From: Aminobacterium mobile DSM 12262
GTDB lineage: Bacteria > Synergistota > Synergistia > Synergistales > Aminobacteriaceae
DNA: 64,000 nucleotides
Assembly: GCF_000526395.1 (NCBI RefSeq)
Contig: NZ_JAFZ01000001.1
Location: 682,001 to 746,000, forward strand
Reading direction: 5' to 3'
In this document: positions 1-64,000 of the stretch, one piece after another
How positions within the stretch are numbered: the first letter of the stretch is position 1
Layout of the letters: the number at the start of each line of letters is the position of its first letter
Position numbers and translations under genes: made by a program
Notes under the pieces: generated by a model
Database searches by the model: none
Seen by the model: only the letters and a program-made list of their open reading frames with translations
What the model was told of the DNA's origin: nothing

Positions 1-79
1 AGATGGAGAATTAGCGGCGGAGGCAGAATATAGTTTTATAATGGCGGAGCGGCTATCTGGAAAGACAACGGAGGATTAA
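1..79 (+). CDS. fabZ: 3-hydroxyacyl-ACP dehydratase FabZ, C-terminal end (partial)
   Basis: Only the last 25 codons are in the window, read from base 2 and ending in TAA at 77-79. The visible tail contains GELAAEAEYSFIMAER, which resembles the last beta-strand of FabZ-type hot-dog dehydratases. FabZ dehydrates 3-hydroxyacyl-ACP in fatty acid synthesis. A fabZ directly before lpxA is a classic arrangement in LPS-making bacteria, and the gap here is only 7 bases. The call rests on this short tail plus context, so a different hot-dog protein cannot be excluded. Confidence 0.65.
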   Translation, partial: DGELAAEAEYSFIMAERLSGKTTED

Positions 80-86
80 GAATAAT

Positions 87-893
87 ATGAGCGTAACTAT
101 TCATTCAACAGCTCTTGTGTCTCCTCAGGCTGAAGTGGAAGATGGAGTTGTTATTGGACCTTATTGCATAGTTGGAGATCGTGTTCACATAGGTAGGGAA
201 ACAGTTCTCGAAGCATACGTACGTATTTTAGATTACGTTGAACTCGGCGCAGAATGTCATGTTTTTGAAAATGCGATTCTTGGCAGAGAACCCCAGGATC
301 ATGGTTTTAAAGGGGAAGAATCGTGGGTGCGCATAGGAAACAGCGTTACATTAAGAGAAAATGTTACAATTCACCGAGCCAGCGGAGAAGGGGCGGTGAC
401 GTCGGTGGGGGACGGCTGTTTTATTATGGAAGGTGTTCATTTAGGGCATAATGTGCACATAGGGAAAGGTGTCACCATAGCGAACAAAGCTGGGCTGGCT
501 GGGTATGTTTCTATAGATGATGGAACAGTTATTGGCGGCATAGCAGGCATACATCAGTTTGTTCGGGTTGGACGCTACTGCATGATCGGAGGACTTTCCA
601 AAATTGTCAAGGATGTGCCTCCTTTTCTTCTTGTCGATGGGCATCCTGCCTCTGTGCATGGTATCAATCAAGTAGGATTAAAAAGGGCGGGTTTTTCTTC
701 TCATGATCGAATGGAAATAAAACGTCTTTATCATAATCTGTATCATTCAGGCCTTCCCTTCAGATCTGCTGCGGAAAACATAGAAACAGAAAACAACCCT
801 AACGCCGCAGAAGTTGTTGCTTTTATTCGTCAGGCCAAAAGAGGTATCAGTCCCTGGCCCAGAGAAATAAGGAGAGAAGACGATGACCATTAA
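87..893 (+). CDS. lpxA: UDP-N-acetylglucosamine acyltransferase LpxA
   Basis: Catalyses the first step of lipid A synthesis in the cytoplasm, transferring a 3-hydroxyacyl chain from ACP to the 3-OH of UDP-GlcNAc. The 268-residue product has the family length. Residues 1-190 are a left-handed beta-helix of hexapeptide repeats (for example VVIGPYCIVGDRVHIG near 21-36). The segment VHLGHNVHIG places H118 and H121 where E. coli LpxA has H122 and the catalytic H125. The KDVPPFLLVDGHPA segment and the alpha-helical C-terminus with GLKRAGFS also match. ATG start with GGAGG upstream. The 3' end overlaps kdsC by 11 bases, so the two are probably coupled. Confidence 0.96.
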   Translation: MSVTIHSTALVSPQAEVEDGVVIGPYCIVGDRVHIGRETVLEAYVRILDYVELGAECHVFENAILGREPQDHGFKGEESWVRIGNSVTLRENVTIHRASGEGAVTSVGDGCFIMEGVHLGHNVHIGKGVTIANKAGLAGYVSIDDGTVIGGIAGIHQFVRVGRYCMIGGLSKIVKDVPPFLLVDGHPASVHGINQVGLKRAGFSSHDRMEIKRLYHNLYHSGLPFRSAAENIETENNPNAAEVVAFIRQAKRGISPWPREIRREDDDH

Positions 894-1380
894 GCTTCTT
901 GCTCTGGATGTAGATGGTACGCTTACTGATGGTGGCGTCTATCTCGATGGGCGAGGCAGCGAGTTTAAACGCTTTGATATCCAGGACGGCATGGGAATTG
1001 CGAGGTTGCGTAAAAGCGGTGTCCATATAGCTATTATTAGTGGCCGTTATTCTTCTGCTACAGAAGGCCGTGCCCGAGAGCTTGGTATCGATCTCATTTA
1101 TAACGGAGTCCCCAATAAATATGAAACTCTTCTTGCCGTAGCGAAAATGCTGGATCTTCTCCCCTCAGAAATAGCCTATGCCGGAGATGATGTAAATGAT
1201 GTTGAATGCATTACCTGGGCAGGTCTAGGCTGTGCTGTGGCTAATGGAGTAGAAGAAGCTAAAAAAGCAGCAGATTTTGTTACCGCTGCATCAGGGGGGC
1301 GCGGGGCTGTAAGAGAAATAGCAGAATATATATTAAGAAACAACAAAATAGAGGAAACAGGGTGTGGCTCTGGTGCGTAG
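883..1380 (+). CDS. kdsC: 3-deoxy-D-manno-octulosonate 8-phosphate phosphatase KdsC
   Basis: A HAD-superfamily phosphatase that converts Kdo-8-phosphate to Kdo, the third step of Kdo synthesis. The 165-residue protein is the compact, cap-less size typical of KdsC. The nucleophile motif DVDGTLTDG lies at residues 9-17 (D9 nucleophile, D11 acid/base). IISGR follows as motif II and AGDDVNDVE near residue 100 supplies the Mg-binding acidic residues. It overlaps lpxA upstream and the permease gene downstream. kdsA, kdsD and kdsB are all in the same operon, which supports the assignment over a generic HAD phosphatase. Confidence 0.95.
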   Translation: MTIKLLALDVDGTLTDGGVYLDGRGSEFKRFDIQDGMGIARLRKSGVHIAIISGRYSSATEGRARELGIDLIYNGVPNKYETLLAVAKMLDLLPSEIAYAGDDVNDVECITWAGLGCAVANGVEEAKKAADFVTAASGGRGAVREIAEYILRNNKIEETGCGSGA

Positions 1381-2476
1381 ACACGGTAGAGGTATTCTCG
1401 ATCGTTTCATTTTAAAAGAGATGGCAGGGCCTTTTATCTTCGGTGTAATGTCTTTTACCATGGTTTTTGTTGCGGGGGATCTTCTTTTTCAGATCGCCAG
1501 TTTGATTATTGAGAAAGGAATCTCTCTCGGTGTCGTGGTTAGACTTTTCCTCTATCGCTTACCAGAGGTTATTATTCTTACCCTTCCCATGGCTTGCTTG
1601 CTCTCTTCGTTGTTGACATTCGGCAAGCTTTCGGCGAACAGTGAACTAGTAGCGTTAAAGGCGTCAGGAATTGCTTTCCAGAGGATTTTACGCCCTGTCA
1701 TTTGGGGGGCGATTATTGTAGGTTTTGCTGCATTGATTTTAAATGAAACTGTCGTTCCTTTTTCAAATCGTGCTGCTGAAAACCTTATGCGCTATGAGGT
1801 AATGCGAGAGAAGCCTTCTCTTTTGCAGGAGCAGGTTTTTTTGCGAGACGAGAGCCAGGGAGAGTTGAATCGAGTTATTTACATCGAAAAGCTCCAGCCC
1901 CGAAAAGGAACCATGAGTAACATCTTGGTTCAAGAATTTGAAAAGGGCAAACTTCGAAGAATAACTGTAGGAAAAACGGGACTATGGAAAGATGGGAAAT
2001 GGTGGCTTAATGATGGGGAAGTCTATCAGGTTGGAGAGACGGGCAAAGTTGAGCTTCTTTTTCATTTTGATCGCCAGCATTTTGAATTAGATCTCTCTCC
2101 TCAGCAAGTAGAACAGGCGTCACGGAAACCTAAGGAGATGAGCGCCACAGAGCTTTTAGTCCACATCCGACTTCTCAAAGCTCAGGGGGCTAGGCTTGCT
2201 CCTCTTTGGGTTATGTTCCATCTTAAATTAGCTGTCCCTTGGGCCAGTGTTGTGTTAGCTATATTAGGCGCCAGCCTTGGAGTTCGTTCTCATCGGACAG
2301 GATCTGGAGTCGGATTTGGTTTGAGCGTTGTTATTGTTTTTGTTTATTACGTGGTCATGTCTTTTTGTAAAGCCTTGGGAGAAACAGAGCATATGATGCC
2401 TTTTATAGCGGCATGGTTACCGAATGTGCTCTTCCTTCTCGTAGGGAGTTTCTTTGCTCGGAAGGCGAATGATTAA
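1364..2476 (+). CDS. LptF/LptG family LPS export permease (YjgP/YjgQ)
   Basis: Inner-membrane permease of the Lpt ABC exporter, which extracts LPS from the inner membrane. The 370-residue protein has the family layout: three hydrophobic helices in the first 120 residues, a soluble periplasmic beta-rich domain at roughly 130-265, and three C-terminal helices. The N-terminal stretch ILDRFILKEMAGPF and the GKLSANSELVALKASGI segment are typical of YjgP/YjgQ. GTG at 1364 overlaps kdsC by 17 bases; a second in-frame GTG lies at 1373. Only one such permease gene occurs in the window, so a homodimer or a partner elsewhere is possible and I do not choose between LptF and LptG. Confidence 0.9.
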   Translation: MALVRRHGRGILDRFILKEMAGPFIFGVMSFTMVFVAGDLLFQIASLIIEKGISLGVVVRLFLYRLPEVIILTLPMACLLSSLLTFGKLSANSELVALKASGIAFQRILRPVIWGAIIVGFAALILNETVVPFSNRAAENLMRYEVMREKPSLLQEQVFLRDESQGELNRVIYIEKLQPRKGTMSNILVQEFEKGKLRRITVGKTGLWKDGKWWLNDGEVYQVGETGKVELLFHFDRQHFELDLSPQQVEQASRKPKEMSATELLVHIRLLKAQGARLAPLWVMFHLKLAVPWASVVLAILGASLGVRSHRTGSGVGFGLSVVIVFVYYVVMSFCKALGETEHMMPFIAAWLPNVLFLLVGSFFARKAND

Positions 2477-3293
2477 AATGAATAATATTGTTGCAATTAT
2501 AGCGGGGGATGGGGCCCTCCCAGAGGCCATATGTTCTAAACTTCATCGAGAGGGGATTCCTGTATATCTTTTTCCCCTTGCAGATGATGTTCGCTCGCTG
2601 TCGCCGTATGTGACAGAAATTATTCCAGTAACTTCACTTAACCTTCAGGTTCTCTTAGAAAAGATGTTAATAAAAAAGGTGGACACTGTTATTCTTGCAG
2701 GCCGAGTTCCTAAAAGCCTTATGTACAATCGAGCAGCTCTTGACGAATTATTGCGTTTATCTCTATGCAATGGCGGCACGAACGATGATCATGCTTTGTT
2801 GGGGCGTATTGTGCAAACTATTGAGAGATCAGGACTTCGAGTGGCTGGATACAGGTCTATTGTCCCGGAACTTCTGGCTGAAATGGATTTTATAGCGGGA
2901 CGCCAACCTACAGAACAAGAAAAAAGAGACATAGAATATGGTCGATATATTCTCTCCCACACGTTATCCCTTTCTTTCGGACAGAGCGTGGTTGTTTGTG
3001 ACGGTTCGGTTGTAGCGATTGAGGCTATGGAAGGGACAGACGCCATGTTGAAACGAGCCGGAGAACTTGTACGCGGCGGCAGTGTCGTAAAGATGATGCG
3101 TGCCGATCAGGATGAACGTTTCGATATCCCAGTGGTGGGTCCTCTTACTCTTGAGGGGATGAAAACTGCGGGCCAGACATGTCTCGCCTTAGAGGCAGGA
3201 CGCACCCTTATTTTAGAAAAGGAACAATTCCTTCAGCTTGCAGAATCTGCGAATATTTCTGTAGTGGGGGTTGAATCTTGTCAGTCTTTATAA
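2469..3293 (+). CDS. lpxI: UDP-2,3-diacylglucosamine pyrophosphatase LpxI
   Basis: Hydrolyses UDP-2,3-diacylglucosamine to 2,3-diacylglucosamine 1-phosphate (lipid X) and UMP, taking the place of LpxH. The product is about 274 residues. It starts with IVAIIAGDGALPEAI, carries GRVPKSLMYN near residue 80 and a C-terminal catalytic half including PVVGPLTLEGMKTAGQTCLALEAG, all typical of the DUF1009/LpxI family. I chose ATG 2469 because it overlaps the preceding stop and has GGAAGG just upstream; ATG 2478 is an alternative. Its place directly before lpxB fits its substrate-product relationship. Confidence 0.93.
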   Translation: MIKMNNIVAIIAGDGALPEAICSKLHREGIPVYLFPLADDVRSLSPYVTEIIPVTSLNLQVLLEKMLIKKVDTVILAGRVPKSLMYNRAALDELLRLSLCNGGTNDDHALLGRIVQTIERSGLRVAGYRSIVPELLAEMDFIAGRQPTEQEKRDIEYGRYILSHTLSLSFGQSVVVCDGSVVAIEAMEGTDAMLKRAGELVRGGSVVKMMRADQDERFDIPVVGPLTLEGMKTAGQTCLALEAGRTLILEKEQFLQLAESANISVVGVESCQSL

Positions 3294-4375
3294 GTTGTGG
3301 AGAACCGTCAGGGGATCACTATGCAGCCTTATTGATTGGTTCCCTTCGGAAAATAACGTCTCGCCCTATCTTCGGAATGCTGGGGAAAGAAGGACAACAA
3401 GCTGGAGGAGAGGCCCTTTGGTCTATAGATCAGTTAAGCCTTATGGGAACATCTGATATTATCTCTGCCATACCACGACTTCTTTCATTGAAAAAGACCA
3501 TGGTCGATTATGTACTCCAAAAACGACCAGAGAGAATTGTCGTCATAGATAGTCCAGATTTCCACATTCCCCTTATTCGAAGCCTTCGTAAAAAAGGGTA
3601 CAAGAAACCTATCTTTTACATTGCCCCCCCTACCGTATGGGCTTGGCGCTCGCGACGAATTCAATCGTTGCGTCGATATTGTACAGCTGTATTTCCTCTT
3701 CTAAGATTCGAGCATCTCTTTATGATTCGGCATGGTGTCCCTTCTGTATGGAAAGGGCATCCTTTCCTGGATGAATATGGGGCAGATTCTGTCACAGAAC
3801 CTTCAAGTCGTACCATAGCTCTTTTGCCCGGAAGTCGAAAAGGGGAGGTAAAGAGACTTCTCCCTGTCCTTTTGGAATGTGCTGCTCTTTTTAAAGAAAA
3901 AGGGTATAATCCTGTTTTTTCGATTGCTCCTAGTTTCTCCTCAAAGTATCGAGAAGACCTAAAGGGAAAATTGATATCTTGGGATATTTTTGAAGGGAAA
4001 GGCATAGAGCTTATGAAAAAAAGTTGTCTTGTTATAGGGGCCAGTGGTACGGCAGCTCTAGAAGCGATGATGGTCAATCGTTTTATGGTGGTTATGTATA
4101 AAGGTTCCTTCATGTCGTGGTTTATCTATAAAATGATGGTGAAAACTCCATGGGTATCCTTGCCTAATATTATGGCAGGGGAGCAAGTATATCCCGAACT
4201 TTTACAGAAAAAAGCATCCTCCCACCGAGTAATGGAGGAAGCCCTTGCTTATCTTTCTGATCCCCTTGTAGCTGCGAGGAAACATGCAGATCTGGCCAGG
4301 GCTCGCTCTGGAATGGGGGAGTCGGGAGCTGTAGCCCTCTGGGCAGAAACAATCCTTCGAGGCGAAGTGCAATGA
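3278..4375 (+). CDS. lpxB: Lipid-A-disaccharide synthase LpxB
   Basis: GT19 glycosyltransferase that joins UDP-diacylglucosamine and lipid X to make the beta-1,6 lipid A disaccharide at the inner membrane. The 365-residue product begins SVFISCGEPSGDHYAALL, the LpxB signature. It also shows APPTVWAWRSRRI near 115, LLPGSRKGEVKRLLPVLLE near 190 and a GASGTAALEAMM segment near 250, where the family binds the UDP moiety. The start is TTG at 3278 behind GTGGGGG, overlapping lpxI by 16 bases. This is the canonical member; two other LpxB-like regions lie downstream. Confidence 0.95.
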   Translation: MSVFISCGEPSGDHYAALLIGSLRKITSRPIFGMLGKEGQQAGGEALWSIDQLSLMGTSDIISAIPRLLSLKKTMVDYVLQKRPERIVVIDSPDFHIPLIRSLRKKGYKKPIFYIAPPTVWAWRSRRIQSLRRYCTAVFPLLRFEHLFMIRHGVPSVWKGHPFLDEYGADSVTEPSSRTIALLPGSRKGEVKRLLPVLLECAALFKEKGYNPVFSIAPSFSSKYREDLKGKLISWDIFEGKGIELMKKSCLVIGASGTAALEAMMVNRFMVVMYKGSFMSWFIYKMMVKTPWVSLPNIMAGEQVYPELLQKKASSHRVMEEALAYLSDPLVAARKHADLARARSGMGESGAVALWAETILRGEVQ

Positions 4376-5478
4376 AACAGGTGACCCTTCTTGTAAATGG
4401 CCCGGGAGAACTTTGGGGATGGTGTCGCCCTCTTACGAAGTCTCTGAAGCAGATGGCCTATCAAGTTACCATTTGGCTTTTACCCTGTCAGTTTTCCACT
4501 GGCAGAGAAATGGAGGTAGCTCTTCGTTTAGGGGCTGATGTTGTTGTGGGACCTCTTTCTGCAGGAGCCACGTTAGCGGCATTCCATCATCATAATACAG
4601 ATATAGTTATACAGCTTGGCGGGGATTTGGTTTTTGGCCGCATCCTCGCCCGGCAGAATAAATCGCCTCTTTTATGTTATACCTATGGTGGAAAGAAAGG
4701 GCTTCAGCGTTGCGATAGTGTCCTTACAGCTTTTCGGGCTATGGCCGATACACTGCCACAAAAAACGGTAGTAGTAGGAGATTTGGTACAAGAGGGGTTG
4801 GCCATGGATTCGGGCCTTTCTCCCTGGCAAAGAAAAGATGGGGTCAAAATAGCGTTTTTCCCTGGCAGTCGACCGGCTATTCGCTCAAGGGCGCTTCCGT
4901 TTCTCTCAGAGGTCAGGTCTTTCCTTAGCAAAAGAATTAAAAATCTCCAGGTCGCGACACTTCTTTCTCCCTTTGCACACGTCGAAGAGCTTAACGCATG
5001 GAAAAAACAAGGATTAAATCCTACATGTACTGGAACGGCTGTGGCCCTTCGGGAAGCAGATCTGGCCCTTACGCAACCAGGGACCAATACCTTAGAGTTG
5101 ATGTATATGGGAATTCCAACTCTTGTTGCAGTTCCTTTCGCCTTCTTGCAGGTGATCCCTCTCTCCGGGCTGGTGGGACTTACGGCAGCTTTGCCTGTAG
5201 TGGGGCCTGTGTTGAAAGAAAAAGTTTTACGTTCCATGGCACGTCGGCGAACATATTATGTAGCTTGGCCTAACCGATTGGCCCACCGACAGATCATGAA
5301 GGAAACTGTAGGGGAGCTTACTCCAAATGAGGTGGCGTTGCAGCTTGTGTCTCTCTATGAAGACAGAGAAAGTTATGAAGCCCAGCGAATGTTGCTTCAT
5401 CATTGGGCGAACCTTGCTCCGAAAAACCCATCTCAAGTAATCTGTAGCATTGTGGAAAGGCTGTGTGTTTGTTCATGA
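4372..5478 (+). CDS. LpxB-like glycosyltransferase paralogue
   Basis: A 368-residue GT-B type protein related to LpxB but clearly distinct from it. It opens with LLVNGPGELWGWCRPL and LLPCQFSTGREMEVA. This pattern resembles, from memory, a cyanobacterial family that begins SNGPGEL..WVRP and is often labelled lipid-A-disaccharide synthase-related. FFPGSRPAIRSRALPFLSEV near 165 and LTQPGTNTLELMYMGIPTLVAVPF near 235 are the LpxB-type nucleotide-sugar half. Downstream is a hydrophobic loop (LSGLVGLTAALPVVGPVL). It overlaps lpxB by 4 bases and msbA by 4 bases, so it is tightly coupled to lipid A genes. Substrate unknown; an additional sugar transfer to lipid A or another polyisoprenoid acceptor is inference. 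Confidence 0.8.
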   Translation: MKQVTLLVNGPGELWGWCRPLTKSLKQMAYQVTIWLLPCQFSTGREMEVALRLGADVVVGPLSAGATLAAFHHHNTDIVIQLGGDLVFGRILARQNKSPLLCYTYGGKKGLQRCDSVLTAFRAMADTLPQKTVVVGDLVQEGLAMDSGLSPWQRKDGVKIAFFPGSRPAIRSRALPFLSEVRSFLSKRIKNLQVATLLSPFAHVEELNAWKKQGLNPTCTGTAVALREADLALTQPGTNTLELMYMGIPTLVAVPFAFLQVIPLSGLVGLTAALPVVGPVLKEKVLRSMARRRTYYVAWPNRLAHRQIMKETVGELTPNEVALQLVSLYEDRESYEAQRMLLHHWANLAPKNPSQVICSIVERLCVCS

Positions 5479-7235
5479 AGAGTAAAAAACACATCTATTT
5501 TCGTTTGCTAGGTTATACGAAGCCTTATTTTGGGAGACTTTTGGCGGCTCTGGGCTGTATGGTGCTGTCTTCCGTCTTTACAGTGATACCTCCATGGCTT
5601 CTGAAAAACGTAGTAGATGATGTGCTTATCGCTAAAAAAATGATGGTCTTGAATGTGCTTTCCATAGGGCTCGTATTCCTCTTTATTGGCAAGGGGATAG
5701 CCTCTTATGGCCACCAGTACCTCATGAATTGGGTGGGGCAGCGTATTGTTATGGATTTGCGTGTGCGTCTTTATGATCATATGCAGAGAATGTCTTTACG
5801 ATATATATATGGGAAACGCATTGGAGAACTTATGTCGCGTATTACCAACGATGTGAATGTACTCCAGAATATGGTGACGACTGTAATAGTAGACTTGGTA
5901 GTGCAAGGTATTACTTTTTTAGGAATGTTAGGGTTCCTTATTTATATTAACTGGCGTCTTACACTGGTTACCTTCGCTGTTCTCCCTGTAACTGTATGGA
6001 TTCTTGACCATGCCTCTAAAAAACTTCGTATTGTGGGGCATAATATCCAGGAGGAACTGGCCCGGCTCTCTGCCACTGTACAGGAGGCTTTATCTGCCAT
6101 TCGCATCGTCAGGTCTTTTGTAACAGAAGATTTGGAATCCAATAGATTTAAAGATCAAAACAAGGCTAATTTTAAAGCATTAATGCATGGAGTTCAGGTG
6201 CAATCTGCTCTTTCAGGTATTATTGAAGTTATACTTATTGCCGCTCTAGCCTTGATTTTGTGGCTTGGAGGCCGCGATGTAATTTATGGAGCCTTGACCC
6301 CTGGCGAGCTTATTGCTTTTTTAGGCTATCTTGGTTTTTTAGTTCAACCTATTCGCGTCTTTACCAGAGTTGTAAGCAATATGCAGCTTGGCCTTGCCGC
6401 GTCAGAACGTATATTTGCAATTCTCGACACTCCTTGTGAGATCCATTCGCCCAAAAACCCTGTCCCTCTCGGCACGTTGAAAGGGGCAGTGACAATGGAC
6501 GATGTTTGGTTTGCATATGTAGACGAACAGTGGGTTTTGAAAGGAGTGTCTCTTGAGGCTAAACCTGGGGAACGGGTTGCTATTGTAGGTTCTACTGGTG
6601 GAGGGAAATCTACTCTTATGGACCTCATTCCTCGATTTTATGATCCTCAGCGAGGATCTGTTTCTCTTGATGGACACAATGTGAAAAGCCTTGATCTCGT
6701 AGAGCTTCGGAAACAGATAGGTATTGTTCCTCAGGATCCTGTTTTGATGAAAGGGAGCTTGGCTTTCAATATCGCCTATGGTTTCCCAGATGCCACAATG
6801 GAAGATATTATTCGAGCTGCTCATATTGCGGGCATTCATGACTTTATCCAATCTCTCCCTGAAGGGTATGAAACGGAAGTGGGAGAGAGAGGAGTAACCC
6901 TTAGCGGTGGACAGCGTCAGCGTGTGGCTATCGCTCGTGCCATTATTCGTAACCCCCGCATTCTCATTCTAGATGAAGCTACTTCTTCTTTGGATGTAGC
7001 GGTGGAAAGCCAGGTACAGGAAGCTATGGAAAAGGCAATGGAAGGCAGAACATCTTTTGTGATCGCTCATCGTCTTTCCACTATTCGCAATGCCGATACC
7101 ATTCTTGTCTTGAATGAGGGGAAAATTTCAGAGAGTGGTTCTCACGAAGAACTGCTTGTAAGAGGTGGATTGTATCGTCATCTCTACGATCTTCAGTTTG
7201 GTGGTGGAGAAACAGGTTATGAAAGTACTCCGTAG
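5475..7235 (+). CDS. msbA: Lipid A flippase MsbA, ABC exporter
   Basis: Half-transporter of about 586 residues that flips lipid A-core across the inner membrane. The first ~310 residues hold six membrane helices (ABC type-1 exporter). The ATPase half has Walker A GSTGGGKST, Q-loop GIVPQDP, signature [15 protein letters not shown], Walker B ILILDEATSSLD and switch AHRLSTIRNAD. I chose ATG 5475 because it forms an ATGA overlap with the previous stop; GTG 5463 and TTG 5469 are in frame, and TTG 5469 has better spacing to GGAAAGG. Its place between lpxB and lpxK supports MsbA over a drug exporter. Confidence 0.9.
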   Translation: MKSKKHIYFRLLGYTKPYFGRLLAALGCMVLSSVFTVIPPWLLKNVVDDVLIAKKMMVLNVLSIGLVFLFIGKGIASYGHQYLMNWVGQRIVMDLRVRLYDHMQRMSLRYIYGKRIGELMSRITNDVNVLQNMVTTVIVDLVVQGITFLGMLGFLIYINWRLTLVTFAVLPVTVWILDHASKKLRIVGHNIQEELARLSATVQEALSAIRIVRSFVTEDLESNRFKDQNKANFKALMHGVQVQSALSGIIEVILIAALALILWLGGRDVIYGALTPGELIAFLGYLGFLVQPIRVFTRVVSNMQLGLAASERIFAILDTPCEIHSPKNPVPLGTLKGAVTMDDVWFAYVDEQWVLKGVSLEAKPGERVAIVGSTGGGKSTLMDLIPRFYDPQRGSVSLDGHNVKSLDLVELRKQIGIVPQDPVLMKGSLAFNIAYGFPDATMEDIIRAAHIAGIHDFIQSLPEGYETEVGERGVTLSGGQRQRVAIARAIIRNPRILILDEATSSLDVAVESQVQEAMEKAMEGRTSFVIAHRLSTIRNADTILVLNEGKISESGSHEELLVRGGLYRHLYDLQFGGGETGYESTP

Positions 7236-9483
7236 TTATCTTGATTGGGCGCGAGGGGATCGCCGAGTAAGTCCGTGGTCTCTCCTCATCCCCTTTGCTG
7301 GCATTTCTCACAGCCTGGTAGCAGCTCGTAACTACGCCTTTGACCACGGTCTTTTGGCGAGCTACGAGCCTTCTATTCCTGTTGTGAGTGTGGGTAATAT
7401 TACCCTTGGGGGTACCAATAAAACTCCTTTTGTGGAGATGCTCTCTCGCCATTTCTTGGGAATGGGGATCCGGGTGGGTATTGTAAGTCGTGGATATGGA
7501 GGGCGAACCAACGATGAACCTGTAATTGTCCAGGGTTTTTCTGCTAATCGAGATATAGTAGGAGATGAACCGCTCCTTTTGGCTTCCCGGCTTTCAAATG
7601 TACCAGTAGCTGTTTCTCGAGATCGTCTCAAAGACGTGGAAGCTCTAAAAAAACATAATGTAGAGCTTATTGTGGCAGATGATGCCTTTCAGCACCGTCG
7701 GTTGGGCAGGGATGTGGATATTGTTCTGGTGGATGCGTGTTGTCCTTTTGGAAATGGGCGCCTTATTCCTGCCGGTATATTGAGAGAGCCTCCCAAAGCT
7801 TTAAAGCGAGCCCATATCGTAGTTATTACCAAAGCAGATCAGGTATCGAGTGAAGAACTTCGCGCTGTGCGAGAAAAACTTTTGAAATATGTCCCGGCTT
7901 CTCGTTTGTTTACATCGCGTCTTGAACTTAAAACATGGTCTTTTTGGCAAGGGAGCTGGAAAGATATTTCTGGGTTTGAAGCTCGAGATTTACCCATAGT
8001 CGCCTTTTCAGCTATAGGAAGTCCAGCAAGCTTTAGAAGGACCTTGGAGCAAGCAGGGCTTAACGTATTAAAAGAACTTCGCTTTAAAGATCATCATCGT
8101 TTTGATGAAAGAGACATGAATAGGTTAGGTTCTCTGCGCAAAGAATTGGGAGCTGCCTACCTCGTGTGCACAGAAAAAGACGTATATAATTTGCCTGAAT
8201 GGGATGGAGACTGTCCGTTGCTCGTACCTATTATTTCTACAGTGATAGATGAGGAGCCTCGATTTTGGCGTATTATAGCCCAAACGCTGCAACCTCGCCT
8301 GGTGGTGGCTTCCAACGGGTATGGGGAGGATGCGATGGGAGCGTTGCTCGCAGAAAAGATCCGCAATCGTTTCCCTGGTGCTCTCATCTCTTCTTTTCCT
8401 ATAGTAGGGAAGGGCGAGCAATATCGTAATGCTGGTTTTATAGTGGATTCTTCTCCGTCTGAATCTCCTTCTGGCGGTGTCATAAAATATCATCTTTCTG
8501 ATTTATGGCGAGATCTGCGCTCTGGGTTGGTACGGCATATTTTTTCTCAATTTAAGGCTTGGCGGCGGTTGAGAGGTACTGTTCGGACACCTCTTTGTGT
8601 AGGAGATGTCTATCTCCTACTTCACACTTTATGGGGGCAGGGACAGCTTCCCTTGCTTGTTGCCACAGCAAAAACAGTTTACCTTAGTGGACATTGGCGA
8701 CTTGAGCGTTTTCTCATAAAACATCGATGTAGACGAGTATGGACTCGGGACGCAGAGACAGCTAAAGAGTTATCCCGTTCCCGAGCCAATGCAGTTTTTG
8801 CAGGGAATCCAATAATGGATCTTACCTGTGATAATAATAGTGGATCCTTCCAATGGCCAGAACATAAAGGAGTGAAGGTCCTTCTTTTACCTGGAAGCCG
8901 GCAACGTGCCTATCAGGATATGAAAATGCTTCTTGACGCAGCGTTGCTCCTTCAGGCAAACACTCCATGTTCTTTTGTGGCCGTTATAGCTCCTTCTTTG
9001 GATGTGAGAGAGCTTGTGCAGGGAGCTCCTGGCTGGAAAGTTATTCAAAATGGCGCAGGCATAGAAAGAGATGGAATACAGGTGTTTTTCCATTTCGGCT
9101 CCCTTGTTTCAGTGGCTAATAACGCCCATATCCTTATAGGCCTCGGTGGAACCGCTAATCAGGTATGTGCAGGCCTGGGAGTTCCAGTGGTTTCTATTCG
9201 AGAGAAGGGGAAACTCGTACAGAAAAAACTATTGGGGAACTCTGAAGTCCTTGTGGCGCCTGAACCGAAAGCTTTGGCAGATGCTGCTTACGCTATCCTT
9301 ACGGATAAGGAATTACGACAAGCGATGGCGGAAGAGGGGCGTCGGCGTCTCGGTGGCCCTGGTGCCCTTGATAATGTAGTGAACTACGTTGCAAAAGAAT
9401 TAGGTTGGGATTTGCGTTGCCGAATATATGAAAAAGTGTTTTGCTTTGGCGTTTCCCATTCAGATGGGACGATTGAGGATTAA
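7219..9483 (+). CDS. lpxK: Fusion: LpxK tetraacyldisaccharide 4'-kinase plus C-terminal LpxB-like glycosyltransferase domain
   Basis: A 754-residue fusion. Residues 1-350 are LpxK, which phosphorylates the 4' position of the lipid A disaccharide: N-terminal membrane-association segment, P-loop region near 60-70, [15 protein letters not shown] at 151-164 (family DDGFQH) and TEKDVYNLP at 318-326. The P-loop reads GGTNKT where the family has GGTGKT. Residues ~358-754 form a second GT-B domain starting [21 protein letters not shown], with [12 protein letters not shown] near 545 and [18 protein letters not shown] near 645. It resembles the lipid-A-disaccharide synthase-related family I recall from cyanobacteria and Deinococcus. 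ATG 7219 overlaps msbA by 17 bases; an upstream in-frame TTG at 7165 lies deep in msbA and is unlikely. LpxK alone is normally ~320-350 residues. Confidence 0.9.
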
Positions 9484-9500
9484 AGGCAGGGGATAGAAGA

Positions 9501-10358
9501 ATGATACAAAAAGTACCTGTTGGAAATTTTACGGTCGGGGGCGACTCCCTCGTCATTATTGCCGGACCATGTTCCCTTGAGAGTCTCGAATTAGGGTTGG
9601 AAGTAGGGACAAAAGCTAAAGAGGTATGCGATAAACTCCATTTGAATTATATCTTCAAGGCTTCTTTCGATAAGGCCAATCGTACCTCAATCCATAGTTA
9701 CCGCGGACCTGGTATGGAGGAAGGGCTTGAACAATTGGCTGAGATAAAACGTCGTTTAGGTGTTCCCATTCTCACCGATATTCACGAGTCGTGGCAAGCA
9801 GAACCAGTGGCGGAGGTGGCAGATATTTTACAGATTCCAGCCTTTCTTTGCCGTCAGACAGATTTGCTCGTGGCGGCCGCTGAAACGGGGCATCCTCTTC
9901 ATATAAAAAAAGCTCAGTTCCTTGCTCCCCAGGATATGGCACAAGTAGTGGAGAAGTGTCGTGAAGCGAACAATCCTCACATTATCCTTTGCGAGCGGGG
10001 AACAACCATGGGATACAATCAATTAGTAGTGGATATGCGATCCCTTGTACTCATGCGCAGCCTAGGCTGCGCAGTTGTTTTTGACGCGACTCATAGTGTG
10101 CAAATGCCTGGGGGGAAAGGTTCTTCCAGTGGTGGTGACCGCCGTTTTGCCCTTCCTTTGGCCAGAGCTGCTGCTGCGATAGGCATAGACGGTCTTTTCA
10201 TTGAAACTCATCCTAACCCCGCTCAAGCAAAGAGTGATGGTCCGAACATGGTCCCTCTCCATAAGCTGGAGTATTTTTTGCAACAGATTAGCGAACTATG
10301 GTATACCGTAGAACAGGGAATGGGAAAAACAGATATAGATTGGGCAGAGGAGGCGTAG
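9501..10358 (+). CDS. kdsA: 3-deoxy-8-phosphooctulonate synthase KdsA
   Basis: Condenses phosphoenolpyruvate with D-arabinose 5-phosphate to give Kdo-8-phosphate. The 285-residue TIM-barrel enzyme shows [10 protein letters not shown] at 19-28, [16 protein letters not shown] near 55, [11 protein letters not shown] near 135 and [19 protein letters not shown] near 160. C24 in the GPC motif is the residue that separates metal-dependent KdsA (Cys) from the metal-independent type (Asn), so this one should need a divalent metal. ATG start with GGGG upstream, 17 bases after the fusion gene. The downstream gene makes its substrate. Confidence 0.96.
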
Positions 10359-10360
10359 CC

Positions 10361-11368
10361 ATGGTGTGTCTTCCTCGTGAGCGAGCCGGTATAGATCTTG
10401 ACGATGCATGTCTCTTGCAAATCGGGCGTAAGGTACTGCAACAAGAAGCCCAGGAATTAAACAAGGCAGCTGGGCGTCTGGGAAGCGAGCTCGTAAAAGC
10501 AGCAAGGCTGATACATGATTGTAAAGGACGTCTCGTTGTTATAGGGATGGGTAAGTCAGGTCTCATTGGGCGGAAAATAGCTGCAACTCTTGCTTCTCTT
10601 GGAACCCCTTCCTTCTTTCTCCACGCAGCAGAGGGATCACATGGCGATCTGGGCATGGTTTGCAGAGAAGATGTGGGGCTCTTCATCAGCAATAGTGGCT
10701 GTACCCATGAAGTTGTGGCGTTGCTTCCTTTTTTCCGTCGTCTTGGCGCTCCAGTGGTTTCCATCACAGGGGGGCTCTCTTCTCCTTTAGCGAAAAACTC
10801 GGATATAGTTCTTGATTCAAGCGTGGAGAGGGAGGCAGACCCTTTGAACTTGGCTCCAACGAGCAGCACCACGTTACAGCTAGCCATTGGAGATGCATTG
10901 GCTGGTATGGTTACGGAGCTTCGCGGTCTCGGCGAAGACGATTTCGCCCTCTTCCATCCTGGCGGAGCCTTGGGGCGCCGGCTTCTTACAAAAATAGAGG
11001 ACGTTATGGGAGCGGGAGAAAAATTACCTGTCGTCAGAAACCACGTAAAAGTAAGTGACGCCCTTTTCGAAATGACGAGCAAGGGGTATGGTGCCACTAT
11101 TATTGTGAATGAGAATGGAAAATTAGAGGGGATATTTACGGATGGAGACCTCAGACGTCTCATAGCTCGGCGAGGGGTAGAGTGCCTTACAGATGTTGTA
11201 GCTGGGGCTATGACGCGAAATCCTATTACTATAGGGCCTGATCGGCTAGCTGCCGAAGCTGTTCGTATTATGGAGGAAAAAGAAATTTCTGTAATAGTTG
11301 TGGTTAAGGATGATAAGCCTATAGGGATAGTTCACCTTCATGAAATTTTAAAGGCGGGGGTGGCATAA
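10361..11368 (+). CDS. kdsD: D-arabinose-5-phosphate isomerase, KpsF/GutQ/KdsD family
   Basis: Isomerises ribulose 5-phosphate to arabinose 5-phosphate, the sugar used by KdsA. The protein is about 335 residues: an N-terminal SIS sugar-isomerase domain (VVIGMGKSGLIGRKIA near 59-74, FLHAAEGSHGDLGM near 86-99, SNSGCTHEV) and two C-terminal CBS domains (~215-335). The motif SSTTLQLAIGDALA fits the family. I chose ATG 10361, 2 bases after the kdsA stop and behind GAGGAGG; the longer reading frame from 10298 would run far into kdsA. The CBS pair suggests control by a nucleotide-type ligand (inference). Confidence 0.93.
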   Translation: MVCLPRERAGIDLDDACLLQIGRKVLQQEAQELNKAAGRLGSELVKAARLIHDCKGRLVVIGMGKSGLIGRKIAATLASLGTPSFFLHAAEGSHGDLGMVCREDVGLFISNSGCTHEVVALLPFFRRLGAPVVSITGGLSSPLAKNSDIVLDSSVEREADPLNLAPTSSTTLQLAIGDALAGMVTELRGLGEDDFALFHPGGALGRRLLTKIEDVMGAGEKLPVVRNHVKVSDALFEMTSKGYGATIIVNENGKLEGIFTDGDLRRLIARRGVECLTDVVAGAMTRNPITIGPDRLAAEAVRIMEEKEISVIVVVKDDKPIGIVHLHEILKAGVA

Positions 11369-11381
11369 GCTGAACTATAGT

Positions 11382-12620
11382 ATGTACCGAGCCCTAGTGT
11401 CTGCTGCCTACCTCGCAGTGTACCCTTGGTTGGCGAAGAGATACCAGATAGGGCTGTCTGAAAGAAAAGCTCTGTACGCTCCAGAAAAACAAAGGGTGTT
11501 TTCGGAAAGACCTTTATGGGTTCATGCTGTTTCAGTGGGAGAGGTCCAATCGGCGTGGCCTCTTTTAGAAGAGGTTCATACCGATCCGGTTTCCATTCCG
11601 GTAGTGCTTTCGACAACGACGCCTACCGGTCGTGCTATGGCGTATCAACTGACTCCCCATCTCTTTAACACCCATATATACTATCCTTGGGACATCCCTT
11701 GGATTATTAAAAGGGCTCTTGATAATATGAACCCTCGCGCCTATGCGGTAATAGAAACTGAAATATGGCCTAATCTATTGAAGGAACTTGAGAAGAGGCG
11801 TATTCCGGCTTTTCTCGTTAATGGAAGATTCTCTGTGTCTACCTCTGCGAGAGCTAAAAAAAGCGCTCATTTTTGGAGAGATATTTATTCTTGTTTTACC
11901 CGCCTTATGGTTCGTTCTGATAAAGATGCTGACCACCTTCTCTCTCTAGGAGTATCTGCCCATAAGATAGTTGTAACGGGAGATTGCAAAGTAGATGCTC
12001 TTCGTTTGCGCCATAAAGATGTAGATCTTTCTTTTTGGCAGAGCACTCTTGGCACAGAACGTCCGCTTTTTTTGGCAGGGAGTACCCACACTGGTGAGGA
12101 TGAAATAGTGCTCAAGGCGTTTCGCATTGTTCGCGAACGTTTCCCAAAGGCTCGGCTTATTATTGTCCCCCGTCATCCCGAAAGAGCTGCTGATGTAGAG
12201 CGATTAGCTGGGAATGTTGCTCGTACCTGCCGGCTTTCTTCTTTGTCCGAAGGCTGGTCTATCTTAATAGTAGATAAAATAGGAGTTCTTTTTGAATTAT
12301 ATGGTGTTGTTGATAGTGCATTTATAGGAGGAAGCCTCGTCCCTAAAGGTGGACAGAACCTTATGGAGGCTGCTGCCTTTCGAGTGCCGGTGTGTCATGG
12401 CCCTCATATGGAAGATTTCCCTGAAGCGGCAGAAGCGCTGGGTGATCTTAATGTATCTGTAGTTGTCAGGAGTGCAGATGAAATGGCGAAGCGATGGATG
12501 GGAAGCCTCTCGCCATCTCTTAGAGAAACTGTTCAAAAAGGCTCGCGCCTTTATTTTGAACAGGTGGGAGGCGCCGCCCGAGCGTCGTGGAAAGAGATCC
12601 GAGAGGAGATGAGCATATGA
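11382..12620 (+). CDS. waaA: 3-deoxy-D-manno-octulosonic acid transferase WaaA (KdtA)
   Basis: GT30 inner-membrane enzyme that transfers Kdo from CMP-Kdo to the lipid A precursor. The 412-residue protein has a short N-terminal hydrophobic anchor (ALVSAAYLAVYPWLA), then WVHAVSVGEVQSAWPLL near 45-60 with the conserved catalytic-region Glu, AVIETEIWPNLL near 125, FLAGSTHTGEDEIVLKAF near 225, PRHPERA, and the acceptor-end motif FIGGSLVPKGGQNLMEAAAF near 310. ATG at 11382 follows kdsD by 13 bases. Whether it adds one Kdo or two cannot be read from the sequence. Confidence 0.95.
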   Translation: MYRALVSAAYLAVYPWLAKRYQIGLSERKALYAPEKQRVFSERPLWVHAVSVGEVQSAWPLLEEVHTDPVSIPVVLSTTTPTGRAMAYQLTPHLFNTHIYYPWDIPWIIKRALDNMNPRAYAVIETEIWPNLLKELEKRRIPAFLVNGRFSVSTSARAKKSAHFWRDIYSCFTRLMVRSDKDADHLLSLGVSAHKIVVTGDCKVDALRLRHKDVDLSFWQSTLGTERPLFLAGSTHTGEDEIVLKAFRIVRERFPKARLIIVPRHPERAADVERLAGNVARTCRLSSLSEGWSILIVDKIGVLFELYGVVDSAFIGGSLVPKGGQNLMEAAAFRVPVCHGPHMEDFPEAAEALGDLNVSVVVRSADEMAKRWMGSLSPSLRETVQKGSRLYFEQVGGAARASWKEIREEMSI

Positions 12621-13822
12621 ATCTGAACAAGGATCTGTTAAAAAAATTCTACAATAATCTTGATTCGCGCTCTCAAGAGAGTTTAGATGAAGCGGTAGAG
12701 AAGATGATTGCGGTCAAGAAGCAAAATGGCAAAATTGTTGTTGCTACTGGTAGTGGCCCTAATATCCACGAGGGGGTAACTACTCTTATCGCTGAACTTA
12801 TGGATAAAGGCATTATCGATGGAGTGACTACCAGTTCTGCTGTGGTAGGACATGAAATGGCAGGGGCCCTCGATAAAGTCAAAATGTGCAATGCAGCAGA
12901 CCTCGGCTTCGAAGAACGTTTTATGCCGCGTGGCAATGTTTTTGAATTCACGCAGCTTACGGCCGATGCGCTACAACAAATTCGTCAAGAAATGGTGCTT
13001 GATGAACAGCTCCTTGAACAGGGGAATAAAGTTGACGGCCATATAGTTCTTAAAGCTGCTGGTAATATGGCATATCCGATGGGGCTTCGAAATGAAACGA
13101 TAGCGGGAGAAATTTTAACCATATGCCGAGCGTACGGTCTCCCCTTTGAAGTTGTAGCTGGGTGGGGGGCCGATCATCACACCATGATCGGTATTGGAGC
13201 GGAAAAAGGACTTCCAGTACTTGTAAGTATCCCTCAGATGATTGGAAGTGGCCATGTCGGGATGGCTATTGGAGACAGCATTTCTATCTGCGAGCGTTCC
13301 ATGCGTATCGCTCATATGTTGGGAGATGCCGATATCATTATAGAGTCGGCAGTAGCCCTGACCCAGGAAATTCATGACGGCCCCTTTGAATGTTATACAG
13401 GTCACGGCATTTGGTCGTGGTGGAAAGGCCTTCAAACCTATAGCCTTCGAGATAAGACATTGATCCGGATTGACCTCGACGAAAACTTGAGAAAAGCTCA
13501 GGATCTGCAGAAACAAAGTGCCATGATTCAGGAGGCCATCAATAAGGGGCTTCCTAAAACTAAAATATCAAGAATTCCTTTCCGTATGGAAATGTCTGCT
13601 TTTGCCCGACATGAAGGGAGCATTCCCATTATCGGTGATATAGGGCAAGTATGGCCTCTTATGGCGTGGCGAGTTGCCGAGGCTCTCAATATATCCCTCG
13701 ATTTCATGAGCTATTCTCAGGAGACAGAGGAAGGGAAAGCCATGCGCGAGTGGATTGTGAATGAAGTGAAGTTCCTCAATAGGGGAAAGCTTCTCCAGAA
13801 AGCAAAGGAGTATCGACTATAA
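12617..13822 (+). CDS. Conserved protein of unknown function in the Kdo operon (possible deoxyhypusine synthase-like fold)
   Basis: A 401-residue cytoplasmic protein with no signal peptide or membrane segment. I do not recognise a characterised family. Visible blocks are KIVVATGSGPNIHEGVTTLI near 40-59, DGVTTSSAVVGHEMAGAL near 70, EVVAGWGADHHTMIGIGAEKG near 180-200, IGSGHVGMAIGDSISICERS near 212, and HDGPFECYTGHGIWSWW near 260. The glycine-rich turns and His-containing motifs are faintly like deoxyhypusine synthase-type Rossmann proteins; this is weak. The ATG makes an ATGA overlap with waaA and kdsB starts 2 bases after its stop, so it is embedded among Kdo genes. A metabolic or regulatory role in Kdo or LPS synthesis is inference from position only. 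Confidence 0.75.
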   Translation: MNLNKDLLKKFYNNLDSRSQESLDEAVEKMIAVKKQNGKIVVATGSGPNIHEGVTTLIAELMDKGIIDGVTTSSAVVGHEMAGALDKVKMCNAADLGFEERFMPRGNVFEFTQLTADALQQIRQEMVLDEQLLEQGNKVDGHIVLKAAGNMAYPMGLRNETIAGEILTICRAYGLPFEVVAGWGADHHTMIGIGAEKGLPVLVSIPQMIGSGHVGMAIGDSISICERSMRIAHMLGDADIIIESAVALTQEIHDGPFECYTGHGIWSWWKGLQTYSLRDKTLIRIDLDENLRKAQDLQKQSAMIQEAINKGLPKTKISRIPFRMEMSAFARHEGSIPIIGDIGQVWPLMAWRVAEALNISLDFMSYSQETEEGKAMREWIVNEVKFLNRGKLLQKAKEYRL

Positions 13823-13824
13823 CC

Positions 13825-14562
13825 ATGAATATTCTTGGAGTGATTCCAGCACGTTACGGTTCAACCCGTTTGCCAGGGAAACCTCTCGCTGATATTTGCG
13901 GAAAACCTTTGATTCAGCATGTTTATGAACAGGCTTCCCGCGCATCGCTTATAGGTGCTCTTATTGTGGCTACTGATGATGAGAGAATTGTGGAGGCTGT
14001 ACAGGCCTTTAACGGCAATGCAGTACTTACTGGGGCAGATCACCCTAACGGGACGAGCCGAGTGGCGGAAGTGGCTAGAAATATGAATGTAGATCTCGTG
14101 ATCAACATTCAGGGAGATGAGCCCTTGCTTGACCCTCAGATGATTGATGAGGTGGCCGGAGCTCTTATGGAAGATGAAACGGTAGTATCTGCCACCCTGT
14201 GTGCACCTATTACAGACGAGCAGGCTCTCTCTGATCCGAATGTGGTGAAGGTTGTACGGGATAGAAGGGGTTTTGCCTTGTATTTTAGCCGGTCACCTAT
14301 TCCTTATTTCAGAGTTCAAGCATCTCTTCCTGTGTATGAGCATATTGGAATATATGGCTACAGAAAAGATTTTCTCATGAAATATGTAGAGCTTGAGAAT
14401 ACCCCCCTCTCTACTGTAGAGTCTCTTGAACAGCTTAAAATTCTGGAGAATGGCTACAGTATGAAGGTACTAGAGACGAAAGTAACGCATCGCGGTCCGA
14501 GCGTGGACACACCAGAGGATCTAGAGGCTGTTCGTCGCATTATGGGTAAAATAACTCTGTAA
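13825..14562 (+). CDS. kdsB: 3-deoxy-manno-octulosonate cytidylyltransferase KdsB
   Basis: Activates Kdo with CTP to CMP-Kdo, the donor for WaaA. The 245-residue protein starts ILGVIPARYGSTRLPGKPLADICGKPLIQHVYE, the nucleotidyltransferase signature of KdsB. It continues with ATDDERI, TGADHPNGTSRVAEVA, INIQGDEPLLDPQMIDEV and FSRSPIPYFR, all diagnostic of the family. ATG 13825 lies 2 bases after the previous stop. CTP for this reaction is made by PyrG, encoded 16 kb downstream. Confidence 0.97.
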   Translation: MNILGVIPARYGSTRLPGKPLADICGKPLIQHVYEQASRASLIGALIVATDDERIVEAVQAFNGNAVLTGADHPNGTSRVAEVARNMNVDLVINIQGDEPLLDPQMIDEVAGALMEDETVVSATLCAPITDEQALSDPNVVKVVRDRRGFALYFSRSPIPYFRVQASLPVYEHIGIYGYRKDFLMKYVELENTPLSTVESLEQLKILENGYSMKVLETKVTHRGPSVDTPEDLEAVRRIMGKITL

Positions 14563-14574
14563 GGAGGAACGTAT

Positions 14575-15702
14575 ATGTCTCAATCCCCTGAGATGGTCAT
14601 TATCCTCAGTGACGGAATTCGCGGCCATCTTTTTCAAAGCCGAGGGATTGCCGGGTGGCTTGCCAAATATACAGGTGCGGAGATTGTTGAATTTCAAGTC
14701 CCTAAAATCTCAGGATTTATGAAATTTTACCTTTTGAAATTGCAAGGACGACGCCTTCCTTCTATGAACAAAGAAGAGCTGCATTGTTGGTTTGCAAAAT
14801 CGGGGGGGCATTCCCTCGTGGGAGAATGTCAGCTCCATCTTCAAAAAAATAAAGTTGATTCGAGACGCGTTCTTTTTATTTCGGCAGGAAGCGGTGCAGC
14901 GGCTTTTAACGTAGCTCTTTCTAAATATTTGGGGTCAAAAAGCTGTGCCCTTATGACTCCGTCCTTCATAGGTACGGATCCTTTTGATTTTGCAGTAGTG
15001 CCTCTTCATGATAAGCCGAAAGGAGAAGCAAACGTTTTGTCGACTCTTGGTGCCCCTAACTCGATCTTTCCGGAAAAATTATGTGAAGCGTCGAAAGAAC
15101 TGTCTTCCATATATCCTCCAGAATCTCATCGTCGTTGGGCTCTTCTTATTGGTGGCGATGATGCTAATTATTGTATAAGCTCCATATGGATGCACAAAAA
15201 TATTTCACCTATTATCAGGGCAGCTCAAGAAAAAAATATAGATCTTTACATTACTACGTCACGACGAACATCAGCAGAAGCGGAGCAGGCTCTTATTGAA
15301 GTGGCGGGAGAAAGCCCTCAGGTAAAAATGCTTCTTCTTGCGTCCCAAGATCCTATGAATCCTGTTCCTGGCATGATGGGGCTCTGCAATAGGGTATTTT
15401 GTACGGAAGATTCTGTCTCCATGGTTTCAGAGGCTGTAACGGCAGGGCATCGTGTTATATTAATGCGAGTGGAGCATCGACAGGGAATAAAAAAGGTGCT
15501 TCAAACATGTATGAAACCTTTTTATTCGTGGGGTATTTCACGTTTCAATACCCTCTTTGATGCATTGAAAGAAAAAAGGTGTTTAGTAGAGTATTCCGCA
15601 CATTGTCTTGATGAGCTTGATGGTGATTATCAGAGCTCTGTTACTGATTTTAACGAAGCTCGACGTGCCGCTTTGTGGATTATAGAGAGGTGGAAAGAAT
15701 GA
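14575..15702 (+). CDS. ELM1/DUF1022-like putative glycosyltransferase
   Basis: A 375-residue protein that begins VIILSDGIRGHLFQSRGIAGWLAKYTG. The pattern (acidic residue, G-[KI]-x-GH, x-x-Q) is typical of the family named after plant mitochondrial fission protein ELM1. Bacterial members are widespread near LPS genes and are thought to be GT-B type glycosyltransferases. WALLIGGDDANY near 180 and FCTEDSVSMVSEAVTAGHRVILMRV near 275 match the C-terminal nucleotide-sugar half of such enzymes. It follows kdsB by 12 bases with AAGGAGG as ribosome site and overlaps the next glycosyltransferase by 4 bases. A role in LPS core assembly is likely, substrate unknown. Confidence 0.7.
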   Translation: MSQSPEMVIILSDGIRGHLFQSRGIAGWLAKYTGAEIVEFQVPKISGFMKFYLLKLQGRRLPSMNKEELHCWFAKSGGHSLVGECQLHLQKNKVDSRRVLFISAGSGAAAFNVALSKYLGSKSCALMTPSFIGTDPFDFAVVPLHDKPKGEANVLSTLGAPNSIFPEKLCEASKELSSIYPPESHRRWALLIGGDDANYCISSIWMHKNISPIIRAAQEKNIDLYITTSRRTSAEAEQALIEVAGESPQVKMLLLASQDPMNPVPGMMGLCNRVFCTEDSVSMVSEAVTAGHRVILMRVEHRQGIKKVLQTCMKPFYSWGISRFNTLFDALKEKRCLVEYSAHCLDELDGDYQSSVTDFNEARRAALWIIERWKE

Positions 15703-16730
15703 AAATCATTGAACTAGTCCCAGAACTTCAGGAAGGGGGCGTGGAACGCCATCTACTCTGGATGACTGAAAAGCTAGTAGAGCGTGGCCACGAAGTGTTA
15801 ATTATTTCGGCAGGAGGGAAAATGACCTCCCTATTTCACTCTCAAGTGAAGCAATGGATTCTCCCTGTCCATAAAAAGAACCCCTTAACCGCATGGTCTT
15901 GTGCTCAAAAAATAGCCGATCGAGCGAAACTAGAGGGATGGAATATTCTCCATGCACATTCCAGAGTCCCTGCGTGGATAGCCATGTGGGCTTCAAAAAA
16001 AGCCAATATACCGTACATAGTGACAGGCCATGTTCTCTTCGGGAATAAATCTCCGTGGATCTATTACCCCTATCGCAAAGCGTTTAAAGTCATATGCGTT
16101 AGTCATGCTGTAGAAGATGGCATGGTATCTTGTTTTTCTGGAAATACTCAAGTTATACACAATGGATTAACCGAACCTCCTTTTTATTGGAAGGGGCCGG
16201 ACTCCGAAGATGTTACAACACGTTTCCTTTTCGTGGGACGTCTTTCCAAGGTAAAAGGAATTCAAGATATAATTGAAGTACTGCCTCGTTTGCAAGGTTC
16301 CTGGTCTTTAGATGTATTAGGTGACGGACCTATTATGGAAGAGCTTAAAAACCGTGTAAAAGATCTTGATCTGGAAGATCGCGTGACTTTTTATGGTTTC
16401 CGTGACGATCCCGATTATTGGATGCAGCGTTGCTCATGCCTCCTTTTCCCATCGTATGGGGAGGGGATGCCCCTTACTCTGGCCAGGGCTATCCAGATGA
16501 AAGTTCCAGTTATAGCATCAAATATATTGCCGGTTCGGGAGCTTGCAAAATCTGATGAAGGGTTGTTACCGCCAGGCAATCTTCATGCTTGGAGTAATGC
16601 TTTGCAGTTTTTCATCAATACAAAAAAAACAATTTGTAAATTTGACCCTGACATCATTCCAACTCTCGACCAAATGACTGATACAGTTGAGACTATTTAT
16701 AGGAAGGCATTGATGACATATACAGTGTGA
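15699..16730 (+). CDS. Glycosyltransferase family 4 (first of a pair)
   Basis: GT-B glycosyltransferase of about 343 residues. It opens MKIIELVPELQEGGVERHLLWM, the GT4 acceptor-side loop with GGVERH. FLFVGRLSKVKGIQDIIEVL near 175-195 and LLFPSYGEGMPLTLARAIQMKVPVIAS near 245-270 are the donor-binding half, with the E-x7-E-like motif. I chose ATG 15699 because it makes an ATGA overlap with the upstream stop. Probably acts on the cytoplasmic face during LPS core synthesis; the sugar cannot be read from the sequence. Confidence 0.87.
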   Translation: MKIIELVPELQEGGVERHLLWMTEKLVERGHEVLIISAGGKMTSLFHSQVKQWILPVHKKNPLTAWSCAQKIADRAKLEGWNILHAHSRVPAWIAMWASKKANIPYIVTGHVLFGNKSPWIYYPYRKAFKVICVSHAVEDGMVSCFSGNTQVIHNGLTEPPFYWKGPDSEDVTTRFLFVGRLSKVKGIQDIIEVLPRLQGSWSLDVLGDGPIMEELKNRVKDLDLEDRVTFYGFRDDPDYWMQRCSCLLFPSYGEGMPLTLARAIQMKVPVIASNILPVRELAKSDEGLLPPGNLHAWSNALQFFINTKKTICKFDPDIIPTLDQMTDTVETIYRKALMTYTV

Positions 16731-16744
16731 GGGGGAGACATTTA

Positions 16745-17821
16745 TTGAAAGTTCTTCACTACGTAAATGAGGGAAATTTAGCATGGGTCCAGCCCTGGAT
16801 GCAACTCCTTGATGCTCTGCGAACAAAGGGAATATGTAATGTAGTTATGTGTCCGGAGTATGGAACATTAGCCTCTATAGCTCGGGAGCATAATTTTGAG
16901 GTACGAACCTGTAAAGCCCCCTTCCCGTGGGCTCCGGCTCTTTGCTTGGAAGTGGGGAAGACTGTAAAGAGCGTAAAACCTGATCTGATTCATACCCGCC
17001 TTTCCTCGGCAGCGGCTCTTGGCGGTTATTGGGGATATAAATTGGGTATTCCTGTAGTGGCGACTCTCGATAAGTACCCTAAAACAAAATATTATACCCA
17101 TGTTACACACCTCGTTGGGTGTTCACGGGCGGTTTCAAAGCACATGATAGACCAGGGAATTCCTGAGAAAAAAGTCTCTACTATTCATAACCCTGTACTC
17201 TTTGAGCGTTACATAAGAAATGAAGAGAAGAGGTTAGAGCTTCGCGAAAAAGCAGGGATTGAAGAAGGCCAGATAGTAGTTCTAGGTGCGGGGCGTTTTG
17301 TAAAGTGGAAAGCTTTTGACGTTCTTATAAAAGCGGCAGCAAAAATTGAATCTAGTAAAAATTGGGTTCTTTGGCTTGTAGGAGACGGATCAGAAAGAAA
17401 ACATCTTGAAAGGCTTGTGGAAGAATATTGTCTTCAAGACCGAACCACGTTTTGGGGATTCGCCTCAGATATTCGCCCGCATCTTTGGGCATCGGATATT
17501 TTTGTCCAGCCTTCAGGTGGTCCAGAAGGTTTTAGTCTCATGTTGTTGGAAGCCATGGCGTCTGGACTCCCTGCTATTGCTACAAATATTGGTGGAACCC
17601 TTGATATTTTAGAAGAAGGTTCAAATGGCTGGCTCGTAAAGCCAGGTGATGTTGATGGTTTGTGTCGTGCCCTTTCTTTTGCTTTAGATCAAGCTGATCT
17701 CACCGAGGTTGGTCTTCGTGCCTCTCAAAGTGCAGCCCGTTTTCGGGTGGAACCCATAGCGTGTCAGCACGAGGATTTATATAGATTTTTAGTACAGAAC
17801 AAAACGGAGCTAGGGAAATAG
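16745..17821 (+). CDS. Glycosyltransferase family 4 (second of a pair)
   Basis: About 358 residues, GT-B fold. It begins LKVLHYVNEGNLAWVQPWMQLLDAL; the donor half shows VVLGAGRFVKWKAFDVLIKAA near 175, WLVGDGSERKHLERL and FVQPSGGPEGFSLMLLEAMASGLPAIATNIGG near 255-285, the latter with the conserved EGF-x6-E motif. I prefer TTG 16745, placed 8 bases after GGGGGAG; an in-frame GTG at 16727 overlaps the preceding stop but lacks a well-spaced ribosome site. It is the last gene of the first LPS operon; the next 168 bases are non-coding. Confidence 0.87.
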   Translation: MKVLHYVNEGNLAWVQPWMQLLDALRTKGICNVVMCPEYGTLASIAREHNFEVRTCKAPFPWAPALCLEVGKTVKSVKPDLIHTRLSSAAALGGYWGYKLGIPVVATLDKYPKTKYYTHVTHLVGCSRAVSKHMIDQGIPEKKVSTIHNPVLFERYIRNEEKRLELREKAGIEEGQIVVLGAGRFVKWKAFDVLIKAAAKIESSKNWVLWLVGDGSERKHLERLVEEYCLQDRTTFWGFASDIRPHLWASDIFVQPSGGPEGFSLMLLEAMASGLPAIATNIGGTLDILEEGSNGWLVKPGDVDGLCRALSFALDQADLTEVGLRASQSAARFRVEPIACQHEDLYRFLVQNKTELGK

Positions 17822-17989
17822 AGAAATATTGGGAAATTCTTGTTTCCCCCACTTCGTATCATATGCCTACCTAATGTGTTGTGGTTGCTCAATGTTTGAG
17901 ATGTTACTTAAAGACGAATCTCAACGCTTAAATCCAAATACATAATGGAATATAGAAGTTTTTATTTTCAACATCATCAGAGGAATAAT

Positions 17990-18994
17990 ATGAATATAGA
18001 AAAATCTCGTGTTTCTCGAGTGCTTGTTATAGGCCTTTCTTGTATTGGAGATATGCTCTTTGCAACGGCGGCTCTTAGAAATTTGCGCTGTTTATTGCCT
18101 GATGCTCATTTCACGCTTTGGGCTCCTCCACGTGTTATCGACATGTTCGTGGATGATCCTATGTGGGATAATGTTGATCTTTACGACCGTAAGAAAGTCT
18201 TTTCCGGGATATCTGGGCGTTTAAAGGCTATAAAGAAAATGAGAGAAGGTCAATTTGATCTCGTACTGGATTTACGAGAAACCTTAATGCCCATAGTTAG
18301 CGGGGCTCTCTACGCTCCTTTGCTAGCGGTGAAAGAAATTTTCTTCCCCAAGAGGATTCATGAAGTAGAAAAATGGCTTTATTTTTTATCGTCCATGGGA
18401 GTACCAATATGGAATCGTAATATGAGGCTTTATATATCCCCTCAGAATAAGTATGAAGTAGAAAAAAAGTTGAGCCCTCTTCGAAAAGGGAGACCTTTTT
18501 TTATATTGAACCCTGGAGCAGATTCTAGCAAACGTTGGCCTGTAGAATCTTATGGCGAACTTGCATGTCTCTTGGCGAAAAAATATGGTGCGCTGATCGG
18601 TGTCATTGGATATAGCGATTATGAACAAGAACTTGCTGCTAGAGTTCTTTCAAAACTAAAAGACGCAGGGCTTGATCTTTCAGGACGTCTTTCCCTTCCT
18701 ACTCTGGCTGCGTGGCTTGCAGCAGCAGATTTGGTTGTGTCGAATGATACTGGCCCTCTACACATGGCTGCTGCTCTCTCTACTCCAGTTGTCGGTATCT
18801 ATGGCCCGTCCCTGCCACAAATCAATGGGCCGTGGGGAACAGTACACCGCGCAGTCATCCCTCCGGTACCATGCGCACCGTGTCTACAAGGAAAAAATTG
18901 TACCCGGGGAGTGGGAAGTTGTCTCGCGGCTCTTAGTGTAGATAAAGTTTTTGAGGCCTGCAGAGGAGTACTGGAGGAATTCCATGGCTATTAA
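17990..18994 (+). CDS. GT9 heptosyltransferase-like protein (WaaF/RfaF family), copy 1
   Basis: ADP-heptose:LPS heptosyltransferase family, inner core assembly. The ~334-residue product starts with SRVLVIGLSCIGDMLFATAALRNLR (typical ...IGD....P/ATA.....), has FILNPGADSSKRWPVESYGELA near 175-195 and the donor-site motif VVSNDTGPLHMAAALSTPVVGIYGPS near 245-270. CAPC...C near the C-terminus is common in the family. ATG 17990 has AGAGGAA upstream; the in-frame ATG at 17945 lacks a ribosome site. The 168-base gap before it suggests a separate promoter, though I could not point to a convincing one. Confidence 0.88.
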   Translation: MNIEKSRVSRVLVIGLSCIGDMLFATAALRNLRCLLPDAHFTLWAPPRVIDMFVDDPMWDNVDLYDRKKVFSGISGRLKAIKKMREGQFDLVLDLRETLMPIVSGALYAPLLAVKEIFFPKRIHEVEKWLYFLSSMGVPIWNRNMRLYISPQNKYEVEKKLSPLRKGRPFFILNPGADSSKRWPVESYGELACLLAKKYGALIGVIGYSDYEQELAARVLSKLKDAGLDLSGRLSLPTLAAWLAAADLVVSNDTGPLHMAAALSTPVVGIYGPSLPQINGPWGTVHRAVIPPVPCAPCLQGKNCTRGVGSCLAALSVDKVFEACRGVLEEFHGY

Positions 18995-19949
18995 AGAGTT
19001 ACCACCTCTTCGTGGACGTGTCCTTGTAATAGCTTATAGTGCTTTTGGCGATATTGTGCAAAAAATGGCCGGTGTTAAAGCGCTTAAAAAATGTTATCCG
19101 GACCTCTCTGTTACATGGTTATCATGTTCTCCTTATAAACAACTTGTGGAAGTTCAACCTTTTGTAAACGATGTTCTCTCCTGGGATCGTTCTTTAGGGA
19201 ACCGAGGTTTTTTAAAACTTCTCAATAACATAAGGAAGAGGCATTTCGATGTAGTTCTTGACTTAAAGGGAACAGACCGTTCGTTACTCATGACACTGTT
19301 TTCTCGCGCTCCTGTGTGCATTGGCTGGCACGCTCGAATCCCTTTTTTTCATAATTATTTTACCTATGATCCATGGAGTTTCCTGAACATAGATGTTCAT
19401 AGAGAAAAGGGCCCGCATATCTTTATTCCCGATGAATTGAAAGAAACCATAAGAAAGCAATTCAAATTTGATAAAGCTCCCCTTATCGTTTGTGTTGTTG
19501 GAGCGAGCAAACCTGAAAAGTGCTGGCCGATCGGCCATTGGGTGCGTTTCTTGGATATGCTTGCTGGGTACGACGCGAATATCTGCATTATAGGGCATGG
19601 CACAACAGAAGAAAGATTATCTGAACAGTTATGTCATGAAACCCGAAACAACAAAGTCTGCAATGCAACAGGCCAGTTATCTTTCTTGGAAATGGGTGCT
19701 ATGATAGCGCGAGCGTCTCTTGTAATCGGTGGTGATACGGGGCCTTCTCATTTTGCTGAGGAGCTGGGGGTTCCCCTTATTGGTTTATTTGGCCCCACTG
19801 AGCCTCATGAGGCTGGCTATAAAAATATAGTAGCTTTATTAGCTGAATGTACGCATGTGGGGTGTCAAAACTGGAGATGCTCATTCCCATGTATGGAGAC
19901 CATTACTCCACAAAAAGTATTGAATGCAACGCTTTCTTTGCTGGCGTGA
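18984..19949 (+). CDS. GT9 heptosyltransferase-like protein, copy 2
   Basis: A second GT9 enzyme, about 321 residues, overlapping copy 1 by 11 bases. It begins GRVLVIAYSAFGDIVQKMAGVKALKK and carries IVCVVGASKPEKCWPIGHWVRFLDML near 160 and LVIGGDTGPSHFAEELGVPLIGLFGPTEP near 245-275. The C-terminal CxxxxC...CSFPCM cysteines match the family. GGAGGAATTCC precedes ATG 18984. Two tandem copies suggest two successive additions in the inner core, not necessarily both heptose. Confidence 0.87.
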   Translation: MAIKELPPLRGRVLVIAYSAFGDIVQKMAGVKALKKCYPDLSVTWLSCSPYKQLVEVQPFVNDVLSWDRSLGNRGFLKLLNNIRKRHFDVVLDLKGTDRSLLMTLFSRAPVCIGWHARIPFFHNYFTYDPWSFLNIDVHREKGPHIFIPDELKETIRKQFKFDKAPLIVCVVGASKPEKCWPIGHWVRFLDMLAGYDANICIIGHGTTEERLSEQLCHETRNNKVCNATGQLSFLEMGAMIARASLVIGGDTGPSHFAEELGVPLIGLFGPTEPHEAGYKNIVALLAECTHVGCQNWRCSFPCMETITPQKVLNATLSLLA

Positions 19950-20028
19950 TGGTCACAAGACAAGAGATAGTCTTTAACGCTGCCATTCAGGTGCTCTCAT
20001 ATCACGAATAAAGGGGCTTTATATAAAG

Positions 20029-21240
20029 ATGAAGCGTCAAATATTTTGGGCTGAATTTGGTTTTTTGTTTGCTATTTTCATGGCTCCTTGGGGGCCTGTT
20101 TTACGTTATTTAGGTTGGCTTTTTGCTTTCGTAGGATTGGGGATGGATTTACGAAAGGGTAAATCTTTCAGAGGCGTTCTTGACCCTTTTATATCGAGGG
20201 CTCTCTTGCTTTTCCTTTCTTGGGCTGTGGTTTCCACTTCGTTATTCAAACATGATCTTTATTCATGGGGGAAAGGGATCTCTTTAGCATTAGAGTTTTC
20301 TTTTGCCATATGGCTTGCCGCTTATGTTTTTCAAGAGCAAGGTGCTTTGAGGCGATGGAAACATGTATGGACGTTAGGTATAGCCTTATCTCTTGTCCAC
20401 CTCATTGGGGGAGAGTTGCTTCTTCTCACGCGAGAGCTTTTTTCTAATATCAATACGATTGGTATTTATGCATGTATTATTGTACCCTTTGTTTTAGCTC
20501 TTTTCTTCGAGAGCGAGAATAGACTTCTCGCTTGGGGGTATGCCCTGCTCTTTTGGGGGAGTATTCTTGCTCTTATTGTCAGTTTTAGCTCAGCAGCATG
20601 GATAGCGGGGGGCATTGCCCTTCTTCTGCAACTTTGGGTAAGTCGAATATCTTCGAAAGAGATCAAAATTCTTGTTTTATCCTTTCTTGCCTGTAGTGTC
20701 GTAACGTTTTTAGTCTTAACAATATGGCTTCCAGAAAAAGGAGTGGCCTTTGCTTCCTATTTTCAGCGAGAAGTACAACAAATCCTTTCTATAAATGACA
20801 TAGATAACTTTTCTACTCATCGAATTTATATTTGGAAAGGTGCATGGAATCTAATAAAAGAAAAACCTCTTATAGGGTGGGGATGGGGTGATTTCTCTCA
20901 GGCCTTTGCTCAGGTAAATGCTTCCTGGTGGAATCCTGAAATAACAAAACTGAGCGTATATCGGGATGACGCACATAGCATGTATCTTAACATTGCTATT
21001 TTTGGAGGTATTCCTACATTGCTTCTCGTTATTGCCATACACCTCCGGGGAGCCTGGCTTGCTTTTCAGAAAGGGAATTGCAACGAGAAAGGTAAATACA
21101 TTTATTATGCTATTTTTGCCTCTATAACAAGTCAACTTATTTACAGTTTGGCTGGCGACATGTTTTCATTCCGTTTTAAAGGTGCTATACTATATTGGAC
21201 TTTAATAGGCATAGTTAGCATGAAGGATTATGTGAAATGA
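20029..21240 (+). CDS. O-antigen ligase-like polytopic membrane protein (WaaL family)
   Basis: A 403-residue integral membrane protein with about ten to twelve hydrophobic helices. The family-defining periplasmic loop sits near residues 245-330: THRIYIWKGAWNLIKEKPLIGWGWGDF followed by DDAHSMYLNIAIFGGIP, the usual W..G......P..G.G ... H....L....G pattern of Wzy_C/WaaL proteins. WaaL joins polymer to lipid A-core on the outer leaflet of the inner membrane. AAAGGGG precedes ATG 20029. Distinguishing ligase from Wzy polymerase by sequence alone is unreliable; position after core transferases favours ligase. Confidence 0.8.
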   Translation: MKRQIFWAEFGFLFAIFMAPWGPVLRYLGWLFAFVGLGMDLRKGKSFRGVLDPFISRALLLFLSWAVVSTSLFKHDLYSWGKGISLALEFSFAIWLAAYVFQEQGALRRWKHVWTLGIALSLVHLIGGELLLLTRELFSNINTIGIYACIIVPFVLALFFESENRLLAWGYALLFWGSILALIVSFSSAAWIAGGIALLLQLWVSRISSKEIKILVLSFLACSVVTFLVLTIWLPEKGVAFASYFQREVQQILSINDIDNFSTHRIYIWKGAWNLIKEKPLIGWGWGDFSQAFAQVNASWWNPEITKLSVYRDDAHSMYLNIAIFGGIPTLLLVIAIHLRGAWLAFQKGNCNEKGKYIYYAIFASITSQLIYSLAGDMFSFRFKGAILYWTLIGIVSMKDYVK

Positions 21241-21305
21241 TACAGAAGTCCTATTTTCATAAAGTAACTTTCACGGTAGTATAACCAGCGAAATTGCTGA
21301 GTTCT

Positions 21306-21333
21306 TTGATAATTTAACTTGGTTCATTATATT
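21306..21333 (+). promoter_or_regulatory. Promoter for the SLH-porin gene
   Basis: TTGATA (21306-21311) and TATATT (21328-21333) are separated by 16 bases, a good sigma-70-type arrangement. Transcription would start near 21340. The gene starts at 21542, so the mRNA would carry a leader of about 200 bases. No other well-placed pair was seen in this 301-base gap. Confidence 0.55.
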
Positions 21334-21339
21334 GCTTCA

Positions 21340-21541
21340 TTCATCCGTAAGTATCTCTGAAGGCAGGAAAGGAGGTGCCGACAACCCCCGGCCATAAAGA
21401 GGGAGCGGATGTTGAGGGCGGAGAAAACACAGTTCTGTTGCGAAGACAAAAGAAGGAAACGAGGATACTTCTCTAAGGTCTTCAAAAAGAATGTGTGATC
21501 CCGCAAATACAAAAAAAGACAACCAAGGGGGTTGCACAAAT
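21340..21541 (+). promoter_or_regulatory. Long 5' leader of the SLH-porin mRNA
   Basis: This stretch holds no recognisable gene. It contains a strong AAAGGAGGTG block at about 21368-21377 that is too close to the following GTG to serve it well, then purine-rich sequence, and GGGGG about 10 bases before the real ATG at 21542. Long structured leaders are common for very abundant surface proteins, where they stabilise the mRNA. I do not recognise a known riboswitch consensus. Confidence 0.4.
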
Positions 21542-22990
21542 ATGAAAAAGATTCTTGCACTTGTTGCAGTAGCAGTTCTGGTTGCGTTTGCCGCACCAGC
21601 ATTTGCTGCCAATCCGTTTATGGATGTACCTATGAACCATTGGGCCTATGATGCAGTAGGCCAGCTTGCTTCTCGTGGTGTAGTTTCCGGCTATCCTGAT
21701 GGCTCCTACAAAGGGAACCAGCCCATGACCCGTTATGAAATGGCTTCTCTCGTTGCCCGCGCACTGGCTGTTGTTGACATGAACAAAGCCAGCAAGCAGG
21801 ATGTTGAGATGCTGAAGAAACTCGTTGTTGAGTTCAAAGACGAGCTTGACGCTCTTGGCGTGAAGGTTGACAAACTTGACAGCAGAGTAGCCGTTCTTGA
21901 AGAGAACCTTGGCGGCTGGAAATTCTGGGGCGAGTTCCGTTTCGATGCTAAGTTCGCCGATGAAGAAGCAGGCAAAGGTGGACTTTATACCACTGGTAGC
22001 GACACCGATTTTGACCTGAACCGTTACCGTATCTGGATGCGCAAGAAGGTTGACGATAAAGTGACCTTCACAGCTCGTCTGGGCAATAGTGATGGTAATG
22101 TAGCTTGGCAGCGTTACTACATTGATGTAGCTATGCCTTGGGACATTTCTATGACAGCCGGTCAGTATATATTTGACTGGGAAGATGACGATGCTCTGTA
22201 TACCGATAACGATGCTCGCTTTACAGACAGAGGTCAGAAAGGTTTCTACTTTGATAAGGCTTTCAGCATGGGCAACTTTGCGGCATATGTAAGCAGAGTA
22301 GATGACAAAGAAGATGCAAAAGACTTTTATGAGTTTGGTGCTCGTGCGAAGTTTAACTTTAACGAGAAGTTCTGGATGTCTGGTAACTACATTAAAAAAG
22401 ATATCGACCTTAACGAAGATGAGTCTGTTTGGTGGGCAGCTCTTGGCGTAAACTTCAATGAGAATTGGGCTGTCAGAGGGGCTTACTATCAGATGGATCT
22501 TGGCACTGCCGCTCTTTCTTATACTATTAAAAACAAGGCTGGTGAAAAAGTAGACTTCAATTCTACGAAGGATGATCCAGCAGCGTGGCAGGTTATCCTT
22601 GATGTCAAACAGGAAGCTCTTGGCTTTACCTCTGTTTGGGCTGAGTACATGGACATTGATGAGAACTTCCGTGCTTGGACCGATGGTCCTTGGGATAATT
22701 ACGGAGCGAAGGTCACTGGAGAATATCTTGGGCTTTACGACAATGTTCTGTTCGTGAAGTTGAACCAGAAGTGGAGCGACAAGTGGAGCACTTTCCAGCG
22801 CTATTTGAGCGGAAGCGCTCGTTATGACGGTATTAACGTTGACGACACCACTAACTGGACTGTTGGTGTGAAGTACTACTACACCCCAGCTCTTTCTTTC
22901 GAGTTGCTCTATGATAAGATTGAGAACAGCCAGACAGAAAAGGGTGCTGACGATAACGTAATCAGACTTCGTACCCACGTGGTATTCTAA
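21542..22990 (+). CDS. SLH-domain outer-membrane porin (S-layer/OmpM-like)
   Basis: A 482-residue outer-membrane protein. Residues 1-23 are a signal peptide ending AFA. Residues ~25-70 are a single SLH domain (FMDVPMNHWAYDAVGQL, GVVSGYPDGSY, MTRYEMASLVARAL), which anchors to the cell-wall polymer. Residues ~80-125 are a heptad-rich coiled-coil spacer (DKLDSRVAVLEENL). The remainder alternates aromatic and polar residues as in beta-barrels and ends in Phe (THVVF), the usual C-terminal signature of outer-membrane proteins. Such proteins tether the outer membrane to peptidoglycan in Negativicutes, Thermus and Synergistota. ATG 21542 follows GGGGG; codon choice is notably more GC-ending than neighbours, consistent with high expression. 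Confidence 0.92.
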   Translation: MKKILALVAVAVLVAFAAPAFAANPFMDVPMNHWAYDAVGQLASRGVVSGYPDGSYKGNQPMTRYEMASLVARALAVVDMNKASKQDVEMLKKLVVEFKDELDALGVKVDKLDSRVAVLEENLGGWKFWGEFRFDAKFADEEAGKGGLYTTGSDTDFDLNRYRIWMRKKVDDKVTFTARLGNSDGNVAWQRYYIDVAMPWDISMTAGQYIFDWEDDDALYTDNDARFTDRGQKGFYFDKAFSMGNFAAYVSRVDDKEDAKDFYEFGARAKFNFNEKFWMSGNYIKKDIDLNEDESVWWAALGVNFNENWAVRGAYYQMDLGTAALSYTIKNKAGEKVDFNSTKDDPAAWQVILDVKQEALGFTSVWAEYMDIDENFRAWTDGPWDNYGAKVTGEYLGLYDNVLFVKLNQKWSDKWSTFQRYLSGSARYDGINVDDTTNWTVGVKYYYTPALSFELLYDKIENSQTEKGADDNVIRLRTHVVF

Positions 22991-23017
22991 GCTGGTTGAG
23001 TTGTTAATTAAGTAGCT

Positions 23018-23050
23018 AAAAGGGGAACCCAAATTGGGTTCCCCTTTTTT
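23018..23050 (+). terminator. Rho-independent terminator after the SLH-porin gene
   Basis: A perfect 13-base-pair stem, AAAAGGGGAACCC (23018-23030) with GGGTTCCCCTTTT (23036-23048), a five-base loop and a run of six T at 23045-23050. It isolates the porin as a single-gene transcript. Confidence 0.93.
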
Positions 23051-23067
23051 CATAGGCTATTGCAGTG

Positions 23068-23073
23068 TATAAT
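23068..23073 (+). promoter_or_regulatory. Possible -10 element for the 23111 gene
   Basis: A perfect TATAAT lies 38 bases before the GTG start, after the upstream terminator. The -35 region at 17 bases upstream is only a T-run (23045-23050), which belongs to the terminator, so the match is weak. Confidence 0.35.
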
Positions 23074-23110
23074 ACTCCCAGTTTGTGTTGAACTTGAGGA
23101 GGGACAGTGC

Positions 23111-23857
23111 GTGAAGCTGAGACGATTCCTTATAGGAGCTTGTACCGTGTTATTCCTGCTGGGATCTGCTTTCCCCGGCTTGGCAGACGAGAAAATATTG
23201 AGTCGTTGGTCGAAGACCAATCATTACGAAAACGACATAGGCAGTGAACTGTGGGTGACGGCGTCTTATTATGCCTCTGAATATGTAGAGGCCTTAGTGC
23301 AGAGCGAGGCGCAAAAGAATTTGTGGACAGCTGACGAGTCTGAGCAGTATAAGTATGAACTTTTGAAGACACTGAATTTGAGCGAGTACATTCCTATTTT
23401 TATCGCTTTCGATAATCGTGGCCCATCTTTGCACATGGCGCCTTTTAATGATCAACTTACTTTGTGGGTAGGAAAGAAAAAACTACAGCCTGTTGATTAC
23501 GACAAGCGTTTTAACTTTAAGTTGCAGGGTAAGCGTGAAGGGTTTGTGTACTTCCCTCGGTATGATGAAAAAGGGAAGCCTATTCTTGAGGGAGTAAAGT
23601 CTGTACGCCTTACGATAAATGGAGGCATTAGTCCGGTAACTATGGGTAAGTCTATTGAATATATCTGGGATGTAGCTGATGACCACCCAGAAAAGCTCTA
23701 CGCAGGTAAAGCTGCCGCTCGTCTTGAACTAGATCGTTTGATCAAACGCCTCGATAAACTCAACGAGGAGAAGAAGAATCTTGAGGGCGAACTTGATAAG
23801 GTTAATGCAGAACTGCAAGAGATTCAGAAACGTGTAGACGAGTTGCAGCGTCAATAA
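23111..23857 (+). CDS. Secreted protein of unknown function with C-terminal coiled coil; paralogue of the 33740 gene
   Basis: About 248 residues. A signal peptide covers ~1-24 (LLGSAFPGLA before DEK). Residues ~45-160 form a globular domain with YVEALVQSEAQKNLW, NLSEYIPIFIAFDNRGPSLHMAPF and GKREGFVYFPRYDE. The same order of features appears in the protein encoded at 33740-34912, so the two are paralogues. Residues ~203-248 are strongly heptad-patterned (LIKRLDKLNEEKKNLEGELD). GTG 23111 is chosen because GAGGAGGGA sits just upstream and the reading starts a clean signal peptide. No known family recognised; a periplasmic or outer-membrane-associated role is inference. Confidence 0.82.
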   Translation: MKLRRFLIGACTVLFLLGSAFPGLADEKILSRWSKTNHYENDIGSELWVTASYYASEYVEALVQSEAQKNLWTADESEQYKYELLKTLNLSEYIPIFIAFDNRGPSLHMAPFNDQLTLWVGKKKLQPVDYDKRFNFKLQGKREGFVYFPRYDEKGKPILEGVKSVRLTINGGISPVTMGKSIEYIWDVADDHPEKLYAGKAAARLELDRLIKRLDKLNEEKKNLEGELDKVNAELQEIQKRVDELQRQ

Positions 23858-23870
23858 TGATGAAGAAGAT

Positions 23871-23904
23871 AAGAGGACGGCATGTTTTGTGCCGTCCTCT
23901 TTTG
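23871..23904 (+). terminator. Rho-independent terminator before pfkA
   Basis: Stem AAGAGGACGGCA (23871-23882) pairs perfectly with TGCCGTCCTCTT (23890-23901), loop of seven bases, then a short T-rich tail. It separates the secreted protein gene from pfkA, whose ribosome site AAAGGAGGG begins just after. Confidence 0.85.
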
Positions 23905-23924
23905 TTAAAGGAGGGCGGTACTAC

Positions 23925-24884
23925 GTGAAACGGGTTGCTGTTTTAACGAGCGGAGGAGATGCCCCTGGTATGAATGCCGCTATTCGAGCTGTTGTGCGTA
24001 CCTCCATCTATCGTCGTCTTGAGGCTGTAGGTGTGATGAAAGGCTTTGAAGGGCTTATTGATGGAGAATTTGTGCCACTAACCCGGTCATCGGTAGGTGG
24101 TATTATCCATAGAGGCGGAACTATTTTGAAAACAGCCCGAAGCGAGCGTTTTAAAACAGAGGAAGGCGTCAATCGCGCTTTTTTTCAACTTAAAAATGCT
24201 GGAATTGATGGGCTTGCCATCATTGGAGGGGATGGTTCTTTTCGTGGAGCTCAAAAGTTGTACGAGAAGGGATTCCCTGTGATTGGCATTCCAGGAACTA
24301 TTGATAATGATGTAGCTGGTACAGATGAAACTATCGGCTTTGATACAGCAGTTAACACTGCTCTTGAAGCGGTAAAGAAACTTCGTGATACGGCGAGTAG
24401 CCACGATCGGCTTTTTATAGTGGAAGTCATGGGAAGAGAAGCAGGTTTTATCGCCCTCGAAGTGGCAGTGGCTAGCGGGGCTGAATATCTAGTGGTTCCA
24501 GAACTTCCCTTTAGTTTAGGTAAATTATGTGATAAGCTTCACGATACAAGAGCGAGGGGCAAAACCCACTCACTCATTATTGTAGCTGAAGGTGCCATGT
24601 CTGCATCGGCCCTTCGGGCTCAACTACAGGATACGGCGGGGTATGATGCTCGTGTAACGGTTTTGGGATATATTCAGAGAGGCGGCAGCCCCACTTCTTT
24701 CGATGCTGTTTTAGCATCTCGGATGGGAGCGTTCGCTGTAGAATCTCTTATAGAAGGGAAACATGGTGTTATGGTAGGAACCATGGCACATCAAATGGCC
24801 CTCACTCCTTTGGCAGAGTCATGGCAGACAAAGAAAAGACTCAGTCCAGAAAAACTGGAACTTGTAGAGAAGTTGAGCATATGA
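23925..24884 (+). CDS. pfkA: ATP-dependent 6-phosphofructokinase PfkA
   Basis: Glycolytic enzyme phosphorylating fructose 6-phosphate. The 319-residue product has exactly the bacterial PfkA length. Motifs: VLTSGGDAPGMNAAIR near the N-terminus (ATP site), IGGDGSFRGAQ near 100, GIPGTIDNDVAGTDETIGFDTA near 122-143 with the catalytic Asp, VEVMGREAGFIAL near 165, and YIQRGGSP near 245. The glycine in GGDGS, which favours ATP over pyrophosphate, is present. GTG 23925 is chosen because it follows GGAGGGCGG and gives the family length; a longer frame would begin inside the terminator. Confidence 0.96.
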   Translation: MKRVAVLTSGGDAPGMNAAIRAVVRTSIYRRLEAVGVMKGFEGLIDGEFVPLTRSSVGGIIHRGGTILKTARSERFKTEEGVNRAFFQLKNAGIDGLAIIGGDGSFRGAQKLYEKGFPVIGIPGTIDNDVAGTDETIGFDTAVNTALEAVKKLRDTASSHDRLFIVEVMGREAGFIALEVAVASGAEYLVVPELPFSLGKLCDKLHDTRARGKTHSLIIVAEGAMSASALRAQLQDTAGYDARVTVLGYIQRGGSPTSFDAVLASRMGAFAVESLIEGKHGVMVGTMAHQMALTPLAESWQTKKRLSPEKLELVEKLSI

Positions 24885-25762
24885 TGACTTTTTTTCAGGA
24901 TATTTGTGCTTTAGTGAGCACGAATAGAGGGGGACGCGGAGCTTCTTTGCTTTGTACCCCTTCTTTGTGGCAGCATGCTATGAAGATGCTGGAACGAACT
25001 TCTTCTGTTGCTGTTATAACTGGTTTTTATGTGCCGGAGGCTGGAGCCCCTGAAACGGATGGGCCAGGAGGGGCTGTTGTGTTGGGGCGCGCTCTGTCCC
25101 GTGCGGGGCGGCGTGTTTCCTTGGTTACTGATCCTTTATGTATGCCAGTGCTTTGTGAAGCCTCTGCACGTCTGCAAGGGGCGCCTGTCAAAGGGGCGTC
25201 CACTGGAGAAGAGCTTCTATCTCTCGCTCCTTTTGATCTTCTCATTTATATAGAGCGATTGGGAAAGAATTCTAGTGGCGGTTATTGTAATATGCGCATG
25301 GAAGATGTTTCGCCATGGACGGCCCCCCTTGATGATGCTATTGCCCTTGCCCATAAGAAATCAATTCCGGTTTTGGCAGTAGGCGATGGTGGGAACGAAG
25401 CAGGTATGGGATATTTCTTCCCTTCTTTATGTCATATACTTCCAGATTTTAAAAATGCTCTTTCTATAACAGAAGCGGATATGGCTCTCCCTGTAGATGT
25501 ATCGAATTGGGGAGGATACGGATTAGCAACGTTGCTTTCTTTTATGGAGGGGCGATGGCTTGGGCACTCGCCTGAAGAGGAAGAGTGTATCGCACACGCT
25601 CTTTTCAAAGCGGGAGCTGTAGATGGCGTGACGAAGAAAAGAGGACTTTCTGTGGACGGGTTCCCTCTTTCCATGCATCAACATGTGGTTCAAGACTTAT
25701 TCCTTTTATGGAAAAAGGCTTTTAATTCGACAGAAAAAAAGGCTTCAGGCGTTTTTCTATAA
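24881..25762 (+). CDS. DUF4392 protein, D-glutamate cyclase-like
   Basis: A 293-residue cytoplasmic protein. VAVITGFYVPEAGAPETDGPGGAVVLGRAL near 45-75, VSLVTD, IYIERLGK and AVGDGGNEAGMG near 180 are the hallmarks of the DUF4392 family. That family contains the mammalian mitochondrial D-glutamate cyclase, which interconverts D-glutamate and 5-oxo-D-proline. ATG makes an ATGA overlap with pfkA. Its end overlaps the convergent ECF gene by 41 bases. A role in D-amino-acid or pyroglutamate metabolism fits an amino-acid fermenter, but the physiological substrate here is inferred. Confidence 0.8.
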   Translation: MMTFFQDICALVSTNRGGRGASLLCTPSLWQHAMKMLERTSSVAVITGFYVPEAGAPETDGPGGAVVLGRALSRAGRRVSLVTDPLCMPVLCEASARLQGAPVKGASTGEELLSLAPFDLLIYIERLGKNSSGGYCNMRMEDVSPWTAPLDDAIALAHKKSIPVLAVGDGGNEAGMGYFFPSLCHILPDFKNALSITEADMALPVDVSNWGGYGLATLLSFMEGRWLGHSPEEEECIAHALFKAGAVDGVTKKRGLSVDGFPLSMHQHVVQDLFLLWKKAFNSTEKKASGVFL

Positions 25763-26213
25763 TAGGAGTCAATATGGAAGCTGCGGTAGCACCTATTCCG
25801 GTTTGTGCCAGGTCTGTCCCAAATTCTATAGGAGCGGCTTGGATGCCATAGAGTATGGTAGCCATGCTTGTGTATCCAATAACCATAATAATGGCTCCTC
25901 CTATAACAGCAAGGAGACGATTTTTCTTTCGGAGCTTACCGGTTGCATATCCTTCTAATCCTTTGATGATAAGAGTAAATGGAGCCCAGAGGGGGTAGCC
26001 TAAAATAAGATCAGCTAGAGAAGCCCCTATCCCCCCGCAAAGAGCTCCATATCGTGGGCCAAACAGGAGCGCAATGGTATAAATAGCTCCTTCTCCCATG
26101 TTAAAATAGATCCGAAATCCAGGCATTGGAATACTTAGTAACGTTGCAATAGTGACACACGCAGCCATAATGGCTCCGAAAGAGATACTGGAAGCCAGAG
26201 AGCTTTTATTCAT
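25722..26213 (-). CDS. ECF transporter S component (substrate-binding membrane protein)
   Basis: A 163-residue membrane protein with about five or six helices. ISFGAIMAACVTIATLLSIPMPGFRIYFNMGEGAIYTIALLFGPRYGALCGGIGASLADLILGYPLWAPFTLIIKGLEGYATGKL is the pattern of small ECF S components: an alanine-rich first helix, an N-x-GE/D loop and a G-x-x-GG segment. It binds a vitamin or precursor and uses a shared EcfAA'T module, absent from this window. It runs convergent to and overlaps the 3' end of the DUF4392 gene. The ATG at 26213 has GGAG about 11 bases upstream. Substrate not assignable from sequence; no known riboswitch was seen in its leader. Confidence 0.82.
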   Translation of the reverse strand: MNKSSLASSISFGAIMAACVTIATLLSIPMPGFRIYFNMGEGAIYTIALLFGPRYGALCGGIGASLADLILGYPLWAPFTLIIKGLEGYATGKLRKKNRLLAVIGGAIIMVIGYTSMATILYGIQAAPIEFGTDLAQTGIGATAASILTPIIEKRLKPFFLSN

Positions 26214-26269
26214 AACGAAATCAACTCCGTCCCATCTGGAATCTTTGATTATATTTTATATGAGGCATG

Positions 26270-26297
26270 TTGCTGGTTGTAGAACCAGTTGTATAAT
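26270..26297 (+). promoter_or_regulatory. Promoter for the 26371 gene
   Basis: TTGCTG (26270-26275) and a perfect TATAAT (26292-26297) with a 16-base spacer. The spacer includes a small inverted repeat (CTGGTT...AACCAG). It drives transcription away from the divergent ECF gene. Confidence 0.5.
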
Positions 26298-26370
26298 CTA
26301 TTTGGCTTTTCTGGACCTGAAAAGGTTTTTTCCGTTCTGAGCTTGTCATAATTGAGGGGCGATGGTTATA

Positions 26371-26826
26371 ATGTCTAGGAATGGGAGATTATTCCTCCTA
26401 TTGGTTGCTTCTTGTATAGTACTTCTTCTCGGCTTATCTTTTTGGGCCGTAAAACATAATCGACGAACGGCAGACTCTTCCTTCCAGCTTGAAAACGTAG
26501 TTTTATGCGATGAAGTGGACGAGAAAATGCGACCTCTCCATACTGGTTCCCAGTTTGTTTTTGGAGTTCGCCAGCTGTGCCTGTCTTTTGACTACTCTTT
26601 GGATAGCAAAAGAAGCAATATACGCATTAAGTGGTATTATGGTGACCATCTTATATACTCCGAGGTTCTCTTGCTTTCTCCAGGGAGGGGAGTGAAGGTC
26701 TTTTGCCTTCTTCGGGAAGATGGGTCCCCTTTGCCTATGGGAATGTATAATGTGCAAGTTTGTTATGATGGAACCGTCTATTCCAGCCTTGCTTTTGAAA
26801 TTTCCGATACTGAGTCAAAACTATAA
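26371..26826 (+). CDS. Membrane-anchored protein of unknown function
   Basis: About 151 residues: one N-terminal hydrophobic helix (LFLLLVASCIVLLLGLSFWAV) followed by an extracytoplasmic domain rich in beta-strand patterns (VFGVRQLCLSFDYS, IRIKWYYGD, GMYNVQVCYDGTVYSSLAFEI). The last part reads like an Ig-like or carbohydrate-binding beta-sandwich with the ending G-x-Y-x-V-x-x-Y-x-G. No family recognised. ATG 26371 lies 11 bases after GAGGGG; ATG 26362 is in frame but too close to it. It precedes the transaldolase gene by 32 bases, possibly co-transcribed. Confidence 0.65.
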   Translation: MSRNGRLFLLLVASCIVLLLGLSFWAVKHNRRTADSSFQLENVVLCDEVDEKMRPLHTGSQFVFGVRQLCLSFDYSLDSKRSNIRIKWYYGDHLIYSEVLLLSPGRGVKVFCLLREDGSPLPMGMYNVQVCYDGTVYSSLAFEISDTESKL

Positions 26827-26858
26827 ATAATGAATAATAATGTAAAGAGGGGATATAC

Positions 26859-27518
26859 TTGCGGTTTTTTTTGGATACAGCCAATCTTGATGAGCTGAAA
26901 CAGGCTGCTTCTTGGGGTGTGATTTCCGGTGTGACAACAAACCCATCTCTAGTGGCAAAGGAAGGGGCTTCAGACTTCCACCATCTTATTCAGCTTATTA
27001 CTGGTATAGTTGATGGTCCTGTTAGTGCAGAGGTTATAGCTCTTGATACGGAAGGCATGATTTCAGAAGGTCGGTCTCTTGCCTCTCTCTCCCCCAACAT
27101 AGTGGTGAAGATCCCTATGACGCCAGAAGGTATGGGTGCGGTGAAGGTCCTTTCACAAGAAAAGATTCCTACGAATGTAACTCTTGTGTTTTCTCCACAG
27201 CAAGCTCTTTTGGCTGCAAATGCCGGGGCTTCATATGTCAGCCCATTTGTAGGACGCCTTGATGATATAGGTGAAGATGGGGCTGGCCTTGTTCAAGATA
27301 TAGCGGATATTTTCCAGGTGCAGGGTATCAATACACAAATTATTGCGGCGAGTATTCGCCATCCAGCCCATGTGACGGCAGTTGCTTTGGCTGGAGCCCA
27401 TATAGCGACAGTACCATTTAAAGTTTTGACGCAACTCTTCCTGCATCCATTGACAGAGAAGGGGTTGCGGCAATTTATTTCTGATTGGGAGGGGTATCGC
27501 AAAAGCCATGACAGATAA
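26859..27518 (+). CDS. Transaldolase / fructose-6-phosphate aldolase family (TalC-like)
   Basis: A 219-residue TIM-barrel enzyme of the short transaldolase class. [36 protein letters not shown] at the N-terminus, [18 protein letters not shown] near 80-97 with the Schiff-base Lys, [33 protein letters not shown] near 107-140 and [12 protein letters not shown] near 160 define the family. It exchanges three-carbon units in the non-oxidative pentose phosphate pathway; the split transketolase at 45081-46873 is its natural partner. TTG start at 26859 behind AAAGAGGGG. Transaldolase versus fructose-6-phosphate aldolase activity cannot be settled by eye. Confidence 0.93.
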
Positions 27519-28893
27519 TCAGTTTATAGATAATGGGGTTGTGGACGCAGTGTCGGGAAATAGCGCCCAGGAGCCAGAAAATGAACCAGAGGAAGAGGCC
27601 GAGATGAACGAGACAGAAGTGGAGGTAAGAAGTGTTCCTAAACCTCGCTACACCTACGCTAAACTGGCTTCTCAAGTAATTACGGAGCTTCGTCGAATTG
27701 CTAAAGACATGGGTGTTACAGGTTTTTCCGCTCTCCGTAAAGACGACCTCATCATCGCTATTTTAAGCACTCAGGCTCAACAGCTTAACTATCGGTTCGG
27801 TGGTGGGACCCTTGAGACTCTGAATGAGGGGTACGGGTTTCTTCGTCCGAAAGGGCTGCTGCCAAGCGATCATGATATCTATGTTTCGGCTTCGCAGATC
27901 CGCCGCTTTGGCTTGAGAAATGGCGATGTAATCTGGGGAATGGTTCGTCCCCCTAAAGATCAGGAGCATTATGAAGCGTTGTTACGAGTGGAAATGGTGA
28001 ATTTTGCCGATCCGGAAGCTGCAAGAAAAAGACCACATTTTGGCGCTTTAACGCCTATCTTCCCGAACTCCAAATTAACGCTGGAAACAGATCAAAATGA
28101 AATATCCACACGGCTTATTGATCTTTTTGCCCCTATTGGCAAAGGTCAGCGGGCTCTCTTGGTTTCTCCACCTAAAGCAGGAAAAACTACAGTACTCAAA
28201 AAAATAGCGAATGCAGTTACTGTCAATCATCCTGATATTATCCTCATGGTTCTTCTTATAGACGAACGTCCTGAAGAGGTAACAGATATGGCTCGGTCTG
28301 TAGACGGAGAAATTATTGCCTCTACATTTGACCGGCCGGCAGAAGAACATTTGCGAGTGGCCAATTTAACTTTAGAAAAAGCAAAACGTTTGGTAGAGAC
28401 TGGAAAAGATGTAGTGTTACTCCTTGATTCTATTACGCGTTTGGCACGAGCTTCAAATCTTGTTGTCCCCCCATCTGGGAGGACGCTTTCTGGTGGTATG
28501 GATCCAGCAGCTCTCTATTTCCCGAAGCGATTTTTTGGTGCGGCTCGGAATATAGAGGAAGGAGGAAGTCTTACCATAGTGGGAACGGCACTGATAGATA
28601 CTGGAAGCCGTATGGATGATGTTATTTATGAAGAGTTTAAGGGTACCGGAAACATGGAACTTCATCTCTCCCGTAAGCTGGCAGAACAGCGGATTTTCCC
28701 GGCTGTGGATATTACGAAATCTGGGACACGCCGAGAAGAACTCCTGATGCCAGAAGATGACTTGAGCCGAGTATGGCTCTTGCGCCGTCGGATGGTAAAC
28801 GTTGATGAAGCTGGGGCTTTATCTCTCATTATCGACAAGCTGAAAAAAAGCCAGACAAATAAAGATTTCCTGTTGACCATTAAGATGGCGTAG
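27508..28893 (+). CDS. rho: Transcription termination factor Rho
   Basis: Hexameric RNA helicase that ends transcription. The 461-residue protein has an acidic low-complexity N-terminus (~1-40), a Rho_N helical domain ([21 protein letters not shown]...[11 protein letters not shown]), a cold-shock-type RNA-binding domain ([34 protein letters not shown]) and the ATPase with Walker [10 protein letters not shown], Walker [15 protein letters not shown] and the Q-loop region following. The ATG overlaps the transaldolase end by 11 bases. The acidic N-terminal insertion differs from the short E. coli start and is the only unusual part. Confidence 0.97.
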
Positions 28894-28924
28894 TATAAAG
28901 TATTGAGAGTGTTAAGGGGGGACG

Positions 28925-30358
28925 ATGATGAACGATTCTCCAGGTAAAGGAAATCATTCTAAATCGGGCCGCATGGGTTTTATGATCGTTATGCTGCTCA
29001 TGTTCAGTACAGCTGTTTTTCTCACTGTTTGTGCGAGTAACCGTTCCGCAGGGGTAGCCTGGGGAAATCTTCAGCAGAACGATAGCGATGATAAAAATGA
29101 AGAAGATACCCACGTGCCGGCGGGTTTTGTAGTTATCGATATGTCAGGAGCGGTAGCAAGCGAACCAGAAGCTGCGAGTGAAGAGGAGGGCGGCATTGGA
29201 CCTCTTCCTGCTGATGAGTCGGCTTATTCAGAAGAGCCAGTGCTTATGGCAGGCGAAGGGGAGAGTGCAGATGTTACAGAAACTGACTCTTCTGGGCAGG
29301 ATCAAAGTGAGTCTGGAGAAGAAGGAGACTCGGAATCCACTCTTCTTTCTGAAGTAAAGCCCCGGTGGGAAGAATATACGGTAAAATCAGGAGAAACTCT
29401 CGGAGATATCGCCAGCCGTTATAATGTGTCGGCTGACGAGATAGCTCGTGCTAATGAGTTAAAAAATCCTAATAAATTGACATTAAATCAGCAGCTTCTT
29501 ATTCCTGTTTCCAGTGAAGCCGTAGATGTTGTCTTGGAGGAAGTACGAACTCGAAAGGCTAGAGTAGCTGCCAAACGAGAGAAAGTGAAACCTCTTGATG
29601 TTACAAAGTATAAAGTAGCGAATGGCGATAGCCTTTGGTCTATTTCAAACACCTTCAGTCTCGAAATTGATACTCTTTTCGGAAGCAATGATTTGAAAGA
29701 CCCTAATGTTTTAAAACCTGGAATAGAACTTCGTATCCCTAATCAGGATGGTATTTTTTATACGGTGAAAAAAGGCGATACTCTTGGCGGTATTGTTAAA
29801 AAATTTCAAATATCGAAAGAGAAAACTTTAGAAGTTAATGGGAATATGGATTTAAACAGCTTGAAGGCAGGGGAGGAAATATTCCTTCCGGAAGCCCGTC
29901 CTGAAGTTTCAGTTCTTAACGCTGATAACGGAGGAAGTAAATCTTCTTCTAAATCTGGTGGCGCAACATACTCTCGCTCTTTCCGCTGGCCTGTAGTTGG
30001 TCGCATTAATAGCCCTTTTGGTTGGCGTCGGCATCCAGTGACGAGAAGGAAAAGTTTCCATACTGGTATCGATATTAAAGCTTCCCGTGGATACCGTATT
30101 CGGGCGGCCAAAGAGGGACATGTAGTTTATTCCGGCTGGATGGGTGGATATGGGCGGGTTGTGGTATTGAGCCATGGAGGCGGGTATTCGACTTTATATG
30201 CCCATTGTTCTAAATTGGCTGTACGTAATGGGCAAAAAATATCCCAGGGGCAGGTTATAGCTTATGTAGGTTCTACAGGGAGAGCTACAGGTCCGCATCT
30301 CCACTTCGAAGTACGTATGAATAATAGGCCTATAAACCCTTTGAAGGTTCTTCGATAG
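28925..30358 (+). CDS. Envelope M23 endopeptidase with three LysM domains
   Basis: A 477-residue exported protein. Residues ~15-37 are one hydrophobic anchor or uncleaved signal. An acidic linker (~60-150) is followed by three LysM peptidoglycan-binding modules at about 153-197, 232-276 and 281-325 (YTVKSGETLGDIASRYNV, YKVANGDSLWSISNTF, YTVKKGDTLGGIVKKF). The C-terminal M23 zinc peptidase has HTGIDI (H and D ligands), YGRVVVLSHGGGYSTLYAH and GPHLHFEV, so the catalytic residues are intact. It should cleave peptidoglycan cross-bridges in the periplasm. Two tandem ATG codons (28925, 28928) follow GGGGGG. Confidence 0.93.
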   Translation: MMNDSPGKGNHSKSGRMGFMIVMLLMFSTAVFLTVCASNRSAGVAWGNLQQNDSDDKNEEDTHVPAGFVVIDMSGAVASEPEAASEEEGGIGPLPADESAYSEEPVLMAGEGESADVTETDSSGQDQSESGEEGDSESTLLSEVKPRWEEYTVKSGETLGDIASRYNVSADEIARANELKNPNKLTLNQQLLIPVSSEAVDVVLEEVRTRKARVAAKREKVKPLDVTKYKVANGDSLWSISNTFSLEIDTLFGSNDLKDPNVLKPGIELRIPNQDGIFYTVKKGDTLGGIVKKFQISKEKTLEVNGNMDLNSLKAGEEIFLPEARPEVSVLNADNGGSKSSSKSGGATYSRSFRWPVVGRINSPFGWRRHPVTRRKSFHTGIDIKASRGYRIRAAKEGHVVYSGWMGGYGRVVVLSHGGGYSTLYAHCSKLAVRNGQKISQGQVIAYVGSTGRATGPHLHFEVRMNNRPINPLKVLR

Positions 30359-30398
30359 GCGTATGGCCCCATGACATGGGAGTATTATTTCGTTAAAC

Positions 30399-30438
30399 TG
30401 GACCAGGGAGTTTTTTGAGGCCCTGGTCCATCTTTTTT
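30399..30438 (+). terminator. Rho-independent terminator before pyrG
   Basis: Stem TGGACCAGGG (30399-30408) with CCCTGGTCCA (30421-30430), a 12-base loop, followed by TCTTTTTT. It ends the talC-rho-peptidase transcript. Confidence 0.9.
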
Positions 30439-30440
30439 GA

Positions 30441-32072
<1,632 letters not shown>

Positions 32073-32105
32073 CGTACCGACAATGGTGTAAAAGGAGGGA
32101 ACACT

Positions 32106-33221
32106 ATGAGGAAGTTGCAGAAGATATCAGCGTCGCTTATAGTTTTGACAGTGCTCTTTCTTGGGGCTTGGAGTATGCCTTTGGGGGCTCAGGAAGACGA
32201 AAGTTCTTCTACTTTGCAGACGCTCAATCATGTTGAAGATATCCTCTACGGGCGAGAAAAATCTGGTGGCTTGATTGAACGTCTAAGCAATATTGAAAAA
32301 GATCTTTTCGGACGAGAGCTCCCTGGAAGTATTGCCGAACGACAGACAGCTATTCTGGATTTCATCGAAAAGGGAACTTCCGGTCAACCTTCCATGCTTT
32401 TTAAATTAGGAATTGCTGAATGGGCTGTTTCTCAACGGATTGATGGGTATGGTCCTGTAACTCGCAGAGTCGATTCGCTTGAATCTATGCTCGAAGGGAC
32501 AGCTCACCCAGATAAACCAGTTGCCATGCGGTTAGAGAGAATATTAGGTCTTATTCTTTCCGAACAGGTTCAATGGCAGGATGCGGAGATACCAGCAGCG
32601 CGGGTTATGAAGGTAAAGTTTACGAAAACCCTTACCCCGAGTGGCGTAAAAGCCGGTGATCCCGTGGATTTAGAGTTAGCAGAAGATCTTGTTTCAGAGG
32701 CCCTTCTTCTAGCTCCGGCAGGAAGTCGTGTTATTGCTCATGTCCAGTCAGTTACAAAGCCTCGAAGTTTTGGGCGTCCGGCAGAGATAAAAATAGGTGT
32801 CGATACTTTAAAGCCTTTGGGACCGGAAGCCGTTCCAGTAGCTATAGGCGAGGAGTCTAAAAAGGCTGCGAAAGCAGAAAATGCTCAGATAGCAGCTGCT
32901 GGTACGAGCTTTATTGGTGCCATTCTGTTTGGTCCTGTAGGGTTGGCAGGTGGTTTTCTAGTTCGTGGAGATGCTAAAGAAATTCCTGCGGGAACAGAGC
33001 TTTTTATAGAGACAGCAGAGACTGCTCGGGTGTCGGCCTACGCTGTTCCTGCTGGTTTACAGGGGATGCTTCGAGGGGCAGGTGCAACTCAAAGTGGAGA
33101 GAATGCAGCAGAAGCCAGCAGTGATAACGCACCAAACACAGGCGCTAAAAGCACTTCTGCCGATACGATAAATACAGATACGACGGAAACAACGGACGAT
33201 ACTTTAACACCTATTAATTAA
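32106..33221 (+). CDS. Exported protein of unknown function with N-terminal repeats and a glycine-zipper-like domain
   Basis: A 371-residue protein with a signal peptide (~1-29, ending LGAQ). Residues ~40-90 carry a tandem repeat of about 30 residues: VEDILYGREKSGGLIERLSNIEK then IEKDLFGRELPGSIAERQTAI; a third, weaker unit (LESMLEGTAHPDKPVAMRLERIL) follows near 130. From ~165 the protein reads like the family in which a PAGSRVIAHV strand and FGRPAEIKIGVDTL are followed by a Gly-rich helix (FIGAILFGPVGLAGGFLVRG) and IPAGTELFIE. The tail is Thr/Asp-rich and disordered. GGAGGG precedes ATG 32106. No assigned function; envelope location is inferred from signal peptide and from lptC and lptD downstream. 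Confidence 0.75.
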   Translation: MRKLQKISASLIVLTVLFLGAWSMPLGAQEDESSSTLQTLNHVEDILYGREKSGGLIERLSNIEKDLFGRELPGSIAERQTAILDFIEKGTSGQPSMLFKLGIAEWAVSQRIDGYGPVTRRVDSLESMLEGTAHPDKPVAMRLERILGLILSEQVQWQDAEIPAARVMKVKFTKTLTPSGVKAGDPVDLELAEDLVSEALLLAPAGSRVIAHVQSVTKPRSFGRPAEIKIGVDTLKPLGPEAVPVAIGEESKKAAKAENAQIAAAGTSFIGAILFGPVGLAGGFLVRGDAKEIPAGTELFIETAETARVSAYAVPAGLQGMLRGAGATQSGENAAEASSDNAPNTGAKSTSADTINTDTTETTDDTLTPIN

Positions 33222-33279
33222 CATCATCATGTAAATTTGGAATAGTCTTTTGCAACGAGTAGAGAAGGAGTGGTTTTTC

Positions 33280-33714
33280 ATGAAAGGAGCAAAAAAAAGA
33301 ATAGCAGTTTTGGTGATGGCTCTCGTCTTTTCTTTAGGAGGCATTGCTTGGGCTGTTAATCTAGGGGATATTGTAGGAGTGGTGGGTGGCGGTTTCTTGG
33401 TCACTCAAGTAGCAGGGCCTCTTAATGATTTTATTAACAAGGTTACGTTCAATAAAGGAGCGAAAGTAGAGGGACATACGAAAGTCGTTCCTATTGTTTC
33501 TTTAGGTACAGGTACGCGTATTGGGGCAGCTCAGGTAGCTGGACCCCGAGGAGAAGCTATACAAAAAACAAAAGCGGTGGCTCAATTGGAAGTTACGTTC
33601 AGAGACCGTCTTCGAGTAAAAGTACTCATACCTATCGACTCAGAAAACCCTATTAAACAATTTAAGCGGGTTCAGGGAGTTGGCGTTTCTGCTATTATTG
33701 ATTTTAGGCTTTAG
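33280..33714 (+). CDS. Small exported protein of unknown function
   Basis: About 144 residues with a signal peptide-like N-terminus (KKRIAVLVMALVFSLGGIAWA). The mature part contains a glycine-rich GDIVGVVGGGFLVTQV stretch, then strand-like segments (THTKVVPIVSLG-type, QLEVTFRDRLRVKVLIPID) and ends VSAIIDFRL. The glycine-rich helix may insert in or lie on a membrane. ATG 33280 is chosen for its GAAGGAG nine bases upstream. It sits between two other exported proteins of unknown function, separated from the next by 25 bases. No family recognised. Confidence 0.65.
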   Translation: MKGAKKRIAVLVMALVFSLGGIAWAVNLGDIVGVVGGGFLVTQVAGPLNDFINKVTFNKGAKVEGHTKVVPIVSLGTGTRIGAAQVAGPRGEAIQKTKAVAQLEVTFRDRLRVKVLIPIDSENPIKQFKRVQGVGVSAIIDFRL

Positions 33715-33739
33715 AGAAAAGGAGGCTCGCGGCATTGCG

Positions 33740-34912
33740 ATGAAACGACGGTGTACGTTGTTTTGCCTGGTGTTTTGGGGAGTGTTTTGTCTCGTCTCTC
33801 CTTCCTGGGGTCTGGAACCTTTGGCGCGAGCTACAGATATTTTGGAAAAGTGGACAGTTTTCCATTGGGGAAGAGATTGTCTGGTTTGGATTGTTCACTA
33901 TCCTGAAGAGTTAGTGGAGCCTTGGGTCGATGCGGAATCGACCCGGGCTGCTTTATCTCCTGGAGAAAGAGATGCGTATAAAAAAGCATTTATGGAACAA
34001 CTTCGTATAGGAGAATCGGAGCCATTCCTAATTACTTTTTATTCTTTTGGTGCTCGTTCTTTATCTCTCAGCCCTTTTTCGGAGAATGTTTCCCTTGTGT
34101 TACGTGATGGAAGCCGAGTGAAGCCCACATCTTACGAGAGAAAATTTGATGAACCCATTAGCGGAGTAGTACAGGGTCTCGTCTTTTTCCCATATCAAAA
34201 TGCCTCTTCTTTTTCTGTAGCGATAAAAGGACTGGGAATAGAAGATGAAAAGATGTTTAATTTTGCAGGAGCTTCTTCTAATGACAGACAACAGGAAGTA
34301 GCTACTGTTCCAGGACAGAGCAATAGGAAAAAAGATCAAATTGTATTGGACCTTCCTCCGATAGAAGAAAGCTCCAAAGAAAAAGAAGTGTTAGAGCGTG
34401 AAAAAACGAAAGCAAAGCGGGCAGAAAAGCAGGAAAATGAAAGTGCTTTTGTTGAAGCGAGCGAGGCCGAAATGCCTGTCCCCCTTCCTCCAGTAGCTCC
34501 TGCCGTGCCTCCGACAGCGAAAGTGGATCTCTCAGGGTTAAAACCCATATCTGTTCCAGAAAAGGGGGACGAGAGGGAGGAATCTCAAAAGGCAACTGCC
34601 TCTACTCCTTCAGACAAGGAAAGTCGCGAGGAAGTGTTAGAAAGATTTTTGTCCTATTGGAAACGTGGGGACTATGATGCTATGTACACCTTTCTTTCTC
34701 CGTCATCGAAAAAGCTGTGGGGGCAGAAAGCTTTTCAAAAGGATGTAGAGAAGGCAAATATGCGGGTGCCATTGAATGAAAGTTATGTTGTAGAGTGGGA
34801 AGGGAATAGAGCTCGAGTTTCAGCAGTGCAAAAAATGTTATTTGTCCGCACGTTACGTAAGGTGACCATAAAAATGGTGGAGGAAGACCATGGCTGGCAT
34901 GTTCAGTGGTAA
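33740..34912 (+). CDS. Exported two-domain protein of unknown function; paralogue of the 23111 gene
   Basis: About 390 residues. Signal peptide ~1-26 (LFCLVFWGVFCLVSPSWG). Residues ~40-155 match the order of features in the 23111-23857 protein: HYPEELVEPWVDAESTRAAL, IGESEPFLITFYSFGARSLSLSPF, GVVQGLVFFPYQNAS. A charged, Pro-rich linker (~185-300) with EKEVLEREKTKAKRAEKQ follows. The last ~95 residues (EEVLERFLSYWKRGDYDAMYTFL...) look like an NTF2-like or DUF4864-type domain. ATG 33740 is 15 bases past AAAGGAGG, a long spacing, but no better start exists. It overlaps lptC by 23 bases, suggesting joint expression with LPS transport genes. Confidence 0.72.
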   Translation: MKRRCTLFCLVFWGVFCLVSPSWGLEPLARATDILEKWTVFHWGRDCLVWIVHYPEELVEPWVDAESTRAALSPGERDAYKKAFMEQLRIGESEPFLITFYSFGARSLSLSPFSENVSLVLRDGSRVKPTSYERKFDEPISGVVQGLVFFPYQNASSFSVAIKGLGIEDEKMFNFAGASSNDRQQEVATVPGQSNRKKDQIVLDLPPIEESSKEKEVLEREKTKAKRAEKQENESAFVEASEAEMPVPLPPVAPAVPPTAKVDLSGLKPISVPEKGDEREESQKATASTPSDKESREEVLERFLSYWKRGDYDAMYTFLSPSSKKLWGQKAFQKDVEKANMRVPLNESYVVEWEGNRARVSAVQKMLFVRTLRKVTIKMVEEDHGWHVQW

Positions 34913-35447
34913 GTTTAAAATTCCTCTTTTAATTATAGGAGTTGCTCTTTTATTTGCGTTCTATCTTTGGTCGGCTTGGCAAGACCTTCATCTTGATCCG
35001 GACGCAGTAAAAAAAGCGGTGAAGGAAGGGCCAGCGATTGTAGTAGAGAGCCTTTCTGTAGAAAAAGAGATTTCTGGAGGTCTTTGGGCTATTCACGCAG
35101 AGCGCACAGAACGTAAATCTGGTCAGATTAAGGCTTCACAGATTACAATGGAAGGCGTTTCCTCTGATGGGAAGCAGTGGGATGTGAAAGCTCCTTCAGG
35201 GACCTTTGAAGAGTCTTCTTCTGGAGGTGTTTTGTATGAGCCAAAAGGGGTTACCAAGGGGCAGGATTTTACTGTAGATTGGAAAGCGCCAGAAGCCATT
35301 TGGAACAGCACAAATGCTGAATGGACGTTCCCAAAAGGAATCTATGCTGAGCATGATAAAGGGACCCTTGCAGGGGCATTTGGCCGTATTACAGAAGAAG
35401 GGATTTTTTACGTGGAGAAGGGAGCCACCTTAACGTGGAAAGAATAG
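34890..35447 (+). CDS. lptC: LPS export protein LptC-like
   Basis: A 185-residue single-pass protein: hydrophobic helix IPLLIIGVALLFAFYLWSAW near residues 9-28, then a periplasmic beta-jellyroll (SVEKEISGGLWAIHAERTERKSGQIKASQITMEG..., DWKAPEAIWNSTNAEWTFPKGIYAE). Size and layout match LptC, which links the LptBFG motor to the periplasmic bridge. GGAGGAAG precedes ATG 34890. Overlap with the downstream lptD-like gene by 13 bases supports the role. Sequence motifs in LptC are weak, so context matters here. Confidence 0.8.
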   Translation: MAGMFSGKFKIPLLIIGVALLFAFYLWSAWQDLHLDPDAVKKAVKEGPAIVVESLSVEKEISGGLWAIHAERTERKSGQIKASQITMEGVSSDGKQWDVKAPSGTFEESSSGGVLYEPKGVTKGQDFTVDWKAPEAIWNSTNAEWTFPKGIYAEHDKGTLAGAFGRITEEGIFYVEKGATLTWKE

Positions 35448-37111
35448 GGGAGAAATTTTTCCTCCGTTTTTTTATGGTATTTATGGTGTTGCTTTTTTTG
35501 CAGAATCCTTTAAGGGCGGAAGAAGCGAAAGAAGTGACCTTGGAAGCAGAGGTTGTAGCCTATGACGAAAGGGGCACTGTAGCCACCGCAAAGGGGAGTG
35601 CCGTCCTTAACTACGGTATTATCCGTATTTATTCTGACTATATGGAGTACGATGTAGCAACTCAGGAAGCCTTGGCCGAAGCGCTGCCAGGGAAGAGTGT
35701 TACTATTTTTTATGGTGCTAATAAGCTTTCCGGGCAACGTCTTGTCTACCATCTTGAGACAGAGGAAGGTGTCCTCGATGGTGCAAAGGGCGAAATGCCA
35801 GCAGGACAAGGGACCCTCTTTGTGCGAGGGAAGCAGCTTGATTTTGCTCCAGTAGAGAGAGCTGCTCAAAAAGGTTGGATTAGCCAAAAATCGGCGAAAA
35901 GAATAAAAGAGAAGACCACTATAGGAAAGTGGCGCAATACGAGTTTAACTACGTGTCCTCAAGAACATCCCCACTATAATGTAACAACTAAGAAACTTAC
36001 TATCATTCCAGGGAAGAGCATCGTCGCCAAAAATCCCAAGGTTTATATAGGTGGTTCTTATTTATTTACCTACCCCTTTGATTATGTAGTTGCCCTGAAT
36101 AAGGAAAAAGGTTTTCTTGACTCCGAACTGATGCCCACGATTCTTTATACTTCAGATAAAGGATTTGGAGCTGGATACAGCGGGCCTATCGTATGGGACG
36201 ATGGAGGGGCCCGTTTGGGCTTTATGATGTGGTCTAAGAAGGGGTTGGAAGGCAGTGTTTCTGCTTCTCAAAATCTTCAGAATATAGGATTGACAGGCGT
36301 AACCCTGTTTGGAAATCTAGAATATTCTTGGGAAGAAACGACAGACCAGGAAGCTTTCCGTCCATCTTGGGGGTTCCGTGGTGAGTGGAATGGATGGAGG
36401 GCGAGGCTTTGGTGGTCTCAGCGTGAGGCGCTTGATATAGAGAAGGGCGGCGGTGAGAGTTATAAAAACTTACTCTATCGCGACCCCGAATTTACTTTTT
36501 CCAGTCCTTCGTGGCCTCTTATGTCGTGGATGAACACGAGATGGAGCGTGGCTGGTTCTTTTGGAAGCTACGAAGAGCGACGAGGTCGTAAAGCCTATGA
36601 GTCTGACAGAATGGGACTTGGCATCACTCTCTCCGGAATTGGAAATCCCGCTCCCATTCGCCCCTTTTGGGCTTCGAGTTATTGGCATTTTCGATATGAT
36701 GGTGGCGATGACGAGCAGAAGATTTTATGGCTGTCTGTAGGGGCTGGATATAAACTTGGACCTATCGATGCCAGAACGGCCTATCGGCGGCGATGGGTAG
36801 ACGGACATTCTCCTATGGTGTGGGATCGATATAGTGATTTAGAAGAATTTTATCAGCAATTTGCTTTCCCTGTAGGAAAAGATATTTCATTGGCTGTTCG
36901 TAGCGCTTACAACGTTAAAACTACCGAATGGTTTGAACGTGCTTATATCTTAACGTACGATCCTAGGTGCTGTTTACAATGGCAGCTTATCTATAGAGAT
37001 GATTTAAAAGAAGATGACGATTGGGTAAGTGTGCGTCTTGTCATTAACGCTTTCCCCGATAAACCTTTGGCCTTTGGAGATAAAAAACTTTCCAGTCCTT
37101 TCCCCTTTTAA
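35435..37111 (+). CDS. lptD: LPS assembly outer-membrane protein LptD (OstA)
   Basis: A 558-residue protein with a basic, hydrophobic signal peptide ending LRA before EEAKE. Residues ~30-160 are an OstA/LptA-like jellyroll (VTLEAEVVAYDERGTVATAKGSAVLNYGIIRIYSDYMEYD). The segment LTTCPQEHPHYNVTTKKLTIIPGKSIVAKNPKVYIGGSYLFTYPF is the LptD hinge between jellyroll and barrel. The rest alternates aromatic residues as in a beta-barrel and ends in Phe. At 558 residues it is much shorter than E. coli LptD (~780). GTG 35435 is taken because it gives a proper signal peptide, though no strong ribosome site is visible; translation may be coupled to lptC. Confidence 0.88.
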   Translation: MERIGEKFFLRFFMVFMVLLFLQNPLRAEEAKEVTLEAEVVAYDERGTVATAKGSAVLNYGIIRIYSDYMEYDVATQEALAEALPGKSVTIFYGANKLSGQRLVYHLETEEGVLDGAKGEMPAGQGTLFVRGKQLDFAPVERAAQKGWISQKSAKRIKEKTTIGKWRNTSLTTCPQEHPHYNVTTKKLTIIPGKSIVAKNPKVYIGGSYLFTYPFDYVVALNKEKGFLDSELMPTILYTSDKGFGAGYSGPIVWDDGGARLGFMMWSKKGLEGSVSASQNLQNIGLTGVTLFGNLEYSWEETTDQEAFRPSWGFRGEWNGWRARLWWSQREALDIEKGGGESYKNLLYRDPEFTFSSPSWPLMSWMNTRWSVAGSFGSYEERRGRKAYESDRMGLGITLSGIGNPAPIRPFWASSYWHFRYDGGDDEQKILWLSVGAGYKLGPIDARTAYRRRWVDGHSPMVWDRYSDLEEFYQQFAFPVGKDISLAVRSAYNVKTTEWFERAYILTYDPRCCLQWQLIYRDDLKEDDDWVSVRLVINAFPDKPLAFGDKKLSSPFPF

Positions 37112-37162
37112 TGTAAAAGAAGGGAAAGGGCAGACAACGAGCTATGAAACGAGGATGACGAC

Positions 37163-38119
37163 GTGGATAAAAAGATGGTAGTAGCTGTTTTATATGGTGG
37201 AGATGGACCAGAAAAAGAGGTTTCTCTGAAAAGCGGAGAAGCTGTAAGCAAGGGGTTAGAGGAGTGTGGATATAAAGTAGTACCTTTTAAGGTCCACTCC
37301 CTGGCAGATGTTTTTCAGCTTCGCAACGTTCAGGGGCTTGCTTCTGTTTTTGTTGCCCTCCATGGAGGTTGGGGAGAAGATGGGAGAGTTCAAGCAGCTC
37401 TTGAAGCCATGAATTTTCCCTATACAGGGCCGGGGCCTTTGGCGTGCTCTCTTTCTATGGACAAAGCAGCAGCTAAGGGGCTTTTGAACCTTTACGGCAT
37501 TCCAACCCCCGCTGGACTGCTGGTTTTGAAAAATTCTTCTTTTTCTATAGAAGAGAGCCGTCATTTTATAGCTACTCACAAAATGGCTATTCTCAAACCT
37601 TGTAATGGAGGAAGCACTATTGGTGTATCTGTAGTCAAGGATGCGTCTTCGCTTGAGCAAGCTTTTGAAGAGGCATGGAGATATGATGATCGTGCTGTTT
37701 TGGAAGAGTTTATTTCAGGAGTTGATGTAACAGTTGCAGTGTGGGAAAGAAAAGGAAGTCCTGAAGCTCTGCCGGCGGTAATGATTCGTCCTAAACAGGG
37801 TTTTTACGATTATGACTCGAAATATACGCCAGGAATGACGGAATATATTACCCCAGCCCCCTACGAGCCGAAAGTATCAGAACATCTTGCTCATTTGGCA
37901 TGTCAGGCTTTTCAGGTTTTAGGATGTGAGGGGTACGCTAGAGTTGATTTCCGTGTAGAGGAAGACGGAACCCCATGGGTGCTGGAAGTGAATACTGTGC
38001 CAGGGATGACAAGTACAAGCCTTGTTCCCAAGGCGGCAGCTGCTGCGGGGTACGATTTCCCTCTCTTTCTCTCAGAACTGGTTCAATTGTCTTTTGAAAA
38101 GAAAAGCGCCTGCAAATAA
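37163..38119 (+). CDS. ddl: D-alanine--D-alanine ligase
   Basis: ATP-grasp ligase making the D-Ala-D-Ala of peptidoglycan precursors. The 318-residue product begins VVAVLYGGDGPEKEVSLKSG, has FVALHGGWGEDGRVQAALEAMNFPYTGPGPLACSLSMDKAAAK near 65-110, ILKPCNGGSTIGVSVVKD near 150 and ends its core with EVNTVPGMTSTSLVPKAAAAAG near 280, the Mg-binding and Ddl-specific motif. GTG start 37163. It is the last gene of the plus-strand run before the bidirectional terminator. Confidence 0.95.
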   Translation: MDKKMVVAVLYGGDGPEKEVSLKSGEAVSKGLEECGYKVVPFKVHSLADVFQLRNVQGLASVFVALHGGWGEDGRVQAALEAMNFPYTGPGPLACSLSMDKAAAKGLLNLYGIPTPAGLLVLKNSSFSIEESRHFIATHKMAILKPCNGGSTIGVSVVKDASSLEQAFEEAWRYDDRAVLEEFISGVDVTVAVWERKGSPEALPAVMIRPKQGFYDYDSKYTPGMTEYITPAPYEPKVSEHLAHLACQAFQVLGCEGYARVDFRVEEDGTPWVLEVNTVPGMTSTSLVPKAAAAAGYDFPLFLSELVQLSFEKKSACK

Positions 38120-38141
38120 TGAGCAGGCGCATGTCTTTTTT
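38106..38141. terminator. Bidirectional terminator between ddl and greA
   Basis: GCGCCTGC (38106-38113) pairs with GCAGGCGC (38123-38130). On the plus strand TGTCTTTTTT follows; on the minus strand the stem is followed by TTTTCTTTT. It can therefore end both convergent transcripts. The ddl stop codon lies in the loop. Confidence 0.9.
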
Positions 38142-38145
38142 ACTA

Positions 38146-38640
38146 TTAAGGCATAAGAGCGATACTAACTATTTTTAGATTCCTGATACCTCGGGGGACT
38201 TTAACGTGAACTTCGTCTCCTATGGATTTGCCGAGAAGAGATTTTCCGACGGGGCTTGAGGATGAGATGTGGCTTAGCTTTGGATCTGCTTCTTCTGATC
38301 CCACGATAGTATAGGTGAACACTTTTTTGTTGGTTGTGTCTTCTATCGTTACAGTTGTTCCAAGAGTAACCCGGCTTGTGTCTACATCTGAGGCGTCAAT
38401 AACCTTGGCCTTGCTCAACTGAAACTCAAGCCATGAAATGCGGGCTTCCAACTTAGCTTGCTCATCTTTTGCAGCAGCATACTCTGCGTTTTCGCTTAAG
38501 TCACCAAATGCCCTGGCTTCCTCTAGCTGTCGGGATATTTCTGCTCGCCCGTTGCTTCTAAGATCGACTAACTCAGCGGTAAGTTTTTCGTACCCGCTTC
38601 GTGTCATTACTGGTGCTAAATCAATACTTGAATGATTCAA
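38146..38640 (-). CDS. greA: Transcript cleavage factor GreA
   Basis: Rescues backtracked RNA polymerase by stimulating transcript cleavage. The 164-residue protein has the N-terminal coiled coil (MTRSGYEKLTAELVDLRSNGRAEISRQLEEARAFGDLSENAEYAAAKDEQAKLEARISWLE), including the acidic tip (GDLSENAEY), and a C-terminal FKBP-like domain (SPVGKSLLGKSIGDEVHVKVP). The start is TTG at 38640, preceded by a near-perfect AAAGGAGGT; the first Met-led fold begins at internal Met 12. It is a single-gene minus-strand unit, divergent from RNase J. Confidence 0.95.
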   Translation of the reverse strand: MNHSSIDLAPVMTRSGYEKLTAELVDLRSNGRAEISRQLEEARAFGDLSENAEYAAAKDEQAKLEARISWLEFQLSKAKVIDASDVDTSRVTLGTTVTIEDTTNKKVFTYTIVGSEEADPKLSHISSSSPVGKSLLGKSIGDEVHVKVPRGIRNLKIVSIALMP

Positions 38641-38787
38641 TGATTCCTACCTCCTTTAGAGGGGCTTTCTCTACAGTAACAACGAATTGTACCAAAAAAA
38701 TATTGAAGAAGCAATGAGGATTGGGATACATAGCGGTGGCGAGAGAGCTGCGTTATAATGCATTTTTGTATTACTGGAGGTGGATAC

Positions 38788-40527
38788 ATGCCTGAAAAAC
38801 CTTTAAAGCGAACCAGGCGTCGCCCAAGAAAATCTAATGCTGTAAAAAAATTAAAGTTCTTTGCCCTAGGTGGTCTAGGGGAAATCGGGAAAAATATGTA
38901 TGTATTTGAATTTGGGGAAGATATTATTGTAGTAGACAGCGGACTTATGTTCCCCGACGAAGAAATGTTAGGCATAGATTTTGTTATTCCTGATATTTCA
39001 TATTTAGTGGAAAATCGCCAGCGAATTCGTGGCATTCTCCTTACTCATGGACACGAAGACCATATAGGGGCTCTTCCTTTTGTGTTACCTAAACTTGATG
39101 TGCCCGTATATGGAACTCGGCTAACCTTAGGGTTGGTTCAAAATAAGCTAAAAGAAACAGTCCCCGATTACAACGGAAATTTTGTAGAGATTAAGGCTGG
39201 GAATGAAGTTCAACTAGGAGTTTTTTCTATTCGTTTTGTTGCTGTTTGTCATTCCATTCCCGACGCGGTGGGGCTGGTGATATCTACGCCCCTCGGACTT
39301 ATTGTGCATACAGGCGATTTCAAACTGGATCCTACCCCAATAGACGGACGGTTAACCGATTACGCTGCTTTTGCAGAGGCTGGCCGTGATGGGGTGCTTC
39401 TTATGCTCTCTGATTCTACAAATGCGGAAAGAAAGGGATTTACCCCGTCGGAATTCCTTATAGGGGGGACCCTTGATCGTATTTTCCGCCTTCATAGAAA
39501 TAAACGCATTGTCATAGCAACTTTTGCAAGTAACTTGCATCGTGTACAACAGGTTGTAGATGCTGCAGGACGTTTTAACCGTAAGGTTGCCTTTGTGGGG
39601 AGGAGCATGGTTACTAATGTGGAATTGGCGCGAGACTTAAACTATCTTTCAGCCGATGACAAAATGTTGATTCCTGCAACTGATGTTTATAAATACGCCC
39701 CTAACCAGGTTGTAGTCATGACGACAGGAAGTCAAGGCGAACCGTTTTCTGGGCTTGTTCTTATGAGCAAGGGGGAGCATCGACAGATCCAGCTGGGGGA
39801 AAAGGATGTAGTGGCAATTTTTGCCAGCCCTATCCCTGGGAATGAAAAGTTGGTTAGCAATACTATCAATCGATTGTTTGCTTGCGGATGCGATGTTATT
39901 TATGAGGGTGAAAAAGAAATACATGTGTCTGGGCATGCGGCACGAGATGAGCTGCGCCTCATGTTAAATCTTGTAAAGCCGCGTTATTTTGTGCCAGTCC
40001 ATGGTGAGTATCGACACCTAGTTCGTCATGCTCAACTGGCGCAGGAGATAGGGGTTCCCACTAAAAATACCTTTGTAATGCAAAATGGCGACGTTCTTTT
40101 AGTGACGGACAAAAGAGCTCAGGTGAAGGGGCGTATCCCATCTGGTCGCATTATGGTAGATGGTGTGGCTATGGGGGAGCTGGAAGGCAGCATTATGAAA
40201 GAGCGCCATGAGCTGGCAGAGGATGGCCTTGTGGTTATTTCCGTTGTAGTCGATGGAGGCTTACATCTCGTATCTGAGCCTCGTATCGAAAGTCGCGGAT
40301 TCATTCATATGGAGGATGCGTCTACTTTACATGAAGAGCTTCTCTCCACAGTCAAGAGAGTGTTCGACCATTTTGCTCAAAAGAAAAAAGAAGTGGAAGT
40401 TACGATGTTGGCTCTCCGTATGAAGAGCCGTGTAAAAGATGTGATACGGCGTCGGTATGCAAATGCAAAGCCTATGATTTTACCCATTATTACAAAGATC
40501 GAGGGGACGGAAATTCATGAAAGCTGA
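38788..40527 (+). CDS. rnj: Ribonuclease J
   Basis: Metallo-beta-lactamase/beta-CASP ribonuclease with endo- and 5'-3' exonuclease activity in mRNA decay and rRNA processing. About 579 residues: a basic N-terminal tail (PLKRTRRRPRKSNAVKK), FALGGLGEIGKNMYVFE, the zinc motif LTHGHEDHIGALPFVL near 85, VIVHTGDFKLDP, SDSTNAERKGFT, ATFASNLHRVQQ and a C-terminal HGEYRHLVRHA. ATG 38788 has GGAGG upstream. A TATAAT at 38754-38759 may be its -10, with no good -35. The basic tail is longer than in B. subtilis RNase J1. Confidence 0.94.
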   Translation: MPEKPLKRTRRRPRKSNAVKKLKFFALGGLGEIGKNMYVFEFGEDIIVVDSGLMFPDEEMLGIDFVIPDISYLVENRQRIRGILLTHGHEDHIGALPFVLPKLDVPVYGTRLTLGLVQNKLKETVPDYNGNFVEIKAGNEVQLGVFSIRFVAVCHSIPDAVGLVISTPLGLIVHTGDFKLDPTPIDGRLTDYAAFAEAGRDGVLLMLSDSTNAERKGFTPSEFLIGGTLDRIFRLHRNKRIVIATFASNLHRVQQVVDAAGRFNRKVAFVGRSMVTNVELARDLNYLSADDKMLIPATDVYKYAPNQVVVMTTGSQGEPFSGLVLMSKGEHRQIQLGEKDVVAIFASPIPGNEKLVSNTINRLFACGCDVIYEGEKEIHVSGHAARDELRLMLNLVKPRYFVPVHGEYRHLVRHAQLAQEIGVPTKNTFVMQNGDVLLVTDKRAQVKGRIPSGRIMVDGVAMGELEGSIMKERHELAEDGLVVISVVVDGGLHLVSEPRIESRGFIHMEDASTLHEELLSTVKRVFDHFAQKKKEVEVTMLALRMKSRVKDVIRRRYANAKPMILPIITKIEGTEIHES

Positions 40528-41320
40528 AACGTTAATTCTTGGCATCGTACAAGGCCTTGCAGAGTTTCTTCCAATTAGTAGTTCCGGACATTTAGCTTTG
40601 TTACAGAATCTATGGGGCATCGCAGAGGATAGCCTTACCTATGATGTGCTGCTCCATTTTAGTACGATGATAGCTACGGTCGTCTTCTTTTCGAGAGATA
40701 TCTACTCTTTGGCAATAGAGTGGTTTAAGGGGCTGTTTTCCCCGTCTGGTCGAGAAACAGAAGGGTGGCGCCTTGGATGGGCCGTTATTTGCGGGACTAT
40801 CGTTACAGGAGCTATTGGATTCCCTCTCAAGCCGGTGGTAGAGAGATGGATGGTATCTCCTGCTCTTATTGGATGCGCCCTTTTAATAACATCGTTACTC
40901 TTATGGTATGCTTCTTCTTTGCCTCAGAGATCAAATAAACTTTCATTACTGTCTGGAATTGTTATTGGGGTAGCGCAAGGATTGGCAGTTATACCTGGAA
41001 TTTCCCGATCAGGGGCGACAATTGTAACAGGTCTGAAAAGAGGTCTCTCCCCAGAAGAAGCTTTTCGTTTCTCCTTCCTTCTCTCTTTGCCAGCTATTCT
41101 AGGAGCCACATTGCTTCAAGTGATGGACCTCGTGAGAGCAGGCGGTTTTGTTGATAGTTTGCCTGATTTTTGGTATGGCGGTATTATTGCAGCTTTTGTG
41201 ACGGGATATGGAGCTTTAGTATGGTTTAGAAAGATGGTGACCCTCGGACGCTGGCGGATCTTTGCGTTGTATTGTCTTGTTCCCGCCGGAATAAGCTTAG
41301 TGATGAGTATATGGAGGTAG
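40517..41320 (+). CDS. uppP: Undecaprenyl-diphosphatase UppP (BacA)
   Basis: Membrane enzyme that recycles undecaprenyl pyrophosphate to the monophosphate carrier used for peptidoglycan and O-antigen. The 267-residue protein has about eight helices and both family signatures: ILGIVQGLAEFLPISSSGHLALL near 7-29 with the Glu-rich catalytic motif and VIPGISRSGATIVTGL near 155 with the Arg-Ser motif. The ATG overlaps RNase J by 11 bases. Confidence 0.95.
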   Translation: MKAETLILGIVQGLAEFLPISSSGHLALLQNLWGIAEDSLTYDVLLHFSTMIATVVFFSRDIYSLAIEWFKGLFSPSGRETEGWRLGWAVICGTIVTGAIGFPLKPVVERWMVSPALIGCALLITSLLLWYASSLPQRSNKLSLLSGIVIGVAQGLAVIPGISRSGATIVTGLKRGLSPEEAFRFSFLLSLPAILGATLLQVMDLVRAGGFVDSLPDFWYGGIIAAFVTGYGALVWFRKMVTLGRWRIFALYCLVPAGISLVMSIWR

Positions 41321-41326
41321 AGAATA

Positions 41327-41575
41327 GTGGCCTTAGGACGAAGTGGAAATGTACGCTGGTGGATGTTGATAATTTGCATAATAATTGGGACTCTGTTGGG
41401 GTTTTATTTGCAGAAATTTACTCTGACAGCTCCTTATTTCCGCAATATAATCTCCATAGGTTTTGATCTCCACGATGTACGGCTTGCTATTATGGATTTT
41501 GGTTTGAAGTTTTATCTTCATTGCAATGTTGGAACTTTGATCGGAGGTATTGTAGGACTGTGGATCGCTCGGTAA
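41327..41575 (+). CDS. DUF4321 small membrane protein
   Basis: An 82-residue protein with two hydrophobic segments (WWMLIICIIIGTLLGFYLQ near 13-31 and VGTLIGGIVGLWIA near 68-81) around a short loop containing FDLHDVRLAIMDFGLKF. The size and the ending (F.....N..T..G...G) match the DUF4321 family, commonly found next to maf in clostridia and Synergistota. Function unknown. GTG start at 41327, 6 bases after uppP; it overlaps maf by 16 bases. Confidence 0.75.
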   Translation: MALGRSGNVRWWMLIICIIIGTLLGFYLQKFTLTAPYFRNIISIGFDLHDVRLAIMDFGLKFYLHCNVGTLIGGIVGLWIAR

Positions 41576-42165
41576 AACAATTAGTTCTGGCCTCAGCTAG
41601 CCCCAGACGGCGGGAACTTTTAGCTTCTCTAGGCTGGCCGTTTAAAGTTGTAGTATCTGATGTTGACGAAGCGCCTCTGGGTGATGAAAAGCCCGAGGCT
41701 ATGGCTCGTCGTCTTGCAACTCTAAAAGCCCAATCAGTTGCCAGCCAGTTCCCTCATAGTTATGTTATAGGATCTGATACGGTGGTAGCTATAGATGGGC
41801 GTGTTTTAGGAAAGCCAGTCGACCAGGAAGAATCTCTCAAAATGCTTTGTCTTCTCAACGGCCGAACCCATCGTGTTTATTCTGGGGTAGCTCTTTGTTA
41901 TGATCAAAAGACTCTATCTGACGTGGAATGTACAGAAGTTACGTTTAGATCTATGAAAGAAGAAGATCTTCAGAACTATGCAAAGAGCGGCGAGGGGCTC
42001 GATAAAGCTGGTTCTTATGCAATACAGGGAAGAGGGGCTCTTCTCGTTCGTTCAATTTGCGGATGCTATTACAATGTAGTGGGACTTCCTCTTTTCCGTT
42101 TAAGCTGTCTTCTTGAAGAGGCTGGTTTCCCTCTGACAATGCAATGGAGGCTGAGCGAGAAATGA
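41560..42165 (+). CDS. maf: Maf family nucleotide pyrophosphatase
   Basis: House-cleaning enzyme hydrolysing non-canonical or dTTP/UTP-type nucleotides. About 201 residues: LVLASASPRRRELLASLGWPF at the start, VSDVDE, YVIGSDTVVAIDGRVLGKP near 70-90, LNGRTHRVYSGVALC near 105, and GLDKAGSYAIQGRGALLV near 150, all conserved Maf motifs. GTG 41560 is chosen (TAGGA just upstream); the longer frame from 41521 reads through DUF4321 sequence. Some Maf proteins influence septum formation. Confidence 0.93.
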   Translation: MDRSVKQLVLASASPRRRELLASLGWPFKVVVSDVDEAPLGDEKPEAMARRLATLKAQSVASQFPHSYVIGSDTVVAIDGRVLGKPVDQEESLKMLCLLNGRTHRVYSGVALCYDQKTLSDVECTEVTFRSMKEEDLQNYAKSGEGLDKAGSYAIQGRGALLVRSICGCYYNVVGLPLFRLSCLLEEAGFPLTMQWRLSEK

Positions 42166-44081
42166 GTTTTTCAAAAAGAACTTTTACAGCATTTATGTTA
42201 GTTGTAGCTTTTATCCTCTCTATTGTGGCTCTTACGCCTCGATGGAAAGTAGAGAAAGAAAATCGAAACAGCGGCATTATTTTGGAATATCGAGATGTTC
42301 TTTCTTTGGCTTCTAAAGGTCGCCAGACCCCGGAGGCAGTTTTTAATCGCTTAACTAATGCGGGAGTGTCTGGCTTAATAGTGGCGGAAATGACAGGTAA
42401 AGATCTGTCTGCAGGACTTGTTCCTCTTTATTACGGAACAGTGGCGGATCTCCCTGACTCTTTAGGAGAGGGACTGGATGAGCCGTATGGTTCGGCAACT
42501 ATTTGGCTTGCTAAAGGTATGAAGGGGATAGAGTGGTACGATACGGCCCTTCAAACTCGTTTCCCAGATAGCCGACGATATCAGAAAGAAAATGGCATTC
42601 TTTATGTTCTCCCTCATACTATAGACGAGTTGCTGGAGACTGGTGTTGTGCCTGATTTTGCGGGACTCCTCTTTGCTCTCTCCGCAGGGATTCCTGTTAT
42701 GTACCGCGTAGCGCCGGTTGCTGTGAGTGATACTGAAAACGAGATGGCTTTGCTTGAGGCTCTTCTCGATGATTTCCCTTCGGTAATTCGTTGTGTATCT
42801 CCTTCGGGTCTTTTTGCTGCTGGATATCCAGATATGCGTCCTTTAGCGAATGTATTGAAGGAGGCAGGGATTCCTGTGGCTATGGTGGAGTTTTCTCGGC
42901 AACTTGGGGCCCAACAGTTAAACTGGCTCCTGTATCCGGATCTTTTACCTCTCCATAGCGTAACAACAGAAGAGATGATCAGCAGGAATATTTCTCGAAA
43001 CACGCTGTATGAACGGATGGTTCGGGCAGCTAAGGAGCGGGGGGTTCGATTGCTTCTCATGAGGCCGACCCTCTATGAAGCTTCTTCCGATCCATTAGGC
43101 GATTTTGAGGAAGAAGTACAAAGCCTCTCTCAGGGGCTTTCCGAGCGGGGGATAGTTGTCCAATGGCCGGAAACATTTTCAGGTTGGAATATGTCGTTTC
43201 TAGGAGCCGTTGGATGTGCTTTGATATTCCTTCTTCTTGTCGCTCGTTTAGCAGATCGTTTTCTCTTGCTAAACCTCTCTTTCTTAGGTAGTGTGCAAAT
43301 CGTTGCTTTTATAGTTATCGGGGCCTTTCTTGGCGTAGGGATGTGGAAAATATCCTTTGCTGCACGCTTGGTAGGTGCCTTAACTGCTGCCTTTTTAGCT
43401 GCGGAAGCTACTCTTATTGCTTTGGAAGAATGGAAGAAGCCCCTTCGCGGGATATTGGGAGGATTTATCGTTGCTGTCATAGGAGGTCTTGCTTTAGCGG
43501 CTCTTTTCAGTTTCCCTGTCTTTATGCTGCGGTTACGGGCCTTTTCTGGAGTGAAGGCTACTCTTTTTTTGCCGCCTCTCATTGTCTTGCTCTATGATTT
43601 AAGAAGAAGAGTGCATCCCGAATCTTTAGGACAAGTACTGGCAAGGCCTCCTCTATGGGGCGAGCTCTTCTTAATAGGTGTTTTGCTTGTAGGGGCAGCA
43701 GTGACCCTTTTGCGAAGTGGAAATGCTCAATTTGTTCCTGGGTGGGAAGTGACATTGCGAGACACTCTTGAGCGCCTTCTTGTAGCTCGCCCAAGAAACA
43801 AGGAGCTCTTTGCAGGGTATCCAGCCCTTTTGTTCTGGTATTATTTTAAACGTCGTAATTTATGGGAGCGATATCGGGAGATTTTCAGGCTTGGGGCTAC
43901 CTTGGCTTTTTGTTCCCTTGTAAACAGTTTTTGTCATTTCCATACGCCACTTTATTTTATTTTATGGCGTCAATTTAATGGATGGTGGACTGGCATTCTC
44001 CTTGGAGCTATTTTACTTGCGCTCTTTCATTGGGTGTGCATCCCCTTCTGGAAGCGTTGGCGAGGAGTGATTATGGATTGA
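42162..44081 (+). CDS. DUF5693 polytopic membrane protein
   Basis: A 639-residue protein: one N-terminal helix (FTAFMLVVAFILSIVAL), an extracytoplasmic domain of about 310 residues, then eight to ten hydrophobic helices from ~345 to the end. LVPLYYGTVADLPD..., LLYPDLLPLHSVTTEEM and LLWWYYFKRRNLWERYREIFRLG-like segments match the DUF5693 family, which I recall being encoded next to csaB. ATGA overlap with maf; TTGA overlap with the csaB gene. The pairing suggests a role in secondary wall polymer assembly or export, but this is inferred from position. Confidence 0.75.
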   Translation: MSFSKRTFTAFMLVVAFILSIVALTPRWKVEKENRNSGIILEYRDVLSLASKGRQTPEAVFNRLTNAGVSGLIVAEMTGKDLSAGLVPLYYGTVADLPDSLGEGLDEPYGSATIWLAKGMKGIEWYDTALQTRFPDSRRYQKENGILYVLPHTIDELLETGVVPDFAGLLFALSAGIPVMYRVAPVAVSDTENEMALLEALLDDFPSVIRCVSPSGLFAAGYPDMRPLANVLKEAGIPVAMVEFSRQLGAQQLNWLLYPDLLPLHSVTTEEMISRNISRNTLYERMVRAAKERGVRLLLMRPTLYEASSDPLGDFEEEVQSLSQGLSERGIVVQWPETFSGWNMSFLGAVGCALIFLLLVARLADRFLLLNLSFLGSVQIVAFIVIGAFLGVGMWKISFAARLVGALTAAFLAAEATLIALEEWKKPLRGILGGFIVAVIGGLALAALFSFPVFMLRLRAFSGVKATLFLPPLIVLLYDLRRRVHPESLGQVLARPPLWGELFLIGVLLVGAAVTLLRSGNAQFVPGWEVTLRDTLERLLVARPRNKELFAGYPALLFWYYFKRRNLWERYREIFRLGATLAFCSLVNSFCHFHTPLYFILWRQFNGWWTGILLGAILLALFHWVCIPFWKRWRGVIMD

Positions 44082-45097
44082 GTCGGCAATACGCTGTAGC
44101 ATTAGCTGGATATTATGGATTTGGGAACCTTGGAGACGAGCTTTTAGCTGCGTCTATGGTTGCTCATCTCGAAAATATAGGCATTGCTAGAGAGCGTATC
44201 GTTGTTCTATCGGCAGATCCAGAGAATACCTCTGCTATGCTTTGTGTCCCGTCTGTAAATCGTTGGGATATTTTAGATGTTTTTAATGTGTTTCGTAAAA
44301 GTTATTCCTTGGTTTTTGGAGGGGGAGGGCTATTCCAGGATTCCACAAGCCTTCGTTCCTGTTTTTATTATTGGGGCCTTCTGAAGTTAGCTCGGTTAGC
44401 AAAATGTCGAACAGGAGTTTTTGCCCAATCTATAGGCCCTTTCCGTACGCGAGTTGGACAATGGCTGGCTCATAATGCCATAGCCGGGTGTTCTATGCGT
44501 ACTGTTCGTGATAAGAGATCCTTAGAGATTCTTCAAGACTGGAGGCTTACTGCTCAACTTGTTCCTGATCCTGTTATGGGGCTTTCAGTGTCTTTTGAGA
44601 GAGAAAAAACTGATGCTTTGCTCGTCAATATCCGCCCATGGCCTGGGCTTTTACCAGAAAAGACAGTTCAGGTTGCCGCTCGCTGGGCAGCAGAGAATAA
44701 TCTTCCAGTGATAGGCGTGGCTTTGGCGCCTGAGGACTTGAACGTAATAAACTCTTTTGTTTCGCGAGGAATATTGTCGTGTAAAGAAGTGCATTTAGTA
44801 CGTTCATGGCAAGATGTGCAGAAGGTTTGGAGCCTTGGTAATATAGCTATAGGTATGCGTCTCCATTTCTGTATGTTGTCGCTTCTTTTCGGTTGCTCTA
44901 CTTTAGCTGTTCCTTATGACCCTAAAGTGGAAGCTTTTGCTTCTCAATGGGGAATGGCTATTTTTAATGGAGAAGACATCCCTTCTTTTCCATGGCCTGT
45001 TGTGGATCGTCATTCTGTTGAAGCAGCGACAAAAGAGAGTTGTCAATCAGTAGAAAAAGCTTGGGAGGAGTTGAAGCGTAGTGCCAGTTCTATCTGA
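44078..45097 (+). CDS. csaB: Polysaccharide pyruvyl transferase CsaB-like
   Basis: Adds ketal-linked pyruvate to a cell-wall polysaccharide, the modification recognised by many SLH domains. The ~339-residue protein starts YAVALAGYYGFGNLGDELLAASMVAHL, has LVFGGGGLFQDSTSLRSCFYYWGLL near 80-105, GVFAQSIGPFRT and IAIGMRLHFCMLSLLFGCSTLAVPYDPKVEAFA near 260-290, the diagnostic CsaB/WcaK pattern. TTG 44078 is chosen because GAGGAG lies 10 bases upstream and it overlaps the upstream stop. The window also encodes an SLH porin (21542-22990), a plausible ligand protein. Confidence 0.9.
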   Translation: MSRQYAVALAGYYGFGNLGDELLAASMVAHLENIGIARERIVVLSADPENTSAMLCVPSVNRWDILDVFNVFRKSYSLVFGGGGLFQDSTSLRSCFYYWGLLKLARLAKCRTGVFAQSIGPFRTRVGQWLAHNAIAGCSMRTVRDKRSLEILQDWRLTAQLVPDPVMGLSVSFEREKTDALLVNIRPWPGLLPEKTVQVAARWAAENNLPVIGVALAPEDLNVINSFVSRGILSCKEVHLVRSWQDVQKVWSLGNIAIGMRLHFCMLSLLFGCSTLAVPYDPKVEAFASQWGMAIFNGEDIPSFPWPVVDRHSVEAATKESCQSVEKAWEELKRSASSI

Positions 45098-45923
45098 ACA
45101 TGAAGAGACGTTGCTCAAAGAAGCTGCTGCTTCTATCCGTAAAGATGTGGTGCGTATGATAGGAGTCGCCCGTTCCGGTCATCTGGCATCTTCTCTTTCT
45201 ATAGTTGAGATTATGGCGTGGTTATACTGGCATATCCTTAATGTGAAACCAGAAGATCCTATGTGGGCGGAAAGAGATCGTCTGGTTTTGAGTAAAGGGC
45301 ATGGATGTCCTGCTCTTTATGCGGCTTTGGCGAATCGTGGTTTCTTTGACCGCGAGGAATTATGGAATTATAGACGGTTAGGAACTATGTTGCAGGGTCA
45401 TCCTTTAGTAAACCGAACGCCAGGGATTGACGCATCCAGTGGATCTCTTGGCATGGGGCTCGGAGTAGCTAATGGAATAGCTCTTGGGTTGAGAATGAGA
45501 GGTCTGGATAGCCGAGTTTTTTGCATTACAGGCGATGGGGAATTGCAAGAAGGAGCCATATGGGAGTCAGCCATGACCTCAACTCATTATAAACTCAGTC
45601 AGCTCACAGTTATTGTAGACCGAAATAATACCCAGATGGAAGGCTCTGTAGATCAGGTAATGTCTATTGAACCTCTGAAAGACAAGTTCATTGCTTTTGG
45701 TTGGCAGGTAGCAGAGGCTGACGGTCATGATTTTCAAAGTCTGGAAAGAGCCTTCGTAAAGAAAAATGCAGAAAAACCCTTGGCTATTATTGCACGGACT
45801 GTTATAGGTAAGGGGGTTTCTTTTCTAGAAGGACAAAGATATAAAGCCTCTATGGTTCTGACTCGAGATCTAGTAGATAAAGCTCTGAGAGAATTAGATT
45901 CAGGAGGGGCTCTCTTGCTATGA
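45081..45923 (+). CDS. Transketolase, N-terminal (TPP-binding) subunit
   Basis: A 280-residue half-transketolase. It contains RSGHLASSLSIVEIMAWLYW, RDRLVLSKGHGCPALYAALANRGFF, GHPLVNRTPGIDASSGSLGMGLGVANGIALGLR and ITGDGELQEGAIWESAM near 150-165, the thiamine pyrophosphate/Mg motif GDGx(24-27)N (N in VIVDRNNTQ). With the following gene it forms the split enzyme common in archaea and anaerobes, interconverting pentose and hexose phosphates. GTG 45081 follows GGGAGGAG and overlaps csaB by 17 bases. Confidence 0.94.
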   Translation: MPVLSEHEETLLKEAAASIRKDVVRMIGVARSGHLASSLSIVEIMAWLYWHILNVKPEDPMWAERDRLVLSKGHGCPALYAALANRGFFDREELWNYRRLGTMLQGHPLVNRTPGIDASSGSLGMGLGVANGIALGLRMRGLDSRVFCITGDGELQEGAIWESAMTSTHYKLSQLTVIVDRNNTQMEGSVDQVMSIEPLKDKFIAFGWQVAEADGHDFQSLERAFVKKNAEKPLAIIARTVIGKGVSFLEGQRYKASMVLTRDLVDKALRELDSGGALLL

Positions 45924-46873
45924 ATAATATAACAATGAAAAGCACGCGCGATGCCTATGGGGAAGCTTTAATCGAACTCAATACTATATATAATGATCTT
46001 GTAGTTGTGGATGGGGATGTAGGGTCGTCCACACGAAGTGCTTCTTTTAAAAAAGCAAACCCCAAACGATATGTGGATGTGGGGATTGCAGAGCAGGATA
46101 TGGTCCTTACGGCAGCAGGTCTTGCGTTGGCTGGTTTTAGAGTATATGTCTCATCTCTTGCTTCTTTTCTGGTAGGGCGAGCTTACGACGAGATACGAGA
46201 GACTATTGCTATCCCGGGACTGCCTGTAAAACTTATTGCTACTCATAGCGGAGTTACCGTTGGAGAAGATGGGGCTACTCATCAAATGCTTGAGGATATA
46301 GCACTTATGAGGGTATTGCCTGGTTTAGGAGTTCTTGCTCCTGCGGATTTTTATTCGGCTCGGGCTATCATTAAGATGGCGGCAGAGGTTAAACGCCCTA
46401 TATATATTCGTTTAGGGCGTTCAAAGTTACCGTTGCTGTATAAGGAAGATGACGTGGATTTTTCGTTGGGTGGCGGTAGGGTTTTAAAAGAGGGGACTGA
46501 AGTAACCATCTGTGCTTGTGGTATTATGGTGCACGAAGCTCTTAAAGCCGCGCGCATTTTGGCCCAACAGGACCTTTGCGCAGAAGTCATAGATTGTTAC
46601 AGCATCAGTCCCTTACCTGCTCAACAGATTCTAGAATCTATACATCGTACTGGTTGCTGTGTAGTGGCGGAAGAACATCTGGCTCATGGTGGATTGGGTG
46701 AGGCTATAGCTGGACTTGTGTGTCGCAGCTACCCTGTTCCTGTAAAGTTTGTAGCTGTAGATGACAAATTCGGACAGAGTGGGACGTCTGAAGAGCTACA
46801 GGAATATTATGGCCTTACGTCAAGTCAGATTGTCAGTGCAGCCGTGCAGGTGTGGACGATGCGCAGGAGGTAG
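45920..46873 (+). CDS. Transketolase, C-terminal subunit
   Basis: A 317-residue partner of the preceding gene, overlapping it by 4 bases (ATGA). Shows VDVGIAEQDMVLTAAGLALAG near 55-75 (pyrimidine-binding with catalytic Glu), LIATHSGVTVGEDGATHQMLEDIALMRVLPGLGVLAPAD near 110-150 and the C-terminal domain with VIDCYSISPLP and VVAEEHLAHGGLGEAIA. This is the pyrimidine-binding plus C-terminal part of transketolase. DXS-like relatives are longer and single-chain, so transketolase is preferred. Confidence 0.94.
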   Translation: MNNITMKSTRDAYGEALIELNTIYNDLVVVDGDVGSSTRSASFKKANPKRYVDVGIAEQDMVLTAAGLALAGFRVYVSSLASFLVGRAYDEIRETIAIPGLPVKLIATHSGVTVGEDGATHQMLEDIALMRVLPGLGVLAPADFYSARAIIKMAAEVKRPIYIRLGRSKLPLLYKEDDVDFSLGGGRVLKEGTEVTICACGIMVHEALKAARILAQQDLCAEVIDCYSISPLPAQQILESIHRTGCCVVAEEHLAHGGLGEAIAGLVCRSYPVPVKFVAVDDKFGQSGTSEELQEYYGLTSSQIVSAAVQVWTMRRR

Positions 46874-46875
46874 CA

Positions 46876-47571
46876 ATGGATATACGCCTGGCAGGAGTCT
46901 CTAAATACTTTCATCCCGACATTGTAGCCTTGGAAGATGCTTATCTTTCCATAGCACAAGGGGAGTTTGTCTACTTTGTAGGAACTACTGGCTCGGGGAA
47001 AACAACGCTAATGCGTCTCATTACCCGCGAGCTTATCCCAAGTAGAGGACAGATCACAGTAGGGGATAAGAACTTGCGAAAAATTCGCAACTCTCAGCTC
47101 CCTTATTTCCGGAGAAATATAGGGGTAGTCTTTCAAGATTTCAAACTCCTTCCTAATTTGACGGCATGGGAGAATGTTGCTTTTGTGCTCGAATCTATGG
47201 GTATGCCTTCCCGTATGGTAAAAGGTCGTACCGATGAAGTTATAGATCAGGTGGGGTTGTGGAGACGACGTTTTCTGTACCCCCCTCAGCTTTCAGGGGG
47301 AGAACAGCAACGGGTAGCTATTGCACGTGCCATGGCTAATTCGCCCTCTATTTTTATAGCTGACGAGCCGACTGGAAATCTCGATTTACATACGGCGGAA
47401 GACATTATGCGCCTCCTTCTATCTCTGAATGCTGCAGGAGCCACTGTTATTATGGCTACCCACGATCAATATCTGGTAGATGCCTATCGACAGAGGGTTA
47501 TAGAGCTCCATGAGGGCAGGATAGTTCGAGACGAAGAAAAAGGAGGGTATCTCATCGATGGCGAGCTTTAA
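46876..47571 (+). CDS. ftsE: Cell division ABC ATPase FtsE
   Basis: ATPase of the FtsEX complex, which controls septal peptidoglycan hydrolysis. About 231 residues: Walker [14 protein letters not shown] near 36-48, [21 protein letters not shown] (typical FtsE Q-loop region), signature [19 protein letters not shown], Walker [13 protein letters not shown] and [12 protein letters not shown] 46876 follows AGGAGG. ftsX follows with a 14-base overlap. Confidence 0.95.
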
Positions 47572-48442
47572 ATATACCTTACGTGATACCTTCAGGTTGA
47601 TTTTCCGCCATTGGGGATTGAGCCTTCTTACTCTTATTACCGCTTCTGCTGTCATATATCTCCTCGGCATGTCCAGCCTTTTCTCTCTTAATGTAAGGGC
47701 CATGGTTTCCCGTGTTGAAAGCGAACTCGTTGTTCAGGCGTACTTAAAAGAGGACAGTAAAATCCAGGAAACGGTGAATCAGATAAAAAAAATCCCTTAT
47801 GCAGCTCATGTGGTTTCTGTGTCTCCTGACGAGGCGCTAGAAAGATTGCGAGCCAAACTAGGCACTAAGGCGCGAGCTGTTACGTTGCTTGGCGAAAACC
47901 CTCTCCCTTGGAGTATAGAGATCAAGGTTAAACGAGCGGGGGATGTGGCTCCTTTGGTAAGGGAGATCACGTCTATGCCAGAAGTGGATGAGCTTGTTTA
48001 TGCTGGGAAACTGGCTGAAAAACTTTCTCGGATTTCTTTTTTAGTTTCGAAAATTTCCGTTGTCGTTCTGGGATTGGCTCTTGTTATTAGTGCTTTAGTG
48101 GTTTATAACACCATTCGTATATCTTTATATTCTCGAAAAGAAGAAATACAAGTGATGCTTTTAGTAGGAGCCACGAGAACCTATATTTCTCTTCCATTTG
48201 TGTTACAGGGGATGATTCTTGGTTCTATGGGAGCCTTGCTGGCAGTGCTTGCTGTCGCTGGTTCCTATTTTTCTGCTCAGGAGGCAATATTGACAACCCT
48301 TCCCTTTATCCACCTGGTTTCTAACCATGATTTTTTGTTGCGTTTTTATCTCCTGCTCGTCGGGATTGGAACAACTCTTGGGTGGATTTGCAGTTGGTTT
48401 GCAGTCAGTCGTTTCGTTCGGGAGGCTGGGAAACCTCTTTAG
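47558..48442 (+). CDS. ftsX: Cell division protein FtsX
   Basis: Membrane partner of FtsE, 294 residues. One N-terminal helix (LSLLTLITASAVIYLLGMSSLF), a periplasmic loop of about 120 residues that engages the hydrolase activator (VESELVVQAYLKEDSKIQETVNQIKKIPYAAHVVSVSPDEALERLRAKLG), and three C-terminal helices with the MacB/FtsX-like VYNTIRISLYSRKEEIQVMLLVGATRTYISLPFVLQGMILGSMGALLA. AAAGGAGGG precedes ATG 47558. The next gene encodes the likely EnvC-type partner. Confidence 0.94.
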   Translation: MASFKYTLRDTFRLIFRHWGLSLLTLITASAVIYLLGMSSLFSLNVRAMVSRVESELVVQAYLKEDSKIQETVNQIKKIPYAAHVVSVSPDEALERLRAKLGTKARAVTLLGENPLPWSIEIKVKRAGDVAPLVREITSMPEVDELVYAGKLAEKLSRISFLVSKISVVVLGLALVISALVVYNTIRISLYSRKEEIQVMLLVGATRTYISLPFVLQGMILGSMGALLAVLAVAGSYFSAQEAILTTLPFIHLVSNHDFLLRFYLLLVGIGTTLGWICSWFAVSRFVREAGKPL

Positions 48443-48541
48443 TCTGGAGGGATTAGAAGCTTCGACAGGGGGTGCGATTACAGCTGGTTGCTTGGCAGGG
48501 AAACCCCTTTAAATGGAGAGATCGGAAGGGAGGATGTACAA

Positions 48542-49768
48542 TTGAGGAGCTTCACAAAAAGGTGCTTATTAGGTATCCTTCTAGCGGTTTCCTGTTTTTT
48601 CTCCTTCCCTTCTTTGTGTGCATGGTCGGCTCCAGATGTTGCGGAGTTAGACCAGCAGATTGCGGCCGAAGAGAATCGCATAAAAATAATAGAGCGTCAA
48701 ACAGCTCACTATGAGCAGCTTATTAAAAAAACTGGGCAAAGGGAACAAGGGGTTTTATCTCAAATTACCCAGTATGACCAGCAAAAACAGAAAGCTGAAC
48801 GAGAAATAAAGCTTTTGGAACTCAAACAAGCCAGGGCTCAGAATAGAATTAAGGAATTACAAGGAAATATTAAAAAGACTGATGCCCAAATAGAGGAAAT
48901 AAAAGGGTATCTTAGGGATCGTTTTGTCGCTATTTATAAATATGGTGGCATGGCAGAGCTAGACCTTCTCCTCACTGCTTCTACGGCGCATGAAGCAATG
49001 GCCACGTCCTTATTACTAGGGAAAATAGCTCGTGAAGATGAGCGCATGGTTGACTCTCTTTCGGAGAGTAGAGAAAAACTGGAAGCTGCGAAAAAAGAAT
49101 TAGAAGAACAGAGAGCTCTTTTAGTAGCCCAGGAAAAGAAACTCCGGTCTGAGCGAGAAAAGTACAAGGCAGAAATAAAAAAACGGAACGACCTGTTAGC
49201 TTCATTACGAAAAGAAAAGGCTCTTCATGAAAAAGCTGCTCGGGAATTGCAACAAGCTCAGGAAGAGATAGGGAACACCATTAAAAATCTTATGAGAAAG
49301 AAACAGGAAATTATTGCTCGTGAAAGAGAAAATCGAGATAAAAATAAATCTCATTTTGGCAATATAACGTACATGCCCTCAGGAGGGCGGTTAGGATGGC
49401 CGGTACGAGGAGAGATTTCTGAACCTTTTGGGAAACGAGTACATCCTGTTTTTAAAACTACGAGTATGCATACAGGTATAGATATTCGAGCTCCAGGAGG
49501 GACCCCGGTCCAAGCAGCTGGGCCAGGAGAGATTTTGTATGTAGGGTGGCTTAGGGGATATGGACAGGTTGTTATTATCGATCATGGAAACTTACTCAGC
49601 ACTGTCTATGCACATCTTGCTAATGCGACAGTAGAAGAGGGACAAGGGGTTTCTCGTGGTCAGGTGATAGGGCATGTAGGAAATACTGGCGTTACTACAG
49701 GGTATCATCTTCATTTTGAAGTACGAGTTAACGGAGATGCGCGGGATCCTATGCGTTATTTGCGGTAA
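48542..49768 (+). CDS. EnvC-like coiled-coil M23 peptidase/hydrolase activator
   Basis: About 408 residues with a signal peptide (~1-29). Residues ~35-285 form long coiled coils (LDQQIAAEENRIKIIERQTAHYEQL, SREKLEAAKKELEEQRALLVAQ), the FtsX-binding part of EnvC. The C-terminal LytM/M23 domain (~305-408) has EPFGKRVHPVF, HTGIDIRAPGG and TTGYHLHFEV, so the zinc ligands that E. coli EnvC has lost appear intact. It may be an active endopeptidase as well as a partner of FtsEX. TTG 48542 is chosen: GGAAGGGAGG sits just upstream and it gives a clean signal peptide. The 99 bases after ftsX hold nothing recognisable. Confidence 0.9.
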   Translation: MRSFTKRCLLGILLAVSCFFSFPSLCAWSAPDVAELDQQIAAEENRIKIIERQTAHYEQLIKKTGQREQGVLSQITQYDQQKQKAEREIKLLELKQARAQNRIKELQGNIKKTDAQIEEIKGYLRDRFVAIYKYGGMAELDLLLTASTAHEAMATSLLLGKIAREDERMVDSLSESREKLEAAKKELEEQRALLVAQEKKLRSEREKYKAEIKKRNDLLASLRKEKALHEKAARELQQAQEEIGNTIKNLMRKKQEIIARERENRDKNKSHFGNITYMPSGGRLGWPVRGEISEPFGKRVHPVFKTTSMHTGIDIRAPGGTPVQAAGPGEILYVGWLRGYGQVVIIDHGNLLSTVYAHLANATVEEGQGVSRGQVIGHVGNTGVTTGYHLHFEVRVNGDARDPMRYLR

Positions 49769-49801
49769 AAAAGACATGGCGAAGGGAAAAGGAGCACAGG
49801 T

Positions 49802-51016
49802 TTGAGCATGTGGAAAAAATCAAGGGGCGTTCTGTTTGGGCTAATACTAGGAGTTGTTTTAACAGGTGCATTTCTGGGGGCTGGTGGTGCCTCAGAAATA
49901 GAGGATATTGTTCGTTTTGTCCCATTTAAATTGGAGAACCTGTGGCTCATGAAGCAGGCAAGGGCCATTATAGAAACCTATCAGGTGGATAGCGGAGAGA
50001 AACCTGTGGAAGAGACGAAGCTCGTCTATGGGGCTATGAAAGGTTTTGTACAAGCGTATGGAGATCCATATACTCGTTTTGTTGACCCAGAAGAACTCAA
50101 AGAAGAAGAAATAGAAATGGAAGGCGAGTATGGTGGATTGGGTATCTATCTAGGTCACAGAGACGGTAAAACTCTTGTTATCAGCCCTATAGAGGGAACA
50201 CCAGCTGATCGTGTCGGTCTTAAGCCTGGAGATGAGATCGTTAAAATTGGCGATGAAGTGATTATAGGTTGGGAATCACAGCAGGTTGTTAAAAAATTGA
50301 GAGGACCGGCGGGAACGTCAGTAACTATTTGGGTACGCCGAGATAAAGAAGATAAACTTTTGCGCTTCGATATTCAAAGAGAGAATATAAAGCTTTTTTC
50401 TGTTCGTTCTGAGATGATCGATAAAGATACAGGCTATATCCGTATCTCTCAGTTCAAGCAGAAAACTGGAGAGGAAGTAAAAAACGCCATTATTGATCTA
50501 GAGCAGAAGGGCGCAAAGGGACTTATAGTGGATTTGCGCAATAATGGCGGAGGCCTTTTAAGTGCGGCTGTCGATGTGAGTGACCTCTTCTTGGACGGAG
50601 GGCTCGTAGTCAGCATGGAAGGGCGGGTAGATCGTGCGAATGACAAACTTTATGCAAAGCCGGGGCAACAAACAACCCTTCCCCTCGTAGTGTTGATAAA
50701 TGAGGGGAGTGCCAGTGCCTCCGAAATTGTGGCTGGAGCCTTAATGGATCGGCAAAGAGCTATTCTCGTAGGGAAAAAGAGTTTTGGAAAGGGATCAGTG
50801 CAAACGCTCTTTAATCTCTCAGATGGGTCTGGTCTCTACGTGACTATCGCTAGATATCATACTCCATCGGGTGTTACTATAGATCATGTAGGATTAACTC
50901 CGCAACTTACTGTGGAGGGGGAGTATAACCCTGATCGTAAAAAAGATCCTCAGTTAAAACGAGCTATAGAAGAGCTTGCTAAAATTGAAAAAGGAACATC
51001 TTCTTTTTTGAAATGA
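49802..51016 (+). CDS. C-terminal processing serine peptidase (S41, CtpA/Prc-like)
   Basis: A 404-residue envelope protease. N-terminal hydrophobic segment (GVLFGLILGVVLTGAFLGAGGA), a PDZ domain at ~95-180 (GGLGIYLGHRDGKTLVISPIEGTPADRVGLKPGDEIVKIGDE), then the S41 core: GYIRISQFKQKTGEEVKNAI, LIVDLRNNGGGLLSAAVDVSDLFL, the nucleophile in NEGSASASEIVAGAL and the Lys in KKSFGKGSVQT. It cuts proteins at the C-terminus in the periplasm. TTG 49802 has GGAG seven bases upstream. In the same cluster as the EnvC-like gene, it may limit hydrolase levels (inference). Confidence 0.94.
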   Translation: MSMWKKSRGVLFGLILGVVLTGAFLGAGGASEIEDIVRFVPFKLENLWLMKQARAIIETYQVDSGEKPVEETKLVYGAMKGFVQAYGDPYTRFVDPEELKEEEIEMEGEYGGLGIYLGHRDGKTLVISPIEGTPADRVGLKPGDEIVKIGDEVIIGWESQQVVKKLRGPAGTSVTIWVRRDKEDKLLRFDIQRENIKLFSVRSEMIDKDTGYIRISQFKQKTGEEVKNAIIDLEQKGAKGLIVDLRNNGGGLLSAAVDVSDLFLDGGLVVSMEGRVDRANDKLYAKPGQQTTLPLVVLINEGSASASEIVAGALMDRQRAILVGKKSFGKGSVQTLFNLSDGSGLYVTIARYHTPSGVTIDHVGLTPQLTVEGEYNPDRKKDPQLKRAIEELAKIEKGTSSFLK

Positions 51017-51029
51017 TTTGGAGGCCAGT

Positions 51030-51929
51030 ATGACTAAAAAGAGAGTAAAGAGGAGGCCCAAGGGGCTCTTCTTACTCCTGTTCGGTGGGATAGCGTTGAG
51101 TGTTGCTATTTTAGCGATGGTGGGGAGGAGCACTCCACAACAGGAACATGTGGAGGTTTCTCGAGAGCCATACCCTGAAATAGTCTGTGAGAAACAAAAG
51201 GATCGAAGTACTCCTCCCCACCATACAACTCAACCTGAGCCTGAGCCCCAAGTTGAGTCATGTCCCCTTTTAGCCATTGTCATTGATGACTTTGGTTATT
51301 CTTACTCTTTAGCTCAAAAAGTAGCTGCTATTGATTTGCCTGTAACATGGGCTATAATTCCCTATCGGCCCCATAGTCAGGAGACAGTGAAGCTTGCTGT
51401 ATCCAGAGGGGTTCCTTATCTTGTACACATGCCTATGGAAGCTATTATAGATAAGGGGAAAGGGGATTTTCTCATAGGAGTGTCTATGTCGGCTCCTGCG
51501 GTTAAAAAGGCAGTGCAGGATGTTTTCCAAGCTTTCCCTGAAGCTGTGGGGATGAATAACCATAGAGGATCTAAAGCTACTAGTGACCCACATGTTATGG
51601 AAGCTGTAATGGAAGCCTTAGTGCCTTTAGGAAAAGTCTTTATAGATAGTCGAACATCAGCGGCGTCTGTTGCATATAAGACTGCTTTAAAATTTCAGGT
51701 TCCAACAGCCTACAACTCGGTTTTTCTCGATCATGAAAAAGATATAAGGTTTATGAGAGAGCAGTTCAATCGAGCAGTAACTATAGCGAAACGAAGGGGA
51801 TGGGTTGTGGCTATTTGTCATAATAGACCTGATACTATCCCTTTTTTACAAGAGCTTCACGATTCTGAAATAAACGATGTAAAATTTGTGACCGTTCCAG
51901 AGTTACTTGGTGTTCAAACGGCACGATGA
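51030..51929 (+). CDS. Divergent polysaccharide deacetylase (YibQ/DUF610 family)
   Basis: About 299 residues: one N-terminal membrane helix (LFLLLFGGIALSVAILAMVG), a Pro-rich linker, and a catalytic-fold domain from ~80: LLAIVIDDFGYSYSLAQKVAAIDLPVTWAIIPYRPHSQETVKLA, YLVHMPMEA, GMNNHRGSKATSDPHVMEAVMEAL and IDSRTSAASVA. This is the divergent deacetylase family found next to envC in E. coli (yibQ), and the same gene order holds here. True deacetylase activity is not established for the family. ATG 51030 follows GGAGG. Confidence 0.9.
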   Translation: MTKKRVKRRPKGLFLLLFGGIALSVAILAMVGRSTPQQEHVEVSREPYPEIVCEKQKDRSTPPHHTTQPEPEPQVESCPLLAIVIDDFGYSYSLAQKVAAIDLPVTWAIIPYRPHSQETVKLAVSRGVPYLVHMPMEAIIDKGKGDFLIGVSMSAPAVKKAVQDVFQAFPEAVGMNNHRGSKATSDPHVMEAVMEALVPLGKVFIDSRTSAASVAYKTALKFQVPTAYNSVFLDHEKDIRFMREQFNRAVTIAKRRGWVVAICHNRPDTIPFLQELHDSEINDVKFVTVPELLGVQTAR

Positions 51930-51942
51930 GGAGGCCTTGAAA

Positions 51943-53229
51943 GTGAAAGGACGAGTAGAGATTATTATAGGAGCCCAATGGGGGGACGAAGGGAAAGGAA
52001 GAGTGGTAGATGCCCTTGGGAATCGGGTTGAAGTTTTTGCCCGATATCAAGGTGGTGCCAACGCTGGGCATACAGTTATAGTTGAGGGAGAGAAATATGT
52101 CTTCCATCTCTTGCCTTCCGGAATGCTTTATCCCTGTAAGCTTTGTGCCATAGGAAACGGCGTGGTTGTTGATCCAGAACAGCTTCTACAGGAGCTTTCC
52201 ACTCTCCAGGAGCAAGGAAAAGACAGGGCTCGACTTATTATTAGCGGGTCTGCTCATGTTGTTATGCCTTATCATAAAATTCTCGATAAAGCTGAGGAAC
52301 AGTTCCGTGGAAAAGGTAAAAAAATTGGTACCACAGGTAGGGGTATCGGCCCTTGTTATGTAGATAAATTTAATAGATGTGGTATTCGTATAGAAGATCT
52401 TCTAAACGCTGATGTTCTTCGAGACAAGCTCTCTTTCAACCTTGATGCTAAAAACCTCTTGCTAACGAAAGTTTATGGAACTGAACCAGTAGCTTTTGAT
52501 GAAGTCTATAGCAAAGCTTTAGCGTGGGGGCAGAGTTTAGCTCCTTATGTAGCAGATGTCTCTTTAGCTCTGCATGAAGCTATTACATCGGGGAAGGGTG
52601 TTTTGCTGGAAGGGGCTCAGGGAACCCTTCTGGATGTGGATCATGGGACGTATCCTTTTGTAACGAGCTCCTCTCCCATTGCTGCTGGCGGATGTGTAGG
52701 CCTTGGTGTTGGTCCGTCAGATGTGGACCGAGTTATTGGGGTAGTAAAAGCTTATTGTACTCGAGTTGGAGAAGGCCCCTTTACTACGGAAGATTTAGGT
52801 GATGATGGGACTCGGCTGAGAGAGCGAGGAGGAGAGTTTGGTGCTACTACCGGACGCCCGAGACGATGTGGTTGGCTCGATATGGTAGCACTGAGATATG
52901 CAGCAAGAGTCAATGGCATGGGAGCTATAGCTTTAACGAAGCTTGATGTTCTTACAGGATTCGACAAAATTAAAGTCTGCACAGAGTATGAGATAGAAGG
53001 TAAAAAATACGAACATTTCATGACCAATACCGCGTTACTCGAGAAGGCTGAACCAGTGTACACTCTCATGGATGGCTGGAAAGAAGATATTTCTAAGTGC
53101 AGGTCTTTTGATGAACTTCCTGTGGCTGCCCAGAAATACGTAGAGTATATAGAGAAAGAGGCTCAGGTTCCAGTGCAGCTTATAGGAGTAGGTCCTGACA
53201 GAGATCAGACAATAATTAGGGGGTTGTAA
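51943..53229 (+). CDS. purA: Adenylosuccinate synthetase PurA
   Basis: First committed step from IMP to AMP. The ~428-residue product has EIIIGAQWGDEGKGRVVDALG near the start (GTP-binding GDEGKG), RYQGGANAGHTV, GTTGRGIGPCYVDKFNR near 130, GVLLEGAQGTLLDVDHGTYPFVTSS near 215 and GEFGATTGRPRRCGWLD near 295. GTG 51943 is chosen (10 bases after GAGGAGG, and it gives the family length); TTG 51937 is also possible. The deacetylase gene ends 14 bases before. Confidence 0.96.
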   Translation: MKGRVEIIIGAQWGDEGKGRVVDALGNRVEVFARYQGGANAGHTVIVEGEKYVFHLLPSGMLYPCKLCAIGNGVVVDPEQLLQELSTLQEQGKDRARLIISGSAHVVMPYHKILDKAEEQFRGKGKKIGTTGRGIGPCYVDKFNRCGIRIEDLLNADVLRDKLSFNLDAKNLLLTKVYGTEPVAFDEVYSKALAWGQSLAPYVADVSLALHEAITSGKGVLLEGAQGTLLDVDHGTYPFVTSSSPIAAGGCVGLGVGPSDVDRVIGVVKAYCTRVGEGPFTTEDLGDDGTRLRERGGEFGATTGRPRRCGWLDMVALRYAARVNGMGAIALTKLDVLTGFDKIKVCTEYEIEGKKYEHFMTNTALLEKAEPVYTLMDGWKEDISKCRSFDELPVAAQKYVEYIEKEAQVPVQLIGVGPDRDQTIIRGL

Positions 53230-53247
53230 GCGCTGTCCACACTTCTC

Positions 53248-53697
53248 GTGGATATACATTTTTGCTCCGTTAATGATTGTGATGAAATATATGAGCTTGA
53301 AAGAAAAAAAGGCGGACCTTTTTGGCCTCAAAATATAATATATGAAGATCTTTCCAGCGGGCTGTCTGTATATATGGCGGCTCGCTGGAAAAGTCTTATG
53401 GTTGCGTTTCTTGTCCTCTCGCGGGAAAAGAATTTTTTTGTACTTACCAACCTCTATGTGGCTACCTCTTTCCGGCGAAAGGGAATAGCTTCTCAGCTTA
53501 TTCTTTCATCTGGCGAGTTTTGTGTTCATGAAGGATATAATTGTTTAAGACTTCATGTTCGAGAAGATAATGGACCAGCACGTAGACTCTATGAAAATTT
53601 AGGTTTTTCCCTTATAGGAACAATAAAAAATTATTACGAAGATACGGGCACAGCTTTCTATATGGAAAAACGCCTGCCATTTCTCACCTCGTCTTAA
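53248..53697 (+). CDS. GNAT N-acetyltransferase, RimI-like
   Basis: A 149-residue acetyl-CoA-dependent acetyltransferase. LTNLYVATSFRRKGIASQLILSSGEF near 73-98 is the acetyl-CoA pyrophosphate-binding motif (R-x-x-G-x-A), and CLRLHVREDNGPARRLYENLGFSLIGTIKNYYEDTGTAFYMEK is the RimI-type motif B with N and Y. It likely modifies a protein N-terminus (RimI acetylates ribosomal protein S18), though other GNAT substrates are possible. GTG 53248 lacks a clear ribosome site; the preceding in-frame stop limits alternatives to CTG 53233. Confidence 0.83.
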   Translation: MDIHFCSVNDCDEIYELERKKGGPFWPQNIIYEDLSSGLSVYMAARWKSLMVAFLVLSREKNFFVLTNLYVATSFRRKGIASQLILSSGEFCVHEGYNCLRLHVREDNGPARRLYENLGFSLIGTIKNYYEDTGTAFYMEKRLPFLTSS

Positions 53698-53732
53698 AAA
53701 GTTATAGTTTTCTTATGAGAAAAGATTAGAGT

Positions 53733-53829
53733 TATAATTTTAATATGAATTATGGAGGGTACCTTGGTGACGTTATTCATAAAAATGCCCTCTTTTTTTA
53801 CATTCAAGAGGACAAATGCCAGCCTTTAG
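53733..53829 (+). other. Possible small transcript or leader with tiny reading frame
   Basis: A perfect TATAAT at 53733-53738 is followed by GGAGGG (53754-53759) and TTG at 53764, which would open a 21-codon frame ending before 53830. A weak hairpin (CCTCTT...AAGAGG) lies within. No protein family is recognisable and the -35 region is poor, so this may be chance. Confidence 0.2.
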
Positions 53830-53864
53830 GCTATGAAAAAAGAGCGTTTTATGACTCCTTCCCA

Positions 53865-53901
53865 ATAACAAAAAGGCTTTCAGGGAAGAGCCCTGAAAGC
53901 C
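53865..53901 (-). terminator. Rho-independent terminator downstream of tRNA-Val
   Basis: On the minus strand GGCTTTCAGGG pairs with CCCTGAAAGCC (53891-53901 with 53875-53885), a five-base loop, followed by TTTTTGTTATT. It begins 14 bases after the tRNA 3' end. Confidence 0.92.
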
Positions 53902-53914
53902 AGTAACCATCACT

Positions 53915-53989
53915 TGGTGGGCGACACAGGGTTCGAACCTGTGACCTCTTCCGTGTGAAGGAAGCGCTCTTCCACTGAGCTAGTCACCC
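53915..53989 (-). tRNA. tRNA-Val (anticodon CAC)
   Basis: Seventy-five bases fold into a complete cloverleaf: acceptor GGGTGAC/GTCGCCC, D arm GCTC...GAGC, anticodon stem CTTCC/GGAAG with loop TTCACAC (anticodon CAC, reads GUG), T arm ACAGG/CCTGT with TTCGAAC, discriminator A and an encoded CCA. It stands alone with its own promoter and terminator. A second Val tRNA for the other codons must lie elsewhere. Confidence 0.97.
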
Positions 53990-54001
53990 ATAACAAGGGG
54001 T

Positions 54002-54030
54002 ATTATAGCTTTCCCAAAGAATTATTTCAA
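54002..54030 (-). promoter_or_regulatory. Promoter of the tRNA-Val gene
   Basis: On the minus strand TTGAAA (54030-54025) and TATAAT (54007-54002) are 17 bases apart, an almost ideal sigma-70 promoter ending 12 bases before the tRNA 5' end. Confidence 0.88.
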
Positions 54031-54097
54031 CCCTGTGAAATTCCTTTTCTAATGTGTAATGTGTGTTGTATAATATTTTACACAGGGGTGATATTGT

Positions 54098-54541
54098 ATG
54101 GTTGACCTGTCTATTATAGGCAAAGCTTCAGATTTATGGACCTATTGGGGTTTTGAAAGCTGGTCCTTCGACCATATGCAAGGAGTATCACGCCGGGTTG
54201 CTTTCGTTAAGGATAGCATTCTTGGCGAAATAGGCCGTTATTATGCTTATGACTTTATTATTTGGATTCATAATGGTTGCACCGATGCTGAATATATCTT
54301 CGCAAATTGGGAACCTCTCCCCGATGTTATGACACAACGTTTTGTCTTCTTAGAACCTTTCCCCTCCTTTGATAAAAAAATCAAAACTTTTTTTTGGGGT
54401 TTTAAGGGGTATTTGGAGCTTTATTCTTATACTCCGCTTGCTCCTTGGAATTCTAAAATCAAAGACCTCGCTCCTCTGGTGAATAAAGCTCAAGAGTTAG
54501 AGGGTTCTTTGTGCCAAGGGGGTGATGATATTAAAAAATAA
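54098..54541 (+). CDS. Aromatic-rich protein of unknown function
   Basis: A 147-residue soluble protein with no signal peptide. It is unusually rich in Trp, Tyr and Phe (LWTYWGFESWSFDHM, FIIWIHNGCTDAEYIFANWEPL, TFFWGFKGYLELYSYTPLAPW). No motif or family recognised. ATG 54098 has AGGGGTGAT upstream; a TATAAT at 54069-54074 could be the -10, without a good -35. It lies alone between the tRNA and cstA, 72 bases before the latter. Confidence 0.6.
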   Translation: MVDLSIIGKASDLWTYWGFESWSFDHMQGVSRRVAFVKDSILGEIGRYYAYDFIIWIHNGCTDAEYIFANWEPLPDVMTQRFVFLEPFPSFDKKIKTFFWGFKGYLELYSYTPLAPWNSKIKDLAPLVNKAQELEGSLCQGGDDIKK

Positions 54542-54612
54542 AATAGTTTTCCCAGCTTTTATATATCTATTGGATCTATAGGAGAGTCATATTTTAATAG
54601 GAGGTGAAAGAA

Positions 54613-56238
54613 ATGTTGGCAATGTTGTTCCTTGTTGCAATAGTCTTTTTTGCAATAGTCTATCGCGTTCATGGCCGCTATATGGCTCGTATTTATGCCC
54701 TTGATGATAGTAACCCGACCCCCGCTGAAACTATGTATGACGGAATAGACTATTGTCCTGCCCATCCAGCAGTACTCTTAGGGCACCATTTTGCTTCCAT
54801 CGCTGGAGCCGGTCCCATTGTAGGCCCTATTGCTGCGGCGAGTATGTTTGGTTGGTTGCCTGCGTATCTTTGGTGTCTTCTCGGCTCTTCTTTTTTGGGT
54901 GGTCCACATGATATGGGAGCTCTTGTGGCATCTATGCGACACGATGGCAAGTCTGTTGGAGAGGTGGTAGACCACTGGGTAGGAAGGCGTGGAAAGCTTT
55001 TTTTTCTCATGTTTACCATCCTGACTTTAATTTTAGTCGTAGCGGTTTTCCTTCAATTATCAGCGAATACTTTTGAAGCTGACACGGCAGTGGCATTTTC
55101 AAGTACTCTTTATATATTTCTTGCCGTTATCTTTGGAGTGCTGGTTTATAAATATAACACGCCTCTTTGGCTCATGACAGTTATTATGGTTCCTATCGTC
55201 ATTGGTGCTTGCTGGTATGGGAACTATGCAGACTGGGTCATCCAATATTTTTCATACTCTATGCCTACGTGGCGATGGCTCTTGGCAATTTATATTCTCT
55301 TTGCTTCTGTCTTGCCGGTATGGTTGTTGCTGCAACCGAGAGACTATCTAGCGTCCTACTTTCTTTATTTTGCAGTTATTGTTGGTGCTATTGGCATGAT
55401 ACTCGGCGGTAAGTTCGAAGTACAGCTTCCGGCTTTTAAGGGGTTTGTTGCAGGAGACCAGTTTTTATGGCCTATGCTTTTTGTTATTGTGGCATGTGGT
55501 GCCATTTCTGGATTCCACTCACTTGTAGGAAGCGGAACGACATCAAAGCAGCTTCGACGAGAGACAGATAGTACCCTTGTTGGGTATGGCTCCATGCTTC
55601 TGGAGGGTGTGGTTGCGGTTATTGCCATTGGCACCATTATGATTAGCGGAAAAATCCTTCCTGGGGGGCCAGTTGTAACATATGCTCAGGGATTTGGGCA
55701 ATTTGCCGGGCTTCTCGGGATCGATCCAAAACTTGGGGCTTCCCTTGGCGGTTTGGCAATTAATACCTTCCTTCTCACATCCTTAGATACAGCTACCCGT
55801 CTGACCCGCTACCAAATTCAGGAAATTACGAACATGAAGGTAGACAAGTATACTGCTACCATTATAACTATAGCGGCAGCTATGGCTTTGCTTCTTGTAA
55901 AAACAGTTGGACCTGACGGCAAACCCGTTCCGGCATGGGCTGCGATTTGGCCTATGTTTGGTGCTGCAAACCAGCTTGTTGCGGCGTTGGCCCTTTTGGC
56001 AGTGGGGGTTTGGGTTACGAAGGGACTTAAGAAGAACAACAAATTCCTTATGGCCCCCATGTGGTTTATGTTGGCTACTACAGTAGCAGCCCTACTCTTT
56101 ATGATCAAAGAAAAACTTACGGGAGTTCCTAACTATCTGTTGGTTGGTATCTCTATTGTCCTTCTTCTCTTTGCACTGTTGATGGTGAAGGAGTCTTTCC
56201 ACGCCTTGAAAGTAAAAACTGAAGAGGAATATAAATAG
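54613..56238 (+). CDS. cstA: Carbon starvation protein CstA family transporter
   Basis: A 541-residue membrane protein with about 14-16 helices. Family motifs: GIDYCPAHPAVLLGHHFASIAGAGPIVGPIAAASMFGWLPAYLWCLLGSSFLGGPHDMGALVASMRHDGKSVGEVV near the N-terminus, FHSLVGSGTTSKQL near 300 and LTSLDTATRLTRYQIQEI near 395. CstA proteins import pyruvate or peptides. ATG 54613 has AGGAGGTG upstream; GTG 54604 is inside that site. In an amino-acid fermenter this could move peptides, pyruvate or amino acids; substrate not decided. Confidence 0.93.
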   Translation: MLAMLFLVAIVFFAIVYRVHGRYMARIYALDDSNPTPAETMYDGIDYCPAHPAVLLGHHFASIAGAGPIVGPIAAASMFGWLPAYLWCLLGSSFLGGPHDMGALVASMRHDGKSVGEVVDHWVGRRGKLFFLMFTILTLILVVAVFLQLSANTFEADTAVAFSSTLYIFLAVIFGVLVYKYNTPLWLMTVIMVPIVIGACWYGNYADWVIQYFSYSMPTWRWLLAIYILFASVLPVWLLLQPRDYLASYFLYFAVIVGAIGMILGGKFEVQLPAFKGFVAGDQFLWPMLFVIVACGAISGFHSLVGSGTTSKQLRRETDSTLVGYGSMLLEGVVAVIAIGTIMISGKILPGGPVVTYAQGFGQFAGLLGIDPKLGASLGGLAINTFLLTSLDTATRLTRYQIQEITNMKVDKYTATIITIAAAMALLLVKTVGPDGKPVPAWAAIWPMFGAANQLVAALALLAVGVWVTKGLKKNNKFLMAPMWFMLATTVAALLFMIKEKLTGVPNYLLVGISIVLLLFALLMVKESFHALKVKTEEEYK

Positions 56239-56269
56239 TTTATGTTTGTAGATGTTGACTCTTTAGCAA

Positions 56270-56305
56270 GAAGGCCGGAGCATTTTTTCTCCGGCCTTTC
56301 TTTTT
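56270..56305 (+). terminator. Rho-independent terminator after cstA
   Basis: Stem AAGGCCGGAG (56271-56280) with CTCCGGCCTT (56289-56298), eight-base loop, then TCTTTTT. The T-run abuts the stop codon of the convergent small gene. Confidence 0.92.
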
Positions 56306-56477
56306 AAGATTGAGGTCCTCCGACACTGAAGGATTTGCTATTCCACGATTTCCCTCTTTTAAGCTCGCCTTCAATTTTAGAGAGGTAACGACTTCCGCAA
56401 AAAGGACATCGTAGAATAATATCTTTTACCTCCAGTTCAAACTCCTTTTTACACTCAATACACTGAAACGTAGCCAC
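56304..56477 (-). CDS. Small zinc-ribbon protein
   Basis: A 57-residue protein read on the minus strand, MATFQCIECKKEFELEVKD followed by IILRCPFCGSRYLSK. Two CxxC pairs (C6-C9 and C24-C27) about 14 residues apart make a rubredoxin/FmdB-type zinc ribbon. The tail is basic and Ser/Gly-rich. The GTG start at 56477 follows GGAGGTGT at good spacing, and an AT-rich region with TATAAT lies upstream on this strand. Single-gene unit, convergent with cstA. Possible regulator or metal-binding partner; function unknown. Confidence 0.75.
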   Translation of the reverse strand: MATFQCIECKKEFELEVKDIILRCPFCGSRYLSKIEGELKRGKSWNSKSFSVGGPQS

Positions 56478-56613
56478 GCATATACACCTCCGTCTAGATA
56501 TATCATGATGGCATTTACTATTATAATATATTTTTTATTTTTATGTCCTATTTGTTTTAAAAAAACGCTTTGTATAATAAAATAAAAAAGCAAAGAGTGA
56601 AAGGAGGAATTGC

Positions 56614-58353
56614 ATGTCTTCCCTGTTGCGTGTATCTGGAAAGGATGTCTCCTTGGTTCTTTGTGGAGCAGCTGGACAAGGTGTTCAAACAGTAGAAGAA
56701 TTGCTTGTGAAGGCTATTCGTCATGTTGGCTATAGCGTTTTTGCAAGCCGTGAATATATGTCTAGAGTCCGTGGCGGAAACAATTCCACTGAGATACGTT
56801 TTTCCCCCTGGCCGGTTCGAGCTTTTGTTGATCGTATCGATGTCCTCGTGCCTTTAAGCGAGGGAATTCGAGAGAATGTAAGAAGGAGGATCTCTTCTCA
56901 AACTCTTATTATCGGTGACAGAAATGTCCTTCGCACCGAAGGAGAAGAGTTGGGAGGACGTTACTTTAACGTAGAGTTTTTAAATATAGCGAGTGAGATA
57001 GGCGGAGTTGTTTTTGCTAACTTTGTTGCAGCAGGGATGCTTCTGGGTATGATAGGCGGAGGACTGGAGATAGGATATTCCTTTTGCAACGAAAAATTTG
57101 CCCCTAAGGGGCAAATAATAGTCGATAAAAATAAAGAGGCCCTAGATAGAGGATTTAAGATTGGACAGACTCTTACAGAAGGTACATTGCCCTTTATATC
57201 TGGGGATAGTAAAGGTCGGACCCTTCACCGCAGTGTTTTGAGTGGAACAGAAGCTCTATCTTTAGGAGCTTTGGCTGGAGGATGTACGTTTATTGCAGCG
57301 TACCCCATGTCCCCTGCTACAGGAGTTTTATCTTTTATGGCCCAATGCGCTTCTCAGCTAGGAGTAGTGGTAGAGCAGACAGAAGATGAGCTTGCTGCCA
57401 TTAATATGGCACTTGGAGCTGGTTACGCTGGAGCGCGTGCGATGGTTACAACCTCTGGTGGTGGTTTTGATCTCATGACAGAAGGGGTAAGTCTTGCTGG
57501 TATTATGGAAGTTCCTGTAGTAATCCACGTGGGGCAGCGACCTGGTCCAGCTACTGGAATGGCCACACGTACAGAGCAGGGAGATTTACATGTGGCTCTA
57601 TATGGAGGTCATGGGGAATTTCCTCGCGCTGTTTTCGCTCCGGCTACGCTGGAAGAAGCCGTTCGCATTGGAGCAAAATCTTTTTATATTGCGGAAAAAT
57701 ACCACATTCCAGTTATTATCTTGACAGATCAATACTTCCTTAACTCTTATTATGACATGGCTATTCCTGATCTAGAGTCTCTCTCTTTCCCTTCCATGAT
57801 TGTTAAATCAGAAAAAGATTATTGTCGATATAAATTTTCTTCCAACGGAATCTCTCCTCGCAGTGTTCCTGGCAATGGGAAAGGGCTTATAGGGGCCGAC
57901 AGTCATGAACATGACGAAGAAGGTCATGTGTATGAAGACTTTGACCTTCGTAAATGTATGGTTGATAAACGTTTCAGAAAACTTGCGTTAATGAGATGTG
58001 AAGCTGAAGAACCTTTATTTGTCGGGGCGCAAGACTATAGGATCCTTATTATTGGCTGGGGTTCTACATTCCACATACTTGAGGAAGCGTTGGAATTTAT
58101 AGGGCATTCCCAAGTAGCATTAATGCATTTCCAACAACTGTATCCCTTGCCCGCCTCTTTGAGTGAGCGCTTAGAACAGGCACAGAATATTATAGTAGTG
58201 GAAGGGAATAAAACCGGACAGTTTGCTCATTTACTCAGGCAAGAAACAGGCAGGAAAGTGGACTCTATTATTACTAATTACAATGGCCTTCAATTTTCAG
58301 TAGAGCAGATAGTGAGAGAATTAGTTGCTTGCCTTAATGAGGGGGTATATTGA
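56614..58353 (+). CDS. korA: 2-oxoacid:ferredoxin oxidoreductase, fused gamma-alpha subunit (KorA-like)
   Basis: A 579-residue subunit for ferredoxin-linked oxidation of 2-oxoacids to acyl-CoA. Residues ~10-185 are the gamma domain ([42 protein letters not shown]). From ~205 the alpha domain has [88 protein letters not shown] and a C-terminal LLIIGWGS-like region. The gamma-alpha fusion with a separate beta is the two-subunit KorAB form. AAAGGAGG precedes ATG 56614; a TATAAT at 56573-56578 is a possible -10. Confidence 0.93.
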
Positions 58354-59213
58354 TGAATTCTGGAATATTTGATCTAGCAAACGCTGATTTGGCTTGGTGT
58401 CCCGGTTGTGGCGATTTTCAAATTCTTGAAGCATTGAAGAGAGCTTTGGAGGAACTAGGATGGACCCCTCTAGATGTAGTCGTGGTGTCTGGTATAGGGC
58501 AGGCAGCTAAAACTCCTCATTTTATGAAGTGTCATTTTTTTAATGGACTTCATGGTCGAGCTCTTTCCAATGCCACAGGCATAAAAGCCGCAAATCCTTC
58601 TCTCAATGTAGTAGCGATAGGGGGAGATGGAGATATGTATGGAGAAGGTGGAAACCATTTTATCCATACGATCAGGCGTAATCCAGATATTACTAATTTG
58701 GTCTATAACAATATGGTGTATGGTCTTACCAAAGGGCAAGCGTCACCTACGAGCTTTAGGGGGTTTAGAACTTCAGTTCACGTTGACGGGGTGATGTCTG
58801 AGCCTTTCCCGCCACTGGCGGCTGCTATTGTTTTTGGAGCTACTTTTGTAGCTAGAGCTTTTTCCGGGGATGTTGAAAAAACTGCGAATCTCATAAAACA
58901 GGCAATCCTTCATAAAGGGTATGCCCTTGTAGATATTTTTCAGCCGTGTGTGTCTTTCAATCGTGTTAACACGTATAAATGGTATAAAGAAAATACGTAT
59001 TATCTCGATGAAAACTATAATCCAGAAGATCGAACAGCTGCTATTGCCCTAGCTTTGAAAACAGAAAGATTCCCTTTGGGAGTGCTCTATAAAACAGAGA
59101 GTCGACCTACTTTCGAGGAAACACTAGGAGCCTATCGCTACGATAAAACCCCCCTTTATAAAAGAAAACGAAAAATTCAAGATATTGAAACTTGTATTGT
59201 ATCTATGACATAA
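58353..59213 (+). CDS. korB: 2-oxoacid:ferredoxin oxidoreductase, beta subunit (KorB-like)
   Basis: A 286-residue TPP-binding subunit partnered with KorA, joined by a TGATG overlap. [18 protein letters not shown] near 15 gives two of the [4Fe-4S] cysteines, with further Cys in MKCHF and [58 protein letters not shown] near 88-135 is the TPP/Mg site. Ferredoxin reduction by this enzyme suits amino-acid degradation; 2-oxoglutarate, pyruvate or branched-chain specificity cannot be told apart by eye. Confidence 0.94.
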
Positions 59214-59243
59214 TAGGTTATCTTGTTATGGGGGGGGGATGTG

Positions 59244-59822
59244 ATGGGAGGGCTTATTCAATTAGGGTATGAAGGGCCTGATTTCTGTTTGAAGGATCAA
59301 AAGGGAAATTCCGTTACACTCTCCACGTTAAAGGGGCATAATGTATTGCTTTCTTTCCATCCGCTGGCGTGGACTCATATTTGTCAGGCACAGGTTAACA
59401 CCATTGACGCTCATCTAGATCTTTTTGAGCGACTTAATACAATTCCTCTTGCTATTAGCGTAGATTCTGCCGCAACGAAGAGAGCATGGGGCGAAGCTAT
59501 TGGAATTAAAAAGCTCCAGCTTCTTTCCGACTTTTGGCCTCATGGTTCTATTGCTCGTCAGTATGGGGTTTTTCGCGAAAAAGATGGTTTTGCATCCCGA
59601 GCAAATATTCTTTTAAATGAAAAATTGGAAGTTATTTTCGCTAAAGAATATGAGCTCGACCAGATTCCAGAACTTCGAGAAGTTATTTTTATCCTAAGAG
59701 ACTATACAAAATCAGAAATCCCCAACTTGGAGATAGAAATACAACGTTGTCTCAAAGATGCGGCAGGGCGTACTGTTTGCATGGAAGACAGTCGGGCGAA
59801 AGGTATAAACGCCACTAATTAA
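59244..59822 (+). CDS. Peroxiredoxin (AhpC/TSA family)
   Basis: A thiol peroxidase of about 192 residues. YEGPDFCLKDQKGNSVTLSTLKGHNVLLSFHPLAWTHICQAQV contains the peroxidatic site: F-x-P-x-x-x-T-x-x-C, with a Trp in place of the usual aromatic/Phe. LAISVDSAATKRAW and LLSDFWPHGSIARQYGVF fit the fold. Additional Cys residues near the C-terminus (RCLKDAAGRTVCMED) might resolve. ATG 59244 is chosen, after a G-rich ribosome site that includes nine consecutive G (59230-59238). Likely protects the oxygen-sensitive KorAB enzyme; 30 bases separate it from korB. Confidence 0.87.
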   Translation: MGGLIQLGYEGPDFCLKDQKGNSVTLSTLKGHNVLLSFHPLAWTHICQAQVNTIDAHLDLFERLNTIPLAISVDSAATKRAWGEAIGIKKLQLLSDFWPHGSIARQYGVFREKDGFASRANILLNEKLEVIFAKEYELDQIPELREVIFILRDYTKSEIPNLEIEIQRCLKDAAGRTVCMEDSRAKGINATN

Positions 59823-59860
59823 AAAGGCTAATCCCCCGTAAGTTATTTTGGGGATTAGTC
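59821..59860 (-). terminator. Terminator of the folP-folK group
   Basis: On the minus strand GACTAATCCCC pairs with GGGGATTAGCC (59860-59850 with 59836-59826), loop of 13 bases, then TTTTTAATT. The stop codon of the minus-strand gene lies in the stem. The plus strand has only two T after the stem, so it serves the peroxiredoxin poorly. Confidence 0.88.
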
Positions 59861-60610
59861 TTGCCAGTTGATATTTAAAATTTTCTTCCAACAGAAATTG
59901 ATAATGGCTTCTCGAGAGGGAGCTTGTCCCTTCCCCATTTTATCGAAATCTTCCTGAAGTTTTCCATAGGCGTTCTTTATAGTCTCGTCTTCTTCTGCCT
60001 TTTGAACTAATTCCGCAACAGGTTGTAACTGGCGATATACCTCAGGTATAAGGACAAAGTTAGGACCATCCATAGTGAGTCCCACCGTATAAATAAAGGA
60101 AAGAAGGGACTCTGGTTCTCTTTTGGTGCTGCTTATATCTATATAGGCAGGGAGATTTGGAGACACATACAGGAAAACATCAGGGGGGGGTGATATATTT
60201 AGAGGCAGAGTATCCCATTGAGATGGTCCAGCCGGCGTTACGGCTAGCCAGGCACGAGGAGTTTCTGTGAGCGCTGTAACCCAGAGATAATACTTTTTTG
60301 TGGTTTCTGGATCATTAAAAGAAAGTCGCCATATGAGATCTGGCCTTAAATCTTTATCGGCAAATGGTAAATGCCACGTATTTTCTGTAATACGCTTCCC
60401 CTCTAATACTTTTAGCGGGTGAAGACCGGCTGGAGAACGCAGCCAAGCTTCTTTTATAACTCCATCATTGCTCTGAGTAGTCAAGGTAAGTGGATGTCCT
60501 GGCACGGCATAAACCTGAAGAGAGCCTATGGCTCCCTGCAAGGGGGCAGGAAGTATTGCTGCAATTGCGACGAAAACTATTATGAAACTGCGGATCTTCT
60601 TCAGCGTCAT
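59855..60610 (-). CDS. Secreted or periplasmic protein of unknown function
   Basis: About 251 residues with a signal peptide (IIVFVAIAAILPAPLQGA). The mature part has beta-rich sequence (SLQVYAVPGHPLTLTTQSNDGVIKEAWLRSPAG, YYLWVTALTETPRAWLAVTPAGPSQWDTLPL, FLYVSPNLPAYIDISSTKREPESLLSFIYTVGLTMDGPNF) and a helical tail. A run of Pro codons (SPPPDVF) corresponds to eight G on the plus strand. ATG at 60610 is chosen for its distance from AGGAGGT; ATG 60619 and GTG 60622 are in frame but too close. It is the last gene of the folP-folK transcript. No family recognised. Confidence 0.7.
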   Translation of the reverse strand: MTLKKIRSFIIVFVAIAAILPAPLQGAIGSLQVYAVPGHPLTLTTQSNDGVIKEAWLRSPAGLHPLKVLEGKRITENTWHLPFADKDLRPDLIWRLSFNDPETTKKYYLWVTALTETPRAWLAVTPAGPSQWDTLPLNISPPPDVFLYVSPNLPAYIDISSTKREPESLLSFIYTVGLTMDGPNFVLIPEVYRQLQPVAELVQKAEEDETIKNAYGKLQEDFDKMGKGQAPSREAIINFCWKKILNINWQD

Positions 60611-60633
60611 AAGGTCCATCACCTCCTATGATT

Positions 60634-61125
60634 TTACAAGCTGGATATTTTTATTAACGTTTTATCCTTATCTTTTAGAGTTTCTACTAAAGAGCTTATA
60701 GTTACCCTAAGCTGTGGGTGAACCCAATTTGCAGCTATTTGGTTCAGTGGAACTAAAACGAAAGATCTGCGGTGCATTTCAGGATGAGGAATACGAAGTC
60801 TTTTATCATCAATGCACTCACCATTTTCCAGCAACAACAAATCGATGTCGATTTCCCGAGGCCCCCATCGCCACCTTTCAATCCTTCCCATGTCTTTTTC
60901 TATCTGTTTAACGAGGTTGAGAAGAGCAAAAGCGTCCATAGAAGTTTCTACGAGAATGCAGGCATTAAGGAAACGAGTTTGTTCAACCTCCCCTAAAGGA
61001 GCTGTTTCAAAAATGTCACTTTTCGCAACGACGTGGACACCTTTACTATCTAAAATTTGCACGGCTTTCCGCAGATTATTCATGCGGTCCCCCACATTAC
61101 TACCAAGAGCCAGTGCAACACGCAT
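60634..61125 (-). CDS. folK: 2-amino-4-hydroxy-6-hydroxymethyldihydropteridine pyrophosphokinase FolK
   Basis: Transfers pyrophosphate from ATP to the pterin in folate synthesis. The ~163-residue protein starts RVALALGSNVGDRMNNLRKAVQIL, has FLNACILVETSMDAFALLNLVKQIEKDMGRIERWRWGPREIDIDLLLL near 50-100 and IPHPEMHRRSFVLVPLNQIA near 112-130, all FolK motifs. ATG 61125 overlaps the folP stop (TGATG) with GGGAGG upstream. It provides the substrate for FolP. Confidence 0.95.
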   Translation of the reverse strand: MRVALALGSNVGDRMNNLRKAVQILDSKGVHVVAKSDIFETAPLGEVEQTRFLNACILVETSMDAFALLNLVKQIEKDMGRIERWRWGPREIDIDLLLLENGECIDDKRLRIPHPEMHRRSFVLVPLNQIAANWVHPQLRVTISSLVETLKDKDKTLIKISSL

Positions 61126-62342
61126 CACATCCCTGCCTCCCTTATAGCCTTAATGATGGTAATCACATCGTGAGTTGCTTTTACGTCGTGAACTCGTACA
61201 AGTTCCACTGCTTCTTTGGCGCAATAAGCAGAAACGGCTAAAGTTCCATAGAGACGGGACGTCGTGTCTTCTGTTTCAAGTAGAGTTCGTATAAAGCCTT
61301 TTCTGGAATGACCGACCAAAATAGGACGCCCAAGACTCCTATATGATTGGATAAACTTTAATACCCGCATATTATCTTCGAGCCTTTTTCCAAAACCGAT
61401 CCCTGGATCAATAATAATTCTGTCAGGAGCGACTCCTGCTTCTGCTAGCATATGAAGGCGCTGGTGAAAATAGTCGATAGACTCTCCAATTACATCGCAG
61501 TATACAGGGTTGTTTTGCATGGTTTTAGGTATTCCTTGTATATGGGAGAGCACATAGACAAGATCGGTTTGAACAGTTGCTGAGAACATATCTTGGTCAA
61601 GTGTAAAACCAGACACATCATTTATTATATCAGCGCCACAATCCGACGCTATTCGGGCTGTCTCCCCTCTATATGTATCGACAGAAATAACAGCGTCTTG
61701 AAACTCCTTCCTAACGGCGGAGAGGGCGGGTATAAGACGATCTTGCTCTTCCGTGGCAGAAATGGGATCTGAGCCGGGGCGGGTGGATTCCGCTCCTATG
61801 TCGAGAATATCAGCTCCTGCCTCTAGCATTTGACGGGCTCGTTTTACAGCTTCATCTGCTGTAGAAAGTCGACTTTCGCTATAAAAAGAATCGGGGGTGA
61901 TGTTGAGAATCCCCATTACTTTTGTTTCACCACCGCCAAGAGACAGGGTTCGATGACGAGGCAAGGAGAGATTCCAAGAGCGTTGTGCCATAGCTTTGAA
62001 TGTGTTGCTGAGTTCTTCACGTAATTGGTCAAGGCCCCAGCAAGAGAGGGCTTTCAGTTTCAGAAGCAGCGCTTTATATTGGCCCTCTGTCCCCAGAAGA
62101 AGCACATCGCTTTTTTCGGTTCGCCCGTCAATAACATTTTTATGGACGATAGCATCACCGCCACGAGCCAAGAGTTCCTGCTTTACATAGGCTGCTGCCC
62201 GAAAATCTACTTGGGAAACCCAAATGGGCAAAATTTCTCGCTTTGGCAAAAAATATGCAGCCGAGCGGGGATCTGCTCCAATTTTATGTATGAGAGATAT
62301 GAGCTCGCTATTGGAATGAACGTGCACAGAATATATAGTCAC
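61125..62342 (-). CDS. folP: Dihydropteroate synthase FolP with N-terminal extension
   Basis: Condenses the pterin pyrophosphate with p-aminobenzoate. At 405 residues it is about 130 longer than the usual 270-280. The catalytic barrel begins near 140: VMGILNITPDSFYSES, ADILDIGAESTRPGSDPISATEE near 180, ISVDTYRGETARIASDCGADIINDVSGF near 220, IIDPGIGFGKRLEDNMRVLK near 300 and LVGHSRKGFIRTLL near 335. The extension (SVHVHSNSELISLIHKIGADPRSAAYFLPKREILPIWVSQVDFRAAAYVKQELLARGGDAIVHKNV) has no catalytic motif that I can see. The start is GTG 62342 with AAAGGGA upstream. Confidence 0.94.
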   Translation of the reverse strand: MTIYSVHVHSNSELISLIHKIGADPRSAAYFLPKREILPIWVSQVDFRAAAYVKQELLARGGDAIVHKNVIDGRTEKSDVLLLGTEGQYKALLLKLKALSCWGLDQLREELSNTFKAMAQRSWNLSLPRHRTLSLGGGETKVMGILNITPDSFYSESRLSTADEAVKRARQMLEAGADILDIGAESTRPGSDPISATEEQDRLIPALSAVRKEFQDAVISVDTYRGETARIASDCGADIINDVSGFTLDQDMFSATVQTDLVYVLSHIQGIPKTMQNNPVYCDVIGESIDYFHQRLHMLAEAGVAPDRIIIDPGIGFGKRLEDNMRVLKFIQSYRSLGRPILVGHSRKGFIRTLLETEDTTSRLYGTLAVSAYCAKEAVELVRVHDVKATHDVITIIKAIREAGM

Positions 62343-62389
62343 TTGTATTATCCCTTTCTTAGATACCTAATGAAATGATATAAGAGCAC

Positions 62390-62420
62390 AAAGATAATAA
62401 GACCTCTCTGTGAGGAGGTC
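62390..62420 (-). terminator. Terminator of the histidine phosphatase gene
   Basis: On the minus strand GACCTC pairs with GAGGTC (62420-62415 with 62406-62401) around an eight-base loop, followed by TTATTATCTTT. It lies 11 bases after the stop codon and before folP. Confidence 0.6.
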
Positions 62421-62430
62421 AAGAAAGAGA

Positions 62431-63081
62431 CTAAATCCATTCAGTGGAGACTTTTTTCAAGTGAGCAGTTTGGTTCAGAGAGAAGAGGCCGTATCCTCTT
62501 TGATAGTCATATGTCAAGATGCTATAGGATGCGGTGTCCATATGGGTTTTCCAGAAGTAGGGTTCAGGAATATTGAGACAGCCGGCTATAAGGGGTTTCA
62601 GCACAGTACGATGAGAGACAACGACTATAGTGTCTCCGTAATGTTTTTCAACCAGTTCTTTAAGAGCACGTAATGCCCTGCCTTGCACTTCTTGTAAGGT
62701 TTCTGCTCCGAAAAGGCGCAACTTTTCTGGATAGGTGAGCCATGTTTCCCAGTCACTCGGGTACTCTAGAGCGATTTCTTTTTTAAGGCGCCCTTCCCAA
62801 AAACTGAAATTAATATTGTTTAGGCCTTCGCATTCAAAAAGATGTTTATGGCTACATGCTCTGGCGATGGCTGTAGCCGTTTGTTTGGCTCGTAGCAGAG
62901 GGCTTGTATAAATAAAGTCGGGAACCATGGGGGCGATGGCTTTGCCTAAATCTTCTGCCTGTTCCAGCCCCCTTTCGTTGAGAGGATAGTCCACACGGCC
63001 GCGAAATCTCTCTTCTCGATTACCTTGACATTCACCGTGTCTAGCTAAAATTATAGTCGTGTGTTCTCGATCAGTAGCCAT
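62431..63081 (-). CDS. Histidine phosphatase (phosphoglycerate mutase-like)
   Basis: A 216-residue member of the dPGM/histidine phosphatase superfamily. TTIILARHGECQGNREERFRGRVDYPLNERGLEQA contains the RHGE catalytic motif; FIYTSPLLRAKQTATAIA near 58-75 and VVVSHRTVLKPLIAGCLNIPE near 150-170 supply the second catalytic His. The size and FWEGRLKKEI-type segment are like CobC/PhoE-type phosphatases, so the substrate could be alpha-ribazole phosphate, a sugar phosphate or 3-phosphoglycerate. ATG 63081 is chosen; GTG 63090 is possible. Confidence 0.87.
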   Translation of the reverse strand: MATDREHTTIILARHGECQGNREERFRGRVDYPLNERGLEQAEDLGKAIAPMVPDFIYTSPLLRAKQTATAIARACSHKHLFECEGLNNINFSFWEGRLKKEIALEYPSDWETWLTYPEKLRLFGAETLQEVQGRALRALKELVEKHYGDTIVVVSHRTVLKPLIAGCLNIPEPYFWKTHMDTASYSILTYDYQRGYGLFSLNQTAHLKKVSTEWI

Positions 63082-63169
63082 GATTCTCACTCTTCTTTCT
63101 CTTGTATCATATTAATGAATGTTATCATTATATATCAGAGAAATAATGAAATAAAAAGATTGACCAGTC

Positions 63170-63198
63170 TTGACAATAATTCTAAGGATTGATAATCT
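63170..63198 (+). promoter_or_regulatory. Promoter of the hrcA operon
   Basis: A perfect TTGACA (63170-63175) and TAATCT (63193-63198) with a 17-base spacer and an extended TG at 63190-63191. The CIRCE operator lies just downstream, so HrcA binding would block initiation or early elongation. Confidence 0.75.
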
Positions 63199-63218
63199 AC
63201 CTTCTGTAAATGGATAGA

Positions 63219-63245
63219 TTAGCACTCAACAAGAGAGAGTGCTAA
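63219..63245 (+). promoter_or_regulatory. CIRCE operator (HrcA binding site)
   Basis: TTAGCACTC-N9-GAGTGCTAA, a perfect match to the CIRCE consensus. HrcA binds it to repress heat-shock genes. It precedes hrcA by 26 bases, indicating autoregulation of an hrcA-grpE-dnaK type operon. Confidence 0.98.
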
Positions 63246-63271
63246 TACATTGAAAAAAGGAGGGGAGGTTC

Positions 63272-64000
63272 GTGCTTACCGAACGGCAACTAGAGATCGT
63301 TTTAGCCGTTGTGTATGAATATATTCAGACTGGGGAACCGGCAGGATCTCGTACTATTGCCCGTAAGTATTTAAAAGGTTGCAGTGCGGCTACGATACGT
63401 AATGAAATGTACGATCTTGAGCTGATGGGCTATTTCTATCAACCTCACACATCGGCAGGACGCCTTCCCACATCAAGGGCTTACCGACTTTATGTCGATT
63501 CTATTCTACATCGAAGAAGAGTCCCTCCGGTTGGATTTGAGTATTGGAAAGATGGCATTCGAGAACAGAAGCAAGGCATCGAATCTCTTTTATCCTATGT
63601 CTCCCAACTTCTGGGGCGGGTAACAAACTATGTGGGTGTTGCTGCTATATCCTCCCTTCATGAAGTGGAAATTCAACATGTGGATTTTGTTCGTCTTGGC
63701 GGAAATACGGTTCTTGTAATTATGGTACTTAAAGGTGGCCTTGTTCACCATAATATAGTGGCTTTGCCATGTGATTTATCTCAGGATTCCCTTGAGGAGT
63801 TGGCTCGTCGTATCAATATGATATGTGTTGGACATCCGTGGTCAGAAGTGCGGGAAGTCCTCTATTCTTATGTTATAGAGGGCCTTGAAAGATTTTCTGA
63901 TGCGTGTTCAGAAGCCATTATACAAATAGACGGGATGTTGCAGAAGTATAACTATAGGCTATTTACAGGGGGGGCGCAGCATATCCTCAACCTCCCTGAT
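63272..64000 (+). CDS. hrcA: Heat-inducible transcription repressor HrcA (partial, runs off the end)
   Basis: Repressor of class I heat-shock genes, folded with help of GroE. The 243 visible codons open with LTERQLEIVLAVVYEYIQTGEPAGSRTIARKYLKGCSAATIRNEMYDLELMGYFYQPHTSAGRLPTSRAYRLYVD, the winged-helix domain with the HrcA signature. Middle sequence EIQHVDFVRLGGNTVLVIMVLKGGLVHH fits the GAF-like domain. GTG 63272 follows AGGAGGGGAGG. The usual length is ~340 residues, so about 100 are missing past base 64000; grpE and dnaK are expected beyond (inference). Confidence 0.97.
   Translation, partial: MLTERQLEIVLAVVYEYIQTGEPAGSRTIARKYLKGCSAATIRNEMYDLELMGYFYQPHTSAGRLPTSRAYRLYVDSILHRRRVPPVGFEYWKDGIREQKQGIESLLSYVSQLLGRVTNYVGVAAISSLHEVEIQHVDFVRLGGNTVLVIMVLKGGLVHHNIVALPCDLSQDSLEELARRINMICVGHPWSEVREVLYSYVIEGLERFSDACSEAIIQIDGMLQKYNYRLFTGGAQHILNLPD

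Follow-up and report, generated by a model that had tools for sequence, protein, structure and literature searches.

The metabolism of Kdo, a target for antibacterials, is generally taken to be fully described. Breakdown of Kdo would need a lyase, a D-arabinose isomerase and a ribulokinase, by which Kdo would yield pyruvate and D-arabinose and the latter would be converted to ribulose. In Shewanella, KdnA and KdnB together with a Kdo8N-specific KdsB constitute a route to 8-amino-Kdo. In the literature searched, nothing useful was found on KdnA/KdnB or on Kdo-catabolic operons. For the inner-core heptose genes, the one paper that our search on GSU2086 found places this Geobacter gene between hldE and gmhA; disrupting any of the three carries a similar fitness cost on electrodes (PMC5585712).

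Here we describe a gene, designated X, in a 64,000-nucleotide stretch of Aminobacterium mobile DSM 12262 (Synergistota), referred to below as the window. X is a real and conserved gene without a family name, and its linkage to kdsB extends over several phyla; a literature search found no paper on its family. Its likely role is a Kdo-related step that extends beyond LPS.

Results

X reads from ATG at 12617 to TAA at 13820-13822 and encodes 401 residues (Table 1). Its start codon shares the tetranucleotide ATGA with the stop codon of waaA (TGA, 12618-12620), and the ATG of kdsB (13825) lies 2 bases 3′ of the X stop. The first-pass annotation had reported this reading frame, its coupling to waaA and its spacing from kdsB, and the coordinates were confirmed. 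It had also placed X among Kdo and LPS genes, in agreement with the curated models, which identified an LpxK fusion, KdsA, KdsD, WaaA and KdsB, with an ELM1-family gene next. The true start of kdsD is probably downstream of 10298. The fusion, a 756-aa protein encoded upstream at 7213-9483, joins LpxK to a C-terminal lipid-A-disaccharide-synthase-related domain (TIGR03492). X as a replacement for KdsC was considered and rejected, given that KdsC is present in the window and that X has a predicted DHS (deoxyhypusine synthase) fold, not a HAD-type fold.

Table 1. Coordinates of X, its conserved segments and the Kdo genes of the window
Feature	Position	Strand	Remarks
X, 401-aa protein of predicted DHS fold, undescribed family	12617..13822	+	candidate Kdo/CMP-Kdo-metabolising enzyme, KdsB partner
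GSGPN-HEG loop of X, invariant	12749..12775	+	X residues 45-53, after first strand
IESA--L-QE-HDGPFE--TGHG segment of X, invariant	13340..13408	+	X residues 242-264
waaA, Kdo transferase	11382..12620	+	curated models; 4-nt overlap with X
kdsB, CMP-Kdo synthetase	13825..14562	+	constant X partner; X-linked KdsB clade
kdsA, Kdo-8-phosphate synthase	9501..10358	+	curated model
kdsD, arabinose-5-phosphate isomerase with CBS domains	10298..11368	+	curated models
kdsC, Kdo-8-phosphate phosphatase	889..1344	+	profile match
ELM1-family protein (PF06258)	14575..15702	+	next gene, conserved in Synergistota operons

Full-length homologues, 48-84% identical to X, occur in Synergistota, Atribacterota, Spirochaetes, Bacteroidales, Acidaminococcaceae, KSB1, Verrucomicrobiales, Desulfobacteraceae and Hydrogenedentota. 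X and its counterpart in a congener share 84% protein identity, and their differences at the three codon positions (60/27/217 over 401 codons) indicate strong purifying selection, which, together with the full-length homologues, argues that X is a genuine gene and not a chance open reading frame. An alignment of 37 relatives contains ~90 invariant positions, many of them polar. The ordered Gly/His motifs remarked upon in the first-pass annotation are borne out by this alignment, in which GSGPN-HEG, K-AGN--YP, IESA--L-QE-HDGPFE--TGHG, PFRMEMS-FAR and GD-G are invariant. The GSGPN-HEG loop, which sits in the only stretch of X that sequence methods can align with DHS, is likely a dinucleotide-binding loop, and the conservation of the IESA--L-QE-HDGPFE--TGHG segment suggests that it is probably an active-site segment.

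No Pfam or NCBIfam family matched X over its cut-off, and the sub-cut-off matches to DS and GSU2086 fell within the first 90 residues. The Pfam DS model (PF01916) gave 20.7 bits against a cut-off of 27, TIGR00321 gave 23.3 bits against 304, and TIGR00300, which describes the nickel-pincer-nucleotide (NPN)-dependent ornithine cyclodeaminase, gave 17.2 bits against 410.8. Weak matches to DS and to the ArgZ-like C-terminal Rossmann domain recurred in 36-37 of the 37 X members, and PF21570 was matched weakly by all 37. Sequence searches of the PDB with X returned no relative, and a profile alignment of X with human DHS stopped at the N-terminus without further extension. The W-G-K lysine motif of DHS is not conserved among the 37-38 X members, and X is therefore not filed as a DHS; the invariant lysines of X are K34, K146, K280 and K314.

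The AlphaFold model of X, calculated from the alignment of 37 relatives, is confident, with a pLDDT of 90.2 and a pTM of 0.91. Its best matches in the PDB were DHS (Foldseek E 5e-6) and ArgZ/AgrE. For these matches VIA gave Z ~17 over 213-260 residues. With DHS the match covered 250-260 residues, most of the chain, at ~12% identity, and the model was equally close to the ornithine-cyclodeaminase domain of ArgZ/AgrE and to archaeal 3c2q. X is therefore, according to the predicted model, a separate and new family of the DHS fold. The DHS lead given in the first-pass annotation was thus right at the level of the fold. Resemblance to DHS itself extends over the whole length of the fold and includes the profile match at X residues 21-90, but the identity is low, the scores are below cut-off, the W-G-K lysine motif is not conserved and the genomic context is Kdo, not eIF5A. 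The AgrE/ArgZ domain and the archaeal LOR/SDH-type 3c2q (PF21570, TIGR00300) share with X a Rossmann DHS-like domain (Z ~16-17), whereas X falls below the curated cut-offs, is without the extra domains and occurs in genomes in which nickel-pincer genes are dispensable. By analogy with these enzymes, X likely uses NAD+.

The best named relative of X is GSU2086 (NF052581; E 3e-6 over X residues 7-81), although its model matched X with 27 bits against a cut-off of 250. In a profile comparison, the N-terminal 73 columns of the two families aligned, and AlphaFold and Foldseek predict the DHS fold for GSU2086 too. GSU2086 scored over its cut-off in 120 of the 198 genomes of the phylum searched, and gmhA adjoins its members in most of the Desulfobacterota loci examined (L158-L177). 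Like X, GSU2086 is set in an operon for inner-core LPS sugars, but it is a protein of ~310 aa that has its own C-terminal motifs (GHHEIM) and is accompanied by heptose rather than Kdo genes; gmhA was not found beside X, the neighbours of which are waaA and kdsB.

X is carried by 92 of 188 Synergistota genomes, with kdsB within 200 nt in 48 of these carriers. The other 44 consist of 41 genomes of a gut lineage (rumen genera and Fretibacterium-like), two without linkage information and one Acetomicrobium-like genome (G121) that is described below. Elsewhere, kdsB adjoins X in all 7 Spirochaete, 3 Atribacterota, 1 KSB1 and 1 Hydrogenedentota loci, and in a Desulfobacteraceae genome X follows waaA. 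A profile search of 296 Spirochaetota genomes yielded the seed genome and one fragment only, so X is rare there. The X tree contains a single gut clade composed of Bacteroidales, Acidaminococcaceae and rumen Synergistota, which suggests transfer of X, and in this clade X is unlinked from kdsB. The first-pass annotation had named a majority of homologues outside Kdo operons as an observation that would speak against its proposal; the outcome was mixed, in that most homologues are Kdo-linked but those of the gut clade are separated from kdsB. The rumen Synergistota (L105-L108, L112, L115) keep kdsA-kdsD-kdsB-ELM1, with no KdsC over the family cut-off.

TIGR00466 scores divide the KdsB proteins of Synergistota into a high-scoring type and a divergent type. 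Among good Synergistota genomes with a kdsB match, X was present in 68 of the 74 with high-scoring KdsB (the other 6 have this type but no X) and in 0 of the 38 with divergent KdsB, a strong association rather than independent replication, since the genomes are related and the P value overstates their independence. In the KdsB tree, the X-linked proteins of Spirochaetes and Atribacterota and the high-scoring proteins of Synergistota form one clade (97/96) that stands apart from the proteobacterial, pyrG-linked and divergent KdsBs; the X-linked copies of KSB1 and Hydrogenedentota lie outside it. The catalytic residues K19 and D98 are retained in X-linked KdsB. At residues ~76-79, many X-bearing lineages have NG[ST][SCA]R in KdsB versus the canonical SGT[DE]R, a shift that goes with X in a number of lineages but has exceptions in KSB1, Hydrogenedentota and Bacteroidales.

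Ten X carriers from Spirochaetes and Atribacterota had no KdsA over the cut-off and no KpsC/KpsS, and nine of the ten had no WaaA; all three were missing from the Spirochaete carriers and from most of those in Atribacterota, with the reservation that genes may seem absent from a MAG because the genome is incomplete. The Atribacterota operon has the order LacI, DctP, DctQ, DctM, X, kdsB, YhcH, DapA-family lyase, L-fucose isomerase (FucI) and ribulokinase (AraB). Its lyase-isomerase-ribulokinase set is what Kdo breakdown would need, and Kdo is accordingly the substrate that we infer for it. In most Spirochaete loci X and kdsB are accompanied by an importer of the TRAP or ABC type and by a lyase of the DapA family, and some loci also contain sulfatases. 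In KSB1 and Hydrogenedentota X is found next to BNR proteins, a regulator and an additional kdsB, and another kdsB is located beside pyrG. In G121, which is near-complete, the sole kdsB lies in a TRAP-lyase-FucI-AraB operon; waaA-X-ELM1 is kept in the LPS operon, and kdsA, kdsD and waaA are still present, so the KdsB of the uptake operon should make CMP-Kdo. What stays constant is thus the pairing of X with KdsB and not that of X with LPS. X is a partner of KdsB and not strictly an LPS gene, and the same carriers led us to reject X as an LPS-only gene. A protein of 360-380 aa recurs in the spirochaete X-kdsB uptake operons (L049:4708-5835, L135:11670-12755, L136:13303-14439); the single members that were tested had no Pfam or NCBIfam match.

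Discussion

X travels with KdsB even into genomes that do not make Kdo and in which no Kdo transferase was detected, and it therefore probably carries out an unrecognised step of Kdo or CMP-Kdo metabolism. We propose, with a probability of about 45%, that X is a DHS-fold, NAD-type, redox-neutral enzyme in the short pathway of KdsB, acting on either Kdo or CMP-Kdo. Of the two, CMP-Kdo is the likelier substrate because nine carriers have no other known user of it, although a Kdo transferase of no known kind could be another consumer in spirochaetes. By analogy with DHS and AgrE, X would hold NAD+ tightly, and this NAD+ would act as a transient oxidant of one sugar carbinol, for which C4 would be a chemically sensible position. 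The oxidised sugar would then undergo epimerisation or elimination followed by re-reduction, with no net redox change. Synergistota that bear LPS would thereby obtain a modified (CMP-)Kdo for their envelope, and in Spirochaetes and Atribacterota without Kdo synthesis X would process imported Kdo after KdsB. The use of NAD, the substrate, the position attacked and the kind of reaction are all what we infer from this reasoning. To our knowledge, most LPS bacteria need no X-type enzyme, which counts against the proposal, as do the separation of X from kdsB in the gut clade and the 6 good genomes that have the high-scoring KdsB but no X. The first-pass annotation had suggested an unrecognised Kdo step, a suggestion that gains from the kdsB linkage in several phyla and from the confinement of X, among good Synergistota genomes, to those with one KdsB type, and that loses its restriction to LPS; the regulator that it offered as another option was supported by nothing that we found.

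Given that nine KdsB carriers have no known Kdo transferase, a CMP-Kdo user is missing from them, and X itself might be a transferase that moves Kdo or a derived group from CMP-Kdo to a small molecule or protein. The DHS-fold proteins do include a transferase, as DHS moves a butylamine group, and X overlaps waaA in the window. We consider this explanation unlikely, because the DHS fold is no known glycosyltransferase fold, the carriers that have LPS already possess WaaA and the neighbours of X suggest no acceptor. The idea that X serves sugar-acid catabolism or salvage independently of KdsB, with free Kdo or a similar ulosonate as its substrate and only a secondary place in LPS operons, seems to us equally doubtful. 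Such a role would suit the operons with TRAP, ABC or symporter genes, DapA-family lyase, sialidase-like BNR proteins, sulfatases, FucI and AraB, and the ten genomes without Kdo synthesis. Against it, no gene other than kdsB is a constant neighbour of X in these operons, where KSB1 and Hydrogenedentota even have it as an extra copy, and in Synergistota X sits in operons for de novo Kdo synthesis.

Another scenario, for which the chances appear decidedly slim, is that X is a non-catalytic partner of KdsB or WaaA, serving as a stabiliser, a channel or a regulator. CMP-Kdo is short-lived (~30 min; PMC9587256), and channelling would therefore help; the translational coupling and the adjacency to kdsB would also fit. 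On the other hand, many of the invariant residues of X are polar and of a catalytic type, X of the gut clade is unlinked from kdsB and most KdsBs need no partner. Finally, X might be an NPN enzyme, for instance a sugar-acid epimerase, comparable with the NPN-dependent ornithine cyclodeaminase. X matches TIGR00300 and ArgZ-like models, although below cut-off; kdsB and ELM1 are separated by larC in the Synergistota family f6 (L178:4822-6021, L179-L182, L013, L014, L016-L020); and LarC is present in all Synergistota tested but one, including the genome of the window. LarC was missing, however, from 15 of the 32 X genomes tested, for which incompleteness of MAGs is a possible cause, and it was absent from 8 of 10 Spirochaete and Atribacterota carriers, from KSB1 and from 4 Bacteroidales, in which X is highly conserved. 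An NPN cofactor as a general requirement of X is thus disfavoured, and we regard an NPN enzyme as very improbable.

If X is indeed a conserved additional enzyme tied to KdsB, either the LPS of many anaerobes would contain an unrecorded Kdo variant or there would be a route that processes Kdo via CMP-Kdo. A broader and rather unlikely extension is that X and KdsB form a hitherto unrecognised two-enzyme module in which CMP-Kdo would be made for conversion by an NAD enzyme of the DHS fold and not for glycosyl transfer, that the module would modify LPS Kdo and also process scavenged Kdo without an LPS pathway, and that GSU2086 would be the heptose sister enzyme. The presence of two DHS-fold families beside inner-core sugar genes, X with Kdo and GSU2086 with heptose, suggests that the fold has a use in sugar chemistry that is yet to be explored.

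The parallel with KdnA/KdnB suggests that X, too, may be part of a module that modifies Kdo and includes a KdsB of its own. In one Synergistota genome that has no X (G182), waaA is followed by genes for an Fe-alcohol dehydrogenase and a DegT/DnrJ aminotransferase, which are accompanied by divergent kdsB; presumably, from homology, this set resembles the KdnA/KdnB/KdsB route. The likeness to X is that these homologues occupy its slot after waaA and are paired with their own KdsB type, but as proteins they are unrelated to X. Orthologues of the G182 dehydrogenase adjoin divergent kdsB in several genomes, and some of these (e.g. G039, G042, G108 and G110) keep X too, with the other KdsB type. The KdnB/KdnA-like pair seen at L114:11698-14081 holds the X slot of an LPS operon in X-less Synergistota, with divergent kdsB.
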